Position numbers and translations under genes: made by a program
DNA from: Hydra vulgaris
Lineage: Eukaryota > Cnidaria > Hydrozoa > Anthoathecata > Hydridae
Length of the DNA: 64,000 nt
NCBI RefSeq assembly: GCF_038396675.1
Contig: NC_088920.1
Coordinates: 65,615,001-65,679,000, forward strand
Reading direction: 5' to 3'
The notes under the pieces: model-generated
The model's database searches: none
Told to the model about the DNA's origin: nothing
Seen by the model: the letters and a program-made list of their open reading frames with translations, nothing else
In this document: positions 1 through 64,000 of the stretch, piece by piece
Layout: each line of letters begins with the position of its first letter
Numbering within the stretch: position 1 is the stretch's first letter

Positions 1-3000
1 AAAATATGCTTTGTTCGAAAAATAATTCTCCTTTATTCTAATGAACTTCATTTCTTCCCTCAGGCGTTCACTGCTCGCGTGTGACCATTCGGCGAATTTT
101 ATATATGCCGGAATGATATATATGTCAAAGTTTTTAAATAAAATCATAGTTATCAATTTTTAAATAAAATCAGTTTTTAAATAAAATATAGTTATAAAAT
201 CATAGTTTAAATAAAATCATAGTTGCATATATTCCGGGATAAATGTTGAAATGGCAGGAGCAAATTGTGTTTGTTTTGGTTATTCAGTTTCAAGTTATTA
301 TTTTGGATTGCATATATATTTCGTATTCCGAATAAAAATGATGAATATAGCATAAAATAAAAGCATCAACTGTTGATAAATGTAGTTACGTGACAGAGGT
401 TGTAGTGGTATGAATATGCATATTCAAACCATATAGCTTATATCATATAAGCATTTAAGTTATATGCTATATGAAAATATATTATAGATGCAAACATTTC
501 ATCGACTTTATAACATGATGGATGTATATGGGTATAAATGCTTAGTATCATATATTCAGAGTATATTGATTTAAAATGTTAGCTAATAGAGCCTAATAAA
601 CTCTATATTCTATATAAAGTTTACTTAGCTGGATTAGTTGATAATTTATATATCACTCTTTGCATTATGTTGGTGTCTTTTCTGGAAACAAAAAAAAATC
701 AGGTACAATTTTATCATTTTAGACTGTTTAAAAGCACTTATTACTGTAAAAATATTTGTCTATTTTTATTAAAATAGAAAAACATTTTTACAATAAAAAA
801 CTTATTCAGTAAAAAAAAGATTAGGATTTTAATAAATACTTTAAAAAATAGCTAGTATATCAGATCTTCTTAAATTAAAATTCAAAAGCTTGTATATTAG
901 TTTTTGTTTTTATTATGCTGTATTGCAATTTATATAATACCAAATAAAAAAAATATACTTGATGCAATAAAGATGATGTAAAAGTCTGCTACCAAATATT
1001 GCATCACTATCTTACATAAATTGAACAGTATTTAATTAAAAAAAAAATTACAATGTATTAAAAGAAGATTACAGAATTCTATTTAAAAATTACTGCGTAT
1101 TAAATTAAGTTACAGAATTTTATTTCAAATCTTGATTTTAAGTTTAAGCTACGATTTATCTATTTTGTTGAATGCAGAAAAATAATAAGGTTATCTTCAA
1201 CTAAAATAAGATATTTCATGTTAATTATCTAGTTTCAAAGTCAGCTGTGGTGTATGATATTATACTTGACTTATCTAGCTGACTTTTACAACTGGTGCCA
1301 CTGCATGACAAATGTTTCTTTTGCTTTAGAAAGCAATCAAAATTTGTAAACTAAATTTCTTAAAAGTTGTTGCTTGTAACTTGCAATTATGTTTCTGCAA
1401 ATCGCAAGTTGTTGAAAAGGCATTTTAAATGATTCCTTTTTACCTCATCCACCACATTAAAATAAGACGACTTGTTACTGTCTTATTTAAATATGATTTA
1501 TCCAACTTTAAACATACAGGAAAAAAATTATATATTTTATGAAGACAGAGAATGTGGCTTTTGTATTTTACCTAAACTATTGAGCATATAACGTGGACAA
1601 AATATTTATTAAAAAGTATTAAACTTGCTGCCTAAGTAATAAGTTTTTGCTGAGTTAAAAATGTTATTACATGGAATAGCTTATTTGAAAATTATTTTGG
1701 ACACTAACAATCACTTAGTGCTTGCAAGGATAACCCGTCTATTAATGACTTTGGCTTCATTAATAACAAAATAAAAAAACTAAAAAATTTTTTTAGTAGC
1801 TGGAAATGTAATGTATTTAGCTACATGGGTAATACTAAGTGGTAGTAATATGGTACTAAGTCATGCAAAAAAAAAATGATGTTATTAGATTAGTTCAAAA
1901 CTAAATACCTTTTATATTTGTAAAATATATGTAAAATAGTAGTGTTGTCATTATTATTTTAAAATTAAAAAGACAATTATATTATTTATATTATTCAATC
2001 TTGTATTGTTATTTTATTATAAAGGTTTATTTATTATAAAAGTACAACATCATAAAACTATTAAATATACATGAAATATTTATTTTACTACTCTAGGAGC
2101 TAATTATATACCAATAATATTTTTTAAAATTTGTGGCTATAATAGCTGTAATGACTTCTTCTAATGAAATACTTGAAATATTTATACTTGATTTTAAATT
2201 TTAAAATTCAGCTTATAGCAGAGTACCATTTATCTGAAGCAAGCTTTTCTGCAATCTAGATTAAATAATTTTAAAACCTAATAAGATGAAGAATAATCTT
2301 TGCTTTCTTTTATTCTTTAATAAATGTTTATCAGTAAACTTGTCCTTGTGTTTGGCGTTGAGGCGACGAGACACCTTGTGATATACATCGTTTCTTGCAA
2401 AACAAACACTTAAATATTCTTTTTTACTTTGGTTAGGATAAATTAAATTAGGTAGTCTACTGTTTAAACTAAAATTGAGGTCTGTCTCCAACAAATGGCA
2501 ACTCAATAGCAGCTAAAACAGCATCGAATTCATTCAAGTTTTCAATGTCTGCGCCACAAAAAGTCATTTTAAAAACATTTGATGCACTCTCAGTCCGGTC
2601 ACCCCATAAAGTTAAAGTTATTTTACGAGATCTGTAGAAAACGGCCCGCGTTTCCAGACTAGTTAAATACTATGACTATGGTAAAATGTACAAGTTTATA
2701 TGCACTACCTATTGCAAAAGACAGCATTTTCGAAATATTTTTAATATAAAATCAAAACTTTATTTAGTGGATGATTTATGCCCACAGAAACATGATTTTT
2801 TAACTGAGCAAAGAAAATTTAACAAGCGATTTATAAGTCTTTATTTTAAAATATAGTTGAAAATGTATTTTTATTTCATACATTAGCCTTTTATCAATTC
2901 CAAATTAGAAACTTTAAAAAAAACAGCTAAGAAGCCATTTTAAATAACACTTAGCAAAATTGAAATATCTACTCTCACCCCTCGTGTATGCAAGATTTTT

Positions 3001-4590
3001 TGGGTTTTTTTTATTTATAAAGGGCTTCTAAACAGTAAATCATTAACAGAAGTTGCACACACGAGGGGTGGAAATAGGGGCGAAAGCAAACACCACGGGT
3101 GGTATACCTCTTTGTTTAAAATTCAATTTTTTTATTTTATTAAAATTTGTTTTAAAACACATGCTTTATTTAATGGCTTACCTTATAAAATATCTGAAAA
3201 TTAAAATATACTTTAACGATTTATATAAATTTATAAAAACAATTTATAAATGTTTTCATATTTTTAATTATAAACGTCATTACCTCATTACAATAAACCT
3301 TTTGTCAAATAATGAAAAAAAGAAACAGGTTTCAAATCAAATAAAAAATAGTAAATAAACGTTTCAATAAAAATATATCGCTTTAAATAAATAAGAAATG
3401 CTTTTAAAATTCCAAAATAGCAAACTCCAGGCATATCACAATTAACAATGATACAATCAACAAATGTCAGCAAATAATAAAAACAAAAGTGTCAATGAAT
3501 AAATGTCAACCTAACAAGACAAACTTAATATGGTCGATCTTTGTTTAAAACAACATAGTTCTTTGTTTGATTTGGGTGTAGAAAGTTTTCAGTTTTTTAT
3601 AAATGAATATAGGAAAGTATATTGTGACAACAACACTCAATTTCAATTAAGTAATGCATTAAAGCATAAAAGTATTGAATATGGTAGCCAAACAAACTTT
3701 ATCTTTAATCAAATTGAAGAAAAGCCATTGAACAGTATTGTCAAAAAGACATTTTAATCCACCTGTTTCAAATGATTTTAGATATTGACCAAAGTTTAAA
3801 AAAAATAAAACATTATACTGGCAAAATTTCATATTTGTTAAGCAAATCATAATTCCAAAATACATGTTAATGTAAACAAGAGACTTCTTTGGTTTCGAAG
3901 AACACTTAAATAATCACTAACGATACTTTTCTTAAATTTCTAAATTCTGTTTCAAGTAGTTCTGTAACAAATTTTCATAACGTAACATATTTGTAACAAA
4001 AGTGTTTCTCTTAATAGCGCTAGATTATTTCTTCACGTGAATAATTTGCAAAATGTCTTGTGACATGTGTTGATATTTTATGCCTATTTTCTGATTTTTT
4101 TCATTCATAATGCTGTATCGCCAGAATCCGAAACAAATTTTCTTTGTTTATCATTTACATCTCTGAGGAAGCTTTTTGATCATTATTGAACCTAAAATAT
4201 ATGCCCACACTTTTTAGATTAAAAGTTTTCCATTATGTGAAAGCAAATTTAATAAAATCACCAGTCTTGTTAACGCTCGAGATAGTAAAAGTTTAAGGTT
4301 GATTAAGAAAAACATTGTAAGTATTATCAGAAAAAAAAAGGTTTTACTTTTTGAACCCATTATTTTACATGTTTTTAATAACGTGGACAAAAGTCAAACA
4401 ACAAAAGAGTTCTGTCTGTAGTTAACCAAGGTTTTTAATTAAATGTTAAAGTTAGATTTTTATCACATATAATTGCCTTTGCTTTGCTATTTGACTTTCT
4501 TACTGATTTTAAAGTTAAATGAAATTGATCACATAAAAATTAGGAATTTATATGTTTACAGGTTTACACAACATTTTTAAAAGAAATTTA
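1..4590. other. AT-rich intergenic DNA, no gene recognised
   Basis: This stretch is very AT-rich with many homopolymer runs. The short open frames here (about 60-100 codons) are low-complexity and match nothing I recognise. No splice-bounded coding run, RNA gene or TIR-bounded element was found. The only clear structure is an inverted repeat near 2973-3070, listed separately. Confidence 0.6.
2973..3070. repeat. Inverted repeat around a CACCCCTCGTGT motif
   Basis: CTCACCCCTCGTGTATGC at about 2973-2990 is answered in inverted orientation by GCACACACGAGGGGTGG at about 3054-3070, with a T-rich loop of about 60 bases. It could be the end or core of a small foldback element. The outer boundaries are not visible. 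Confidence 0.5.
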
Positions 4591-4638
4591 GGACCACCTA
4601 ACAACTTGTATTACGAGTTATCATAACATCTAAAATAC

Positions 4639-5095
4639 TTTTCAAAAGAGAATTTATATCAATGGTTTTCCCAAAACAGCAACTTCCTGATACAATAACA
4701 TTTTTGTAACATACACCTTGACAAAGGGAACAATAGTTCCTTGTAGAAGTTAAAAAAAAAAGTAGTGGAAAATTCTTTTGATACAGTTTTATTAGACAAC
4801 TCCTTTGGGAATTGTCTAATAAAACTGTATCGTAATTTTTAATTAGAGCTGAGCCTTTAACTTTGGAAGATTTATGATGTTTGTGCAGATTCTTTAAATA
4901 CTCGCCTTTCCATCTTGATCGGTAATGCGTCAGTAACATGGAAAGATGTTTATTACATTGATTTATATCTATATTATAATCATTTTTGAAAGAGAATTTA
5001 TATAATAGGTTTTCCAAAAACAGCAACTTCCTGATGCAATAACATTTTTGTAACATACACCTTGTCACAGAGAATAATAGTAGTAATTTCCTAGT
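4639..5095. repeat. ~107-bp direct repeat, two copies
   Basis: The segment at about 4639-4745 recurs at about 4987-5095 with a few differences. Both contain the same run from AGAGAATTTATAT through AACAGCAACTTCCTGAT to CATACACCTTG. The copies are about 348 bases apart and flank the coding-like remnant on the minus strand. They are not long enough to be called LTRs with confidence. Confidence 0.7.
4780..4831. repeat. Perfect 20-bp hairpin
   Basis: GATACAGTTTTATTAGACAA (4780-4799) is followed, after a 12-base loop, by its exact reverse complement (4812-4831). It lies between the two copies of the 107-bp direct repeat. A role as terminator or RNA hairpin cannot be shown from sequence. Confidence 0.85.
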
Positions 5096-5107
5096 AAAAT
5101 TTTCCAA

Positions 5108-7276
5108 ATTAAAAAAAAGTAATAGAAGGTTCCTTGTAATTTTAGAATTAACTAAAAATCTATCTGAGAAGAAAATTGTGCATTATAGTTTAACCTTTTT
5201 AAAGTTTTGATGTCAATCAGATTATATAATAAAGTGTTGCTAGACGTTTTAAAACTCACATTAGGTAAACGTTCTATCCAACACGTTTTCTTCTCTTTGT
5301 CTCTGGAAAATCTATAAATTTTTTAAAACGTTTTTAAATCGTTAGACTTCTTCAATGATAAATAACTCGTAGAACAGGAATAAACACATTTCACCATTTT
5401 CATAATATGTTAAATAAATAAACCAACAGACGATGCTATTTAATTTAGTCGTTACAATTATAAAACCTCATTTAATGCTTGCTATCCACTTTATTAAAAA
5501 AAGTTTTATTAACGGATACTGAATATTTAACAGAATTTCTGTCTTTGCAACGCAATTTTTTTTTTGCTACAGGTTCTCGCTTGATGACTTTTAGTCACTA
5601 CGTAAGACCTCCTTGTTACTAAAAAGATTCAGCTAAATAGGGTGAATCTATAAAAAAATTACCGGGGGTATGTACAGAGTAGTTTCAAAACTCTGAACAG
5701 AGTTTCAAAATGTACAGAGTTTCAAAACTCTGTACAGAGTTGTTTCAAAATATGACAAATTGACTTTTGCTACAGTTGCTACAGTCGATTTGTCATTTTA
5801 CTTAACTCCCAGTTTAATTTTAGGTGAAACGTGCAAAATGTTTGACATTCTTTTAAAATTTTTTGGGCATGTGAGACAAACCCGTTAAAAACATGGGTTT
5901 TCCAGTGAAGCATTTCATTTTTCCATATGAAATATTTTCGTAACATAGTCAACTTAGCTCATATACAGTTTTAAATAAATTTTTGAAGCGCTGCATTTTG
6001 ATTACTTGTAACCTGCATATCTTATTTAAATTATTTTTCACTTTTGCATGAAAAAAAAAAAAAAAAAAAATGTATGTAAAAAAATAAAAAGAAAGAGAAA
6101 AAAAACTGGCTGTAGCATTTGCTACACTTGCTACAGCCTGGATCCGCTCCAGTTAATATGCGTGAGAACCGATTAGAACTAGGATCTATAGTAAATTAAG
6201 GCATTTTCTCAAAAGATTTTAACTAAATTCGCGTTAACGCCGATGAATGAAAGTGATCTTTTGAATTTAAAATGGTGTTCTTTAGATTCACTATTAGGGG
6301 TAATAAAACAGTTTTGAAAACTTTATATAAAAAAGAAAAGTTTCGTTAAATACTTATAAAACCTGAAGCAAGAAAAAATTATCTTAAGCTCTTGTTTGGG
6401 CATAATACGCTGATAAATACATATTTGAAATTAGCATATGCTAATTTCATATAAAATAATTCAAATGATTTGTAAATCGCCTTAGCTACACCGAGTACGA
6501 GCAAATATTTATAAAAGTATATCTTCTTTTTTTTTTTTTTGTTGTAATTTTTTAGTTCTTTAATCTTTACAAACTCCTAATATATAATAGAATCTTTACA
6601 GAGTAAGTAAAATTAAAAAAATTTTTAACTTACTCTGTAAAGTAAAAAAAAGTTACGTGATAAAAAACTATATAAAATAGAACTGTAAAGTATTAGAAAT
6701 TACTTCAAAGAACGCGGGTAACTTGCAGAAGACCGATTGTCTTTACATCAAAAATTGCTATGCGTTTCTAATATTTTTGCATACTTCAATTTAAAATAAG
6801 TTTATATTTTAAAAAAATGTTATCAGTTTCGGCAGAATGAAAATATAAATGCAAAATGCAAAAAACAAAGAATACAGACAAAAAGAAGTTTTTAATTTTT
6901 TAAACTTTATTTCAATACACATAAATATAAGTAGGTACACGATTTGCTAAATAAGTAATTTATAGTCGTTCACGTGTTGATAAACAAGTCTATTATTTGT
7001 TTTTGTTTTTTGTTGTTGTTGTTGTTGTTGATGAGTTATTTAGAGTTTTTAGAGTTATCAGAGTTTACATTGGTTTCGGAATAAAGTTAAAATTTTATAT
7101 AGTTTTGAATGCTTTGGGGTTAATAAATAAAATTAGGTTAATAAAAATGGGGTAAACAAGAATTGTTAGTGTTTAAAATGAGATATAACGTTTATGAGTA
7201 ATAACGTTTTCAGAGTATTTAAGTTATTCGATTTTTCCAGTTGAGTATTTTTGGATATTAATTTGTAATATAGACA
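5108..7276. other. AT-rich DNA with small repeated motifs, no gene
   Basis: No coding sequence is supported. At 5671-5750 a TGTACAGAGTTTCAAAACTC motif is repeated and partly palindromic. GCTACAGTTGCTACAG-like motifs occur at 5568, 5768-5785 and 6108-6137, the last as an inverted pair. A hairpin of about 18 bp with arms TTACAGAGTAAGT / ACTTACTCTGTAA lies at about 6596-6641. A (GTT)n run lies at about 7011-7029. Confidence 0.5.
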
Positions 7277-7445
7277 AGGTCCACGGTACGAAATGGAAAA
7301 GTTTTTTTTTGCGCTCCTGAGTGCAGGTTCACAACTTTTGCGTAACTCTTGCGTAGCTGAGCAAAAGTTACGAAAAACATACGCAAATTATTTTTTGCGT
7401 TACTATTTAGTATTCATAACTTTTTTGCAGTATTTGCGTACCCAG

Positions 7446-7722
7446 GAAAAAAAGTTCTATAGAATTTCTATAAACTTTTGGAACATATGAAATTCTTTAG
7501 AAATTGTATAGAATTCTATAAAATTTCTATAGAATGTCTATTAATTTCTATAGAAATTGCTATAAAACTTTATTTTCTATAAAATAAAAAATTGAAAAAA
7601 AAGTTCTATTGGAATTTCTATAGAAATTAACAAAGATTCTATAAAAATTTTATAGAATTCTATAGAATTTCTATAGGCCATATGTTCCAAAAGTTTATAG
7701 AAATTCTATAAAACTTATTTTT
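7446..7722. repeat. Foldback element rich in TATAGAATTTCTATA
   Basis: The two ends are inverted copies: AAGTTCTATAGAATTTCTAT and ACTTTTGGAACATATG at the left reappear reversed at the right (CATATGTTCCAAAAGT, then TATAGAAATTCTATAAAACTT). The interior is built from many copies of the palindrome TATAGAAATTTCTATA. It sits within DNA containing repeated GCGTAACT / TTACGC motifs (7330-7440 and 7736-7800), so it may be nested in another small repeat. No coding capacity was found. Confidence 0.75.
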
Positions 7723-7976
7723 CTACGTAATTTTAAGGTTGCGCATGAGTTACGCAAAACTTAGGCAAAAACTTACGCAAAATTTAAGGCAAATATTTTA
7801 TAACTATTTGTATAAAGGAAGTAGTTAGTATTACTGATTCTTTTTTTTTCATTATGACATACAGGGCAATGTGACCAAACAGTGAATGCATCTTTTTTTA
7901 AAGACAGAGCTTACATTTACTTACAATTACTTTTTTGTTGATGTTGCTATATTTAAAATTATAACAAAAGCATATA

Positions 7977-8278
7977 GGGGCTATTCAAATAATACGTGAC
8001 ATTCTTAGATAGGCTGGGGTGTTTGAAAGTGTCACCAAATACCACATGGGAGAGGGGGTGGTTGGCCACAGTGTGACATGACAAAATTTTTAAATTTTAC
8101 ATTCTAATCACAGCGGAATAGTAAACCTTTAGCAAAAAAGTACAAACTCAAAGACATAATTGTTTAAAAATAATGTTACGTCACGAAGAGGGCGGGGAGA
8201 GATTTTTTAAAATGTTACATATACAAACAAGGGAGTCTAAAAACAGCAAAAAAGTGTCTCGTATTATTTGAATTGCCC
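7977..8278. mobile_element. MITE, 302 bp, TATA target duplication
   Basis: The left end GGGGCTATTCAAATAATACG and the right end (reverse complement GGGCAATTCAAATAATACG) form terminal inverted repeats of about 20 bases. TATA flanks both sides (7973-7976 and 8279-8282). The interior has no open frame and carries G-rich runs and an ACGTCACGAAG motif. This is a non-autonomous DNA transposon; I do not assign a superfamily. Confidence 0.85.
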
Positions 8279-8282
8279 TATA

Positions 8283-9500
8283 TAGTATATACGTGCAGTT
8301 ACTTTTAAAAGTAATAGTATATATAGCATAAACATTAGTTTATTTGAAACTATTTATAAACAAAATTTCTATTGTCAGAAATATAAGGAACACTCTAAAA
8401 ACATAAACAAAAGTTCAACAACTTTTTCATAACATATTATGAAAAATACATTATTGTATTTTTTATAATACATTATGGAAAAGTTGTGTTTTTGATAATA
8501 TCTTATATCGTCTAGACTAATACAATAATGTATTAGTTTAGTCGATATACATTCCTAACTTCGTTGCGAACAGTTTCAATTGTATTAATTAATAAAAGTT
8601 GAGTTTAAATTAAAATCCACTTGTTTTTTGTAAGTTTTTTTCAGTGATATTTCAGATTAAAAATTTTTGGTACCATTTTTGCACAAATAAAAACATGATT
8701 CTTATATTTGATGGATAGAGTAAAGTTAATTCTGTGAATCAGGTACGTACAGTATAAAAGAGTTTGATCATTTACAGAGCTAGTATTGATTAAATTACAA
8801 CAACAAGTATTGTAGTAGGTTTTCAAGACACCAAATACAGTACAATCTAATAGCTACAACCAGAGTGAATAATATGCTGCCATCTCAAGAATTTTAATAC
8901 TATTTTCAACAGCAACAGATAATAATTCTAGTGAATTGTGAAAAGTGCTATCACTCCATTTGGACTAACTGGTGGATCAAGGAACTTTTTGTGGAATTTC
9001 TGCTCTTTGCAATAACAAACTACAACAATGAAATTTCATATAGAAATACAAAAAAAAATCTACCAAAACAATTTAAACTATTACAGAATATGTTTATTAT
9101 TTGTAAATAACAATATTATTTACTAAGAAATTAGGCTTTGAAAAACAATGCTCTTTTTTTAATAATTTAAATTATCCATAGATATTAATAATATCTCTTG
9201 ATAAATGAAATAATTAAAAACATAGAATTATTATTCAAAATAATCTTAAATATCGCTAATACCTTAGGATAATTGAAATCATCGAAAAACATAGAATCAT
9301 CCTTGAAAGTAAGTTTAATATTTAGGTTATAATACTTTTTTACTTCAATGGCCTGATTACCCAGAAATAATTTTAGCATATTTGTATTTTGAAATAGCCT
9401 TGTTCTCATTTATAAATTAAAAAAGATAACAGATTTTTGAAAAACTAATGAATTAATTACATATTTTTGCGAATATTGTATCTATATTAGCACACATGTT
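8283..9500. other. No gene recognised
   Basis: AT-rich DNA with only short, low-complexity frames. An inverted repeat around AATACAATAATGTATTAGTT lies at about 8518-8540. TTACGCAAA / TTTGCGTAA motifs resembling those at 7330-7800 recur at about 9513-9552, just before the LINE begins. Confidence 0.5.
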
Positions 9501-9550
9501 TTCTCTCTGACTTTGCGTAACTTCGAACTTAAGCAAAACTTACGCAAACT

Positions 9551-10331
9551 TTGGACTTTCGAAAGTGTTGTGAATCCGCACCCTGCTCTTGCGGAAGAAA
9601 GACGTGTTATTTAATAGCGAGAAATTTTTACAAAAAAATGAATAATACAATGAAGAACATCGAAAAAATGATTTCAAGCTTGAGGAATACAAAAAAAAGT
9701 ATTTTCAATGAAATGGAACGTTTATTAAAAGACCAAGAAAAATCATTTACATCAATAATCAGTGCGAATCTCAAAATAACAACAAATGTAAAATATCAAA
9801 TATAGAAAAAGACTTAGGTGACATTAAAGACAGCCTAAATTTTCAAGAAAACAACATCTCGGACAAAATATCATAATGAAGAAATACAATGACAAAGAAA
9901 TCAATTCATTATATGAAAAATCCATAGATCTAGAAAATTGATCGAGAAGAAACAACTTAAGAATTGATGAACTACAAAAAACACTAGGCGAAAGTTGGGA
10001 AGACTGTGAAAAAGCTGTTAAAGAAATTTTCAAAACAAAACTGAAAATACAAAGCGAAGTGGTGGTTGAATGAGCTCATCGTATTGAACAATTCAGAGGC
10101 AACAAACCAAGAACATTAATCTTAAAACTCTCAAACTTTCAAGACGAAAACAAAATTTTCAATGCTGTAAAGTATTTTAAAAGAACTGGCGTATACATAA
10201 ATGAAGACTTCGCTCAAGAAACAATATATCATCGAAGAATGCTATGGGAAGAAGTTAAAAAACTAAGAAGCGAAGGTAAGTACGCCATTTTAAAATGCGA
10301 TAGAATATTTACACGCGCTTTGAAAAAATAG
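9551..10331 (+). pseudogene. LINE ORF1 protein remnant (RNA-binding ORF1p type)
   Basis: The region encodes an ORF1-like protein broken into pieces. The 5' part (9551-9805, 84 codons) is lysine- and glutamate-rich and coiled-coil-like. The 3' part (about 9943-10331) reads, with one in-frame stop near 10069, RRNNLRIDELQ, then AHRIEQFRGNKPRTLILKL, then KLRSEGKYAILKCDRIF. This order is that of the L1-type ORF1p (Transposase_22: RRM plus C-terminal domain), which binds element RNA and forms the retrotransposition particle. It lies about 200 bases upstream of the endonuclease start, as expected for ORF1-ORF2. Frameshifts between 9800 and 9940 and the stop make it non-functional. Confidence 0.8.
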
Positions 10332-10539
10332 CGCTACACACTTTTGTTACGCGTTTTAAATTTTACATACTGAAATAATGGCAAAAAAAAATAACAATAG
10401 ATTTTGAAGTGATGCGCTTTAATGTCTTTGAAACTGCGAATAATATACTCAATGAAGGTGATAAGCAAATTTTTCAAATGAATAATTTTAATTCTCGATA
10501 TTTGAAACAGAAACTTTTAAAACTGAACTTGAAGCTTAA

Positions 10540-12986
10540 AAAAATAATTTTACGGTCATTCACATAAATATAAGAAGCATAAATAAAAATTTTGGCAAAC
10601 TTAAACATTTCCTAATTGATTGCAATTATTTATTCAGTATGATTTGCCTAACAGAAACTTGGTGTTCTGATGAATCAATCCAAAATAACTATAAATTTCA
10701 AATTCTCAATTATAAATGATTATCTTCTGAAAGGAAAGCATTCAAAGAAGGAGGAGTTTTAAATAAATTATTTTTAATAACATATTTCAACATTGTATTT
10801 TAGCAATTATTATTAAACCCACACGGGTAACCTCGAATTCTATTTCTGCTCTATATAACACACTAACAAACTCATTTCTAGATACCTCCTTAAAAGCAGG
10901 AATGATAAAAATTGATATAACAGATCATTTTCCAATTTACTTTTCAATAAAACATGGTACAAAAATATATAATAACTTGAAAAAAAAAATTTATAAAAGA
11001 AAAATTAATAAAAATTCCAGTCAATGTTTCAAAGACACACTATCGGCAGTAGGTTAGGTGAAAGTGTATCAAGAATGTAACCTTGGAAACACAAACTCTG
11101 CATATAATAATTTAACAGATATTTTTCTAAAACACTATAATAATCATTTTCCAATCAAAGAAAAAGAAATCAAAATAAAACATTTGAGCTGTCCATTGAT
11201 CACCAGCGGAATCAAAAAATCTTCAAAAACAAAAAAAAAACTATATGTTAAATATTTGAAAAACAGAAATGAAGATAAACCTATCTACTTATAAACAATA
11301 TAAAAATATTTTCGAAAAAATCAGAAAACATTCTAAAAAAAAATTTATTATTTTAAATTACTTCAAAAAATAAATGGAGATACCAAAAAAACATGGGACA
11401 TCATGAAAGAAATAATTGGAAAAAAATGTATAAAAAGAAACAACTTACCAGAATTATTATAAATGAAACAGAACACAACGATAAGAACTCAATTGCCAAA
11501 CAATTCAACAATTTCTTCGCAAATATTGGCCCCAACATGGCGTCTAAAATTCAAACCCCAAATAACTCCTTTGAAAATTATTTTACTGATATAAATAGCG
11601 AACTAACTTTCAACGGATTAAGCTATGAAGAACTCGAAAATGCAAAAAACTCTTTAAAAATAAATAAAGCGCCAGGAACTGATGAAATTTGTACCAATGT
11701 AGTAATGAGTATCTTTCCGATAATAATGAAACCCATCTTCGAAATATTTAAATCTTCAATTACAACAGGAACCGTTCCAGAGAAATTGAAAATTGCAAAA
11801 ATTGTACCAATATATGAAACTGGAGAACCATATCTACTAAACAATTATAGACCAATCTCAATTCTTCCTGTATTCTCAAAACTCCTCGAACGAATAATTT
11901 ATAATAAATTATACAAATATATAGCAAACAACAACATCTTAATTACAAAACAATTCGGCTTTCAAAAGCAACATGCAACCAAACATGCAATCACAGATCT
12001 TGTAAATAGCATCAATTACTCATTTGTTAATAAAGAATTCGTTCTAGGAATTTTTATAGATCTATCGAAAGCATTCGATACTGTTGATCATGCTATCCTG
12101 CTCAATAAATTAGAAAAATATGGCGTAAAAAATGTTTTATTACTCTGGTTTAAAAACTTTTTGCTAAACAGACAGCAATGTGTTAATACTGATGAAAATA
12201 TCTGTTCAAAATTGCTTAAGATTAAATGTGGCATTCCCAAGCTTCCATTTTAGCTCCCTTATTGTTCTTAATATACAATAATGATCTTCCGAAAGTCTTA
12301 AACAAACTTGATTTCATAATATTTTCAGATGACACTAATTTATTTTATTCATCTCAGCCTATTAAAGTACTCTTTGAAACAACGAATATTGGACTTGAAA
12401 AACTTAATATCTGGCTAAAATCTAATATATTATCTTTAAACACAGAAAAACCAATTACATCTTATTCCATTCCAGCCAAAAAATGAAAAAAATACCAAAT
12501 GTATTAACATTGCTAAAAATAGAAAAAAAAAATATTGAAAGAACCTCAACAACTAAATTTCTAGGTTTACTAATTGACGAAAATATTTCATGGAAAGCTC
12601 ACATTGACTATTTAAATACTAAAATAACCAAAAACATTGGCGTGCGATACAAAGCTAGACCAATGTTATCCCAAGAAAATCTAAAACAGCTTTATTTCTC
12701 ATTTATACAGGTCTATTATACCTGTGGTAATATAGCATGGGCAAGTACCAATAAATTCAGTTTGAAATCACTTTATCGACGTCAAAATCATGCTGTTAGA
12801 ATTGTCTATAAAAAAGATAACTTCACTCATGCTGAACCTTTGTTAAAATTCCTTAATGCACTAAACGTCTATAGAATAAATATTTATCAAAACTTATTGT
12901 TTATGCTGAAATATAAACTCGGGCTTGCCCCATCACATTTCAATTATTTATTATCTTACATTTTATTGTATGTGAATCCAATATAA
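10540..12986 (+). pseudogene. LINE ORF2: endonuclease plus reverse transcriptase, decayed
   Basis: This is the ORF2 of a CR1/L2-type non-LTR retrotransposon. It nicks target DNA with an apurinic-type endonuclease and copies its RNA with reverse transcriptase. Visible in order: endonuclease start FTVIHINIRSINKNFGKL (about 10550), ICLTETWCSDES (about 10640), an internal deletion around 10740-10800, the endonuclease end PTRVTSNS and ITDHFPIYFS (10820-10950), then the RT: KAPGTDEI, NNYRPISILPVFSKLLERI, and catalytic motif A FIDLSKAFDTVDH (about 12050-12095) in a 286-codon frame. A frameshift near 12230 separates this from QASILAPLLFLIYNNDLP and motif C, here FSDD rather than the usual FADD. A further shift at 12483 leads into the thumb region (KFLGLLIDENISWKAHIDYL). 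The usual C-terminal RGP-LWN segment is missing. The element is dead. Confidence 0.92.
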
Positions 12987-13057
12987 AATGAACTACCATT
13001 ATATTTTGTGAAACAAGAAACATGTAAAACGAAAATACAAATAACATTACTATTACA

Positions 13058-13110
13058 AGCGGTTTCTTGATGACAAGACCATCAGGTCTTCTGCAAGTTT
13101 CCCGCGTTCT
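13058..13110 (+). other. LINE 3'-UTR hairpin motif (copy 1)
   Basis: TTGATGACAAGACC is followed by ATCA and then GGTCTTCTGC, giving a GAAGACC-type hairpin just downstream of the LINE ORF2. Similar segments end other LINE copies at 14920-14955, 21060-21105 and 22465-22505. This suggests a conserved 3' signal, perhaps where the reverse transcriptase recognises its RNA. That role is inference. Confidence 0.55.
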
Positions 13111-13257
13111 TTTAATATTAATGATACCCTGCAGTTATATATTTTGTATTCTATAAAATTGTGAGATTTTTTTTTTTTCTCTTACCATTATATATTTTAT
13201 AAACACTGTAAATTTGTATCAGTTATATAGAATCACAATATTGTAAAGATAAAAAAA

Positions 13258-13900
13258 CTAAAAAAAGCACGAGAGATTGGTTTTTTTCAAAGGTACGTTG
13301 AAGTTTCCTGTTCTTCTGGTATTGTATCTATTTTTGCTATTTTGGAAGAAGTTCTTTGGAAAGTGAGAAGGAACAAGTCCAAGTTTATATTTGAGCATAA
13401 ATAACAAATTTTGGAATATATTGATTTGATATACATTTAATGGTTTCAAATTTTTTAAAAGTGGCTCAGTATACGAGAGTCTATTCTTATTAAAAACTAT
13501 TCTTGCAGCTATTTTTTTTTGTTTTTGATATAGTGTGGTTAGTTTGAATTAACGAGTACTCGCCCATGCAACATTAGCGTATATGTAGTAGCTTTGTATG
13601 AATGAGAAGTATAGGAACTTTAAATTATCAGGAGACAGTATAGAACTAACTTGGTAAAGAATACCAATGTTTTTTGATATTTTAGGATTTAATATATCAA
13701 TATGGGATTTCCATGAGAGTAAGTCGGGAGGTATTTTTATTAGGTTAGAATGAAAAAGAATGTATTTGTTTTTTTCTGTTTCAAGCGATAATTTGTTAGA
13801 TTTTAACCAACTGTTTATTTTTTCGTATCGTAAGAAGTGGCTGCAAGCAATAATGATATTCGTTTTGAGAGTATTAATGAAATTAAGATTTTTGATATAG
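13258..13900 (-). pseudogene. LINE ORF2 C-terminal fragment, inverted
   Basis: Reading the minus strand from about 13850 down gives, with interruptions, WLKSNKLSLETEKNKYILF, then LLSWKSHIDILNPKISKNIG, SFIQSYYIYANVAWAS, and finally the open 63-codon segment LNVYQINIFQNLLFMLKYKL...SHF with NRYNTRRTGNFNVPL. These are the post-catalytic and C-terminal parts of the same LINE family as the plus-strand copy upstream. The two copies face each other tail to tail. The reverse-transcriptase core is absent, so it is a 5'-truncated dead copy. Confidence 0.85.
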
Positions 13901-14320
13901 TAAATTAAATGTTTGATTTAATGCACTAAACACTGCTACGAAACACGTTAAATAAATTAGAAAACAATGTTGTTTTTTTGAAAAACATTTTTACATAATG
14001 AAAAACATTTTTAACAAAAAAAAAAAGAAGAAGAAGCCAATGTTTATCTATTCCTAAATTACTTCATGCACTAAAATTGAAACTAAGAAGTGAATTTAAG
14101 TACATAAAAATTGCTGAAAAAACCCCATTGAAGCCGCTAGAAAATGTTTGCTTGATAAAGGCTTGGCAGTATTCAAAAATTAGTAGATAAACTTTTAAGA
14201 AATCTTGCTTAGGTAGCCACATAGCTTATCTCCCACAGATATAATCTTTATATAATGGTATAACATTAAAAAGCTAAAGACAAAGAAAATTCAATAAGAT
14301 GGCTATTCACATTTGGATAA

Positions 14321-14370
14321 AAAGATCTTCTAAAATACACATATTAATATGTGTATTTTAGAAGATCTTT
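14321..14370. repeat. Perfect 50-bp palindrome
   Basis: The 50 bases are exactly self-complementary about the centre at 14345/14346. The outer arm begins AAAGATCTTCTAAAATACAC. Parts of the arm (AAAATACACATATT, AAAGATCTTCTAAAA) recur just downstream at 14414-14460. With no central loop, it is either recent or maintained by a mobile-element mechanism. Confidence 0.9.
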
Positions 14371-14569
14371 TAACAATTTGTATCCTTAAATACTATGTGT
14401 ATTTTAATAATTTTTAAAATACACATATTGTTAAAAGATATTTTTTAAAAGATCTTCTAAAACAAACTCTTTTGCTTTATGTTTATATGTAAAGAAAGTT
14501 TGTCGCCAAATGTATTGCAAAATCTATATTGTATGAAACCTAAAAACAAATATAATCTTTGAATTAATA

Positions 14570-14960
14570 TCAATCTTATTACCCCCTTTTTGCTATAAAA
14601 GCAAAGACCAGTTTTTTGTTTCTCACCGAGGTCCTTATCTATGGAACAAAATGGTCTTAACAAATTTTGATTTTTATACCAAACTGACTTTAGCTTCATT
14701 CAAACAGAAAATTAAAAAAATTATATTTTTAATTGAAAATATCTTTATTTGTTTTTAATCGTTTTTTTTTTGTTTTGTATATTATTTGGTTTAACAATTT
14801 ATCTTTACTTTTTAACATTTTATCTTGGCTTTTAAGTATTTTTGCATAAAAGTTTATGATTACTTCACTACAGACATAGTATTTTCATCAAAAATAAACA
14901 TATATTGTAAAAGGCTTCATGACAAGATCCTAATGATATTCTAGAAGTCCAGTCGTTATT
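14570..14960 (+). pseudogene. LINE 3' end fragment
   Basis: The plus strand reads VSHRGPYLWNKMVLTN and LASFKQKIKKIIFL at about 14620-14735. These match the last conserved block of CR1/L2-type ORF2 proteins (RGP-x-LWN followed by SFKxxLK). Downstream is the same 3' tail motif as in other copies (GGCTTCATGACAAGATCCTA, then ATTCTAGAAGTCC, 14915-14955). Everything upstream is missing. It is the truncated 3' stub of a dead insertion. Confidence 0.8.
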
Positions 14961-14964
14961 AGTG

Positions 14965-15250
14965 TTAAAATTGTAAAATATATCTGGTTATTGTAATTTT
15001 TTTAAACGACAAAATATATATTATAAAAAAAAAAAAACGTTTTGAAATTAAAAAGTTTTAAGCCTGTAAAATTAGGAAGTTATAAAGTTTGCCCTAAATG
15101 TTAAAGTTTAATTTTAGTTTAAAATAATTTTTAATATAAGCAATTATTTAACTAAAGTTTATACTAAAGATAAATGTATCTTGATACAATATGATTGTTT
15201 AGATGTTACAAGGGTTTTAGGAACAAAATAAAAAACCCAAAAAATAGTTT
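14965..15250. other. No gene recognised
   Basis: AT-rich spacer between a LINE stub and the duplicated ferritin block. Only poly-A/T runs are visible. Confidence 0.5.
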
Positions 15251-15257
15251 TGTTCAC

Positions 15258-15440
15258 CTTTGTCTCATATCTGGCCCACTGTAAAATGGTTAGATCACTA
15301 ACTTAAGGTTCGATGGCCAGATAACCGACATTGGTAAGTAAAGGGGCGTGAACTTTCTGGTTAAATACTCTTACGCGGTGCTCTGTGATGAGGTTTCTCC
15401 AAATCAACCTTAATAACAACAACAAAAAGAAATAAAAGGA
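15258..15440 (+). mobile_element. Probable SINE-like repeat
   Basis: AAGGTTCGATGGCC resembles a pol III B box. It is followed by the segment CGCGGTGCTCTGTGATGAG and an A-rich tail of about 35 bases. Related core sequence (CGCGGTGCTCTGTGATAAGA) occurs in the clearer SINE at 19499-19670, and as CGCGATGCTCTATGATAAGA at 37509. The A box is poor, so the 5' end is uncertain. Confidence 0.5.
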
Positions 15441-15969
15441 CTGGACTCTAGTCAATTTTTATATGATGTGAGTAGAATGTATTTCATTATAAAGCCTTAA
15501 ACTAATCGCCTTTAAGATTTGTTTTTGTTTATTGTAAAATTATCTTTAAATATAATTTGTCTCATTTTGACCCGCACATTGCTAACTTTATTTATATCAT
15601 TCCCCCTCCCACCCCCTACCCCACATTGAAAATTCATTCCAACGCCCCTATGCATAATAGTTAAATACCGTTTTTATATAGTATTGAGGTTCACATGTTT
15701 ATTTTTTAATGTAAGCGAAACAAAATTATTACTAAAATTCGCCTTCTTATTAAGAAAAACGCGTGCACGAATGTATTGCAAACTTGCAAGCGGTCATTAT
15801 ACTTTTGATTAATGGCAAACTTTCCAACGTAAAAAATATTTTAGAAAATTTATTAGTTAAACTTTAAACGATAGTAACTTATTTTTTTCTTTTCTTTTCT
15901 TTTTTAACAATAAACATTGTTTGCACTGTATAGTCCTCAAGGCAAAACAATAAAAAAAAACGTTTTCAT

Positions 15970-17634
15970 TTAACTTGACATGCTCAACTTATCAAATTGA
16001 TAGACACCCAAGCCATCGCCGCATCTCTTAGCGTTAGTTATCAACTTGGCAATCTCATTGATTGACTCAACTTGTTCGTTCAAGAACTCTGATTCTAAGA
16101 AGTTGCACAAATGGGGATCACTGTGTTTTCCAGCGATGGCATGAACATTTAACAACGACTCGTTAACTTTCTTCTCCAAATCAAGCGCTGCTTCTAAAGC
16201 TGAAACCGGCGTTTCCACTTGAAATTGGGGAGCTTGAACATCCTTGTAAACTACTTGACCACCACGTTTATTTTGGTATTTTATAAGCTAAAAATTAAAA
16301 CAATAAGAATATCATTATAAAAATTAAAAACCTTTTTAAACGCATTAAAAATAGATATTAAATATGAAAAAAGTTTAAAAAAAAACGGCGTTTACTTTCT
16401 GAGCATGTTCACGTTCTTCGTCTGATTGATGCTTGAAAAATTTGAAGTATCCAGCTAACGCAACATCATCTTGATCAAAACAATAAGCCTGTAAAAATTT
16501 GATTTTTAATTATTATATCCATAATATTTATACTATCTGAACAACATTTATATTATCTGACATTAAAAAGTAAAAAAAAACAATAAACAAACAACATTTA
16601 TATTATCCGAACAACATTTTACTCCAAAATCTGTATTTTTTTAGTAGTATACTCCCTTAAGAATATTTTTCATAAATAGTAAAACCTCATCACTTATTAA
16701 TATAAAAAAAAATATTTTTTTTGGCAATTACAACTTTTTTATTATTAATGGTACTTTATTTGGTAATTTAAAATCGACCGACATATTTAAATTTTCCAAC
16801 TTTTCAAACGCATAATAAATAATCTTTAAAATTTATGCAGTTATAACTTCATGCTCATTTATGAAGGCAAGGCCGTCCTGATGAGATCTTAAAGGAGGGG
16901 ATAGGGGTGACGTATCTGTTCTTTGACGAGTAAGGCCTGAAAAAGGTTTTTGCCGACTAAGATCTGTGAATAATAAAAAAAAGATCTTCGTTAGCTAACA
17001 TTTGCCGACTGCCAACTAAAGTTCCAATTTTGCCGACTGCAGTATCCAAAATATACCAACTAGTTAATTTTCTAGGAAGGTTTGATCCCTTACGCCCTAC
17101 CCTTTTCCTCGGGACGGCCTTTTATGAAGGGTTGAATTTTAATTTTTTTAGTACGAAAATATAGTTGACAAAATTCAAAAGTATTTGAACATTTGTATTA
17201 AAAAGCCTAATTGCAAATATTTCTAACAGAAACCAAACATTATGTTTACCCTCGCAAGTTGTGCACAACAGCATTACTCAACAAAATAAATCAACCAAGA
17301 AATAAAGATAGACGCCAAACTTTTTAACGTGTATGTTTTTTATTTTCTAATAAAAAAGACGCAAAACTTTTAGAGCATCGGAACGAAATTTTTAAAGCTT
17401 ATCAATGGTACTTAAAAAACCATTCATCTATCAAGTGTTCTAATTTTTTTAAGTATTTATTGAAAAATAAAAGCTTTTTGCTTACAACAAATCGAAAAAC
17501 GTACGAATTAAAAAAAAAAAGCTTGAACTTACCATAGAAAGATACTGGTAACTTGCATACAACTCCATGTTTATTTGGTTGTTAATAGCATCTTCACTTT
17601 CTCGGTCAAAGTTCTGTCTGCATTGAGAAACCAT
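15970..17634 (-). CDS. FTH1: Ferritin heavy-chain-type subunit, copy A (3 exons)
   Basis: This encodes a 170-residue cytosolic ferritin subunit. Such subunits assemble into 24-mer shells that oxidise Fe(II) and store Fe(III). The coding exons on the minus strand are 17634-17533 (34 codons), 16488-16396 (31 codons) and 16287-15970 (105 codons plus stop). All junctions are GT-AG and fall between codons. The start is the first ATG after the IRE, giving [15 protein letters not shown]. The ferroxidase centre is complete: E24 and Y31 (ELYASYQY), E58/E59 and H62 (DEEREH), E103 and Q137 (LNEQV). There is no signal peptide or transit sequence. Length is normal for H-type ferritin. A MITE sits in intron 1 (16868-17120). 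A possible AATAAA lies at 15849-15854. Copy B differs at about 15 of 170 residues by hand count, none at the metal site. Confidence 0.96.
16868..17120. mobile_element. MITE in ferritin A intron 1 (253 bp)
   Basis: Short terminal inverted repeats AGGCCGTCC begin and end the element (right end GGACGGCCT). TTTATGAAGG is present on both sides (16858-16867 and 17121-17130); an 8-bp duplication of hAT type would fit with chance flanking identity. Copy B has a single ATTTATGAAAGG at the matching place (about 49315-49326), that is, an empty site. The interior has TTTGCCGACT repeats and no coding capacity. Confidence 0.85.
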
Positions 17635-17691
17635 GATTTTTATGTTTGGGTTATGTATTAAAGTTTAAGATGTAGAGTTTTATAACACCGC

Positions 17692-17719
17692 GCTGGTTCT
17701 AACACTGTAGAAGCACAAC
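17692..17719 (-). promoter_or_regulatory. Iron-responsive element, ferritin A 5' UTR
   Basis: On the minus strand the upper stem TTCTA pairs exactly with TAGAA around the loop CAGTGT. Below it is the ferritin-type internal loop TGC opposite C. The lower stem GTTG pairs with CAGC (one G-U). This is the complete ferritin IRE architecture bound by iron regulatory proteins, which block translation when iron is low. It ends 57 bases before the ATG and about 36 bases downstream of the TATA box, so it should be close to the cap. The same 28 bases occur in copy B. Confidence 0.9.
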
Positions 17720-17754
17720 TATGTTTAACCATCGAGTTTTGAAAAAATGCAAAA

Positions 17755-17854
17755 GTTTATAGATACTAGTCACGTGATAAAACAATTTTGATTGGTTAAA
17801 TTGATTTCACTGGGCTACTGTTGGTTAAAAATGAAGTCATAGTAATTTGATTGG
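17755..17854 (-). promoter_or_regulatory. Ferritin A core promoter (TATA, E-box, CCAAT)
   Basis: Upstream of the IRE on the minus strand are TATAAAC (17761-17755), CACGTG (17771-17776), and CCAAT boxes at 17791-17795 and 17850-17854. The same elements in the same order occur at copy B. The TATA position predicts transcription starting near 17730, just upstream of the IRE. Which factors bind CACGTG is not shown by the sequence. Confidence 0.7.
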
Positions 17855-18563
17855 GCAAAGATAAATATTGCTTTGAAAACCCATAACTCAATTTTTTCAA
17901 TTCTTTTTTGATTAAAATTTTTTTTTAAAAAGCATTAAGATTGAAATTTTTGAAAGACATAAAATGTAAAGTTAATCGTTGGGAAATTAAAGGTTCCTGT
18001 GTTTTTTCTATAATAAACATTCCAATATTTTTTTATGATAAACATTCCAATGTTTTCTTCTATAATAAAAGTTGTTGTGATTATTCTATATTACCATATC
18101 TAAAGCTCTAAATAAACCTTTATTATTTAGAATGAATTTTTCCAATGCATTTCAGTGCGGTTTTTTCTGCCACAATATTGCTGCCAATCACTTGTTGCAT
18201 TGTGCTAATTAGCACAACACAACGTTAGCTAACAATCATCTACAGAACCTATCTACAGAAAACCTAGCTACAAACTAATTAATAATTACTTAATAATACA
18301 ATATTTTTGCAAGTTTAAACTTCAATTTGAAGAATTTTTTTTTTCTAATTTAAAAATAGTTAAATAAAAATATTCAAAAGATGCTTAAAAGTTTGAATAG
18401 AAAGTTGAAATATTTAATCAAAGTCATACTATATGCCAACGGCGTGTAAACTGTTTATTAGAAAAAACGTTTATGTTTAATTCATATGTTTATACTTTTA
18501 TCATATTTACGGTGTATAGAATGTATGTTGAATATATGTATTGTAAATATATACAGTAGGGTG

Positions 18564-19013
18564 GAGTGAATTTTAGTTTTTTTTACAATTCGTATAGCCT
18601 GGGTGTGCAAAAGTTGTCTATTCATTTTAGAAATACTCTGGAAAAATATCAATGCTCTAGGAAATTATCTTGAGGTGCCTCAAGACCTTTAAAAATTTAA
18701 TGGGTCCCTAATATTATGTAAAAAAAAAATTTTTCAAAAGTATGTCATGTTGGGTCTCAAAAGAAGCAAAATTTCATAAAAATTTCAAAAACAACAATTT
18801 TTTTTAAAAAATAATTGTTATTTTTGAAATTTTTATAAAATTTTGCTTCTTTTGAGACCCAACATGACATACTTTTGAAAAACTTTTTTTTACATAATAT
18901 TAGGGACCCATTAAAATTTTAAAGGTCTTAAGGCACCTCAAAATAATTTCCTAGAGCATTGATATTTTTCCAGAGTATTTCAGAGTAATTGTAAAAAAAA
19001 CTAAAATTCACTC
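18564..19013. mobile_element. Long foldback element, 450 bp
   Basis: The two arms, each about 220 bases, are near-perfect inverted copies from GAGTGAATTTTAGTTTTTTT at the left to AAAACTAAAATTCACTC at the right, with almost no loop. Shared internal landmarks include ATGTCATGTTGGGTCTCAAA and its complement. The ferritin B block has no equivalent, so it was inserted in copy A after the duplication or lost from B. No open frame. Confidence 0.9.
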
Positions 19014-19498
19014 GTGGAATATGTATAACTTGTATGTGGAATAAAATATATAGCGAAGAATGTATATGTCAAGTATATGACACAATGAATATATCACAAG
19101 AATATATATGTGAAGTATATGAAACAATGCATATATACCAAGAATATCTAAAAAAGTATATATAATAAAATATATTTTATGTATAGTTATGTCTATGTTA
19201 AGTCTTTTAAGAAAATAATAAACAATCTAGTATGCGTGAATTCATTATTGAATCCTTAATCTTGATTTTCTATTTTACTAAAACCATCACTATCGAGTTT
19301 CTGATGAAAAATTCATTGTGACAACTGAATATAACAGTAAGCAATATATTATAACAAACTAATATAGTTTTGTATCGAGTTTCGGGTCTTAAAACATTAT
19401 TTATCTTAAGAAATATTATTAAATTTTTCCAAATTTTAAAAAATCTCAAAATGATTGAATATTTATAAACAGAGATTAAAGTTATATAACTTTTTGAG

Positions 19499-19670
19499 TA
19501 GCCGTGGCGCAGTGGTAGCGCACTTGCCTAAGAAACAAAGGATTCTTTGTTCAAACCCCACCTTTGGGCAAGTTTTGCGACATGATGAAATGCTCATCCG
19601 CGGTGCTCTGTGATAAGACCGTAAGGACTTCTTGGGGCACCTAAAAAAAAAAATTAAAAAAAAAAAAAAA
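19499..19670 (+). mobile_element. tRNA-derived SINE
   Basis: The head contains a pol III A box (TGGCGCAGTGGTAGCGC) and a B box (TTGTTCAAACCCC) spaced as in a tRNA gene, but the anticodon stem does not pair properly. The body follows (CGCGGTGCTCTGTGATAAGA, then CCGTAAGGACTTCTTGG) and then an A-rich tail. The ferritin B block has uninterrupted sequence here, so this is an insertion. Not called as a working tRNA. Confidence 0.75.
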
Positions 19671-20060
19671 AATTAACAAAATTACACTGCTCTACGCTTC
19701 ACAAGCCTATGCTTCATTAAATACATTTTTAAAATTTACAATGCGCAGTGTTTTTATGCAAACCGCTAAATCTTGCAATTTATATTTATCGCTGTTGTAT
19801 ATTCGTGTAAAAGTATATCATATCTAGTGCTGTAGTGAGGTAAGGACAGTGCAAGAGGTATAAATGCACCGGGCTCATGAGCGTCAAAAATCTAAGGAGC
19901 GCTAAAAAAGTTTAACTTTCTTGTTTTATTTTTGTTTTAAGGCTGAAAAATGGTAAAGGTTAAACTTCTTGTTATATTAAAATATACGAATTATTATTTA
20001 AAGCCATTTTGCCAACAACACTAAATATAAATATTTATAATCTATCTGGCTATCATTAAC

Positions 20061-20798
20061 ACAGTCAGTAACTTAGGTGTTTAACGCAAACACTAATATG
20101 TCTAGAGTTCGTCATTAGAAACCATAACTCGTAAGGAATTTTCCATAAACTACGTCACGCTGTAGGGTTGTTAGTAATTTTGTGAATACTCGTACAGGAC
20201 TTGTTAATAAAGAGTTACGGTGTCGTTCTTTGAGAAGGCCCTGTTTGCTATGCATAAAGATACAATATTCCTTACGGCTTTTCTTTTGATTCTATTAAAT
20301 GAATAAACTAATTTCCATATTTATCTATTTATTTGATCCAATTAAACTTTTGGTTAAGTTTAATTGAATCAAATTTTGTTAATGCCTTTAATTTTCTTGG
20401 GAATAATGAAAATTTTTCTTGGAATCCCAATCTCAAACAATAGCATTGAAGGAGCTGCGAAGACCATGTGAAGACAAATCAAACATAAAAAAAACCAAGT
20501 AAACTATTAGGTCTCAATATTTAGGTAAAGAAAGCTTTCTCGCAAATTTTAACTTTAATTATTTCTTAATTTCTTATTAATTGAACTTAAAACTGAACTT
20601 AAAACTGAACTTTAAAAAAAAAAAAAAAAAAATTAATTCATGATTTTTCAATGAATAAAAATTAAATATTTCCATGCTTTTAGAAGAAAGTGTTTAAGTT
20701 AATAGCGCTTCTTGTTATTTTTTAATAGTAGATGTTTTATTTATAAATTTACCAATTTTATGTTTGTTTATTTTATATAGTTAACGAAATTGCTTATG
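20061..20798. other. No gene; degenerate MITE end
   Basis: AT-rich DNA past the end of the duplicated block. CCATAAACTACGTCACGCTG at 20142-20161 matches the terminal repeat of the MITE at 20799-21021 and is probably a leftover of the same family. Confidence 0.5.
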
Positions 20799-21021
20799 GT
20801 ATTGTCCATAAATTACGTCACGCAATTTTTGACCGTTTTTGACCTAGCCCTCCCCCTTGTAACAAAATCTTAACACTTTAGTAACAAGTTAAACTTGCTA
20901 CTAAAGTGTTATGATTTTGTGACGACAAATACAAAACTTGAAATTTTGTATGAGTTGTCACAAAATCACTAACTCCCCCACCCATTCCTCCTAAAGCGTG
21001 ACGTAATTTATGGACGACCCC
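20799..21021. mobile_element. MITE with GTCCATAAATTACGTCACGC termini
   Basis: The left end TTGTCCATAAATTACGTCACG and the right end (reverse complement GGGGTCGTCCATAAATTACG) are terminal inverted repeats. CCC-rich tracts just inside both ends (CCCTCCCCC, CCCCCACCC) and a central hairpin, AACACTTTAGTAACAAGTT facing ACTTGCTACTAAAGTGTT (about 20871-20911), give a strong fold. Termini of this kind are common in animal MITEs; I do not assign the superfamily. No clear target duplication. Confidence 0.8.
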
Positions 21022-21059
21022 TATTTTCAAATTAGACTTTATTATTACGGAATTTATCA

Positions 21060-21105
21060 TGGGGCTTGGCGATAAGACATATTAGTCTTCTTCTCGCCCC
21101 TGCTA
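21060..21105 (+). other. LINE 3'-tail motif at the LINE/MITE junction
   Basis: GGGGCTTGGCGATAAGACAT, then AGTCTTCTTCTCGCCCCTGC: GGGGC and GCCCC bracket an inner AAGAC/GTCTT pair. It is the same type of 3' tail as in the LINE copies at 13058, 14915 and 22465. It marks the last bases of an otherwise vanished LINE between the MITE and the next LINE. Confidence 0.5.
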
Positions 21106-21179
21106 CCTATATATCTTCTATATAAATACCTGTAAATCTTCTATATATATCTTGCTACCTATATATCTATATATCTACC

Positions 21180-22590
21180 TATATTTCAATAAATTGCGTA
21201 GTTCCCCAAGGATCAATACTTGGACCCCTGCTATTTTTAATTTATATTAATGATATTTATTTGTCTTCAAAAATAGTTAATTTTTGCTGATGACACAAAT
21301 GTTTTCTTTTCTGTCTCAAATTTAAAAAATATTTTTTATATTGTAAACACAGAATTAATATGTCTTAATGAGTGGTTTGAAGCAAATAAACTTTCATTAA
21401 ATATTGAAAAAACGAAATATATTTTGTTTGCTAAGCCATCTAAATCCGAGAACCTTCCACTTAAATTACCTGAACTAACAATCAACAATATTAAAATAAA
21501 AGGAGCTTTTTTAATGAAAATACTAGGAATAATTTTCGATAAACATTTAAATTGGAAAAGCCAAAAAAATTAGTCGAGAACAAAGTTTCAAAGACTCTGG
21601 GGATTATGTACAAGACAAAACATCTTTTAAATAATTTATGTTTAAAAAATTTATACTTTTCATTTATACAGAGTCATATTAACTATTGTAATATTGCCTG
21701 GGCAAATAATCATTCATCTTTCCTAAAAATTATTTATACAAAACAAAAGCAAGCAAGTAGATTAGTTTTGGGCGCAAATAGATACGAAAGTGCCGAGCCG
21801 GGAAAAAACTCAAGGAAATAAATGTATACAAACTAAATATATATCATAACTTGTTATTTATGCTTAAACTTCAAAATGAAATGATTCCAAAATATTTTTT
21901 TAAACGTTTCACTCGAATTAATCATAAATATGAAACAAGACATTCAATGAGTAATTACTAAATCCCACTAACATCACTCAAAAAATCTGACTACTCGACT
22001 ATATGCCGGGGACCACGCTTGTGGAATTCGGTTCTTGACGAAAATATGAAATAAATAAAACCTATTGCTACATTTAAAAGAACTATAAAAAAACACTTAC
22101 TAAATTTAAACATTACGTACATTCTCTCATTTTTTTAAAAAAAATTGAAATAATTTTGTATCTTTAATTTTTTTTTTAGTTTATTTAATTTTAATATTTT
22201 ATTGAATATGTATATGCATATGTAGCGAATTAATTTTTTTTATTGTCTTAAATGTGTATACGAATATGTGCAGATTTGATTTTTTTATTTGTTATCTTTA
22301 TTTTAACTTTATCTTAAATTTCTTCTTTTTTTAACTTTAAGTTCTTTTTTTAACTTTAAGTTCGTTTTTAACCTTCAAATTTTTTTTTTTTAAACTTATT
22401 AATTTCACTCTTTTATATAATATTGGAAGATGTAAAATTTTATTGTATTTTTTTGTATTTCACAAAGGGGCTTGATGATAAATCATTTTGCCTTCTACTT
22501 GCCCCAGTCAGCTTGTAATCATATATATTTGTTTAAATTTATAGATAACATTGTAAAATGTGTAAAATGACGAAAAAAATAAATATAATT
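21180..22590 (+). pseudogene. 5'-truncated CR1/L2-type LINE, RT to 3' tail
   Basis: The copy starts inside the reverse transcriptase: VPQGSILGPLLFLIYINDI (about 21200), then the intact catalytic FADDTN (about 21287) after a one-base shift, LNEWFEANKLSLNIEKTKY, a shifted 89-codon frame with LYFSFIQSHINYCNIAWAN, LNIYHNLLFMLKLQNEMIP, and the terminal RGPRLWNSVLDENMK. The order matches the second half of the ORF2 at 10540-12986. Several frameshifts and stops make it dead. The 3' UTR carries the GGGGCTTGATGATAAATC ... CTACTTGCCCC hairpin-type tail (22465-22505) and ends near an AATAAA at about 22580. Confidence 0.9.
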
Positions 22591-22599
22591 ATAATTTTG

Positions 22600-23015
22600 C
22601 TATTAACATACGGATTGTATATATTTACACGCCAAAAGAAAAAAAATTGCAAACTTGATGCTGTCATACTTCAGGGGTAACTTCAGGCTGCAGTGTAACA
22701 TCAGACAAAGCGTTCTTCATTTTTTTCTATTTTTTTTTTTTTTAAATGATGCCGCAAAACTACAAAAGTATACTAAACTTAATAGTGTTGTATGAATCTA
22801 GTTCTAAAGAAAATCTAAAAAAGCCAATGTAAGATCATATTGAAGAGTATTCGTAAAGCATCGGATAAGCAAAGGTTAAAAAATAAACCTTGCATGACCA
22901 CATTAAAACTCCTAATTTAAAGCATAATACGATCCTGAGTACCAGGCATCAGGTGCATTAAAAGAATCCATTTTAAACAATTCCGTTACAACTTTGTTAA
23001 TTTCTCATCATGATG

Positions 23016-23094
<79 letters not shown>

Positions 23095-23640
23095 CACAGA
23101 GATAAAAAGTTTAATATTGCATCAGTGGCAGTTGAAGATATTGTTAAAGATAATGAAACTGATCTTTGTTTCATTTTTAAAAAAGAAGGTGATGACAAAA
23201 CAATCGAAATGAATGAAAAAGAAAAATAAGAAAAAACTTTAGTCGATTTTTGATTTGAATGTCTGCGAATATTGTGGTTGTTAGTATCATTCAAAGTTTT
23301 TGGAAAATGCCACTGTCCAAATGTCTACTGATCGCATTGTATATCCTAAACAATAACTTGTATTGTATTTTTATTTAAGGCAAAATTTTTGCGTCTTATT
23401 CTCATTACAGAAATCAGTACCTGATTTAAACATAACAAAAAGGATTATAAATTAATTCTTTATTATTAATCATTACGTATAAGTTAATTTAAATGAGTTA
23501 GTTCATCAATAACTGTTTTTTGCTGTTGTTGTTGTTATTCTGAATAAAACTGTTTAATGAAACAGCTTTTTTCTATTAAAAAAAGACGTGTTGAACTCCC
23601 TAATGTTGCTAATTCATCTTTTGAAACCTTAAATTTCAAA
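22600..23640. other. No gene; spacer with CA microsatellite
   Basis: Only AT-rich sequence and one dinucleotide run are seen. The frames across the run (TH or VC repeats) are artefacts. Confidence 0.5.
23019..23090. repeat. (AC)n microsatellite, ~36 units
   Basis: Uninterrupted AC dinucleotides, starting from GCATAC and ending at AAAACACAGAG. Confidence 0.97.
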
Positions 23641-23673
23641 AGTCCGGAGTTATTCCATTTTCCAAATTTTAAT

Positions 23674-25250
23674 TTACGACCGAACATTTAGAATAATTAT
23701 ATATTGGGTAGATGATACCGCATTTACCAATAATAAAAATGATGAATTCTGAACAATTTTTACTATTTCTGATTGATTACAAACCGCCATTAAAGCATCA
23801 TCAACATTAAAAAGGAAAGAGTGGTGGCGACAAATACCCTTGGCTTTAAGTTTGTTTTTGAGAAGTGTCTCATCGACCTTCTCGATGATTGAGATGATCA
23901 AATAAAATGAAAATTAAATAACCAAAAGTTTCATACCTACAACTTTCATTTTTAGGTTTTTTCTCTAAATAATGACTTACATTAATTTTGGTATTTTTTT
24001 CACTTGCAATGTTCACAAAGTCTTCCAAACTGCAGCAATATCGTTTTCCAGATTTTACTGTTGTCCAAACCATTCTTTTTATTTCTCCACCTATGCCATC
24101 AACTGCCCCCTTTTTCGTGTGATGTTGCAAAAAAAAAGACCAACGAATCTCAACAAGATTGTACAAATTATCATCTTGTGTCATGACAAATGAATTTTTG
24201 AATTGTGATGAAGGACCATCTGTGAAAAAATGTAATTTATAAATATTTTGATAACAACTTAATAAATGTTTGATAATGAACAAGACGGCATATTTATGAT
24301 GAAGTAAACAATCGGATAAAATGGCATAGCAATGTGTATTGCTGATGAACCCAGAAAGCAGATTGAATCTCACTTTGCTCCATTATGGTGTAATTTTCAC
24401 TGAAATCCATCTGATTTTAGAAAAATTAAAAATATAAATGGATAAATAGTTAGTTTATGAATATAACAAAAAGGTTAATACAAAATTATTAAGTTTTGTT
24501 ATCGTACTATTAATGAAATTGCAATTTTACTTACTTATATAATCAATTCATTTTCTGATACATTTTGGCGACATAAACAAAAAGCTGCACTTTGTTGTCG
24601 CTTTATATACACATGACGTATATAATCTGGAAATTGCTGACACAGTAATCCGCATCCCTTTAACAAAGATGTTAGTAATTGTTCTAAGTTTGAAAACTTG
24701 GGCTTCCCCACTTTTAAATATGCTCACTTTTAAAAAGTGAATATGCTTCTCCTTTGGTCATCAGCATGTGACGAATTTGTCTCTAAAAGAAAACCAAAAT
24801 TGTTTACAACAACTGAAAACCTTTATTGCAATTCCTTCATATAAATGATGTGTCATACCTTCTCTTTTGTTTTCATATTAATAACAGCATCTTTACGATC
24901 TGGAGCCATTTTAATGATAACTTATCGCAAATAAAAATCAAGAACTTAGCAATTAACCTCGTCCAAACTGGGTTAGTCAGGGCCTGATTCTGAAATATTA
25001 GAAAGTAGTATATTTTTACGTTTACAAGCTTCTTTCAAAAGATATTTTCTTTTGTTTGAATTGGCAGGTAATGCTGAATTAATTATTTCAAGTGCCTTAC
25101 CAAAACTCCGCGGAAATAAAAAGGACTGTTCAGTATCAGATGTAGATTGGTTCACCTCTCGCTTTCGCTTCTTTCTTTCGCAATCTTTTTGACGTACTTT
25201 CTCTTTTTCGTTCACTTTGGCATAATATTCCAAGATACTTAGTTGTAATT
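23674..25250 (-). pseudogene. Decayed DDE-type transposase-like gene (unnamed family)
   Basis: Reading the minus strand, coding-like pieces follow one another. They are a basic segment KVNEKEKVRQKDCERKKRK with SFGKALEIINSALPANSNKR (25230-24975); a cysteine-containing piece around FPDYIRHVYIKRQQSAAFCL (about 24680-24560); QMDFSENYTIMEQSEIQSAF (about 24410-24350); and a 167-codon frame (24373-23870) with FFTDGPSSQFKN, then QHHTKKGAVDGIGGEIKRM. The last block resembles a recurrent animal transposon-like family with an acidic MDFxENY motif, a TDG-x-x-SQ-x-KN motif and an H-x-KG-x-x-DG-x-GG-x-x-KR motif, which suggests an RNase-H-like catalytic core. I cannot name the superfamily. A shifted frame (23901-23674) continues it, with coding similarity fading. 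Splice sites may separate some pieces; stops show it is dead. Confidence 0.6.
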
Positions 25251-26089
25251 TTTAATAATGAAATATTAAAAAATATCATTATCTTTAAGAATCAAAAAAT
25301 CTGGGCCATGAAATCAACTTTATAGATCATAATCACATGTAATAAGATATTTTTTTTTTTTTTCGAAGTTTAAATAATTAAAACATGAAGAAAAACTTGT
25401 CCTCTATAACTTTTAAAATTATAGAAGATAAATTAAAATATCACCTATTTTCTTTCGAGTTCCATCTTTCAATTGAAAAAACATTCTTTTTTAAATTTCT
25501 TTTTTTTTTTTTGGCTTACTGGAATAGAAATGCTCTTCAGAATATTGCGAACTACTAGCAGTATGATTGAGTTGTTTCATTAAATGCTTCTGCCTTTTTC
25601 TTAGAGACCTATTTCTACAGTTTGCACTTTCTTAAAGACTATTGGAGCAGAAACAAAACAAAGTGGCTGTAAAATTAACAAAACATAAGTCCATACAAAG
25701 ATGGATACTAATAGTGTGTCTTTTAATAAATTAAAAAAATGCTGCCACAAAAGTATTACAGCTAAAAAATTAAATGTAAGCAAATACGTAAAACTTCTTT
25801 TTAAAATAAACAGTATTTTTTGGAATTGGAAGAACTGGTTTTATTTTGGAAATATAAATATTTTTTGTGTATACAGCTTTCAAGGTCAAATTATTCCAGA
25901 TTTCAGAAATAGTAAATTTATTTAAAAAGGAAAAAAATCATCAGTCAAATTATTTCAGATTTTTATAAAAAAAAAAAATTGATTTATTGTTGCTCAAAAT
26001 TTAAATGATGTTTCAAAATTTAAATAATATCACAATTCTATTAGTTATATAAATACTATTTAACTTAGTCCAAAGTTAAAAAATATTTC

Positions 26090-26790
26090 TTACCCTAGGT
26101 CCACCAGATGAAAATTCTATTGTGGATATTTTAGACTGATTCAGTTTTTTTTTAATTATATGTAAAACAGCATCTTTAACCTCTCGTGGCATTTCACTTG
26201 AATCAGTGATTTAGTAAAAGTTATTTATGCTAAATATTTGTTTACTTTCATTTGTGGTGTTGCTTCATAATTTTTTGCTGTAAGAATTTTCACAATTTAT
26301 ATCTTGAAAAAGTACTTTTTTGTCACCAATCTTGCAAACAATAGTTAATCAATGACTTCAGATATGTGAACAGAATATGAAGGCTATCAATTGTGATGTT
26401 GGTTTAACATAATAAACATTTTAAATCACTTTCTAATTTATCTTTATCATTTGGTAAAATGCATAAACTACAGAATGAATGTTGAGAATTTTTTAACATG
26501 ACAAAGCTGATTCATAACTTATAGCTAATTCATAACATTTCCACATATTTTACAAATACATAAGTTTATGTGTGAACTAAGTTTATGGTTTAGTTCCATA
26601 AAGTGTTCTTTATTTTTGGGTAGAGGCAATGAATCAAGAAATGATTTTAAATAAAACTGTGTCTATTTTTTATTCTTAGCTGGTCGCCCTACATTTGATA
26701 TCGGTTTTCGACCAGGAAAACCAAAAGAACATTGACATTTAATTGAAAGACATTTTAACCAACTTTTTTTGACGTTTTAAAAACTTTTTT
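26090..26790 (-). pseudogene. Further 5' coding pieces, probably of the same gene
   Basis: Two minus-strand coding-like stretches lie upstream of the transposase-like remnant. At about 26760-26650 is a basic, cysteine-bearing piece, KCLSIKCQCSFGFPGRKPIS, followed by NVGRPAKNKK. At about 26240-26105 is TDSSEMPREVKDAVLHIIKK followed by KLNQSKISTIEFSSGGPR. Both are clean over 25-45 residues in otherwise AT-rich noise, and both run in the same direction as the downstream remnant. That they are 5' exons of one element is inference. The GRP segment looks like a nuclear, DNA-binding or linker region; no domain is named. Confidence 0.4.
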
Positions 26791-26799
26791 CTATTTTCA

Positions 26800-27727
26800 A
26801 TGTTTCTAAGAGTAGTATAACACTTCATGTTTTCTCTAGGTGAAGAATCTTCTAAAATATTTATTTCAAAGGCTTCTCTGGATGAACATACTAAGAATCT
26901 TCTAAAATATTTATTTCAAAGACTTTATAAATTTGACCAACTTTACAGCCAGTTTTTAAATCTTGTCTAATAGATTGCTTCAAATTCTACATACTCTTAA
27001 TAACTCTTGTTGATAACTGTTTGCCATATTTTGCAGAGATATTTTCGTAAAACTAACTCTATCCAAAAACAGCATATAACTTTATAAAAAAAATTACTGT
27101 TAATAAGAACTATTATTTTTGAAAAGAAGGATGACTAATACTAAGCACTTACCAGTGCTACAAAAATTTTAGATCTTCTAAAAAATGGCTCAATTAAATG
27201 TGTTAAATTTGCTAATAACAAAGTTTTGTTGATTGGTGTAAAACGAGCTTCAAACTCGACAAACAAACAAAAGTTTTATACTTAATCAAGTTCAATTATG
27301 ACCGGTGTTTCAATTATGACCGGTTTTGTTTCATACCGCTAGGAATAATTTACCAAACAAAATCAAACAAGCAAAAACCAATCTGATAAAGAAGGATGTA
27401 ATGAAAGCTTAACACGGTTAAACTAAATAATAATACCTACACATTTCCTGCTGACGCATGCGCATAATAAAATTTAAAGCTCTAATAAGTATTATATCAC
27501 GGTGTAGCTATTCCTAATGAACACAGCTACATTCAAGAATTTTGACATACAGATAATAATATTTTTAAAAAGTGTAATGCAACAAATACAAGCTAAATCT
27601 AATGGACTAATTCATTAAAGCTTATGTTGAAAAATCTAATTAAGATTTTGTGTCCTCTTACGTTATTTATAAATATATTAGTTAGATATTAAATATAAAA
27701 AATATGTTTAAGAACAATACGTTTAAT
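26800..27727. other. No gene; short direct repeat
   Basis: AAGAATCTTCTAAAATATTT continuing to ATTTCAAAG occurs twice (26842 and 26892), 50 bases apart. TTCAATTATGACCGGT is also doubled at 27291 and 27308. Nothing else was recognised. Confidence 0.55.
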
Positions 27728-27969
<242 letters not shown>

Positions 27970-29116
27970 TGTTGAAACAAAAACGGGAGATCGATATGAA
28001 CTTGTAAAGCTCTGATTTTAGATGTAAAACCAGTTAAAAGTCATATGTTAAAACTACCTAGAAAATTATTATGTGATTTAGAGTCATTAATTAATTGCAA
28101 TAGAAAAATCATAAAACGGAACAACATATAAGTTCTATATGAATCACATAACAAACTCATTTTCAAAATGATCATTATTTTTGATCAAATTGTCAAAAGT
28201 TGACAAATGCAATTAGGCGTACTGAGCTTTTAAATATAAATTTACATTTTAAAAATTAATTTTATTAAAATCTTTACTGCAAAGTATGGTAACTACAAAA
28301 GCAAAAGCAATCCCATTTATGGCATAGAATCTAAACTAACTTTTTGCAAACTTCAAACTGTTCAAAAGCTTATGCAACGCTACTCTTTTGTCCAACTACA
28401 TCATCCTAAGAATTCAAAGTCAAGCAGAATTGTAAAGTTTTCCATTAAATTTTTGCAAAAATCACAGACATTTGGTTGAAATCTGACACTCCGACTCTTA
28501 CAAACAGAAGTGTGTAGCAGAAAGTAGAGTTTTTTACCCAACAGTTTTTTTTTATATATATATTTTTTTTCTTATTCATAATAGTTATTTTACAATACTA
28601 TTTTTATATAATTAAAATATGACTAGAGCAGGTAAAAGACAAAAAAGTATTATTGTCTAGCTCCCTTAATACTGTTTCTATATTTTTTTGAAAAAATAAA
28701 CTATGTATTCCAATTACTATCCCAGTACCATACTAAATGTTAAAATTTTAGACTTTATTATAGGGTTGTTCGCCGTAAACAAAAACTTGCTAAAATTTCG
28801 CATTTTTATCTTCCGTATTTCAAGATGCTATTGTGGAAGCTGTACTAGCGCAAGTTCATCTTCCGTAACGCATTATATGAGAAAAGTAAATAATAATAAT
28901 TCCGTAAAAACCATTTAAGAAAAGAAACTTGAAAAACAAATCATTTTGAAAGAATACTTGAACAGTTTCTTACGGAAGAAGCGTTACGGAATGTGCGCTT
29001 ACGGAATAGATTCGAAAGCATTCATTAAACTGTTATACAAAAAAGTTTTATTATTTATTATTTAAATAAAATAATGTTGTTAAATGATTCTTCAATAGTT
29101 TACACAATATATCTAG
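27970..29116. other. No gene; CTTCCGTAACGC motifs
   Basis: No coding sequence supported. The motif CTTCCGTAACGC / GCGTTACGGAAG appears at about 28859 and, inverted, at about 28974-28990, with nearby TTACGGAA copies. This suggests a small inverted-repeat element of about 280 bp between roughly 28740 and 29010. Confidence 0.5.
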
Positions 29117-29470
29117 TATACATACATGCATACATACATACATACATACATACATACATACATACATACATACATACATACTAAAATACATACATACATA
29201 CATACATACATACATACATACATACATACATACATACATACATACATACATACATACATACATACATACATACATACATACATACATAAATACATACATA
29301 CATACATACATACATACATACATACATACATACATACATACATACATACATACATACATACATACATACATACATACATACATACATACATACATACATA
29401 CATACATACATACATACATACATACATACATACATACATACATACATACATACATACATACATACATACA
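29117..29470. repeat. (CATA)n microsatellite, ~350 bp
   Basis: Tetranucleotide CATA repeats with three small interruptions (GCATAC near 29128, CTAAAATAC near 29180, a TAAATAC unit near 29288). Long open frames across it (IHTY, MYVC repeats) are microsatellite artefacts, not genes. Confidence 0.98.
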
Positions 29471-29776
29471 TTCTGAATGTTTTTAATAATATAGGCATTT
29501 TTTTTATTTTAATTTTTTTTAGTAAAATGTTTTTATTTTTATTTTTTTTACTATAAATCATGCGCAGAGTTTTGCTACATCAACTATCTTATAGCCTGAC
29601 TCGTAACCGAGTGCTGCTACATCGACTATCTTATAGCCTGACTCGCAAGGGAGCGCTACTACATCGGCTGAGGGTTTGGTTGGGTCAGGCAGTCTCTCAA
29701 TTAAAAAAAAAAAATAATTCTGGTCTTGCATTTTAATTTTTTTTTGTGTCAACAAAATACGGAAAAACTTTCTGAC
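29471..29776 (-). mobile_element. VNTR-bearing repeat element, copy 1
   Basis: Starting exactly at the microsatellite, TTCTGAATGTTTTTAATAAT leads to three ~42-bp units containing CTATCTTATAGCCTGACTCG and GCTGCTACATCG, then TTGGTTGGGTCAGGCAGTCT, and ends at AACTTTCTGAC (29767-29776). The same element occurs inverted at 57310-57823. There it has GTCAGAAAGT at both ends as a TIR; here one end is replaced by (CATA)n. Non-autonomous; no coding capacity. Confidence 0.8.
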
Positions 29777-29799
29777 AAACAGTTAGGAGTTAAAAAAAA

Positions 29800-31375
29800 G
29801 TTAGAAGTTAGAAGTTAAGAAAATTAAGATGCAGGGCTGAAACAGAAATTAAGGGGGTTTTACGCGGCTAAAATTTGATTTAAAAAAAATGAAACTTTGA
29901 GTTAGTTTTGAGGGAAAGGGCAATGCTCCCACCGCAACATGTTTCTATGCCAGTGTTTATATATATTTATATTTATCAAGTACCAACTTTGGTTTACTTC
30001 CGACTTTCGGTTGTTTATTGCCTTTGGCTTAGCGGAAATGGAGGTTTACTCTTATTCCATATATAAAAACTTAGTAAATATTTGGTTCCATTAAAAAGTT
30101 TAATCAAACTTTAAGTGCTGTTTGGTTGTAGTCAGTTCTTACTGAATCTTGCAATTAATTTATCACTACTTTTCAGACTAGCTACAGCTCTGAATTTTGC
30201 AGCACTTGTATAGTCCTGGTGAGCTTCTATGTTAAAATTTTTTTAGGGGCGAAGACCCGGAAAAGGGTTGTATTGTACGTGGCCGTTTTTTCGCTACAAA
30301 TTCTTGCAAATAATTTTTTACTGCTCTCCAAAACAGCTAGAGCTTTATAGCTTTCAGCAATTGTATAGTCTCAATAACGTTGGGGTGTTAAAAATCAAAG
30401 CATTTTCCAGGACCAACGGTACAAGGGGCAACAAATGCCCTTCCCACACTGAATTTTGTTTTATTAATTGAGGTTAACATTTTTAAAAAAATCATTGAAA
30501 ATGATGTCTTTAAAACGTTTTTAAATTTACTTGGTATTATTGAGGTGATAAAAGCGAAAGTGAATATAACAGAGCACCTCAAAAATATAAAAAATTGAAA
30601 CTGACTAAACATGAAATTATTCCATTTGAAAACAAGTAAGTGCTATTTTTAGGGATTTTATAATATAATTAAGTTTTAGCATTCATCGCTCAAATTAGAT
30701 CTTTATTTGATTTCAACAAAGGAATAGTTTCCCGATTTCGCAATTGCATTTGTATGTTAACGTTGTTCAAGTTATCTTCATTATTTAACTCTTATTCATT
30801 AAATGACATTCTAAAAAGTGTATTTTATGAAAGTCTTGATTTTTAATCAAGACTTTCATAAAACGTAAGTTTTTTTCCGTTAAGAACTGCTTCGCAAGTT
30901 GCGGTGCAAAAGAGTTTTGTTTCGAAAGAAATTTGGTTTTTTATCATTATTTTAAAAAATAAAACCTTAGAAAATTCATATGTTGCAATACTGAAAATAA
31001 AATTTTATTATAAACATTTTGCAATATAAAAATTTTATTTTTTAAAATTATATCCTTTTGACCAACAAATTTTTTTCATAGACTTTAAAACGTCGTTTAG
31101 CGAAAGAGCTCGTTTCGCAAGTGCGACTTCCGTAAGCGCTACTTTCGTATGTAACAAAATAGTTTTATTTCGTAGTTCAACTTACCAAAGGCTACATTTC
31201 GTAAGTAGCATTTGCGAAATGAACATCGACGATTTTTTTTGTTTCGCAAAATTCGGTACGAAAAAAAAAAATTCCTGATTCTCAACATCCTACCGAAAGA
31301 ATTTTATTTTTCCGATATTGTACGAAATCTTCCGGTTAACAACTCTACTTTATTAAATTTTTTTTCTCTTATTCT
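29800..31375. other. No gene; small repeats and a hairpin
   Basis: A diverged direct repeat of about 58 bases occurs at 30178 and 30332 (shared ACAGCT, GCA..TTGTATAGTC, GTGTTAAAA). A hairpin with 18-bp perfect arms lies at 30823-30863. From 30880 to 31330 there are repeated TTTCGTAAG / GCGAAA / TTTCGCAAGT motifs, like those near 28750-29000. No protein-like frame was seen. Confidence 0.5.
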
Positions 31376-31384
31376 CGTTTTCAA

Positions 31385-31505
31385 GATGTAATTGAAAACT
31401 TGAAAAATGTAATTAAGAAACGTTAGATGTAATTGAGAAGCTGAAGGTTGTAATTGAGAAACGTAAAATGTAATTGAGAACGTGATAGTTGTAATTAAGA
31501 AAAGT
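31385..31505 (+). repeat. Left subterminal iterons of the Tc1-like element
   Basis: Six tandem units of about 21 bases, each starting TGTAATTRAGAA. Regular spacing of two helical turns suggests transposase or host-factor binding sites. Function is inferred from position. Confidence 0.75.
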
Positions 31506-31927
31506 TTATAATATTGATTCTCAGAACAAATTTCTCTGTATTTTTACCTTAATTTACCTTGTAATTTAGGATTGGATCCTAATTTGGCCAAGGTGGCCGT
31601 ATGGGTTTGTTTTTAATAAATGATAATATACTATCAAAAGAATAAAAAAGTGCTGAAAAAGGCATTTGCGGTTTTAGCGGTAACTGTAAAAATCCTTTCG
31701 GGTGTTGGAACTTTCCTTTTTTTTGTGTTTTATTTGAGAGGTCAGATGAATAATCAATAAAATGTAAATCATTTATTTACAAAAAAATATAAAGATTTAA
31801 ACCGAATTTAAACAATATTATTAAAAATCATAGCAATATTCAGTTAAAAAAAACTTTGTTCATCTTCCATATTTAAAATCATTGCGTAATGTTTCGTAGT
31901 ACGTTGAACAGCACACGCACAATCACC

Positions 31928-32964
31928 TCATATTATTATATTTTTTTCCACTGGACTAGTTTTTTCCAAATACTGCATTAGTTGTTCCACAATCCCAGCA
32001 CTGAATACAAATGGAATGCAAATTGCATTTTTAATGTTACTTTTAATTTTAAACCAGATTATTTCCACCGGGTTTAGCATTGGACTGATGGGTTCTAAAC
32101 GTAACAACTGAGTTGTAGAATTTTCAAACATCCTTTCCAAACGGGCGTGATATGGATTATTGTCTGTTACAATGACCGAATCATCTATCTAAAAGACTCC
32201 CAGGTTTAACCCACTGGTGAAACACAACCAACATCTACTCGTTATAAGAACCTGCATTAAGTGATTCAATGCGAGTTTCTATCATGACGACATTTGTTTT
32301 TGATATAGTTGCAATCAAATGTATATTTGCGCCTTTTGAAGCAGGCTTTTTCATTATTGCTCTTTATTCCTGTTTGGCACGTCCTTACGTTTTTCTACAA
32401 AAAATATTAAAACTTGTTTTATCCAACTAAACTGTATGATGACCGTTTGTTTTCAATACTGTTTCTTGTACAAAGTACCTTGTGCTTTTTTTTAAATGAA
32501 AGCAATCTGCCTTTGAGCTAATTTTTGTTGATGTGCTGACGCTAATATTATATTGTCTAATATTTTTGTTATGATCCTCAGTCAATTTTTTTGGTTCAAG
32601 TCCACCTTAAAAAGTTCCGATAAAATTTGAGTTTCCGCTGCCAGTTGAAAGTTAACTTATATTTGACCCCTAAATTTTGTGCCAGAGTCACCCAATCTTC
32701 ATTTTGCTCAACGCATTCAACAACTCTACTTATGTCTTTCGATGAAGATAAAACGTAATGTTTTCTTTCAACTTTTTTGGTTGTATGTATTTCATGCCGA
32801 CAAATTGGACAAGTTAATTCTGATTGTTCCAGAAGCGGATGTAAGTTAATTTGGTGAAATAAATGCTGACACGGATTCAATTTAATAGCAAATCTTTGGG
32901 TCATAGTGAACTGACAAATAACACAACGATCTTTCAATTCCATTATTATTGCTGGTACATACAA
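31928..32964 (-). pseudogene. RING finger + HTH + DDE (Tc1/mariner-type) transposase, broken
   Basis: The 5' frame (32964-32596, 122 codons) starts with a RING-H2-like finger: C14-x2-C17, C32-x-H34-x2-H37, C52-x2-C55. The sixth ligand position (40) is N instead of C. It continues into an HTH-like segment, NEDWVTLAQNLGVKYKLTFNW. Downstream in shifted frames come LDKTSFNIFC (first catalytic D), KGANIHLIATISK, and an open stretch with VIVTDNNPYHARLE (second D) and ISPMLNPVEIIWFKIKSNIK (third acidic residue, E). There are 32 residues between the second D and the E. This is the IS630/Tc1/mariner catalytic core, which cuts and joins element ends. A stop after residue 122, others around 32200-32500, and the missing RING ligand mark it as inactive. 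Fusion of a RING to this transposase type is the unusual feature. Confidence 0.85.
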
Positions 32965-33064
32965 ATGCTTAATTTGATATTGTTAATTTATTAAAATTCA
33001 TGCTACAGAAAATCTTTTATAATGGCTTATAAGCTTACATTGTAAATTTGCAAATACAAATTAT

Positions 33065-33290
33065 ATTTTCTCATTTACATATTACGATTTCTTAATTACA
33101 ATTTATGTGTTCTTAATTACAAATTACAATTTTTTTATTTAAATGTGGCGTTTTTCAATTACATTTTACGGTTTCTAAATTACATTTTTTGTTTCTTAAT
33201 TACATATTACGATATATAAATTACATGTTGAGTTTCTCAATTACATATTACAATTTCTTAATTACAAATTTCATGTTCTCCATTACATCT
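33065..33290 (-). repeat. Right subterminal iterons of the Tc1-like element
   Basis: About ten units, seen on the plus strand as TTTCTTAATTACAWATTACG, in inverse orientation to the left array and more diverged. They lie between the RING-finger start and the right end. Confidence 0.75.
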
Positions 33291-33299
33291 TTAAACGAT

Positions 33300-34740
33300 T
33301 TAGTATTAGTACAATTTAACTTAAGATATAATTTCAAAATATATAAAAGTGATAGTGTTTGTAAACAAGTTGGGGAGGGATTTTAAAAATGAAAGGGAGT
33401 GTGAGATAGCTCCTAACTAAGTAACTGGATTTAAAATTAATTTTAAAGTTTGAATGGAACTTATAGTTTTACTATGATTAGGAAGAAATCCATGTTTTAT
33501 TGAGAGTTCAGAATGTTTAAACAATCAAGTTTTTGGTACTTGATAATTACACAAATAGTGTTTTGTTCGATATTCTTGATATTAATACTGTAATTTAATA
33601 GTAATAGTAGTGTCGTTTCACTTTCGTTTTTAAAGTAGTTTCTAGGCTTCTATGCGCGGATTAGCATTCTAGGCTTCTATGCGCGGATCAGCATTCTACG
33701 CGGACTTTCAAGCAAGGTCTGCAAGCAAATTAGAGCTAATAAATTTTTAGTTTCAAGAAGAATTGACGTTGTTAATTGTTTAATTTTACAATAAAAATTT
33801 AAATAAAAGTTTGTTTGTTGTTAGTTGTTTGTATTTTTATAGCTTGTTTCCTTTTCTTTAAATACAATAAGACTGTTATTTGTGGACATGTAAGTGTATT
33901 TGCGTATATTTCAGTATATTTCTCTGTATCTATATGTATATTCAAAAAATAAGGTATAGAAGAAAGTAAAAAAAAATTCTGCTGAAAGTTGTCAAAAGAA
34001 TGTTGTGTTATGCTTCTTTTTAAGTTATTTGAATGTACATTTAGATTTTTAAATTTGTTTTTAAATGGTTTCATCATTTTTATTACTTTAGATAAAGAAT
34101 ATACTAACCGATATTGCCAAAAAATATGGATTTTAATAAATCCTATATTTAAATTGTTATTCGTTTTTATTTTAAAAATTGTTATTTTAAATAATAATAA
34201 ATATTTTAATTTTTGTTTATTAATTTTTGACCTCAATGGTAAACTAATGAGTTAAATTGTAGAGGTTATATAAACCTATATATCATATATTGTAAAGCAA
34301 TCGCATTTGATTTTTTTTTTAATTAATTGCGTAACATCAGGCATTTTGATTTTTCATTCTTTATTTTTTTCTTTTGAATTGTTTTAAATAGTCAAACTAC
34401 TTATATATATTTAAGACTTCTTATATTTAAGAAACCAAGTAGTGAATCTTACTTGGTTTTGTAAATATAAAACTGTTTTATATTTAAGATACCAAGTAAG
34501 ATTCAACATTGTGTTTTTGTTTTTAATACCAAATAATATCTTTGTTATTAGGATTAAAGGTTTTTGTTGATTTATACTTGAAAATTATTATTTATCTTTT
34601 TGTAGATATGTTTAATACTTTGTAAATATGTTTACCACTATAGACTAATAATATTTTGATTTTTTTGTTTAATTACTTTTTTTTTTTGGATGGTCGATAT
34701 TAGGATTAAATAAGTTACTAAAAGAAATACAATCAACTTA
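33300..34740. other. No gene; small duplications
   Basis: CTAGGCTTCTATGCGCGGAT is duplicated at 33642 and 33669. ACCAAGTAAGATTCA and its complement form an inverted repeat at about 34433-34503. Open frames on both strands over 33799-34255 are AT-rich shadows of each other and not credible. Confidence 0.5.
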
Positions 34741-35640
34741 AAAATATTTGATGATTTAGTAAAATGATTAGAACTAGGCAAGCTGAAATTAATTGTCATC
34801 AAAATATGAGCAATGATGCTTGGTAAGAAGAAACTAATTTATACCTAAATTAGAACAATATGGTTAGACGAGTTGAAAGTAATTATCACATAAATGAAAG
34901 AGATAGGCCTTGGCGAGATTAATCATTCTCAAAATGTACGAAATGCTGCTATACAATCATAATGTAATGTATAGCAAGAAGTGATACAATTTTAGATTAT
35001 AATTATTTAGGAGAAATGAGCTAGATCTGTCAGCAAAATATTTCTCGATGAAACTCGTTTTTTATGTTGCCATAATAGAAAGGTAGTTTTGCTTTCATTT
35101 TCACTATTTCTGCAAGATTTACAGGAAGCTATATCATAATTCTAATATCAATTTTTTTAAATATATTAGAATTTTATAGACCACCATGTTTTAAAATATG
35201 TGGTCAAGTTTTTCATTGTGTAGGTAATCTTAGGCCAGATCAATATATTCCACCAACACTATCAACTGTATATCTCTGACCCACTTGCAGCACTAAACTT
35301 TAGAAATCAATAACATCACAATTAACTTTGCTTACATAATTTAAAGTTTTATTTGCAAATATGGTTAGTGAAATTGCAGTTGTATTTGTTAGAGATGATG
35401 CTGCACCTGCTTCCAGGGAAGTTATTTACCCAAAAGATCATTTAAAAGTTTTATTGAGAATTTCAGCTAACTTAGATCCTACAGTTTATTCACTTTTTTT
35501 TCCAAGAGATGGCATATAATTGATGCGCAATCCTGAACATGCAGCGTTGGTTAGAAATCGTATATCTCAGTTTTACAATGAATTTAAGTTAAAATTTTGC
35601 CTTCGATTAGAAAAGATCATAACTTGTAAGATTCTTTTTC
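34740..35640 (+). pseudogene. Helitron Rep/helicase N-terminal region, decayed
   Basis: Scattered frames give the N-terminal half of a Helitron protein. In order they are RQAEINCHQNMSNDA (about 34773); DETRFLCCHNRKVVLLSF (about 35050), matching the CCH-N-x-KV cysteine block; CGQVFHCVGNLRPDQYIPPT (about 35199-35260); ISDPLAALNFRNQ after a one-base shift; and EIAVVFVRDDAAPASREVIY (about 35372) leading to LDPTVYSLFFPRDG. The last is the conserved segment just before the rolling-circle replication (HUH) domain. The HUH motif and helicase are not present. Stops and shifts make it dead. Confidence 0.8.
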
Positions 35641-35699
35641 GTTTATTTATTATTCAGTTGTAACAATGGTAATATTACTGGAAATATGTTTAATTATAA

Positions 35700-35940
35700 T
35701 AGTGAAATTAAAATGGATAATATTAGGCTCGAAGAAGTTATTAGTGTAGGTGGTAATAGGCAATTCAAAAATAGTTGTTGTCAAATAAAAGAGATAGATA
35801 TAGGTTGGATGAAATTAATCGTTGTTGAAATGTAAGAAGTGCTGCTCATCGAGCAGATAAATTACTTGCAAGAATTCAATTTCAAGCTGTGTTAATGTCT
35901 GTTATTTTGATTTCACTTTAGACACTTGAGAACAAAGCAA
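35700..35940 (+). pseudogene. Second Helitron N-terminal fragment
   Basis: RYRLDEINRC and NVRSAAHRADKLLARIQF are read at about 35795-35890, interrupted by one stop. They belong to the repetitive arginine/alanine-rich N-terminal part of Helitron proteins and resemble the start of the copy at 34773. Either a second element or a rearranged part of the same one. Confidence 0.55.
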
Positions 35941-36844
35941 AGTATGAATTTTTTTATTTATAGTAATACTATTTACATGTTTATTGTAATATATTGAGTG
36001 ATTTATAGTGATATAGTATATATATTTATAGTAGTATTTAGATTAATAACATAAATGATTTTAAATTTTTAATAATTTCAAACATGTTATTTTTTTTTTT
36101 AGTTACCTTTATCATCACTTGATTAGTTTGCTTACTGTTGAAACATGGTTTTAATTTTGTAAATTTAATACGATGTAAATTTTACTCTATTAATCATTAG
36201 TCAACAGTTAGAGAGAAGCCGGAGCTTAATGAAGAAATGCTGGGAATTTATCTTTTAATCAAGGTAAAAATATTTTTGTTCACTGGTAACATAATAAAAC
36301 TAGTTACTATTATCTATTGCATGTTCTTTTACTTTTTTTTAACACGCTACTTTAAAAACACTTTCTTTCTCTCCCGCTCTCTGTCTCTCTTAGATGAGAG
36401 GAAGAGAGGGAGAGAAAGAAAGTGATTTAGTTTTTTAGATAATATATCAAGTTAATAATGTGTTTTTATTAACTACTAATTACCCGGGTTGCTTACTGCT
36501 AGTTATAATTAATAATATAAAAAAAGATTTAAAAAAAATTTGGCGGCATGTAATTTTTTTATCTAAACATGAATGAGTACTATAAATACCTAAAATATAA
36601 AACTCCAAGCTCTCTCAGGAGTGGACTGGCACTAATGTATTTATTTGCATTTAATTTGAGGCGGCTTGCTTGTGTTTGGTTTTTTTATAGATGCGTGTTA
36701 GTTGTGACTATATATGATTTCCCATTCAATATTAAAAAGAATATCATAATTCATAGTATCAAAAGTTTTAAGAGATCAATACAAAGTCTAACAGTATACT
36801 AGTTTTGTTTAAACTCAATGTTTTTTTTTATTAAATTAGTTGCT

Positions 36845-36936
36845 GCGTGCTCTGTTGAGTGTCCTTTGCGTGTTCTGTCGAGTGTCCTTTGCGTGTTCTG
36901 TCGAGTATCTTTTGCGTGTTCTGACGAGTATCCTTT
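36845..36936. repeat. 23-bp minisatellite, four units
   Basis: Four head-to-tail copies of GCGTGTTCTGTCGAGTRTCYTTT (20-base core GCGTGTTCTGTCGAGTRTC) with one or two changes each. Confidence 0.9.
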
Positions 36937-37488
36937 TCTAAATACAAACTTATTATTATCATATAGTAATTATTATTGTAATTATTAGTGTTTTGTTGTT
37001 GTAATAATAGTTATTTTTATTAATTATTTTATTGTCATTATTGCTGCTGTTATATTATTATTTTTATATTATTATAGTATAACTTTTTATAATTACTACT
37101 ATTATTGATATCTATATTATATTTATTGTTGTTATTATCACTATTTTTATTATTATTGAATTTTACAGGTGTTTAATTAATTAGTACTCATTACTATTTC
37201 TAAATACCCTTGATGTAAGAACTTTTATTCAGAAATATATTTGATTTAATTTGATTTGCTGCCTCTGAAAAAAATATCTCCTGTTCTTGTTCTAGTAAAT
37301 CAGGTATTACCCCTAAATGTGGGGATATAGTTCAAGACATTGAGTTTAATGACGAAAAAAAATCAAATAACACCTTTTAAGTCCAATAAAATTTGATCAT
37401 ATGTTAAATCAAGCACCTTGTTACCATTGTTGCAAAGATCTTTAAAAAATTTTCGTTTTTAGTTTAGTAACAAATATGCCTTTTGTAA

Positions 37489-37600
37489 TATTGCCATACT
37501 CTTCCGCGATGCTCTATGATAAGACCGTTAGGACTTTAATGATAACAATAAAAAAAAAGGAAAGAACTGGAGTGAATTTTTAAAATGTAGTTGGGCTGCT
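37489..37600 (+). mobile_element. SINE 3'-body fragment
   Basis: ATACTCTTCCGCGATGCTCT, then ATGATAAGACCGTTAGGACT and an A-rich tail, match the bodies of the repeats at 15363 and 19590. The tRNA-like head is missing here. Confidence 0.6.
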
Positions 37601-38130
37601 TCAGATTGCTGTTCATTTCAAAACGTGGCACAGTGGGTCAGAGGTAAGCAAAACCTATCAAAACCAACTTTTATATTGGAAAAATTTCTTTTTGTAAATG
37701 TAATCTAGAGACCAAAGCACTCTAAAACTGTTATAATTTTTTCCCTGTTAAGATTTTGAGCTCAGTATATCAATTTTACCAACAAAAATGGCAACATTTT
37801 ACGTTAAAAATATTGGTGAAAATGTAAAAAATCATATAAAAATGAAATATGGGGCCAGCAAGACAATTTTATAATATTTTAATTTCTTAAGGGTTTATAT
37901 AAGTCCATTGACATCATATATTGAAATAAGAAGAAGATATATGATACTTTATTTTTTATGCTTTGCTTTTTTTCAAAGTGTTTTTCAACAAAACCCCTTA
38001 AAAAGCGTAACATTTTTTTAAACTCTCACCTTTACACAAGCAGAAAAACACTTCGCCGCACTAGGCCGCACTAGGCCACGCATAAAAATTTATGGAACCC
38101 TTTATGAAGGAGGATAGGAACAAATAAGGA

Positions 38131-38438
38131 TTTGGAGGCTGGTAACAAATAAGCCCCAAAATTTCATCCTCTTCCTCATCCCAAACGTGAGGGCAACAAG
38201 TTGATGTAATATTTTTTGTACTATTCTGAACTAAACTAAAGTTCATTACTAAATTTTAAGTTTCATAGTATTATCTTTCAGGGTTCGAAAATTATGACCA
38301 TATAAAATTTTTAACCCCCTCAAATTGAGGGGGGAAAGCTTTATATAATCATAACTTTTGGACGCTAAAATACTTGTTGCCTTCACGTTTGGGGTGAGGA
38401 ATAAAATTTTGGGGCTTATTTGTTCCCAGCCTCCAATC
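38131..38438. repeat. Foldback element with ~65-bp arms
   Basis: The left arm (38131-38200, TTGGAGGCTGGTAACAAATA ... CCCAAACGTGAGGGCAACAAG) and the right arm (38373-38438) are inverted copies around a 170-base interior. Frames reading ...QPPNP / SQPPI on either strand are translations of the arms, not genes. Confidence 0.8.
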
Positions 38439-38863
38439 ATGGCAGTTATTTGCAAAGCGTCATTATTTGAAATAAGTATAAACATACAAACGTTTGGATT
38501 TCCTCTATGTCTGGAAGTTAGCTACCTTAAACACCAAAAAGTGATGGATCCATGACTGAGGAAAATATTTATTATTTTTATTTATGTATCCAAAATATTT
38601 TAATATATGTAAAAAGAAGAGTTTAGTTTAGTAAAGAGAAATTATTTTGTTTACGAGAAAAAAAGATTTTCAATTTCTCATTGTGTCGAAAGCGAGAAAA
38701 CTACAGTTTTAGTACTTTTAGTTTTAATGTCGTATAAATAACTTTTCTAAAATGCCGTTTTCCTTTAGAAAATTGTTCTTGTTCATTAAATAATAATTTA
38801 AAATGGAAAACCAGTAAATTAATTGTGAAAAATAGTCATTTCATACTCCCTAATATTTATGTT

Positions 38864-39103
38864 TTAGAAAAAAACAGCAGAAAGCATTACACAATGAAAT
38901 TCGCCAGGCCTCAAACAAACTAAGATCTTATGATGAATATGCTTTGCAGCTGCGTTACTAATGTACCCAGAATGCGGAGTAGTCAAGGAAAAGTCAAAGA
39001 CTTCATTCAACCTGAGGAGGCTAAGGGGCTCTTGATGTACTAATGTATGATGTATGTCATCACCAGACCTAGGATAAGCGCCGATTAAATTAAACCTACT
39101 CAT
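38864..39103 (-). other. Unidentified coding-like ORF split by hAT insertion
   Basis: The open minus-strand frame contains DDIHHTLVHQEPLSLLRLNE, then VFDFSLTTPHSGYISNAAAK and HIHHKILVCLRPGEFHC. Its balanced composition is protein-like. I do not recognise the family. It runs across the left target-site duplication, so the part above 39063 is transposon sequence and not original. On the far side of the hAT the frame could continue upstream as YKYLGDD. It may be an exon of a host gene or of another element. Short, with no splice sites proven. Confidence 0.3.
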
Positions 39104-39217
39104 GAGTGGCGCTTAAATATTTCTGAGCAAAGAGTGAGCGCGAACGACATCAAATTTAGATGAACGTGAGCATGAGCGAACGCATTTTTGTTAGCGCTTA
39201 AAAATTACGCTCATTCT

Positions 39218-39271
39218 GCGCCATCTAGCGGACAAATATTGAACTCCATGTTGAAATGCGCCATCTAGCGG
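39218..39271. repeat. Doubled GCGCCATCTAGCGG motif in hAT left end
   Basis: The 14-mer occurs at 39218-39231 and 39258-39271, with its flanks (CAAATATT) also repeated; period 40 bases. Probably subterminal repeats of the transposon. Confidence 0.85.
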
Positions 39272-39892
39272 TCAAATATTTAACTTCATATTTAAAACAT
39301 CACATGTTTTTAACCAGCCAGAGAATCTTCTTAATATTAATACTGCAGTTAACGTTTACCGTTGTTTCACTTTAAAAACTTTTCTGAATTTCAAATGGGC
39401 ACGTTCTGAAAAAAACGCGGTCATTTTTGAAAAATCAAACAGGCAAGAAAGCGAAGATATATAAACTATTTGGAATTCAATTATTAATTATTATTTTATA
39501 AATATATAATGAAATTATAATAGAAACATTAAGATCAAGAAGTAATTATAGAAAATATATATTACATATTCTAAATATATATTTATATTTTTTATTTAAA
39601 GTGTAGCAAGAATCATTCATTTTAAATCGTTTCCATTTTGTTGTTTTAGCTTCATTTATGGTTTTTTAGATTTTTTGTTTTTATTGAGCTTATACTTTAT
39701 TGCTTAAGAGGAAAATAGAGTAAGCTTAACTTTTGACTCGCATTTTTGTTATTTCTTTATTCAATAAATATACATGTATGATTTAAATTATTAAATAAAC
39801 AGTAAACGGTAACAGTAAGAATTATATTATAGATTATATATATTATATAGAAGGTTATTATGCTTATCAAAAAAATTTAAGTATCGTACGAA

Positions 39893-40385
<493 letters not shown>

Positions 40386-41099
40386 TATTTGATTTACTTT
40401 AGTTTATTTTAAATTTTCATTTATCATGTCATATTGTTAACTTTTATATAATTTAGAATAGTAGTAAAAAAAATTAGGTAAAAAATTTTTAAGATTATTT
40501 TGATTTTTTATTAATAATAATAACACTTTATTAATATAAAAGTGAAATATAAATGGGTAATGGTAGGAAAGAAGAACTTTTACGAGTTCTTTCGTCTAGT
40601 ATTTCTTTATTCTTGTAGGATTGTAAATACTTTTGCTTTTGCCCTTTGGATCACAAAATAATTGAAAAATTGAGATATGGCTAAAAAAGGTACAAGTGGT
40701 GCATTGTGCATTGATGAAATCCAAGTCAACAGGTATGATGCCAAATTAGTTTATTTAAAAAGTGCAATTGGTCTTGTTACCTTGTTATTTCGAAAGTGAC
40801 ACTGGCAGGAGATTTTGGCATTTTGCAGCATTTTATCAATGTGATTTAGGCCTAACTTGTCCAGTTTTAATAATTGTGAACTTATCCATATATATATTCA
40901 GCTTGTCAGTATGACAGTTTCAGACTTTCAAGTTAACATGCCTAATGTCTGCTTCGCTGCTTGTTTGCATGAGCAAGCATACGCTAATAAGCTCCATCAA
41001 ATGACTAAATTAGCTATCCAGAAGCAAAAATGTCAATGCTTATTTACATACTTTTAACTTTCAAGTCAATCTAGTTCTCAAAGGTAAGAATCTGAAGAT

Positions 41100-43420
41100 G
41101 AACAGATGGACAATGACAAACATGATGGGTAGCAGACAAAAGAAAAAGTCAAATCAACATACGTCCCGCCCGAGTTTTTCAAACTCATTGGGCCAAGTAA
41201 AACTGGGAAATCTGGACTCTTGTTTGAATGCTGCATGAAAAACTGCTCACGTCATTGCTCTTCCCGAGCCATACGGCCAATCTTCATGACGAAAAATTTT
41301 CTTTCAAATTTTCGTAGGCACATCAAGGTAATAATTGTGCACTTGATATAAACCTGATTAGCTGTATGTGCTCAATTTTCAATTTTCTATTTAGAATTGT
41401 CATGTTGGTGATTTTGAAGATGAAATGCTGAGTTGCAATAAAGCAGTGGAGGCAGGAAGTCAATCCAACAAGAAGTAGTCTACTCTGGATGCCCACTTTG
41501 TGGTCAGAAGAAGCCCATCGCTCAAAAGGAATTGGACCACAATGTGCTGGTAAATTACAATCTTGATAAGTCTTTATTTGTGCTGCTAAAGTTTAATTTA
41601 TTTGCTATTCCAGAATTATATTGATGTTGATATGCGACCATTTTCTTCGGTCCGCAACGCTGGTTTAAGAAGTTTGCTGCTTCCGCTGGTCGACAATCTG
41701 GAGGTCAGAGGTCCATAACTCTATCGACATCTACTAGACAAGGAGTGCAAAGAAAAGGCCCAGCTACTGCAGGAAACGTTGGCAGAGATCCCATACGTCT
41801 GCACCACACCGAATATACAAACTGAATTCGGCATTGAAAGGAAGGTCGCCGCCACCATCACGGACAACGGCTCAAACTTCCTGAAAGCATTCAATGTTTT
41901 CGGATTTCAACTAGTTGATGAGACTTCTGATAATTCCGACGACGGGAATTCCAAAGAAGACGAGGGAATAGAGTTTTTTAAGATATCAAAGATTTTGAGA
42001 GCTAGACCTGCACATCCTCCCGTACCAGAGAAAAAGTAACGTTTTGATTCCGAACATAGCAATGAAGAAGCTTCGAACCAGAGCATTAACTTTATCGAGT
42101 CCTTACATGAAAAAATTCGCCTTCCTCCTCATTTCAACTATGAATGCCTTCTACTTAACCTAGTAGCTGTCAAAGACTGTGTCTGTTTCAAGGACCATCC
42201 GAGCTCATTTACGAAGTTGAAGAGGAAAGTAAATGGAAAACTGCAGGCAATCTGAAATCATCAGAACAGGAGTTCTTTGAAGGCCGATCTTATCAAGTTG
42301 ACTATGGGCAAATTATTCGTTATTCACAATGCCATTCGATGGAGTGGATACTACCACGCTATGGATCGGGCCCGAGATTTACTTGTCAACAAGAAAGATG
42401 CATTTGACAAGCTTTGCAAAGACCTTGATGACATCAAGAAATTCACTAAGGTTGCGTACACCATCATCATGAAGCCCTTGTCTGAGGCTTTGGACCTCTT
42501 TCAAAACGAATCAAATGTCTCAATTAGATGTCTGTTGCCTTCTATCCAGCTGTTAATAGAAGAGTTATCGGGAATGGAAAAGATGCTATCCATCGTCCAT
42601 TCCGAAAGCCTTATTAAAGCCGTACTGTGGGGTTCTCAGAAGAGATTTGGCAACATGTTTTATGACTCAAGACTCCGCCCTGCTGCATTTACTGATCCTC
42701 AATTCAAGCTGCTTTGGGTATCTGAATAAGAGCGTAATTTGGACATCCGCTTTCAGAAACGCGAAGTCACTGCTAGAAAGGAAATTCTCCAAGCTGGAAC
42801 CCCTCTGTAAGTAAAATTATTGTAGTCCATTTTTCTCAATAGCCTACTATATCAAGCCCAGTTCTTTTAAAATTTAAAACGTAAGATTTAAAAACTTTGA
42901 ATTGAATTTCTGTACGACTGTTTCAATTTTAGCAAATCAACCGCGGATGAAAATTGTGGCACAAAGCAGCGAGGGCAATTCTTGGATGCCTATTAAAAGT
43001 GCAGCTTGAGTGATCTTGAAGAGGTGAATCATTACTTCATTGAGGAGCAATGTGATCGATCTCAGCTAGACAGATATCCGACGAATAAATTGATTTTCAG
43101 GTATATTTTAATCATTTTTAAACCCACTATAAATCACAAAATGAATTGATTAAGACTAAAATGTTTCATAATGTTTTAGGCAGTACAACACTGCATTGCC
43201 CTCGTCTGCAGCTTACAAGTGAACATTTAGTTTAGGGGAACTCATCTTCACTGCCAAACGGGGATCGATGACCAGCAACACCTTCGTTAAGTTGACTTAG
43301 CACAAGATCAACAACAACGTATTCAAACATTGGAAAGAGACTCCATCGACCGCGAAAAGGTGATTCTCCTGCTCAAAACCCACTGCTCAGAGTGCCCTTT
43401 GGCTAATGTAATTTGGTTCA
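41100..43420 (+). pseudogene. hAT transposase gene with BED-type finger, introns retained
   Basis: Pieces in order: an N-terminal BED-finger-like region with LLFECCMKNCSRHCSSRAIR ... NFLSNFRRHIK (about 41215-41325); after a 70-base intron (GTAATAATTG ... CTATTTAG), NCHVGDFEDEMLSCNKAVEA; after a second intron (41550-41613), NYIDVDMRPFSSVRNAGLRS; then KVAATITDNGSNFLKAFNVF (about 41850-41905), holding a hAT catalytic aspartate; an acidic stretch; and a 150-codon frame (42277-42729) with FVIHNAIRWSGYYHAMDRAR, the hAT RW motif. Two more introns fit GT-AG (42808-42932 and 43100-43180). Several in-frame stops (41478, 42037, 42253, 42728) disable it. The exons are markedly richer in G+C than the neighbouring DNA. 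Normal hAT spacing to the C-terminal dimerisation block appears shortened. Confidence 0.85.
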
Positions 43421-43683
43421 CAGTTTTAGTTTGAGCGCCTGCTCAAGAAATTTTTTGTGCGAATTTGCGAACGTCCGTTCATAAAAAGCTGCTTAGCGAC
43501 AAATTAAGCCCCGCTCAGAATTTTCTGAGCGAATCCTAGGTCTGGTCATCACCTAGATACTTGTATATAAAAAAAATGTTAATAAAGTTCAATTTTATTG
43601 AATGTTATTTATCTATATTCACAATATCAAAGAAACTAAGTACATAAAATAAATAGAAATCTCGAAAATGTCTTGACAACCCA

Positions 43684-44285
43684 TGACCACACCTACCCGT
43701 GCAATCATAACCATTCCTGGAGACCAAATATGGCCAGATTTGATTTTCCAAATATGGTCAGATTTGATCAATTACTTCCAAATATGGCCAGATTTGATCA
43801 ATTACAGATTTGATCAATTACGACCAAATATGGCCAGATTTGATCAATTACTTCTAATTAAACACACAACATGTACCATTTAATTGAAAAACCATCGGGA
43901 TATTCCAGAACCACCCTGGACCATTCCTAAAATGATCAACTAAGTGGTTATGACCACTCTTGAAAGACATAATATGCCCAGTTTTAAATTCCCTCATCAT
44001 AATTACCTTTATTTAGACATACAACATGTCCCATCTAATTGAAAAACGTCGGAACATCTCAGGATCACCCTTGACCACCACTAAAATGACCATTTGAGCG
44101 GTTATGATCAGTTCCAAAGACCAAATATGCCCAGATTTGAATTCCTTGACTGCAGTTACCTGTATTTAAGTATAGTAGATGCCCCATCTAATTTAAAAAC
44201 GATCGAAACACCCCATGACCACCCTTGATAACCCCTAAAATAATCACTTTTATGATTACGACCACTCCAAAATTAAAATGGAGTT
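43684..44285. repeat. ~155-bp satellite with nested ~30-bp expansion
   Basis: Three to four units share GTTATGACCACTC, GACCAAATATGCCCAGATTT, CATACAACATGTCCCATCTA and AAACGTCGGAACA; anchors at about 43948, 44102 and 44258 give the period. In the first unit, CAAATATGGCCAGATTTGAT(CAATTAC) is itself expanded about four times (43725-43850). The frame reading IWPDLI repeats is an artefact of this. Confidence 0.85.
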
Positions 44286-45059
44286 AAATAATGAAATCCT
44301 TGGCCCCAAAAACTTTATAAACATGCATCATATGTTTTTGTTTAATCTATAAATAATTTTGCAATTTTTAGGCAATTCTGGCCCATTGTGCGCTAGTGAG
44401 AAATATGTGACTGTTGACAGTGTGATTTTATATGATATGAGTAAAATATATTTTATGATGAATCTTTTTTATTTTCCTAATCATCTTTAACATCTGCTTT
44501 GCTTATCTTAAAAATATTTTTTTAAATAATCTGTCCCGTGGGATAAAGGAAGACATTTTTAGCTTAGTTTATTTAAGATTAGTTTCCTTAACCAAAAAAC
44601 CATTCCAACGTCGCAACTAAGGGTCTGCGTCTGAAAACGATACAAGACGAAACAAAACGATGAAAAATATTGTTTTGATAAACGTTACGAAACGAAACAC
44701 TTTTTATCTTTTTTCGCAAAATACGGTACAAAAAGAAATACAATTTTCTTGTTTCGTGATAAATACTGGACAAATCGAAAAGAAGCTCTTGTTTTGAAAA
44801 AACCGGTACAAAACGAAATAATGTTAAACTATTTCCGAAATGAAACGGTTAAAAACGAAACAAACAAAAAGAAATTTCTGAGTTTTACGAGAAATACTAA
44901 TATTTTTAGGGCTAGCATAAAATAAAAAGTAGTTTACTTTTATACCAATTTTTTGTACCAATTTACGCACACATTTTCGATTTTTACGAGAAATTAGTTT
45001 TATTTAGACTATTATATTTCATGATAAATTTAAATTTTCGCAATAAAAAGTAAAATATT

Positions 45060-47290
45060 TTTACATCAATTTGTTGAGTGTCACTTTCGGATAATTCTTC
45101 CGGAGTTTCCATTGTTTTTCTTTTGATTCCTGAAGATGTTGGTGTTGAAGATAAAGAAGAAGAGCATAATGGCGTTGATGAAACGCTTTTTGTTTTGAAC
45201 GATAGCTTTTTTGGCTTTTTTGAAAAAACTGCTTTGGGTATAGGATTCTTGGGAGGTGTTCTGAATAAAGCGGAAAGATTCAAACTCCCTTTCAATTTCC
45301 GGTACATTTTGACTAATGGTGTGGTTATTATTACCCTGTTCAATCTCTATATTTTGTAAATCGTCGTACTCATTCACACCAGCCGGCACTTTAACTTGTG
45401 TAACTTTATGATTATTTTTTCACTGATCAAAATAGCTTCCGACGATGGATGATCGTTGATGACGTTGGTGAACTGTTCTGAGATACCGTAATGTCTAAGC
45501 ATATATCCTTAAATCATAAACAATAACTGTTAAATTAAAATATTAAAGAATGGTTTTTTTTTACCAAGAAATAAAACATATAACCTCCAAAGTACGGATG
45601 AAGAAGGTTTCCCAAGGCGTAGTGTTGGTTGTATCTTCCATGTTCATTGAATCGCGTGGCTATGTGTAAATGCTCACGTAATTTTTTACAAAAAGCAATA
45701 ATTATTTCTCTGTTTTCCATATCAATGTGGTTTTGAAAAAAATTGTCAGTTTTATAAAGCATAGTTAGCATATGATAAAGCTCTGGTTCAGTGTCCTTGG
45801 ACAAGCAATCTGACATAATCTTTATTTTATTTAATACTGGCATCAGTGAAGACATCAGTGAAAATTGGTTGTCACTTGGAATAACGTTCTGTAGTGGGTT
45901 GTTATTTAGTGCATCTTTTTCTCTATGAGAAATCAACAAATCTTTTGATTTGTTGATTTCTCATAGATTGACTTCAGCATAAAACAGTAGGGGTTCCACC
46001 TGGTTATTACAGGAGCAATGATTTTAACATAGTTTACACAGAACAACATACAATCTTATTTAATAAGTTGACAAGCTAAGGTGGACCTGTGAACTTTGCT
46101 AGATAGTTGTGTGGCAATACAGTCTTTGACTTCTTGCAATTCATTGGTAGCATGAAGTAGGCTAGTGTTTAGTAGGTGGTCTGCACACAACAGTGATTCA
46201 TACTTTATTTTGTTCATGATTGACACAGCATGTTTCATGTTTGCCGCCGCATCGTGGACAATGGCTTTCTTGGGCACGGCGTCCAACACCTGATACTTTT
46301 GGATCATTTCTTCCAGAGCCTTAAATTAGAATGAAGATAAATTAATGATTTATGAGATAACTTATGAAGCTTTTGGGTTTTACAGTAAATTAATAATTCT
46401 TTCAATAAATAACAAAATCCTAGAAGAAACGCTATTCTAGCGGAAGGATAAGTTTTACTTTTTAAATTATTTTTTTTTACAAGCACAAATTATATCAACA
46501 TAAAAAAAATTACTTTGCTAATGTGGTAACCAGTGTGTCTTCCCACAAAATTGTCAAAGTCGAGAACATATTTCTTCAGTTTAAACTGAATATTGATATA
46601 GTGAAGAGTCATATATGAGTCATATATGGGTCCTGTGACCTAGAGGTCCAGCCATCAGTGGTGATAGCCACCTGTTGACAACTGGAAACTTCTCTTTTAA
46701 TTAGGTTTTGCGCAGTATGCATAACGCTTTCATAAAGCAATGGCAGCTTGTACCTTGAAAAAAGTCGAGGAATGTTTCACAATTACTTTTGGATTTAAAT
46801 GTTGCACCATTTCCTTGAAGCATGGTTCATCTACTAGAGTGAATGGACTACTTGACATGACAATGTATTACATGATTACCATGTCTGTCTCCAAATGCCT
46901 GACTGATTGGGAAGAATATTTAATAATAATTAATAATAGTTCCCACATTAACACTTTTAGATAGGCCTTTTTGTGATCGTTAATCTAAAAAAACAAAATT
47001 AAAATTAAAATTAAACATGAAAATTATCTTTATACAAGGAAAAACATTATTTTATAAAAGATAATTAGAAACTTACTGTATGCGTCATTCAGTTCGAAGG
47101 CAACTTCTGCAATTTTTTTAATATCTTCTTTTCTTTGGCGCTCAAGTTCGATTTGGGCTCTTAACATCTTAGCGTAGTCAGTGGGATGCTTGGTTTTCAG
47201 ATGGTACCTGATACCACTAGTGGATCCATCAGTTAACTTGATTTGGATTTGACACTTTTTACATTCCGCACACTTAACACCTGACACAGT
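45060..47290 (-). pseudogene. hAT transposase with N-terminal BED finger, broken
   Basis: From 47287 down: a BED-type zinc finger, C-x2-C (CAECKKC) then TDGSTSGIRYHLKTKHPTDY, followed by a basic helix; then, in scattered frames, SPFTLVDEPCFKEMVQHLNP (about 46870-46800); AITTDGWTSRSQDPYMT (about 46665), the first catalytic D of hAT; KKYVLDFDNFVGRHTGYHI; VPKKAIVHDAAANMKHAVSI (46290-46220), the second D; a helical region LSMLYKTDNF-like (45939-45535); and a polar tail (45343-45060) of FRTPPKNPIPKAVFSK type. A small internal duplication (ATATGACTC twice near 46605) shifts frame in the DGWT block. Introns may account for some gaps, but stops and shifts indicate a dead copy. The C-terminal dimerisation motif is not clear. 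Confidence 0.85.
45926..45965. repeat. Hairpin in hAT transposase remnant
   Basis: ATGAGAAATCAACAAATC is followed by TTTT and then its exact complement GATTTGTTGATTTCTCAT. It interrupts the minus-strand coding path, so the frame that starts there has an artefactual N-terminus. Confidence 0.85.
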
Positions 47291-48515
47291 AACTTTATTA
47301 AAATAATTCCATTAAATTGTAGCTTTTATAGGCATGATTATATGATTGAGAATAACTATGATGTTGAAACAATTAAAATGATGACTAGTGGAAATTAATT
47401 TGAATGTTTAAGATCAAAAATGTTTACATCCGACAGATGAAAACCTAGTTTTTTTATAAAATTGTTTTTATAATAACTTTTTTAATAATTTTCAAAAAAT
47501 ATTTTTGAAAGTTATTAAAAAAGTTGGATATTTTTAGGAGAAACAAATTTTAAAACAATAAATTAATTAGTTTTGCAGAATATTTAAAGTTAACACAACA
47601 GTATTGTATTTAGAAGGTTATATAATAGAATTTGAAGTATTTTATTCAAACAATGATTGCAAACTCTTCATGCGAGTTTATATACAAATATAAAATTTAT
47701 GTCTGATGAACTTAAAGTTAAAATTTTAATACAGTAAAACCTACATACAGTAGACAGTATCTTTTTTAACTTCGTTAGGTGTGCCTTATGAAAATGATGC
47801 TATTGCATTGCTTTGTTAATAAAGTTTTTAGTTAAACTTTCGTTTACGAAACATTAAGTTAGGAAATATTAAACGTGAAAGTTCATGTATTGCTCGGGGG
47901 TGTGGAAATTATGAAATATCTGTTTGGGGCAGGGAGTTATGAAATGTTCCGTAAAAACCGATACGAAACAAAACAAGTTTATTTTGTTTCGTAAATAACA
48001 GTACAAATCAAACAATAATTTCATGTTTCGTAACAACATTATGCGAAACGAAACAAGATTTACGTGTTTCGTATAAATGTGACACAAAACAATATGATAT
48101 TTTTTGTTTCGTAAAAACGGAACGAAACGAATATTCACATTTTGTACTGTTTCAAACCGAACTTCCGAGAGGGTACGAGCAGACGCAGACCCTTAGACGC
48201 AACACAACACTGTTATCTAAGCGCTTCTATATAGTATTGCTATTATATTAATTTTTGAATATGAGCGAGACAAATTTATTACAAAAATACGCCTTTTTAT
48301 TGTGTGCATGCTGTGTGCCTTTTTAAAATGTGTGCATGCTTGCATTCTGTTATACTAATAATTCGAAAACTTTCCTACATAAAAATATTTAAAAAAATTT
48401 AAAATCAAATGAAGTAAAGACTCTTTTTTTATTAAGATTTCTTATGTTTTTAACAATAAACATTGCTTGCACTGTATAGTCCTCAAGGCAAAACAATCAA
48501 AAAAAACGTTGACAT

Positions 48516-49740
48516 TTAACTTGACATGCTCAATTTATCAAATTGATAGACACCCAAACCATCGCCGCATCTCTTAGCGTTGGTAATCAACTTGGCAATT
48601 TCATTGATTGACTTAACTTGCTCATCCAAGAATTCTGTTTCTAAGAAATCGCACAAATGGGGATCGCTGTGTTTTCCAGCAATGGCATGGACATTCAGCA
48701 ACGACTCGTTTACTTTCTTTTCCAATTCAAGCGCTGCTTCTAAGGCTGACACTGGCGTACTTACTTGAAATTGGGGAGCTTGAACATCCTTACAAACTAC
48801 GCGACCACCACGTTTATTCAGGTATTTCATTAGCTAAAAATTAAAGAAATATTGTTTGTAAAAATTAAAAGTTTTTTAAACATGATTGAAACAGACATTA
48901 AAAATGACTCTTACTTTCTGAGCATGTTCACGTTCTTCATCTGCTTGATGCTTAAAAAACTTGAAGTATCCGTCTAATGCAACATCATCTTGATCAAAAT
49001 GATAGGCCTGAAAAATTTTATATTTTAATATTTATTAGACTACCCATATTTATAATATATTTTATGTATAATATATTATAACATTTATATTTTCAGAACA
49101 ATTTCAGAGTAATTATTGATACAGAATAATTATTGATTACTATTAAAAACTTTTTCATTTAATAATAATAAATGTTTTCTCATTTCGCAAAAAAAATTTT
49201 TTTAAATGTTCTTCATTTGGTAATTTAAAATAGAAAGAACCATTTAAAAATTGTCTTACTTTTCAATGGCATAATAAAAATAATTATTAATTTATACTGT
49301 TTAACTTCATGCATATTTATGAAAGGTCGAATTTAAATTTTTTCACAAAAATATAATTTATAAAATTCAAAAGTATCTAAACGTTTGTATACAAAAGCGT
49401 TATTACAAATATTACTAACAGAAACCAAACAATTTGTTCACCCTCACAACAGCATTACTCAACAAAATAAATCAAGCAAGGAAGATAAAGATTGGCGCAA
49501 AACTTTTAAAACTTATTATAAAAATTTAGAAACTTTATCAAAGGCACTATAAAAGTTTTGAATTATTAAAAAATAAAAGCTTTTTGCTAACAACAAATCG
49601 AAAAACGTACGAATTAAAAAAAAAAAGCATGAACTTACCATAGAAAGATACTGGTAACTTGCATACAACTCCATGTTTATTTGGTTGTTAATAGCATCTT
49701 CACTTTCTTGGTGAAAGTTTTGTCTGCATTGAGAAACCAT
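48516..49740 (-). CDS. FTH1: Ferritin heavy-chain-type subunit, copy B (3 exons)
   Basis: This second complete ferritin gene encodes 170 residues. Exons on the minus strand: 49740-49639, 49007-48915 and 48833-48516, with the same sizes and codon-boundary introns as copy A. The N-terminus is [15 protein letters not shown] and the ferroxidase residues E24, Y31, E58/E59, H62, E103 and Q137 are all kept, so it should be an active iron-oxidising subunit. Differences from copy A by hand count: D10H, R11Q, C37H, A46D, S56A, I67M, Q70L, Q76R, Y79C, E90S, D101E, N127D, S131T, N135D, E139K. The changes look conservative or lie on the surface, and coding is undamaged, pointing to selection on both copies. 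Intron 1 is about 630 bases and lacks the MITE. A possible AATAAA lies at 48428-48433. The 3' UTR shares a well-conserved block with copy A (48464-48497). Confidence 0.96.
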
Positions 49741-49795
49741 GATTTTTATGTTTGAGTAATGTTTTAAGTTTAAGATACAAATATTAAAACACCGC

Positions 49796-49823
49796 GCTGG
49801 TTCTAACACTGTAGAAGCACAAC
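49796..49823 (-). promoter_or_regulatory. Iron-responsive element, ferritin B 5' UTR
   Basis: Identical over all 28 bases to the element of copy A: lower stem GTTG/CAGC, internal loop TGC/C, upper stem TTCTA/TAGAA, loop CAGTGT. It ends 55 bases before the ATG. The flanking UTR has diverged and changed length, so the identity is likely maintained by function. Confidence 0.9.
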
Positions 49824-49855
49824 AAAGTTTTAATGAATTTTGAAGATGTACGAAA

Positions 49856-49956
49856 ATTTATAGACAAAAATCACGTGATAAAATTATTTTGATTGGTTAA
49901 AAATGATTTAACTGTATTACTGTTGGTTAAAAACAATGTTATAGCAATTTGATTGG
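49856..49956 (-). promoter_or_regulatory. Ferritin B core promoter (TATA, E-box, CCAAT)
   Basis: Minus-strand TATAAAT (49862-49856), CACGTG (49872-49877), and CCAAT boxes at 49892-49896 and 49952-49956. Order and spacing match copy A within a few bases while the DNA between has changed, which supports these as the working elements. Confidence 0.7.
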
Positions 49957-50209
49957 CCAAGTTTGATTGCTTTGAAAACCCATTTCTCGATTTTTTTCGA
50001 TTTTACTCGATTTTTAAAACTATGTTTCTGAGAAACCTTAAAAATCTTTAAGAACACTTGAAGATGTAAAGTTATGGATTGCCAACGTTCTAATTTAAAT
50101 TTCTATGATTCAAGTTCGTTGCAAATATACTTCATAAGTACTATATAATTGTGAATAAATCTTTATTATTCGGTTTTTAAATGCAGTTCAGTGCCGTCTT
50201 TTGAGCAAC

Positions 50210-50555
50210 AAATCGCTGTTAATTATGCTATATGTTATGCCAACGATTACTTCGCGCTTTGCGTTGCGCTCACTTTTGACGCATTGTTTTGCGCCATCGA
50301 TTACTTAGGCGCGTTTTGTTGTATTAACAATCATTTTGACACGTTTTTTGTGCTAACATTCGATTTTACGAGTTTTGTCGGGTTAACAACTAGTTTCTCC
50401 ACACAAAAAAAAATATCCACAACTGTTACATTCTCCTCTGGAGTCTTCAGAAGGTAAGTTTAGCGAAATGATAAAGAAAAAAATTTATTATTACCGGAAC
50501 TTTATTATTAACGGATATTCAGGTGCTAAAAAGTTTGATACTTTTCTACATAAGC
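50210..50555. other. Extra ~330 bp in copy B, relatively GC-rich
   Basis: Copy A goes directly from its GCCAATCACTTG segment to TATCTACAGAAAACCTAGC (about 18190-18270). Copy B has about 330 additional bases here with repeated CGATTACTT..GCGC and GTTAACAA motifs. An 88-codon frame crosses it, but nothing in it looks like a known protein. Either an unrecognised insertion in B or a loss from A. Confidence 0.5.
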
Positions 50556-51620
50556 TATCTTTAGAAAACCTAGCAGCAAATTAATCATATTACATTTTTA
50601 TTTGAAAATAATTTTTCATTCAGATTTAAAAATTGTGGAATAAAAATATTCAAAAGTAGTTAAAAAGTTTGAATAAAAAATTGAACAGAAATATTTCAAA
50701 TCAAAGTCATGCTTTATGCCAAAGGGTTAAATGATTTATAAGAAACCAATGTTCGTGTTTACTTCGTATGCTTATAGTTTTATTAGGCTAAAGTGTATAA
50801 TAGAGTATAAAATGAATGTTAAATATAAAATATACCAAAGTATATATGTAAATTATATGTAACAGAACATATATACAAAGCATATATAATTAAATATATA
50901 ATAAGTCTTTTAAAAAATATAAATAATCTAGTATGTGCTAATTCATCACAATAATCTTTTAATGATAAATGCGTTTAATCATGCGTTAATTCAATTCATA
51001 CTTAAATCTTCACAACCTGGTCTCTGGTAATAAAAATTTAATATGATAACTGTTTATGAAAATATACAATATATTATAACGATTCAATAAGTCTTGTGAT
51101 GTGTCTTAAAAAAATATCATATGCTAATATAAAAAAAATAATTATGTTTTTGTCCAAAAAAAATTTAAAGTTATTGAAACATAAAAATTACTTATTAGAT
51201 CACTCAATAAAAATAAAAATAAAAATTATATAGCTTAAAACGATTAACAAAATTACGCGACTTCATATCTGCATTTACATTATTTTCAGTGCGCATGTCA
51301 AGCAATTTTGATATACAATGCTAGATCTTGCTTTTTTATTTATCGCTGATGTATATTTGTGTAAGCAAATATCCATATTCATTACGAAGTGAAGGCACTA
51401 CAAGCGGTGCAACCGCACCGAGCGCATGGGCGTCAAAAGTCTGAAAATTATTTTCTTGTTCTATTTTTATTTTTAAGTTGAAAAATTATAAAGTTAAAAC
51501 TTAATGTTGAGTTGAAATGTACGAAAACTATTATTTTTATAACTTATTTATATAACTATTTCATGGCATTATGCCAACAAACAATCAATGTAAATATTTA
51601 TAGTTTATCTATCGGGCAGG

Positions 51621-53640
51621 GAACGTCTAGGTTTTCGAATCACCGTTTCTCGAATATCCTCAACACTGTTTAGCTTACGTCATTAATTAATGAAATGGCG
51701 TATTGTCTTGATGACTTCAAGTTGATCGTTTGTCCGAATATTGCCTTACTCTACTGAAAAAAATCTATTTTTTGAACAAAACTTTACTCTATTAAAACTT
51801 TGAATGAAAAAAAGTAGTAGGTTTTTTAAGATTGAAAATCAAAAAAAAAAATCAAATCAAATCGTTTTTTCAATAATGAACTACTTAAGTAATATAACGA
51901 TAGATTTAAGTAATATTTTTTTATAAATGTAATTAAGTAATATATAATACATCGTAGATAGCTAACTTTATTAAAAATCATTTTTTAACAAAGCGGTGTG
52001 GGCAATTTTTTTATTTTTCCTCAGCAACGCTTTATTTATTTTGTTGCCATACAGCTAAAAAAAAATTATAAAAATAAATTAAAATAAATCAAAAAGTCAA
52101 TTAAGACGAAAGGAATAATAACAGAATTAAAAGAATTATATAGAGCATGTGAAAATGAACAACCCTCAACATTTTCATTCTTTAAAAGAATAAACTAGTA
52201 ATTTTAATATTTGTCGTTGTAGGGAGCGACGGATTTTAACTCGGCACAGGACTTGTGTTTCAGTTACTACAACTCCGATTATATCTACAAAAAATCATAA
52301 AATACTTTCGGCGAATGTTTTTATTGTAATAAAAAATGTTATGACAAATATATATTGTAGGTAACTTAAAAATTACCATTTAGATGACTCAAACATTAAA
52401 AATAAAAATTGTATAACTTAAGGCGATTAACAATTTTAGATTGCTTGACGCAAGTGAAGATATGAATTACAAATAAATTGTTTATTGCATTATGCGCGTG
52501 TCAAGGAACTTTAAAAAACAAATTGCTTGCTTTAACGCTAGATTATAAGTATATATAATAAGTTTAAACAAACGCGATGAGCAATACTGATTATGTTTAT
52601 ATTAATACATTAGTTAGGTAACCTAATTAATTGTATGATTTGCACATTCTAACATCTAGTGCAATATCTGTCCGCTTTCTCTATGCTATCTTTCTAACTT
52701 GACTTTTTCTGACTTTCACTCTAATTTCTTTGTTCTTCTCAAAATCACCTACTCTTGGTCTGCAAAGCGGGTTATGATGCTCTTTAGTGAGCTGAACTCA
52801 TCTTTGCGGGCCTTGGCAATGTAGCCTCTGTATGGCAATTAGCCGAAGGAAGATAAACCACAATACCAGCTTTAACGATGGGTAATTTTACCCTGCCAAT
52901 ATAGTTTTTGCCAATATAGTTTTTGTAGGTTTCTAACTATTTTTTTGTTTACCAAAAAAATAGTTAGAAACCTACAACATTAAAAATAATGCGATACCAA
53001 TTTTTACCCATAACAACGCTTTGTTTATTGCGTTGTTACGTGTTTCTACAATGAATATATACCACAACATGAAAAAATATCTTTTAAATTCCAATAGTAA
53101 AAAATAAATTTTGCTATTCTGTTTATTGATTTGTGTTTATTGACTCAATTCATGTGCTTCCGTTGCGCACGTGGTATACTTTGGAGCATATTTATATCCA
53201 ACACACTTAAGTGTATTGGATGGAAATTATTTGATATAAAAGTTGTTTATTTGATGCATTTTATTAAATAGGTAAAGAATTACTAACATTTGAAAAATTT
53301 TGCTGAATTATGAATACGCAGCCGCCAATGAATAAAAAAATTATGATAAATTGCAGGATGCAATTGTCGTTAATGGTTACTTTAAGTTGTGCATTAAAGT
53401 TTGATAAAAGCATAAAAAAAGTTAAAGAGTTAAGAGAGGATTGAGTGTCACAAGTAAAAAGAATTTTTAAATAAAAATAAATATACGAGTAAACTCCATA
53501 TTAGAGTAGTCCCTTGGTCTTGGAAAGTCAAATAGCACCTATCCGTCAAGACTTACAAGTATCTAAAAAAAAAAAAAAAAAAGCAAGCAAGCTGCCTTAT
53601 ATTCAATGCTAATAAAGTGCCAATCCACTGCTTAGAAAGT
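51621..53640. other. No gene; one strong hairpin
   Basis: AT-rich spacer. A hairpin with 23-bp perfect arms beginning TGTAGGTTTCTAACTATTTT lies at 52924-52976. CCAATATAGTTTTTG is doubled at 52897 and 52911. No protein-like frame. Confidence 0.55.
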
Positions 53641-54110
53641 TTAGAGTGCTGAATGTTGTTCTATATTTATAATATTTTTTTACTCATGTTTAGGTTAAAA
53701 TATCATATGCTGCCTAATTATTTTGAAGACCTTTCTTTTATAATAGATCATAAATATCAAACAAAGCATTCGTTGCTTAATTATCAGGTACCAAAAGTTT
53801 TGGTACCCGATAAAACAATCCGAATTCTCAACAACATACCGAGAGCCACATCTGTGGAACTCGTTTCTCCCAAATAATAGTAAAACTGCAATTTCAGTTC
53901 AAACTTTTAAAAGTATCTTAAAAGAACAGTTACTTGATTATGACGTAACTCAAATTCTATTTCATTTTAAATTTTTATTATATTCTCTTTTATTTTTTAA
54001 CTTTTCCTTTTTTAAAAATGCGATATCACCCTTTTCATTATTTATTTATTTATTTACACTTTTGCCGATAAATAAAAAATTTACAGTTGTAACTTATAAG
54101 TTTTTTATTT
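53640..54110 (+). pseudogene. LINE ORF2 C-terminal stub
   Basis: MFRLKYHMLPNYFEDLSFI ... YQTKHSLLNYQVPKV is followed, after a one-base shift, by RGPHLWNSFLPNNSKTAIS and VQTFKSILKEQLL. This is the final conserved region (LPxxF, TRxS-like, RGPxLWN, FKxxLK) of CR1/L2-type ORF2. AAGCCCCCAAAAATGC near 54124 may be the 3' tail remnant. Dead 5'-truncated insertion. Confidence 0.8.
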
Positions 54111-55004
54111 AGTCTTATCATTAAGCCCCCAAAAATGCTTCATTATAAATAAAATATAGTTTAACAATAAAATATATTTTCAAGTATTTTAAAGTATATA
54201 ACTTCGATTTAATATTATAAATGAAAATGTAAATATATCGCATAGCGTTTAAAATTTATAGTTTTTCAAAGAATAAGATTTAAGAACTGTTTTGTAAAAT
54301 AAAAGAAACGAAATTTAATAAAATATTAAAATGACAAAAATAACATTTAAGAATTGGCTTGAAAAATAAGAAGATATGATTTTATATAAAACACATTTTA
54401 TTGTTAGAGCAATTTATAGTTTAACTTATTTAATTAAATTTATAATACTTTTAATTGCCAATTAAGTAAAAGCAAATAAACAGTAAAAAATAAAAAGAAA
54501 AGATTAATAAATAACTATATGAAAATTAAATTTCTCAAAAAGAAGATAATCATTAAATATAATAAAATTATATGAACATATGTTGATTAATTAAGTACTA
54601 ATAATCTACAGTAATTAATTAGTTAACTATTAATTATTGATTTCTAATTTAAAGAAGCTTTATTAGATGAAATTTAATTCATTTTCAGTCAACAAAAGTA
54701 ATTGCTTAAGATTTGTTTTGAATTGGTTTAGAGAATAATTAGTTTTCGGTTCATTATTTAATATTATGTTCCGCAACTTTGGTTCTCGGTTTACAATAGA
54801 GAATTTAGTAACGGAATAATAAGTTTTGGATTGAATATAGTTATCTTCATTATTATCGTTACTTATCTTTATTACTATCGTTACTTTTTTAAGTTTTGGA
54901 TTCAATGTAGTTCATTACTATCATTACTTATCTTTAAATTTTATTTTATTTTATTTTAATTTTAAGTTGTATATTATGTATAATATTATTTTACTGATGT
55001 TGTA

Positions 55005-55103
<99 letters not shown>

Positions 55104-56675
55104 CATATGATAGCTTGTTATTTGTTTTTTAGTTTTATATTATGAAGTTGTATAAGTTTTATTATATGTTAAAATGGATAAAAAAACAAAAAGGTGCACA
55201 AAATTTTTAGTTTATTTACAAGTGAGTAAATGAGAAATCAAGTTGTCTTAAGTTTTTCCTGTGAACATAAGTTTGAGCTTTGTATTAAGCTCCAATGTTT
55301 TTGAAAACCATAGATATTATATTGATTCCAGGTAATGTTTTCATCGAGTTTATTCGATATTTTATTCTTAGATGTTAGAGATAAACACCTAAAAATCTAA
55401 TAACGGAATCTCTTCTTATTTCAATTTCATCAATAAAGAGTATCATCTGCAAACATAATACTCTTCAGATTAGTAGCTTTATTTAGATTGTTTATACAGA
55501 TTAAAAAAAGGACCAAACTATGTGGAACTCCCTAGGTTATATTTGAACAATTATTTAATAAAGTGTTGCATAAGATGACCTTTCTTTGGCATTGCTGAGT
55601 GCACCCATTAACGAACTGTACTTTTAAGTTGTGCTTTTGCAGTCTTTTCTTTGAGTGACTCTGTAATAGTAATAGGGAAACATCTCTTATTAAGTCAATT
55701 CAAAACATCTTCCACTGCAATAAGACAAAGAAAAGTCATGTTTATAATCTGCTTATCACTACTCTAGTCAAAAAGTTATATAGGATTCCAAGAATTTGGA
55801 ACAAAAAAATTTTAGACTTGAATCCTATTTTTATATTAAAATAGGATTCAATTAAAATACATAAGTTAAAAATTGTTTATAGTTATCGAAGTTTTGCCTT
55901 TTTTTTTTTGTTTAAAAATTCTATAGGTCCTATAGGACTTTTTAGGTAGGGAAAAGCATAAATTTATAACTGGTTTTATATTATTTGGGATAAGAAGACT
56001 CCCAAAAAAAGATTTCAAGCTGCGAAACAGTTGGATTAGATTTACAATCTTGAATTTTTTGCAAAACAACTTATACAAAAGTTGTTTGATATTTTACTGG
56101 TCAAAAAATGCTTCAACTCATTATGGTGTTGAATAAAAAGTTTAACAAGCGTGAAAAATAACTCTAAAAAATTGTTACAATACCTTCGTTTGATGCATTA
56201 TTTTAATTTAATGTCTAAAAAAATTTTTAAATTCATAAGTATCACCTTCAAAGTCTTTAAAACTTTTGCTGATTGCAAAAACCATCTTTAATTTCCATAT
56301 TATTTCTAAATAAATAAGCACTTTCTGACTTTAATGCTGAATTACATTAATTGACAATTTTTTCAACAGGATTCACAAACTTTGGTAATAGTAAGGTAAA
56401 CTGAAGAATTTTTGCACGATGCTTTGCGTAGTATATTTGAGGTAACCAAACATTTGTAAAATAAAAGCGAGCATTTAAAAGTATTATTAAGTATGCATCA
56501 TAAGATAATATAAAACAGCCTACTGTAATAATATTATATAGACAAAGTTATAAACTTGTATTCAAATAAGGCAAATAATTTTAATTTTAAGTAAGTTAGT
56601 TGATATTTAAATTATAAGAAGTAATATTCGAAACCCTCACCATGTTAAATCTAATATTTGAAACCCTCATCGTTA
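54111..56675. other. No gene; AT-rich with small duplications
   Basis: A ~65-bp direct repeat containing AAGTTTTGGATTSAATRTAG occurs at about 54820 and 54891. GGTTCTCGGTTTACAATAGAG-like motifs lie just upstream. The rest is near-pure AT with no protein-like frame. Confidence 0.5.
55008..55099. repeat. (AT)n microsatellite
   Basis: About 46 uninterrupted AT units. Confidence 0.97.
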
Positions 56676-57174
56676 CCCAGTGGACACACGACGTAATTTC
56701 AACGTTGATTTACGGTTGATTTTTAGTCGCGACGTCATATAACCAAAAATCAACATTTTATCAACGTTGAAAATTCGTTGAAAACGATCAACTTAACGCG
56801 ACGTTGAATCAACGTTAATTCAACGTCTATATTATGAGTTTCACCGTTCGATTTGCATTTTGAGAACTCAAATACGCATGCGTGACTTTACGAGTCATTG
56901 ATTAGGCCATCTATTGCCATTTCATAAGGTTTTGAGTTTGTCAATTTAATGATACCACATTGCTTAATTTGCGATGCATTAGCAATAAATATTAAATAGA
57001 TCATTTTTTTTATTTCATCAGTGTGTATTGCATAAAGAATTTGCTTGAATTTGTTTTAGAGTTTGTTTAAGTAAGTAGTTTTTTAGAGTTTGATTAAATG
57101 TTTTACTATGTATGTTAGTATATTTGACTATACTAATTTTATATTATAAAAATATAAAATATATATTATTAATG

Positions 57175-57294
<120 letters not shown>

Positions 57295-57309
57295 AGATAT
57301 ATATATATA

Positions 57310-57823
57310 GTCAGAAAGTCCATATTTTGTTGACAAAAAGTTAAAATTAAATTTTTTTTTTATTACATTTATTTTTTTCATTAATTGATAGACTGCCTGC
57401 CCCAACCAAACCCTCAGTCGATGTAGCAACACTCCCTTGCGGGTCAGGCTAAAAGATAGTAGATGTAGCAGCACTCCGTTGCGAGTCCACGCTATTTGTC
57501 AGTCGATATAGCAGCACTACCTTGCGAGTCAGGCTATTTGTCAGTTGATGTAGCAGCACTCCCGAGTCAGGCTATAAGATAGTCGATGCAGCAACACTCC
57601 GCGCATGATTTACAGTAAAAAATATAAAAGAAAAAAACATTTTATTAAAAAAATTAAAAATAAAAACATTTTATTAAAAAAAATTAAAATAAAAACATTG
57701 TTTATATTGTTAAAAACATTCAGAATGTTTTTAAAAACATTCTGGTCAATTAATTTTGCGTTTTTGTGGGTTTTTTAAAAAACGATCAGTTTGTTATTAA
57801 ATTAATGGTTTTAACTTTCTGAC
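57310..57823 (+). mobile_element. VNTR-bearing TIR element, copy 2 (nested)
   Basis: GTCAGAAAGT at 57310-57319 and ACTTTCTGAC at 57814-57823 are a 10-bp TIR. Inside are TAGACTGCCTGCCCCAACCA, five ~42-bp units (GATGTAGCAGCACTCC..TGCGAGTCAGGCTAT), then AAACATTTTATTAAAAAAA repeats. The 29471-29776 copy matches inverted with three units. No coding capacity and no clear target duplication. Confidence 0.8.
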
Positions 57824-58243
57824 AACTCGCAAATGTTGGACGAAAGTCAAAAGAAATTAAAAGTGACGTATGTGTTGGCGTAAGAATCACTTTTTTCCTT
57901 CCGCTCTTCCCAAATATAAAAAAAATTTAAAAATAAAAATAACAATAATAAAAATACTATAATATAGTATTATGATTATTATAGTCTATATGATATATTA
58001 TTAACATATCATATATTTTATGTATATATCATATGTTATATATAATAATATCATATATATATATAAATATATCATACATTATATGTATATATAAATATAT
58101 AAATAAATATACATATATAATATATACCGTGCAAATGAACATCGACGCCATGTTTACTAAATGCGAAGAATCACGCACTATATAACTAAATAGTGTGTTT
58201 TATGTTATTTTAATTTAGCTATTTTATTCTAAAAACTTCTACT

Positions 58244-58385
<142 letters not shown>

Positions 58386-58403
58386 CTATAAAAGTGCCTT
58401 CTG

Positions 58404-58601
58404 TTGTTTAGGGAAATGGCTACCCGGTTAAAGCGATGGAGACGGAATAATGTTTTGGTTAATGAGCTTCTTATTAGTGACATTGGTATTGATTGCTCAG
58501 CTTCATTAAATGAAAATGTCTGTAGCAGCAGCAATTGTGAGGCTACTGCAATAGTAGATTCTGAATATAATTCAGACTCTATCTTACAGGATGAAATTTA
58601 A
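58404..58601 (+). other. Small ORF inside the TIR element, uncertain
   Basis: The 65-codon frame reads [20 protein letters not shown] after an initial MFRE, then an acidic serine-rich part ([20 protein letters not shown]). It directly precedes the DUF4806-like exons in the same orientation, so it may be the N-terminal exon of the same gene. A basic-then-acidic layout is all that can be said. No family recognised. Confidence 0.35.
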
Positions 58602-58904
58602 AACTAAAAATAAAAGCAACTCAGATGAAAGCAAATTAGGAGGAAAAATAAGGGGGGAGGGGGGGTAAATATTCCGGACTTTTTCCGCAAACAATTTTTC
58701 GGATTTTTCAAATTTGACCTGGATGATCTATTATATATATATGTATAATTTTTATTGAAATTGACCTATTTCTAAAAAAAAAAAAAGTCATTGAATTTTT
58801 GAAATTTTAAAACCATTCGGAATTCCGCGGTATACGCGGTGCCATTAGGCTACCTAACCTGATATTGTATCAAAGTTTAATGTATTTATAAAAATAATAA
58901 CTTT

Positions 58905-59265
58905 TTGTTGTAGGTTGATGACCAATGGTCTACAATCAAAGTTCAACATGGCTGGCGGCAAGGGTAAAGAGAAATTTGAAGGCAAAAACATTTGTAAGGT
59001 TGTTGTTGGTAAGTCATGAGTAATGTTATCTGTTATTGAAAAACACAATTTGATGATTTGGTGCTACTTTAATTTCAAGTTCTTGCTGTACTTGTTGCAA
59101 ATTACTCAGGCAATACCTTTTATTATAGAGAGCGTCATGCTTAGTAAAGCGACTGCTACGGTTGCTGAAGTCAGAACAGATATCATGAGTTTGTTGAAAT
59201 ATGCACCCGACAGATCCAATGGTGGCGGTCGGTGCGTAAATGACGATTTGAATATGTTAATATAA
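58905..59265 (+). pseudogene. DUF4806-like exons, possibly transposon-borne
   Basis: Exon-like piece 1 reads LMTNGLQSKFNMAGGKGKEKFEGKNICKVVV split across the region 58915-59009, ending at a GTAAGT donor (59010). After an intron ending ACTCAG (59109), piece 2 reads AIPFIIESVMLSKATATVAE, then VRTDIMSLLKYAPDRSNGGG (59110-59235). The pattern (Lt-x-x-L, W/F-x-G-x-KGKxxF, L/K-C-K-V, then xxWLKxAPDR) resembles the DUF4806 domain seen in many invertebrate transposon-associated proteins. That assignment is from memory and moderate at best. No catalytic domain is present, so the host element is probably non-autonomous. Confidence 0.45.
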
Positions 59266-59436
59266 AATGTATATATAAAATGTTAACATTCTATCTATTT
59301 CTTATATAAACTCCCTTAAAATAATTTTTTGAACATGAAATTTTTAGCGCAAAATATTGCTTTTTTATTGTCTTTTTTTATCGCAATCCAAGTCGAGACA
59401 GTTTAACATATTAACGATGACAATTTAACATGGCTG

Positions 59437-59587
59437 CAGCCTATTGGATATAAGTTATATCCAATAGGCTGTATAATTTTTATTAAATGACCAAAATTTA
59501 TCGTTGAAATTAGGTTGTTTGAACGTTGTTCTAACGTCTTATCGACAATATATCAACCATATATGGTTGATATATTGTCGATAAGAC
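59437..59587. repeat. Two perfect palindromes in the element's right end
   Basis: A 16-bp-arm hairpin at 59437-59471 (CAGCCTATTGGATATA with its complement) and a 52-bp perfect palindrome at 59536-59587 (arm begins GTCTTATCGACAATATATCA). They lie just inside the CAACGTTG repeats of the right end. Confidence 0.9.
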
Positions 59588-59844
59588 GCTAAAACAACGT
59601 AATTTCAACGTTGAACTTTTAATTTTCAGTTTATCGAAGTTGAAATATGGATGATATGAAGTCGATAAGACGTTATAACAGCGTTGAAACAACGTTTTCA
59701 TCGACGTTGTTTCAACATCGTGGTTTTCAACGTCGGATTTCGTTTCCAATTCCACCAAATTTCAACGTTGTTTCAACATTGCATTTCGTCGGTTTGCGAC
59801 GTTGTTTCAACGTTATTTCAACGTCATTGTGCCCACTGGGTAAA

Positions 59845-61566
59845 TGTTAAAATTTTAATTGCATTTCATCTAAATCATATGTAAGTATTTGAACTTTTTT
59901 AATTAATTTTTTTAATAATGTCAAAATATCAAATATTGTATTTGACATATAAATTACTTTAAAAAAAAACAAATATTTAGCTGACTTCCCCTGTCCCCCA
60001 CGAAAAATGAAAATTAGGTACCAAAAGTGCTACACAATTGGCCACATGATATTTTTCAATGAAATTTATATGTGTATAAAAAATGTGTATAGAAAATTTT
60101 CTGAATAGGTTTAAAAAATTTGTGAGCACTCAATAATAATTTAAGGTGACAACAAGTTAACTTTCAATATCAGTAAATCAGTACAATGTTTATCAACCAA
60201 AAATAAAGCTTTCTTTTTTTAAAAATAATTTAACTGTATATATAATTTCAAAAGTTAAAAAAAACACGTTTGTCTAACGCTACTTCAAAAAAATTTAAAA
60301 TACGTGGAACAGAAATTTGGCACAAAATTCAGTTCCGTAAAACGCGAATTATTCATACCTGTTTTATACGACCCAATTCAAAACGGCCATTCCACAATAA
60401 CTTCGGTTCAAAATTTAAGATTGTTGGAGTATTTTTTTATAGATTTTTCACACCCATTCAACTTTCTACTGGCGATTCTCTTGTTTACCATCGACTCTTG
60501 TGTTGTTATGACGAAAGCGGTTTTCTAAAACAGTTTATACTTTTAACTTCAAGATCATATCTCTTTCTTAATTGTGTTAATTCTTCCTTTATTTTTTCTT
60601 CTTAAAAGTTGATACTTTCTTTTACATTGTTTATTGTATATCCATGATTATTTAAACGTTGTCATAGCAACATTTTGAAATATACAGTAGAGTAGGTCGA
60701 AAAACAACACTTTTTGAGATCAAGTGTTTGGCATTATAGAGATATTTTCGAAATGATCCAAAAATACATTCTTGAAAATTTAATTTAATTAAAACAAATC
60801 CTTCAATTGCAATTTTGGCTTTGAAGAAGTGACTAAAGGCTTTTCACGCAATATTTAATGCGGCGTTTTCGACATTATGTTATAAGTTCAGGACTCAGGA
60901 AATGTTTGATGTATAAAAAATATAAAGGAGAGGAAAAACTGTCTCTATCAACTGTCATGACAGAATAAAAAAAAATAATGAAATATCCGCTAATAAACTT
61001 TAACTTTTTTTTTGGAAATTACCATTTTAAAAATATTCTTAGTTATTATCGATTACGAAGTGTAATTTTAAAACGCCAAACAACAAGCTTTGAAATAACT
61101 TTTGTATATGCAAAGAATAACTCATAAGTTTATTATAAATTTTTATTTACTTTAGTATGTACAAGTAGCACTAAATTATTTTTCAAACTAATTATGTTAA
61201 TTATGTTAATTATGAATAATTAAGAATATCATTATGTAACTCACTGTAAAAACGTTTAGATATAAAAATCATCCAATGCTTTCGATACAAACATCATCTT
61301 AGATATATAACCGTCTTTTTGAACCATATACGAACATCATTTTGAATTTCTCGAATTTTATTTATTAAATTTATATTATAAATGGTTGATACACCTTCAT
61401 GCATCTTATTGCTCTTTTTAAAGCATGTAGAATCATGTAGAAGCGTAGACTTGGATAATATAGATTATCAAATTATTTTTTGTTATCAAAATAATAAACC
61501 CAGAATCTTGTGCTGATACTAGCACATTTAGTCACATACTTATTATTGATAACGTTAACCAAAGAG
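59845..61566. other. No gene recognised
   Basis: AT-rich. A 111-codon frame at 60270-60605 overlaps another frame and has no recognisable motif. A direct repeat AATTATGTTAATTATG is seen at about 61190. Confidence 0.5.
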
Positions 61567-62480
61567 AATGACTAAGGCAACTACTTTTCCCGCTTGAGTA
61601 TTAAACACTCATGTTTCCTGCAGCAAATTCCATACAACATTTTTATAAAAGTCTCACTACTTAAATCCCCTAAAAAAAGTTCTAAAACAATATCAGTAAA
61701 TGGAAATTTAATAACATTAAAATTAACAACTAAATAAAGTTCATTTTTGGTTTTACCCATATATTCTAATGGTTCTACAAAATGATTTGGGGACTAAGTT
61801 GCTCCATCAATATAAACAAAGATCTAAATGAAAGATCCATTTGATGAAGATTAAGTCCTATAGTGTGAGGTTTTAGTCAACCTTTTTTTTTTTTAAACTC
61901 AAAAAATATTCCTACTTTTGATATATTTATGTTGAAGTATTGTTATTCTTTTCAAGTACTTCATAAAGACTCATAAAGCTTGTTTTTTTTCTGTTGCTGC
62001 TACAAGTAAAATTTTATTAAAAAATTTTAGAGTAAGATCATTCCTGCCATAAAGGTTAGTGAGAAGTTTTTACTCATATTCATTTGAAGTTCTTTTTCTG
62101 TAAATTTCTTTAGAACAACTTCACTACCTTTTATTTTTATTTCTCTTACAACTAAAGTATAATTATCAATTTTGCCATCAACACCAAAGCAATTAAGTTC
62201 TATGTTATTTAATAATAAATATATTATGTCTGATAAAACTTTAACCATCTTCTTTTAACTATCTATTTTGGATTTCTCTATAACTAAAGTTGATGTGATT
62301 GCTATATCATCAAACAGCTCTGAAAAATCTATCATAAGATCATTTTCTAGTGCAGCTATAATTGAACTTCCTATATCATATCTAATCAAATCAGTTGCAT
62401 ATCTTGAAACATACTTTTGAAGCTTCCAAAAATCATAAATTCCTACTGATTTTCTTTAAGGCTCCATATTTATGAGAAAA
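61567..62480 (-). pseudogene. Unidentified coding-like remnants
   Basis: Three minus-strand stretches read as real protein. (1) From about 62440: IYDFWKLQKYVSRYATDLIR, then IGSSIIAALENDLMIDFSEL and DDIAITSTLVIEKSKID, one stop, then KMVKVLSDIIYLLLNN and ELNCFGVDGKIDNYTLVVRE to KELQM (62040). (2) From about 61815 to 61567: YIDGAT, a stop, then SPNHFVEPLEYMGKTKNELY, LVVNFNVIKFPFTDIVLELF and CCRKHECLILKREK. They share direction and could be exons of one gene or element. I do not recognise the family. Two stops, and no clear splice sites between the parts, suggest it is no longer functional. Confidence 0.5.
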
Positions 62481-64000
62481 ATTATAAAGTTATGCTTAAA
62501 ATTTTTTTTCTTTGCTCAAGAAATGAATTCAATGTTTAAACAAATTACAAAATTCAACTAATTGACTTTAATTCAATATATTCCATCGAAGCAGAAACTC
62601 GAGTTTCTACTTTTTGATTCGAAAATTAAGCTTTAGTGTGTTACGACACTAGAACTAACAGATTCTACACCAGTTTCTAATAAGAAGCCATTTTTGAACA
62701 ATTGTAAATAATTTCTAGTTGCAGTGATTGTTCAAAACTTTTCCATATCTTAATTACTTATTATGCTATAAGTTTTACAATTGTATGTATGATTTTTTTG
62801 CTACATTATATAAGTTATTGTATAAGTATAAGTTGCAATAATAATGTAGCTATAACTTGGATAACTGTTGTTTAGAAAATAAAGATTTTAAATAATCTGT
62901 CTGTGGGTGGTTCTGTACTATATTTATCAATACTTTGAAATCATTTTAGCTCAACCTAAACTTCTTTAAAATAAAAAAGCTTCAACCAAACATTTTTTTT
63001 CTATTAAGTTAACAAATCTCTATATTACCAAACTTCTGATTCCAAAATTGACTTTGCCCTAATATTTATACAATTTTTGTATTATGCCTAGATATAATAC
63101 AAATGTTAGCGTGGTCCATGAAATTATTGATTAGCTATAAATGAAAACTACCATTATTAGCGAATGTTAATTTAGTGCTTTGAGGGTGCAATATCTTACC
63201 AATTTCAAAGTTTTCAAATGATGATCTTAAAGTGATCTAAAAGATAACTATCTTCTAGCGAATTAAGGGGTACTAGTTCAATAATTATATCTGTGTAAAG
63301 GAGAAGATATTTATACAAAATTTTAATATTAAAAAAGACAAATGTTTCACTATTGCCTAACTTTTAAACATTTTAGTTTTTAGAACATTTTGGGTTGGAT
63401 GTCACGCAACTTTAAAATGGTAGCTATGTTCAAATGACTGTCATAATCATATTAAAACTTTTAAAGTTTTGTCCTATTAAATGAAATGCATTCTCGAGAT
63501 ATGCCGAAACCTCCTAAATGTCTAAAAACTTATCCTCGGCTTTATATTTTTCAAACTCAGTGTGAAAAGAGTATTAGATCTCTTCATTAGCAAATGTATT
63601 TACCTTTATTAGAGTGCCCAGCATTTACCTTCGGAGCTGTTTGACATTTAAAAAGCGGTAAATAAATTCCACTTTTTGAAGACTACAGCTTTTTTTTTGA
63701 GGCCTTGAAGTAAAAAAAATTCAAAGTCGATTTTTTACAAATAAGCAAATTAAGATCTCTACAAACGTTGTTAAATAAATACTTTGAAGAACTATGATAA
63801 ATTCATGAAAGCCATTAGTATCAAAAAATGTTTTACTAAAAGTTTTCGCTATTATTTTAAGGCGTTTTGAAAAAAATCTAGACAATAAGACATAACAAAC
63901 AGGGTTGATTGGAGAAGTTTATCGTTAGATTTAGGTTTGACTGTTGCAAAGTGTGACCTTCATGTAACTATATGTATATCAAAACGATTAAAATTTTTTT
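62481..64000. other. No gene recognised
   Basis: AT-rich sequence to the end of the window; no protein-like frame, RNA gene or TIR-bounded repeat was seen. Confidence 0.55.

Follow-up and report, generated by a model that had tools for sequence, protein, structure and literature searches.

The presence of a RING finger beside the remains of a DDE transposase in the genome of Hydra vulgaris raises the question of whether the two were ever parts of one protein and, if so, what such a domain could do for a transposase. RING fingers often attach ubiquitin. The locus lies in a stretch of 64 kb, G000:C1:65615001-65679000 (hereafter, the window), in which a preliminary description had placed a Tc1-like transposase with a RING-H2-like domain, within an element running from 31376 to 33297 and bounded by arrays of a 21-bp unit. 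We delimited the element by comparison with other copies of its family (14 sequences at the 5' end and 15 at the 3' end, a few of them incomplete), and both ends of the window copy were recognised 1927 bp apart. The result is one decayed copy at 31374–33300, within a few bases of the extent first proposed, with its transposase on the minus strand. The same comparison identifies the target-site duplicates as TA at 33301–33302, on the 5' side, and as TT at 31372–31373, on the 3' side, which we read as a decayed TA. Just inside them lie the terminal inverted repeats, at 33047–33300 on the minus strand (5') and at 31374–31501 on the plus strand (3').

An open frame of 128 codons (32596–32982, minus strand), delimited as an ORF and by its Pfam matches, holds the RING and the first HTH; the start methionine of the family falls at position 32943 on the same strand. 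From the first to the last zinc ligand, the RING-H2 finger occupies 32800–32925 (minus strand), as judged from the Pfam profile zf-RING_2, matches to RING structures in the PDB, and the ligands themselves. The profile match in this frame (E 3.7e-7, 30.7 bits, cut-off 27.3) bears out the domain first described, but the finger of this copy keeps seven of the eight ligands, C33 having become N. The first HTH, in a PAI-like position, is assigned to 32629–32748 (minus strand) because it shares the frame of the RING, gives weak matches to HTH profiles, and coincides with helices of the structural model. The remains of the DDE catalytic domain, recognised with DDE_3, spread over two frames at 31928–32426 (minus strand); the first D lies at about 32421–32423, the second at about 32162–32164, and the E at about 32063–32065. 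DDE_3 matches 31928–32188 (minus strand), in a frame other than that of the RING (E 1.2e-6, 28.8 bits, cut-off 28.6), and the joined DDE pieces of the window give E 1.1e-8. The window copy is dead. It is 82.8% identical in nucleotides to the family majority described below, it has six stops in the majority frame, and it carries six indels in the coding part plus a seventh, of 146 bases, at the last codon; outside the 128-codon frame, the coding sequence is broken into other frames. The G+C content of the window is 27.9%.

The family is large. When compared with the genome (911.5 Mb in 15 contigs), the RING-HTH frame gave 150 scored matches of 1005 candidates, itself included; the other matches among these 150 are 58–74% identical to it, and all extend into both domains. 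A 46-bp sequence from the element end has 689 matches in the genome with at most three mismatches, while the same sequence written backwards, used as a control, has 0. Hence, the family has hundreds of copies. In 20 loci picked for their long open frames (L029–L048), a single frame often contains both the RING-HTH and the DDE match, and the full protein of one copy, used as a query, matches several relatives from residue 1 to 381 in a single frame, with stops that differ between them. One copy, L050, stays open over 387 codons, with the beginning of its RING in another frame. The majority sequence was built from 50 distinct copies, picked because of a similar RING, an open frame, or similarity over the full protein. 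It forms one frame of 419 codons from stop to stop, 401 from the methionine, which encodes a RING-H2 finger, an HTH, a second HTH, and the DDE domain, in this order. The majority and the end-to-end matches of several copies thus uphold the placement of the RING directly before HTH and DDE. The search for intact copies with a continuous frame succeeded in part: RING, HTH, and DDE stand in one frame in many copies, but none of the copies read in the genome is intact from end to end. The mean divergence of the copies from the majority is 15%, three badly aligned ones included, and their tree is star-like; the main amplification was therefore an old burst.

The copies also define how the element inserts. 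Both ends begin with CACCTTTTCAAGATGTAATTGAGAACTTGAAAG, are inverted, and are flanked by a 2-bp duplication (TA). We recognised both ends in 25 copies of 1585–2289 bp, including that of the window. TA is found on both flanks in 14 of them and on at least one flank in all 25, and no copy of the 25 has identical flanks longer than 2 bp. In 39 of 50 flanks, a C precedes the TA. One insertion, L032, with TA and CA as its flanks, sits in repeated DNA, so that empty versions of its site could be sought. With its flanks joined as the query, 40 matches were scored: its own two flanks and 38 that span the join. In each of the ten empty sites read, the two bases occur once (CA in eight, TA in one, AA in one), while the filled site has them twice. 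This shows that the target duplication is of 2 bp; that these are TA rests on the 25 copies. We considered whether the C before TA belongs to the element end, and this is ruled out because C precedes the two bases in all ten empty sites; it is part of the target, where the only insertion preference seen is CTA/TAG. Elsewhere in the genome, at G000:C1:66982960-66983944, two perfect 46-bp ends stand face to face, 985 bp apart, probably an internally deleted, non-autonomous derivative of the RING family.

Both ends of the window element carry inverted arrays in which a 12-bp core, TGTAATTRAGAA, is repeated every 20–21 bp. The left array has six units, at 31387, 31408, 31428, 31449, 31469, and 31490, where the family majority has about ten. 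The right array has 12 positions in register, from 33287 down to 33058, of which nine match the core with at most one mismatch. The arrays first described are thus real, but their unit is not strictly 21 bp long, since the spacing alternates between 21 and 20 bp. Outside both arrays, the window contains a single further match to the core at this threshold. The majority 5' array comprises 12 units, with spacings of 21, 20, 20, 21, 20, 21, 20, 21, 21, 21, and 21 bp, and fills the larger part of the 363-base stretch that separates the start codon from the element end. The 3' array comprises ten (21, 20, 21, 20, 21, 20, 21, 21, and 21 bp), the outermost 3' end being blurred in the majority. Of 20 loci, 17 have at least five units on the 5' side and 15 have at least five on the 3' side, which shows that the arrays are a trait of the family.

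Two findings would have spoken against the fusion first described: intact relatives without an in-frame RING, or a RING exon belonging to a separate gene. We examined 150 DDE matches, of 1033 candidates. For 70 of them, the matches listed upstream include the RING, in whole or in part; in six of these, coverage starts only at residue 24–37. We read 28 of the other 80, and 19 match a 66-residue query composed of the RING and its linker, two of them (L092 and L105) just over its last 16–19 residues. The remaining nine have no RING match; seven keep the HTH, starting at seven different residues. These differing breakpoints make the RING-less copies among the 28 look like cases of private damage rather than a RING-less subfamily, and no fully intact relative, with or without a RING, was seen among the copies read. 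Nor did any of these copies show the RING as an exon of a separate gene: it lies inside the arrays and, in many copies, in frame with HTH and DDE.

Other transposases of the same genome provide a wider comparison. We took ten loci of about 1.5 kb (L107–L116) from the best 150 of 14708 DDE_3 candidates; by eye, they represent about six families (L107, L110, and L115; L108 and L109; L113 and L114; L111; L112; L116). These IS630-like proteins resemble the RING family in their HTH-HTH-DDE order, DDE_3 core, and match to the IS630 profile. They differ from it in that neither tblastn (E up to 1) nor the ligand pattern, sought in six frames, reveals a RING, and in the distance between their last two acidic residues, mostly 34 instead of 32 (34 in seven loci, 33 in one, two unmatched by the pattern). 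Eight of the ten align with the RING family over long stretches, at 25–28% identity, from behind the RING onward; L111 and L112 align only around the last acids. As far as sampled, the RING is thus an N-terminal extra of the RING family. The ten loci have open frames of 334–365 codons without stops, and these elements may be young.

The RING of the majority of the 50 copies conforms to the ligand pattern C-x2-C-x14-C-x-H-x2-H-x2-C-x11-C-x2-C. All eight ligands are present in 24 of the 50 copies, a set partly chosen by RING similarity and open frames, and zf-RING_2 reaches E 3.4e-9 in family members. Its relatives in the PDB are ARK2C/RNF165 and Arkadia-type ligases (best E 3e-6 for the window frame). 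The majority and the window copy both retain I9, P46, and R49, positions that we take to contact E2-ubiquitin. The HTH profiles are weak and below their curated cut-offs, with best values in family members of 0.0011 (HTH_17), 0.035 (HTH_28), and 0.039 (HTH_23). AlphaFold did not resolve the RING fold, either without an alignment (mean pLDDT 38.5) or with 24 aligned sequences (mean pLDDT 55.2). The latter model contains two groups of three helices, the first at residues 68–103, and an RNase H-like core. These helices and the IS630 profile match described below indicate an N-terminal pair of HTH domains. The Mos1 transpososome leads the fold matches of the model in the PDB, at E 1.7e-12 but a TM-score of only 0.34–0.38, and Metnase and Sleeping Beauty are also among its best matches.

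DDE_3 was found in all four members tested (best E 6.3e-14). The spacing of 32 residues between the last two acids, proposed from the window, recurs in the majority and in L050. The attribution to Tc1 did not hold: the Tc1 family proper has DD34E spacing, whereas the RING family has DD32E. On L050, the NCBIfam equivalog profile for IS630 transposases gives E 1.3e-27 over residues 63–327, with 97.1 bits against a cut-off of 100, which L107 and L108 exceed. Judged by this profile, the core stands closer to IS630 than to the Tc1 family proper. The best label is a new RING-bearing family of the IS630-Tc1-mariner group, its novelty being judged from open-access papers; a catalogued consensus may exist.

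Transib and Chapaev elements make target duplications longer than 2 bp. The Hydra family differs from them in its DDE_3-type core and its 2-bp duplication, and no Transib-, RAG1-, or Chapaev-named family matched among the Pfam results listed for its members. What it has in common with Chapaev and with RAG1 (Transib superfamily) is the RING in the transposase: in the accessible parts of one paper, a RING finger is described in the transposases of two Chapaev subgroups and in RAG1, that of RAG1 has ubiquitin ligase activity, and the RING finger and the Chapa domain are stated to occur in no other known transposable elements (PMC4411706). In the portions of the open-access literature available to us, we found no IS630-Tc1-mariner transposase described as carrying a RING, and the word RING is absent from the main texts of three papers (PMC7325037, PMC7386202, and PMC12220107), to the extent that these were accessible. 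One of them describes HvSm, a Tc1/mariner family of Hydra and Schmidtea with TA duplications, full-length copies of 1.7–2.8 kb, DD34E spacing, and TIRs of 15, 20, and 56 bp (PMC7325037, in part). HvSm shares the host, the TA, and this range of copy lengths with the RING family and differs in spacing and ends, a distinction drawn from the available published description alone. Repeated sites within inverted ends are also known from Sleeping Beauty, with two transposase sites per end (PMC7827188), and from Bari1, with three (PMC3828361); from what these sources show in the parts seen, the RING family is set apart by its approximately 12 and 10 phased units, its DD32E core, and its RING. The long, internally repetitive TIRs are like those of Galileo and Foldback, and the Galileo transposase belongs to the P-element superfamily, according to an excerpt of the source (PMC3573991).

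Whether the RING was useful to the element can be addressed through its substitutions. The window copy has 51 differences in its first 112 codons, of which 26 are shared with L025 and 15 with L023; by this sharing, the three are an older subfamily. Changes found in at least two of these copies and in at most one other are synonymous in 11 of 21 cases, against 18.3% among singletons (P 0.0004), and include no stop; for the RING alone, six of ten are synonymous against 16.3% expected (P 0.002). As a control for recurrent mutation, doublets of other copies are synonymous in 57 of 270 cases (21.1%) and include 19 stops. A looser count gives 17 of 33 (P 1.7e-5), and nine of 15 in the RING (P 0.00018); we prefer the strict one, which covers three old copies and 21 sites. 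This analysis was done after a tree-based one, in which L025, L027, and L048 were left out of the 50 aligned copies before tree building (L025 was later used for the first 112 codons only). There, the RING and the first HTH have internal-to-terminal N/S ratios of 1.02 and 1.74, which shows no constraint. For the second HTH, DDE, and the C-terminus, the ratios are 0.48, 0.72, and 0.78, which speaks for some constraint on these parts. The star-like shape of the tree and the stops on its internal branches weaken this test, but its result still counts against constraint on the RING. One of the two tests points to constraint, during the active life of the element, on the RING and the first HTH; the excess of synonymous changes in the old subfamily suggests that the RING was probably useful. 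Purifying selection would mean usefulness, not which function. Codon 33 encodes Asn in the window copy and Ser in L025, both without Cys33 and with a common first-position change, so that some members of the older subfamily may still have transposed with only seven ligands in their RING. This shared loss argues against an indispensable active E3.

Our preferred reading, which we put at a probability of about 60%, is that the window holds a dead copy of an element of the IS630-Tc1-mariner group, with the order RING-H2, HTH, HTH, and DDE and arrays of about 12 and 10 units, in which the RING would have served as an E3 ligase in cis. The HTH pair would read the TGTAATTRAGAA units, and at each end many transposase molecules would line up along the same face of the helix, since the phase of 20.5 bp is about two turns. 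By family membership, the array-bound transposase would cut the element out and paste it into TA. Array binding would probably also repress the transposase promoter because the start codon is separated from the element end by the 5' array. As a best guess, the RING would work in cis as an E3 module whose substrate is the array-bound transposase; self-ubiquitination might limit the dose of the transposase or help the complex to disassemble after strand transfer. A ubiquitin ligase activity is reported for the RAG1 RING. A more tentative extension is that a ubiquitin-ligase domain joined a transposase here for a second time, independently of the line of Transib, Chapaev, and RAG1. The IS630-mariner transposase would then bring its own E3, gathered on two arrays of about a dozen phased sites, and loading of the arrays would trigger a self-ubiquitination that restrains or dismantles the transpososome. 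Found in an IS630-mariner family, the RING suggests that transposases acquired this domain more than once. The role of a RING for a transposase becomes open to testing in a protein as small as about 400 residues, with the phased arrays as an unusually multivalent substrate.

Other readings give the RING a different role or none. It may be a structural domain, binding zinc or mediating dimerisation without ligase activity, that joins array-bound molecules or adds DNA contacts. The selection result fits any function, and the change shared by the window copy and L025 at Cys33 means that ligase geometry was maybe lost while the element was mobile. Nevertheless, the majority has all eight ligands, the best matches are RING-H2 ligases, and the presumed E2-ubiquitin contacts I9, P46, and R49 persist in both the majority and the window copy, so we regard a purely structural RING as possible and somewhat doubtful. 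A RING working in trans would ubiquitinate host factors, such as silencing proteins or target nucleosomes, and so favour insertion or escape from silencing. The growth of the family to hundreds of copies and the reported ligase activity of the RAG1 RING (PMC4411706, in its accessible parts) agree with this; the data nonetheless point to no host target, insertion sites show just the CTA/TAG preference, and we consider such an activity unlikely.

The two remaining readings start from the broken state of the window copy. Its 128-codon frame is open while the rest is broken, as would be the case if the RING-HTH part survived the death of DDE as a stand-alone repressor or a host gene. This is very improbable, given that the window copy is without one zinc ligand and that many of the listed copies have stops in the RING-HTH part, so that some open RING-HTH frames are expected by chance. 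The frameshifts that cut the RING frame from the DDE frame in the window copy could also make the RING a host exon beside a transposase remnant, or an acquisition of one copy. We give this almost no credence, and it is already contradicted: the 150 scored RING-HTH matches, window copy included, reach into both domains, several copies match end to end in one frame, and the RING lies inside the arrays.

Relatives of the RING-bearing transposase were also sought in contig collections. Searches of viral contigs with the RING-HTH frame, the DDE piece, and the family alignment yielded no confirmed relative, and neither did searches of genome contigs with the composite and the family alignment; those with the alignment covered two RING patterns each. 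A DNA pattern for CPIC-R...DWV retrieved 20 viral stretches, none convincing by tblastn (best E 0.004, with the DDE query). These results say little about animals because the collections hold viruses and prokaryotes.

The window contains several other features. Two arrays of a 42-bp unit, at 29501–29776 and 57310–57666, lie in inverted orientation 28 kb apart and are 85% identical over 172 bp; they may mark the two ends of a single, very large element or terminate two copies of another repeat-ended element. A duplicated block (15669–18501 and 48222–50783) consists of pieces that are 74–84% alike. Within this block, a match to a ferritin-like exon at 49519–49857 on the minus strand is weak (Pfam Ferritin, E 0.00041, 20.7 bits, below the cut-off of 24.5). 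Remains of a reverse transcriptase are found at 11357–12250 (RVT_1, E 4.7e-17), and tandem arrays with periods of 46 bp and 154 bp at 43724–44241.
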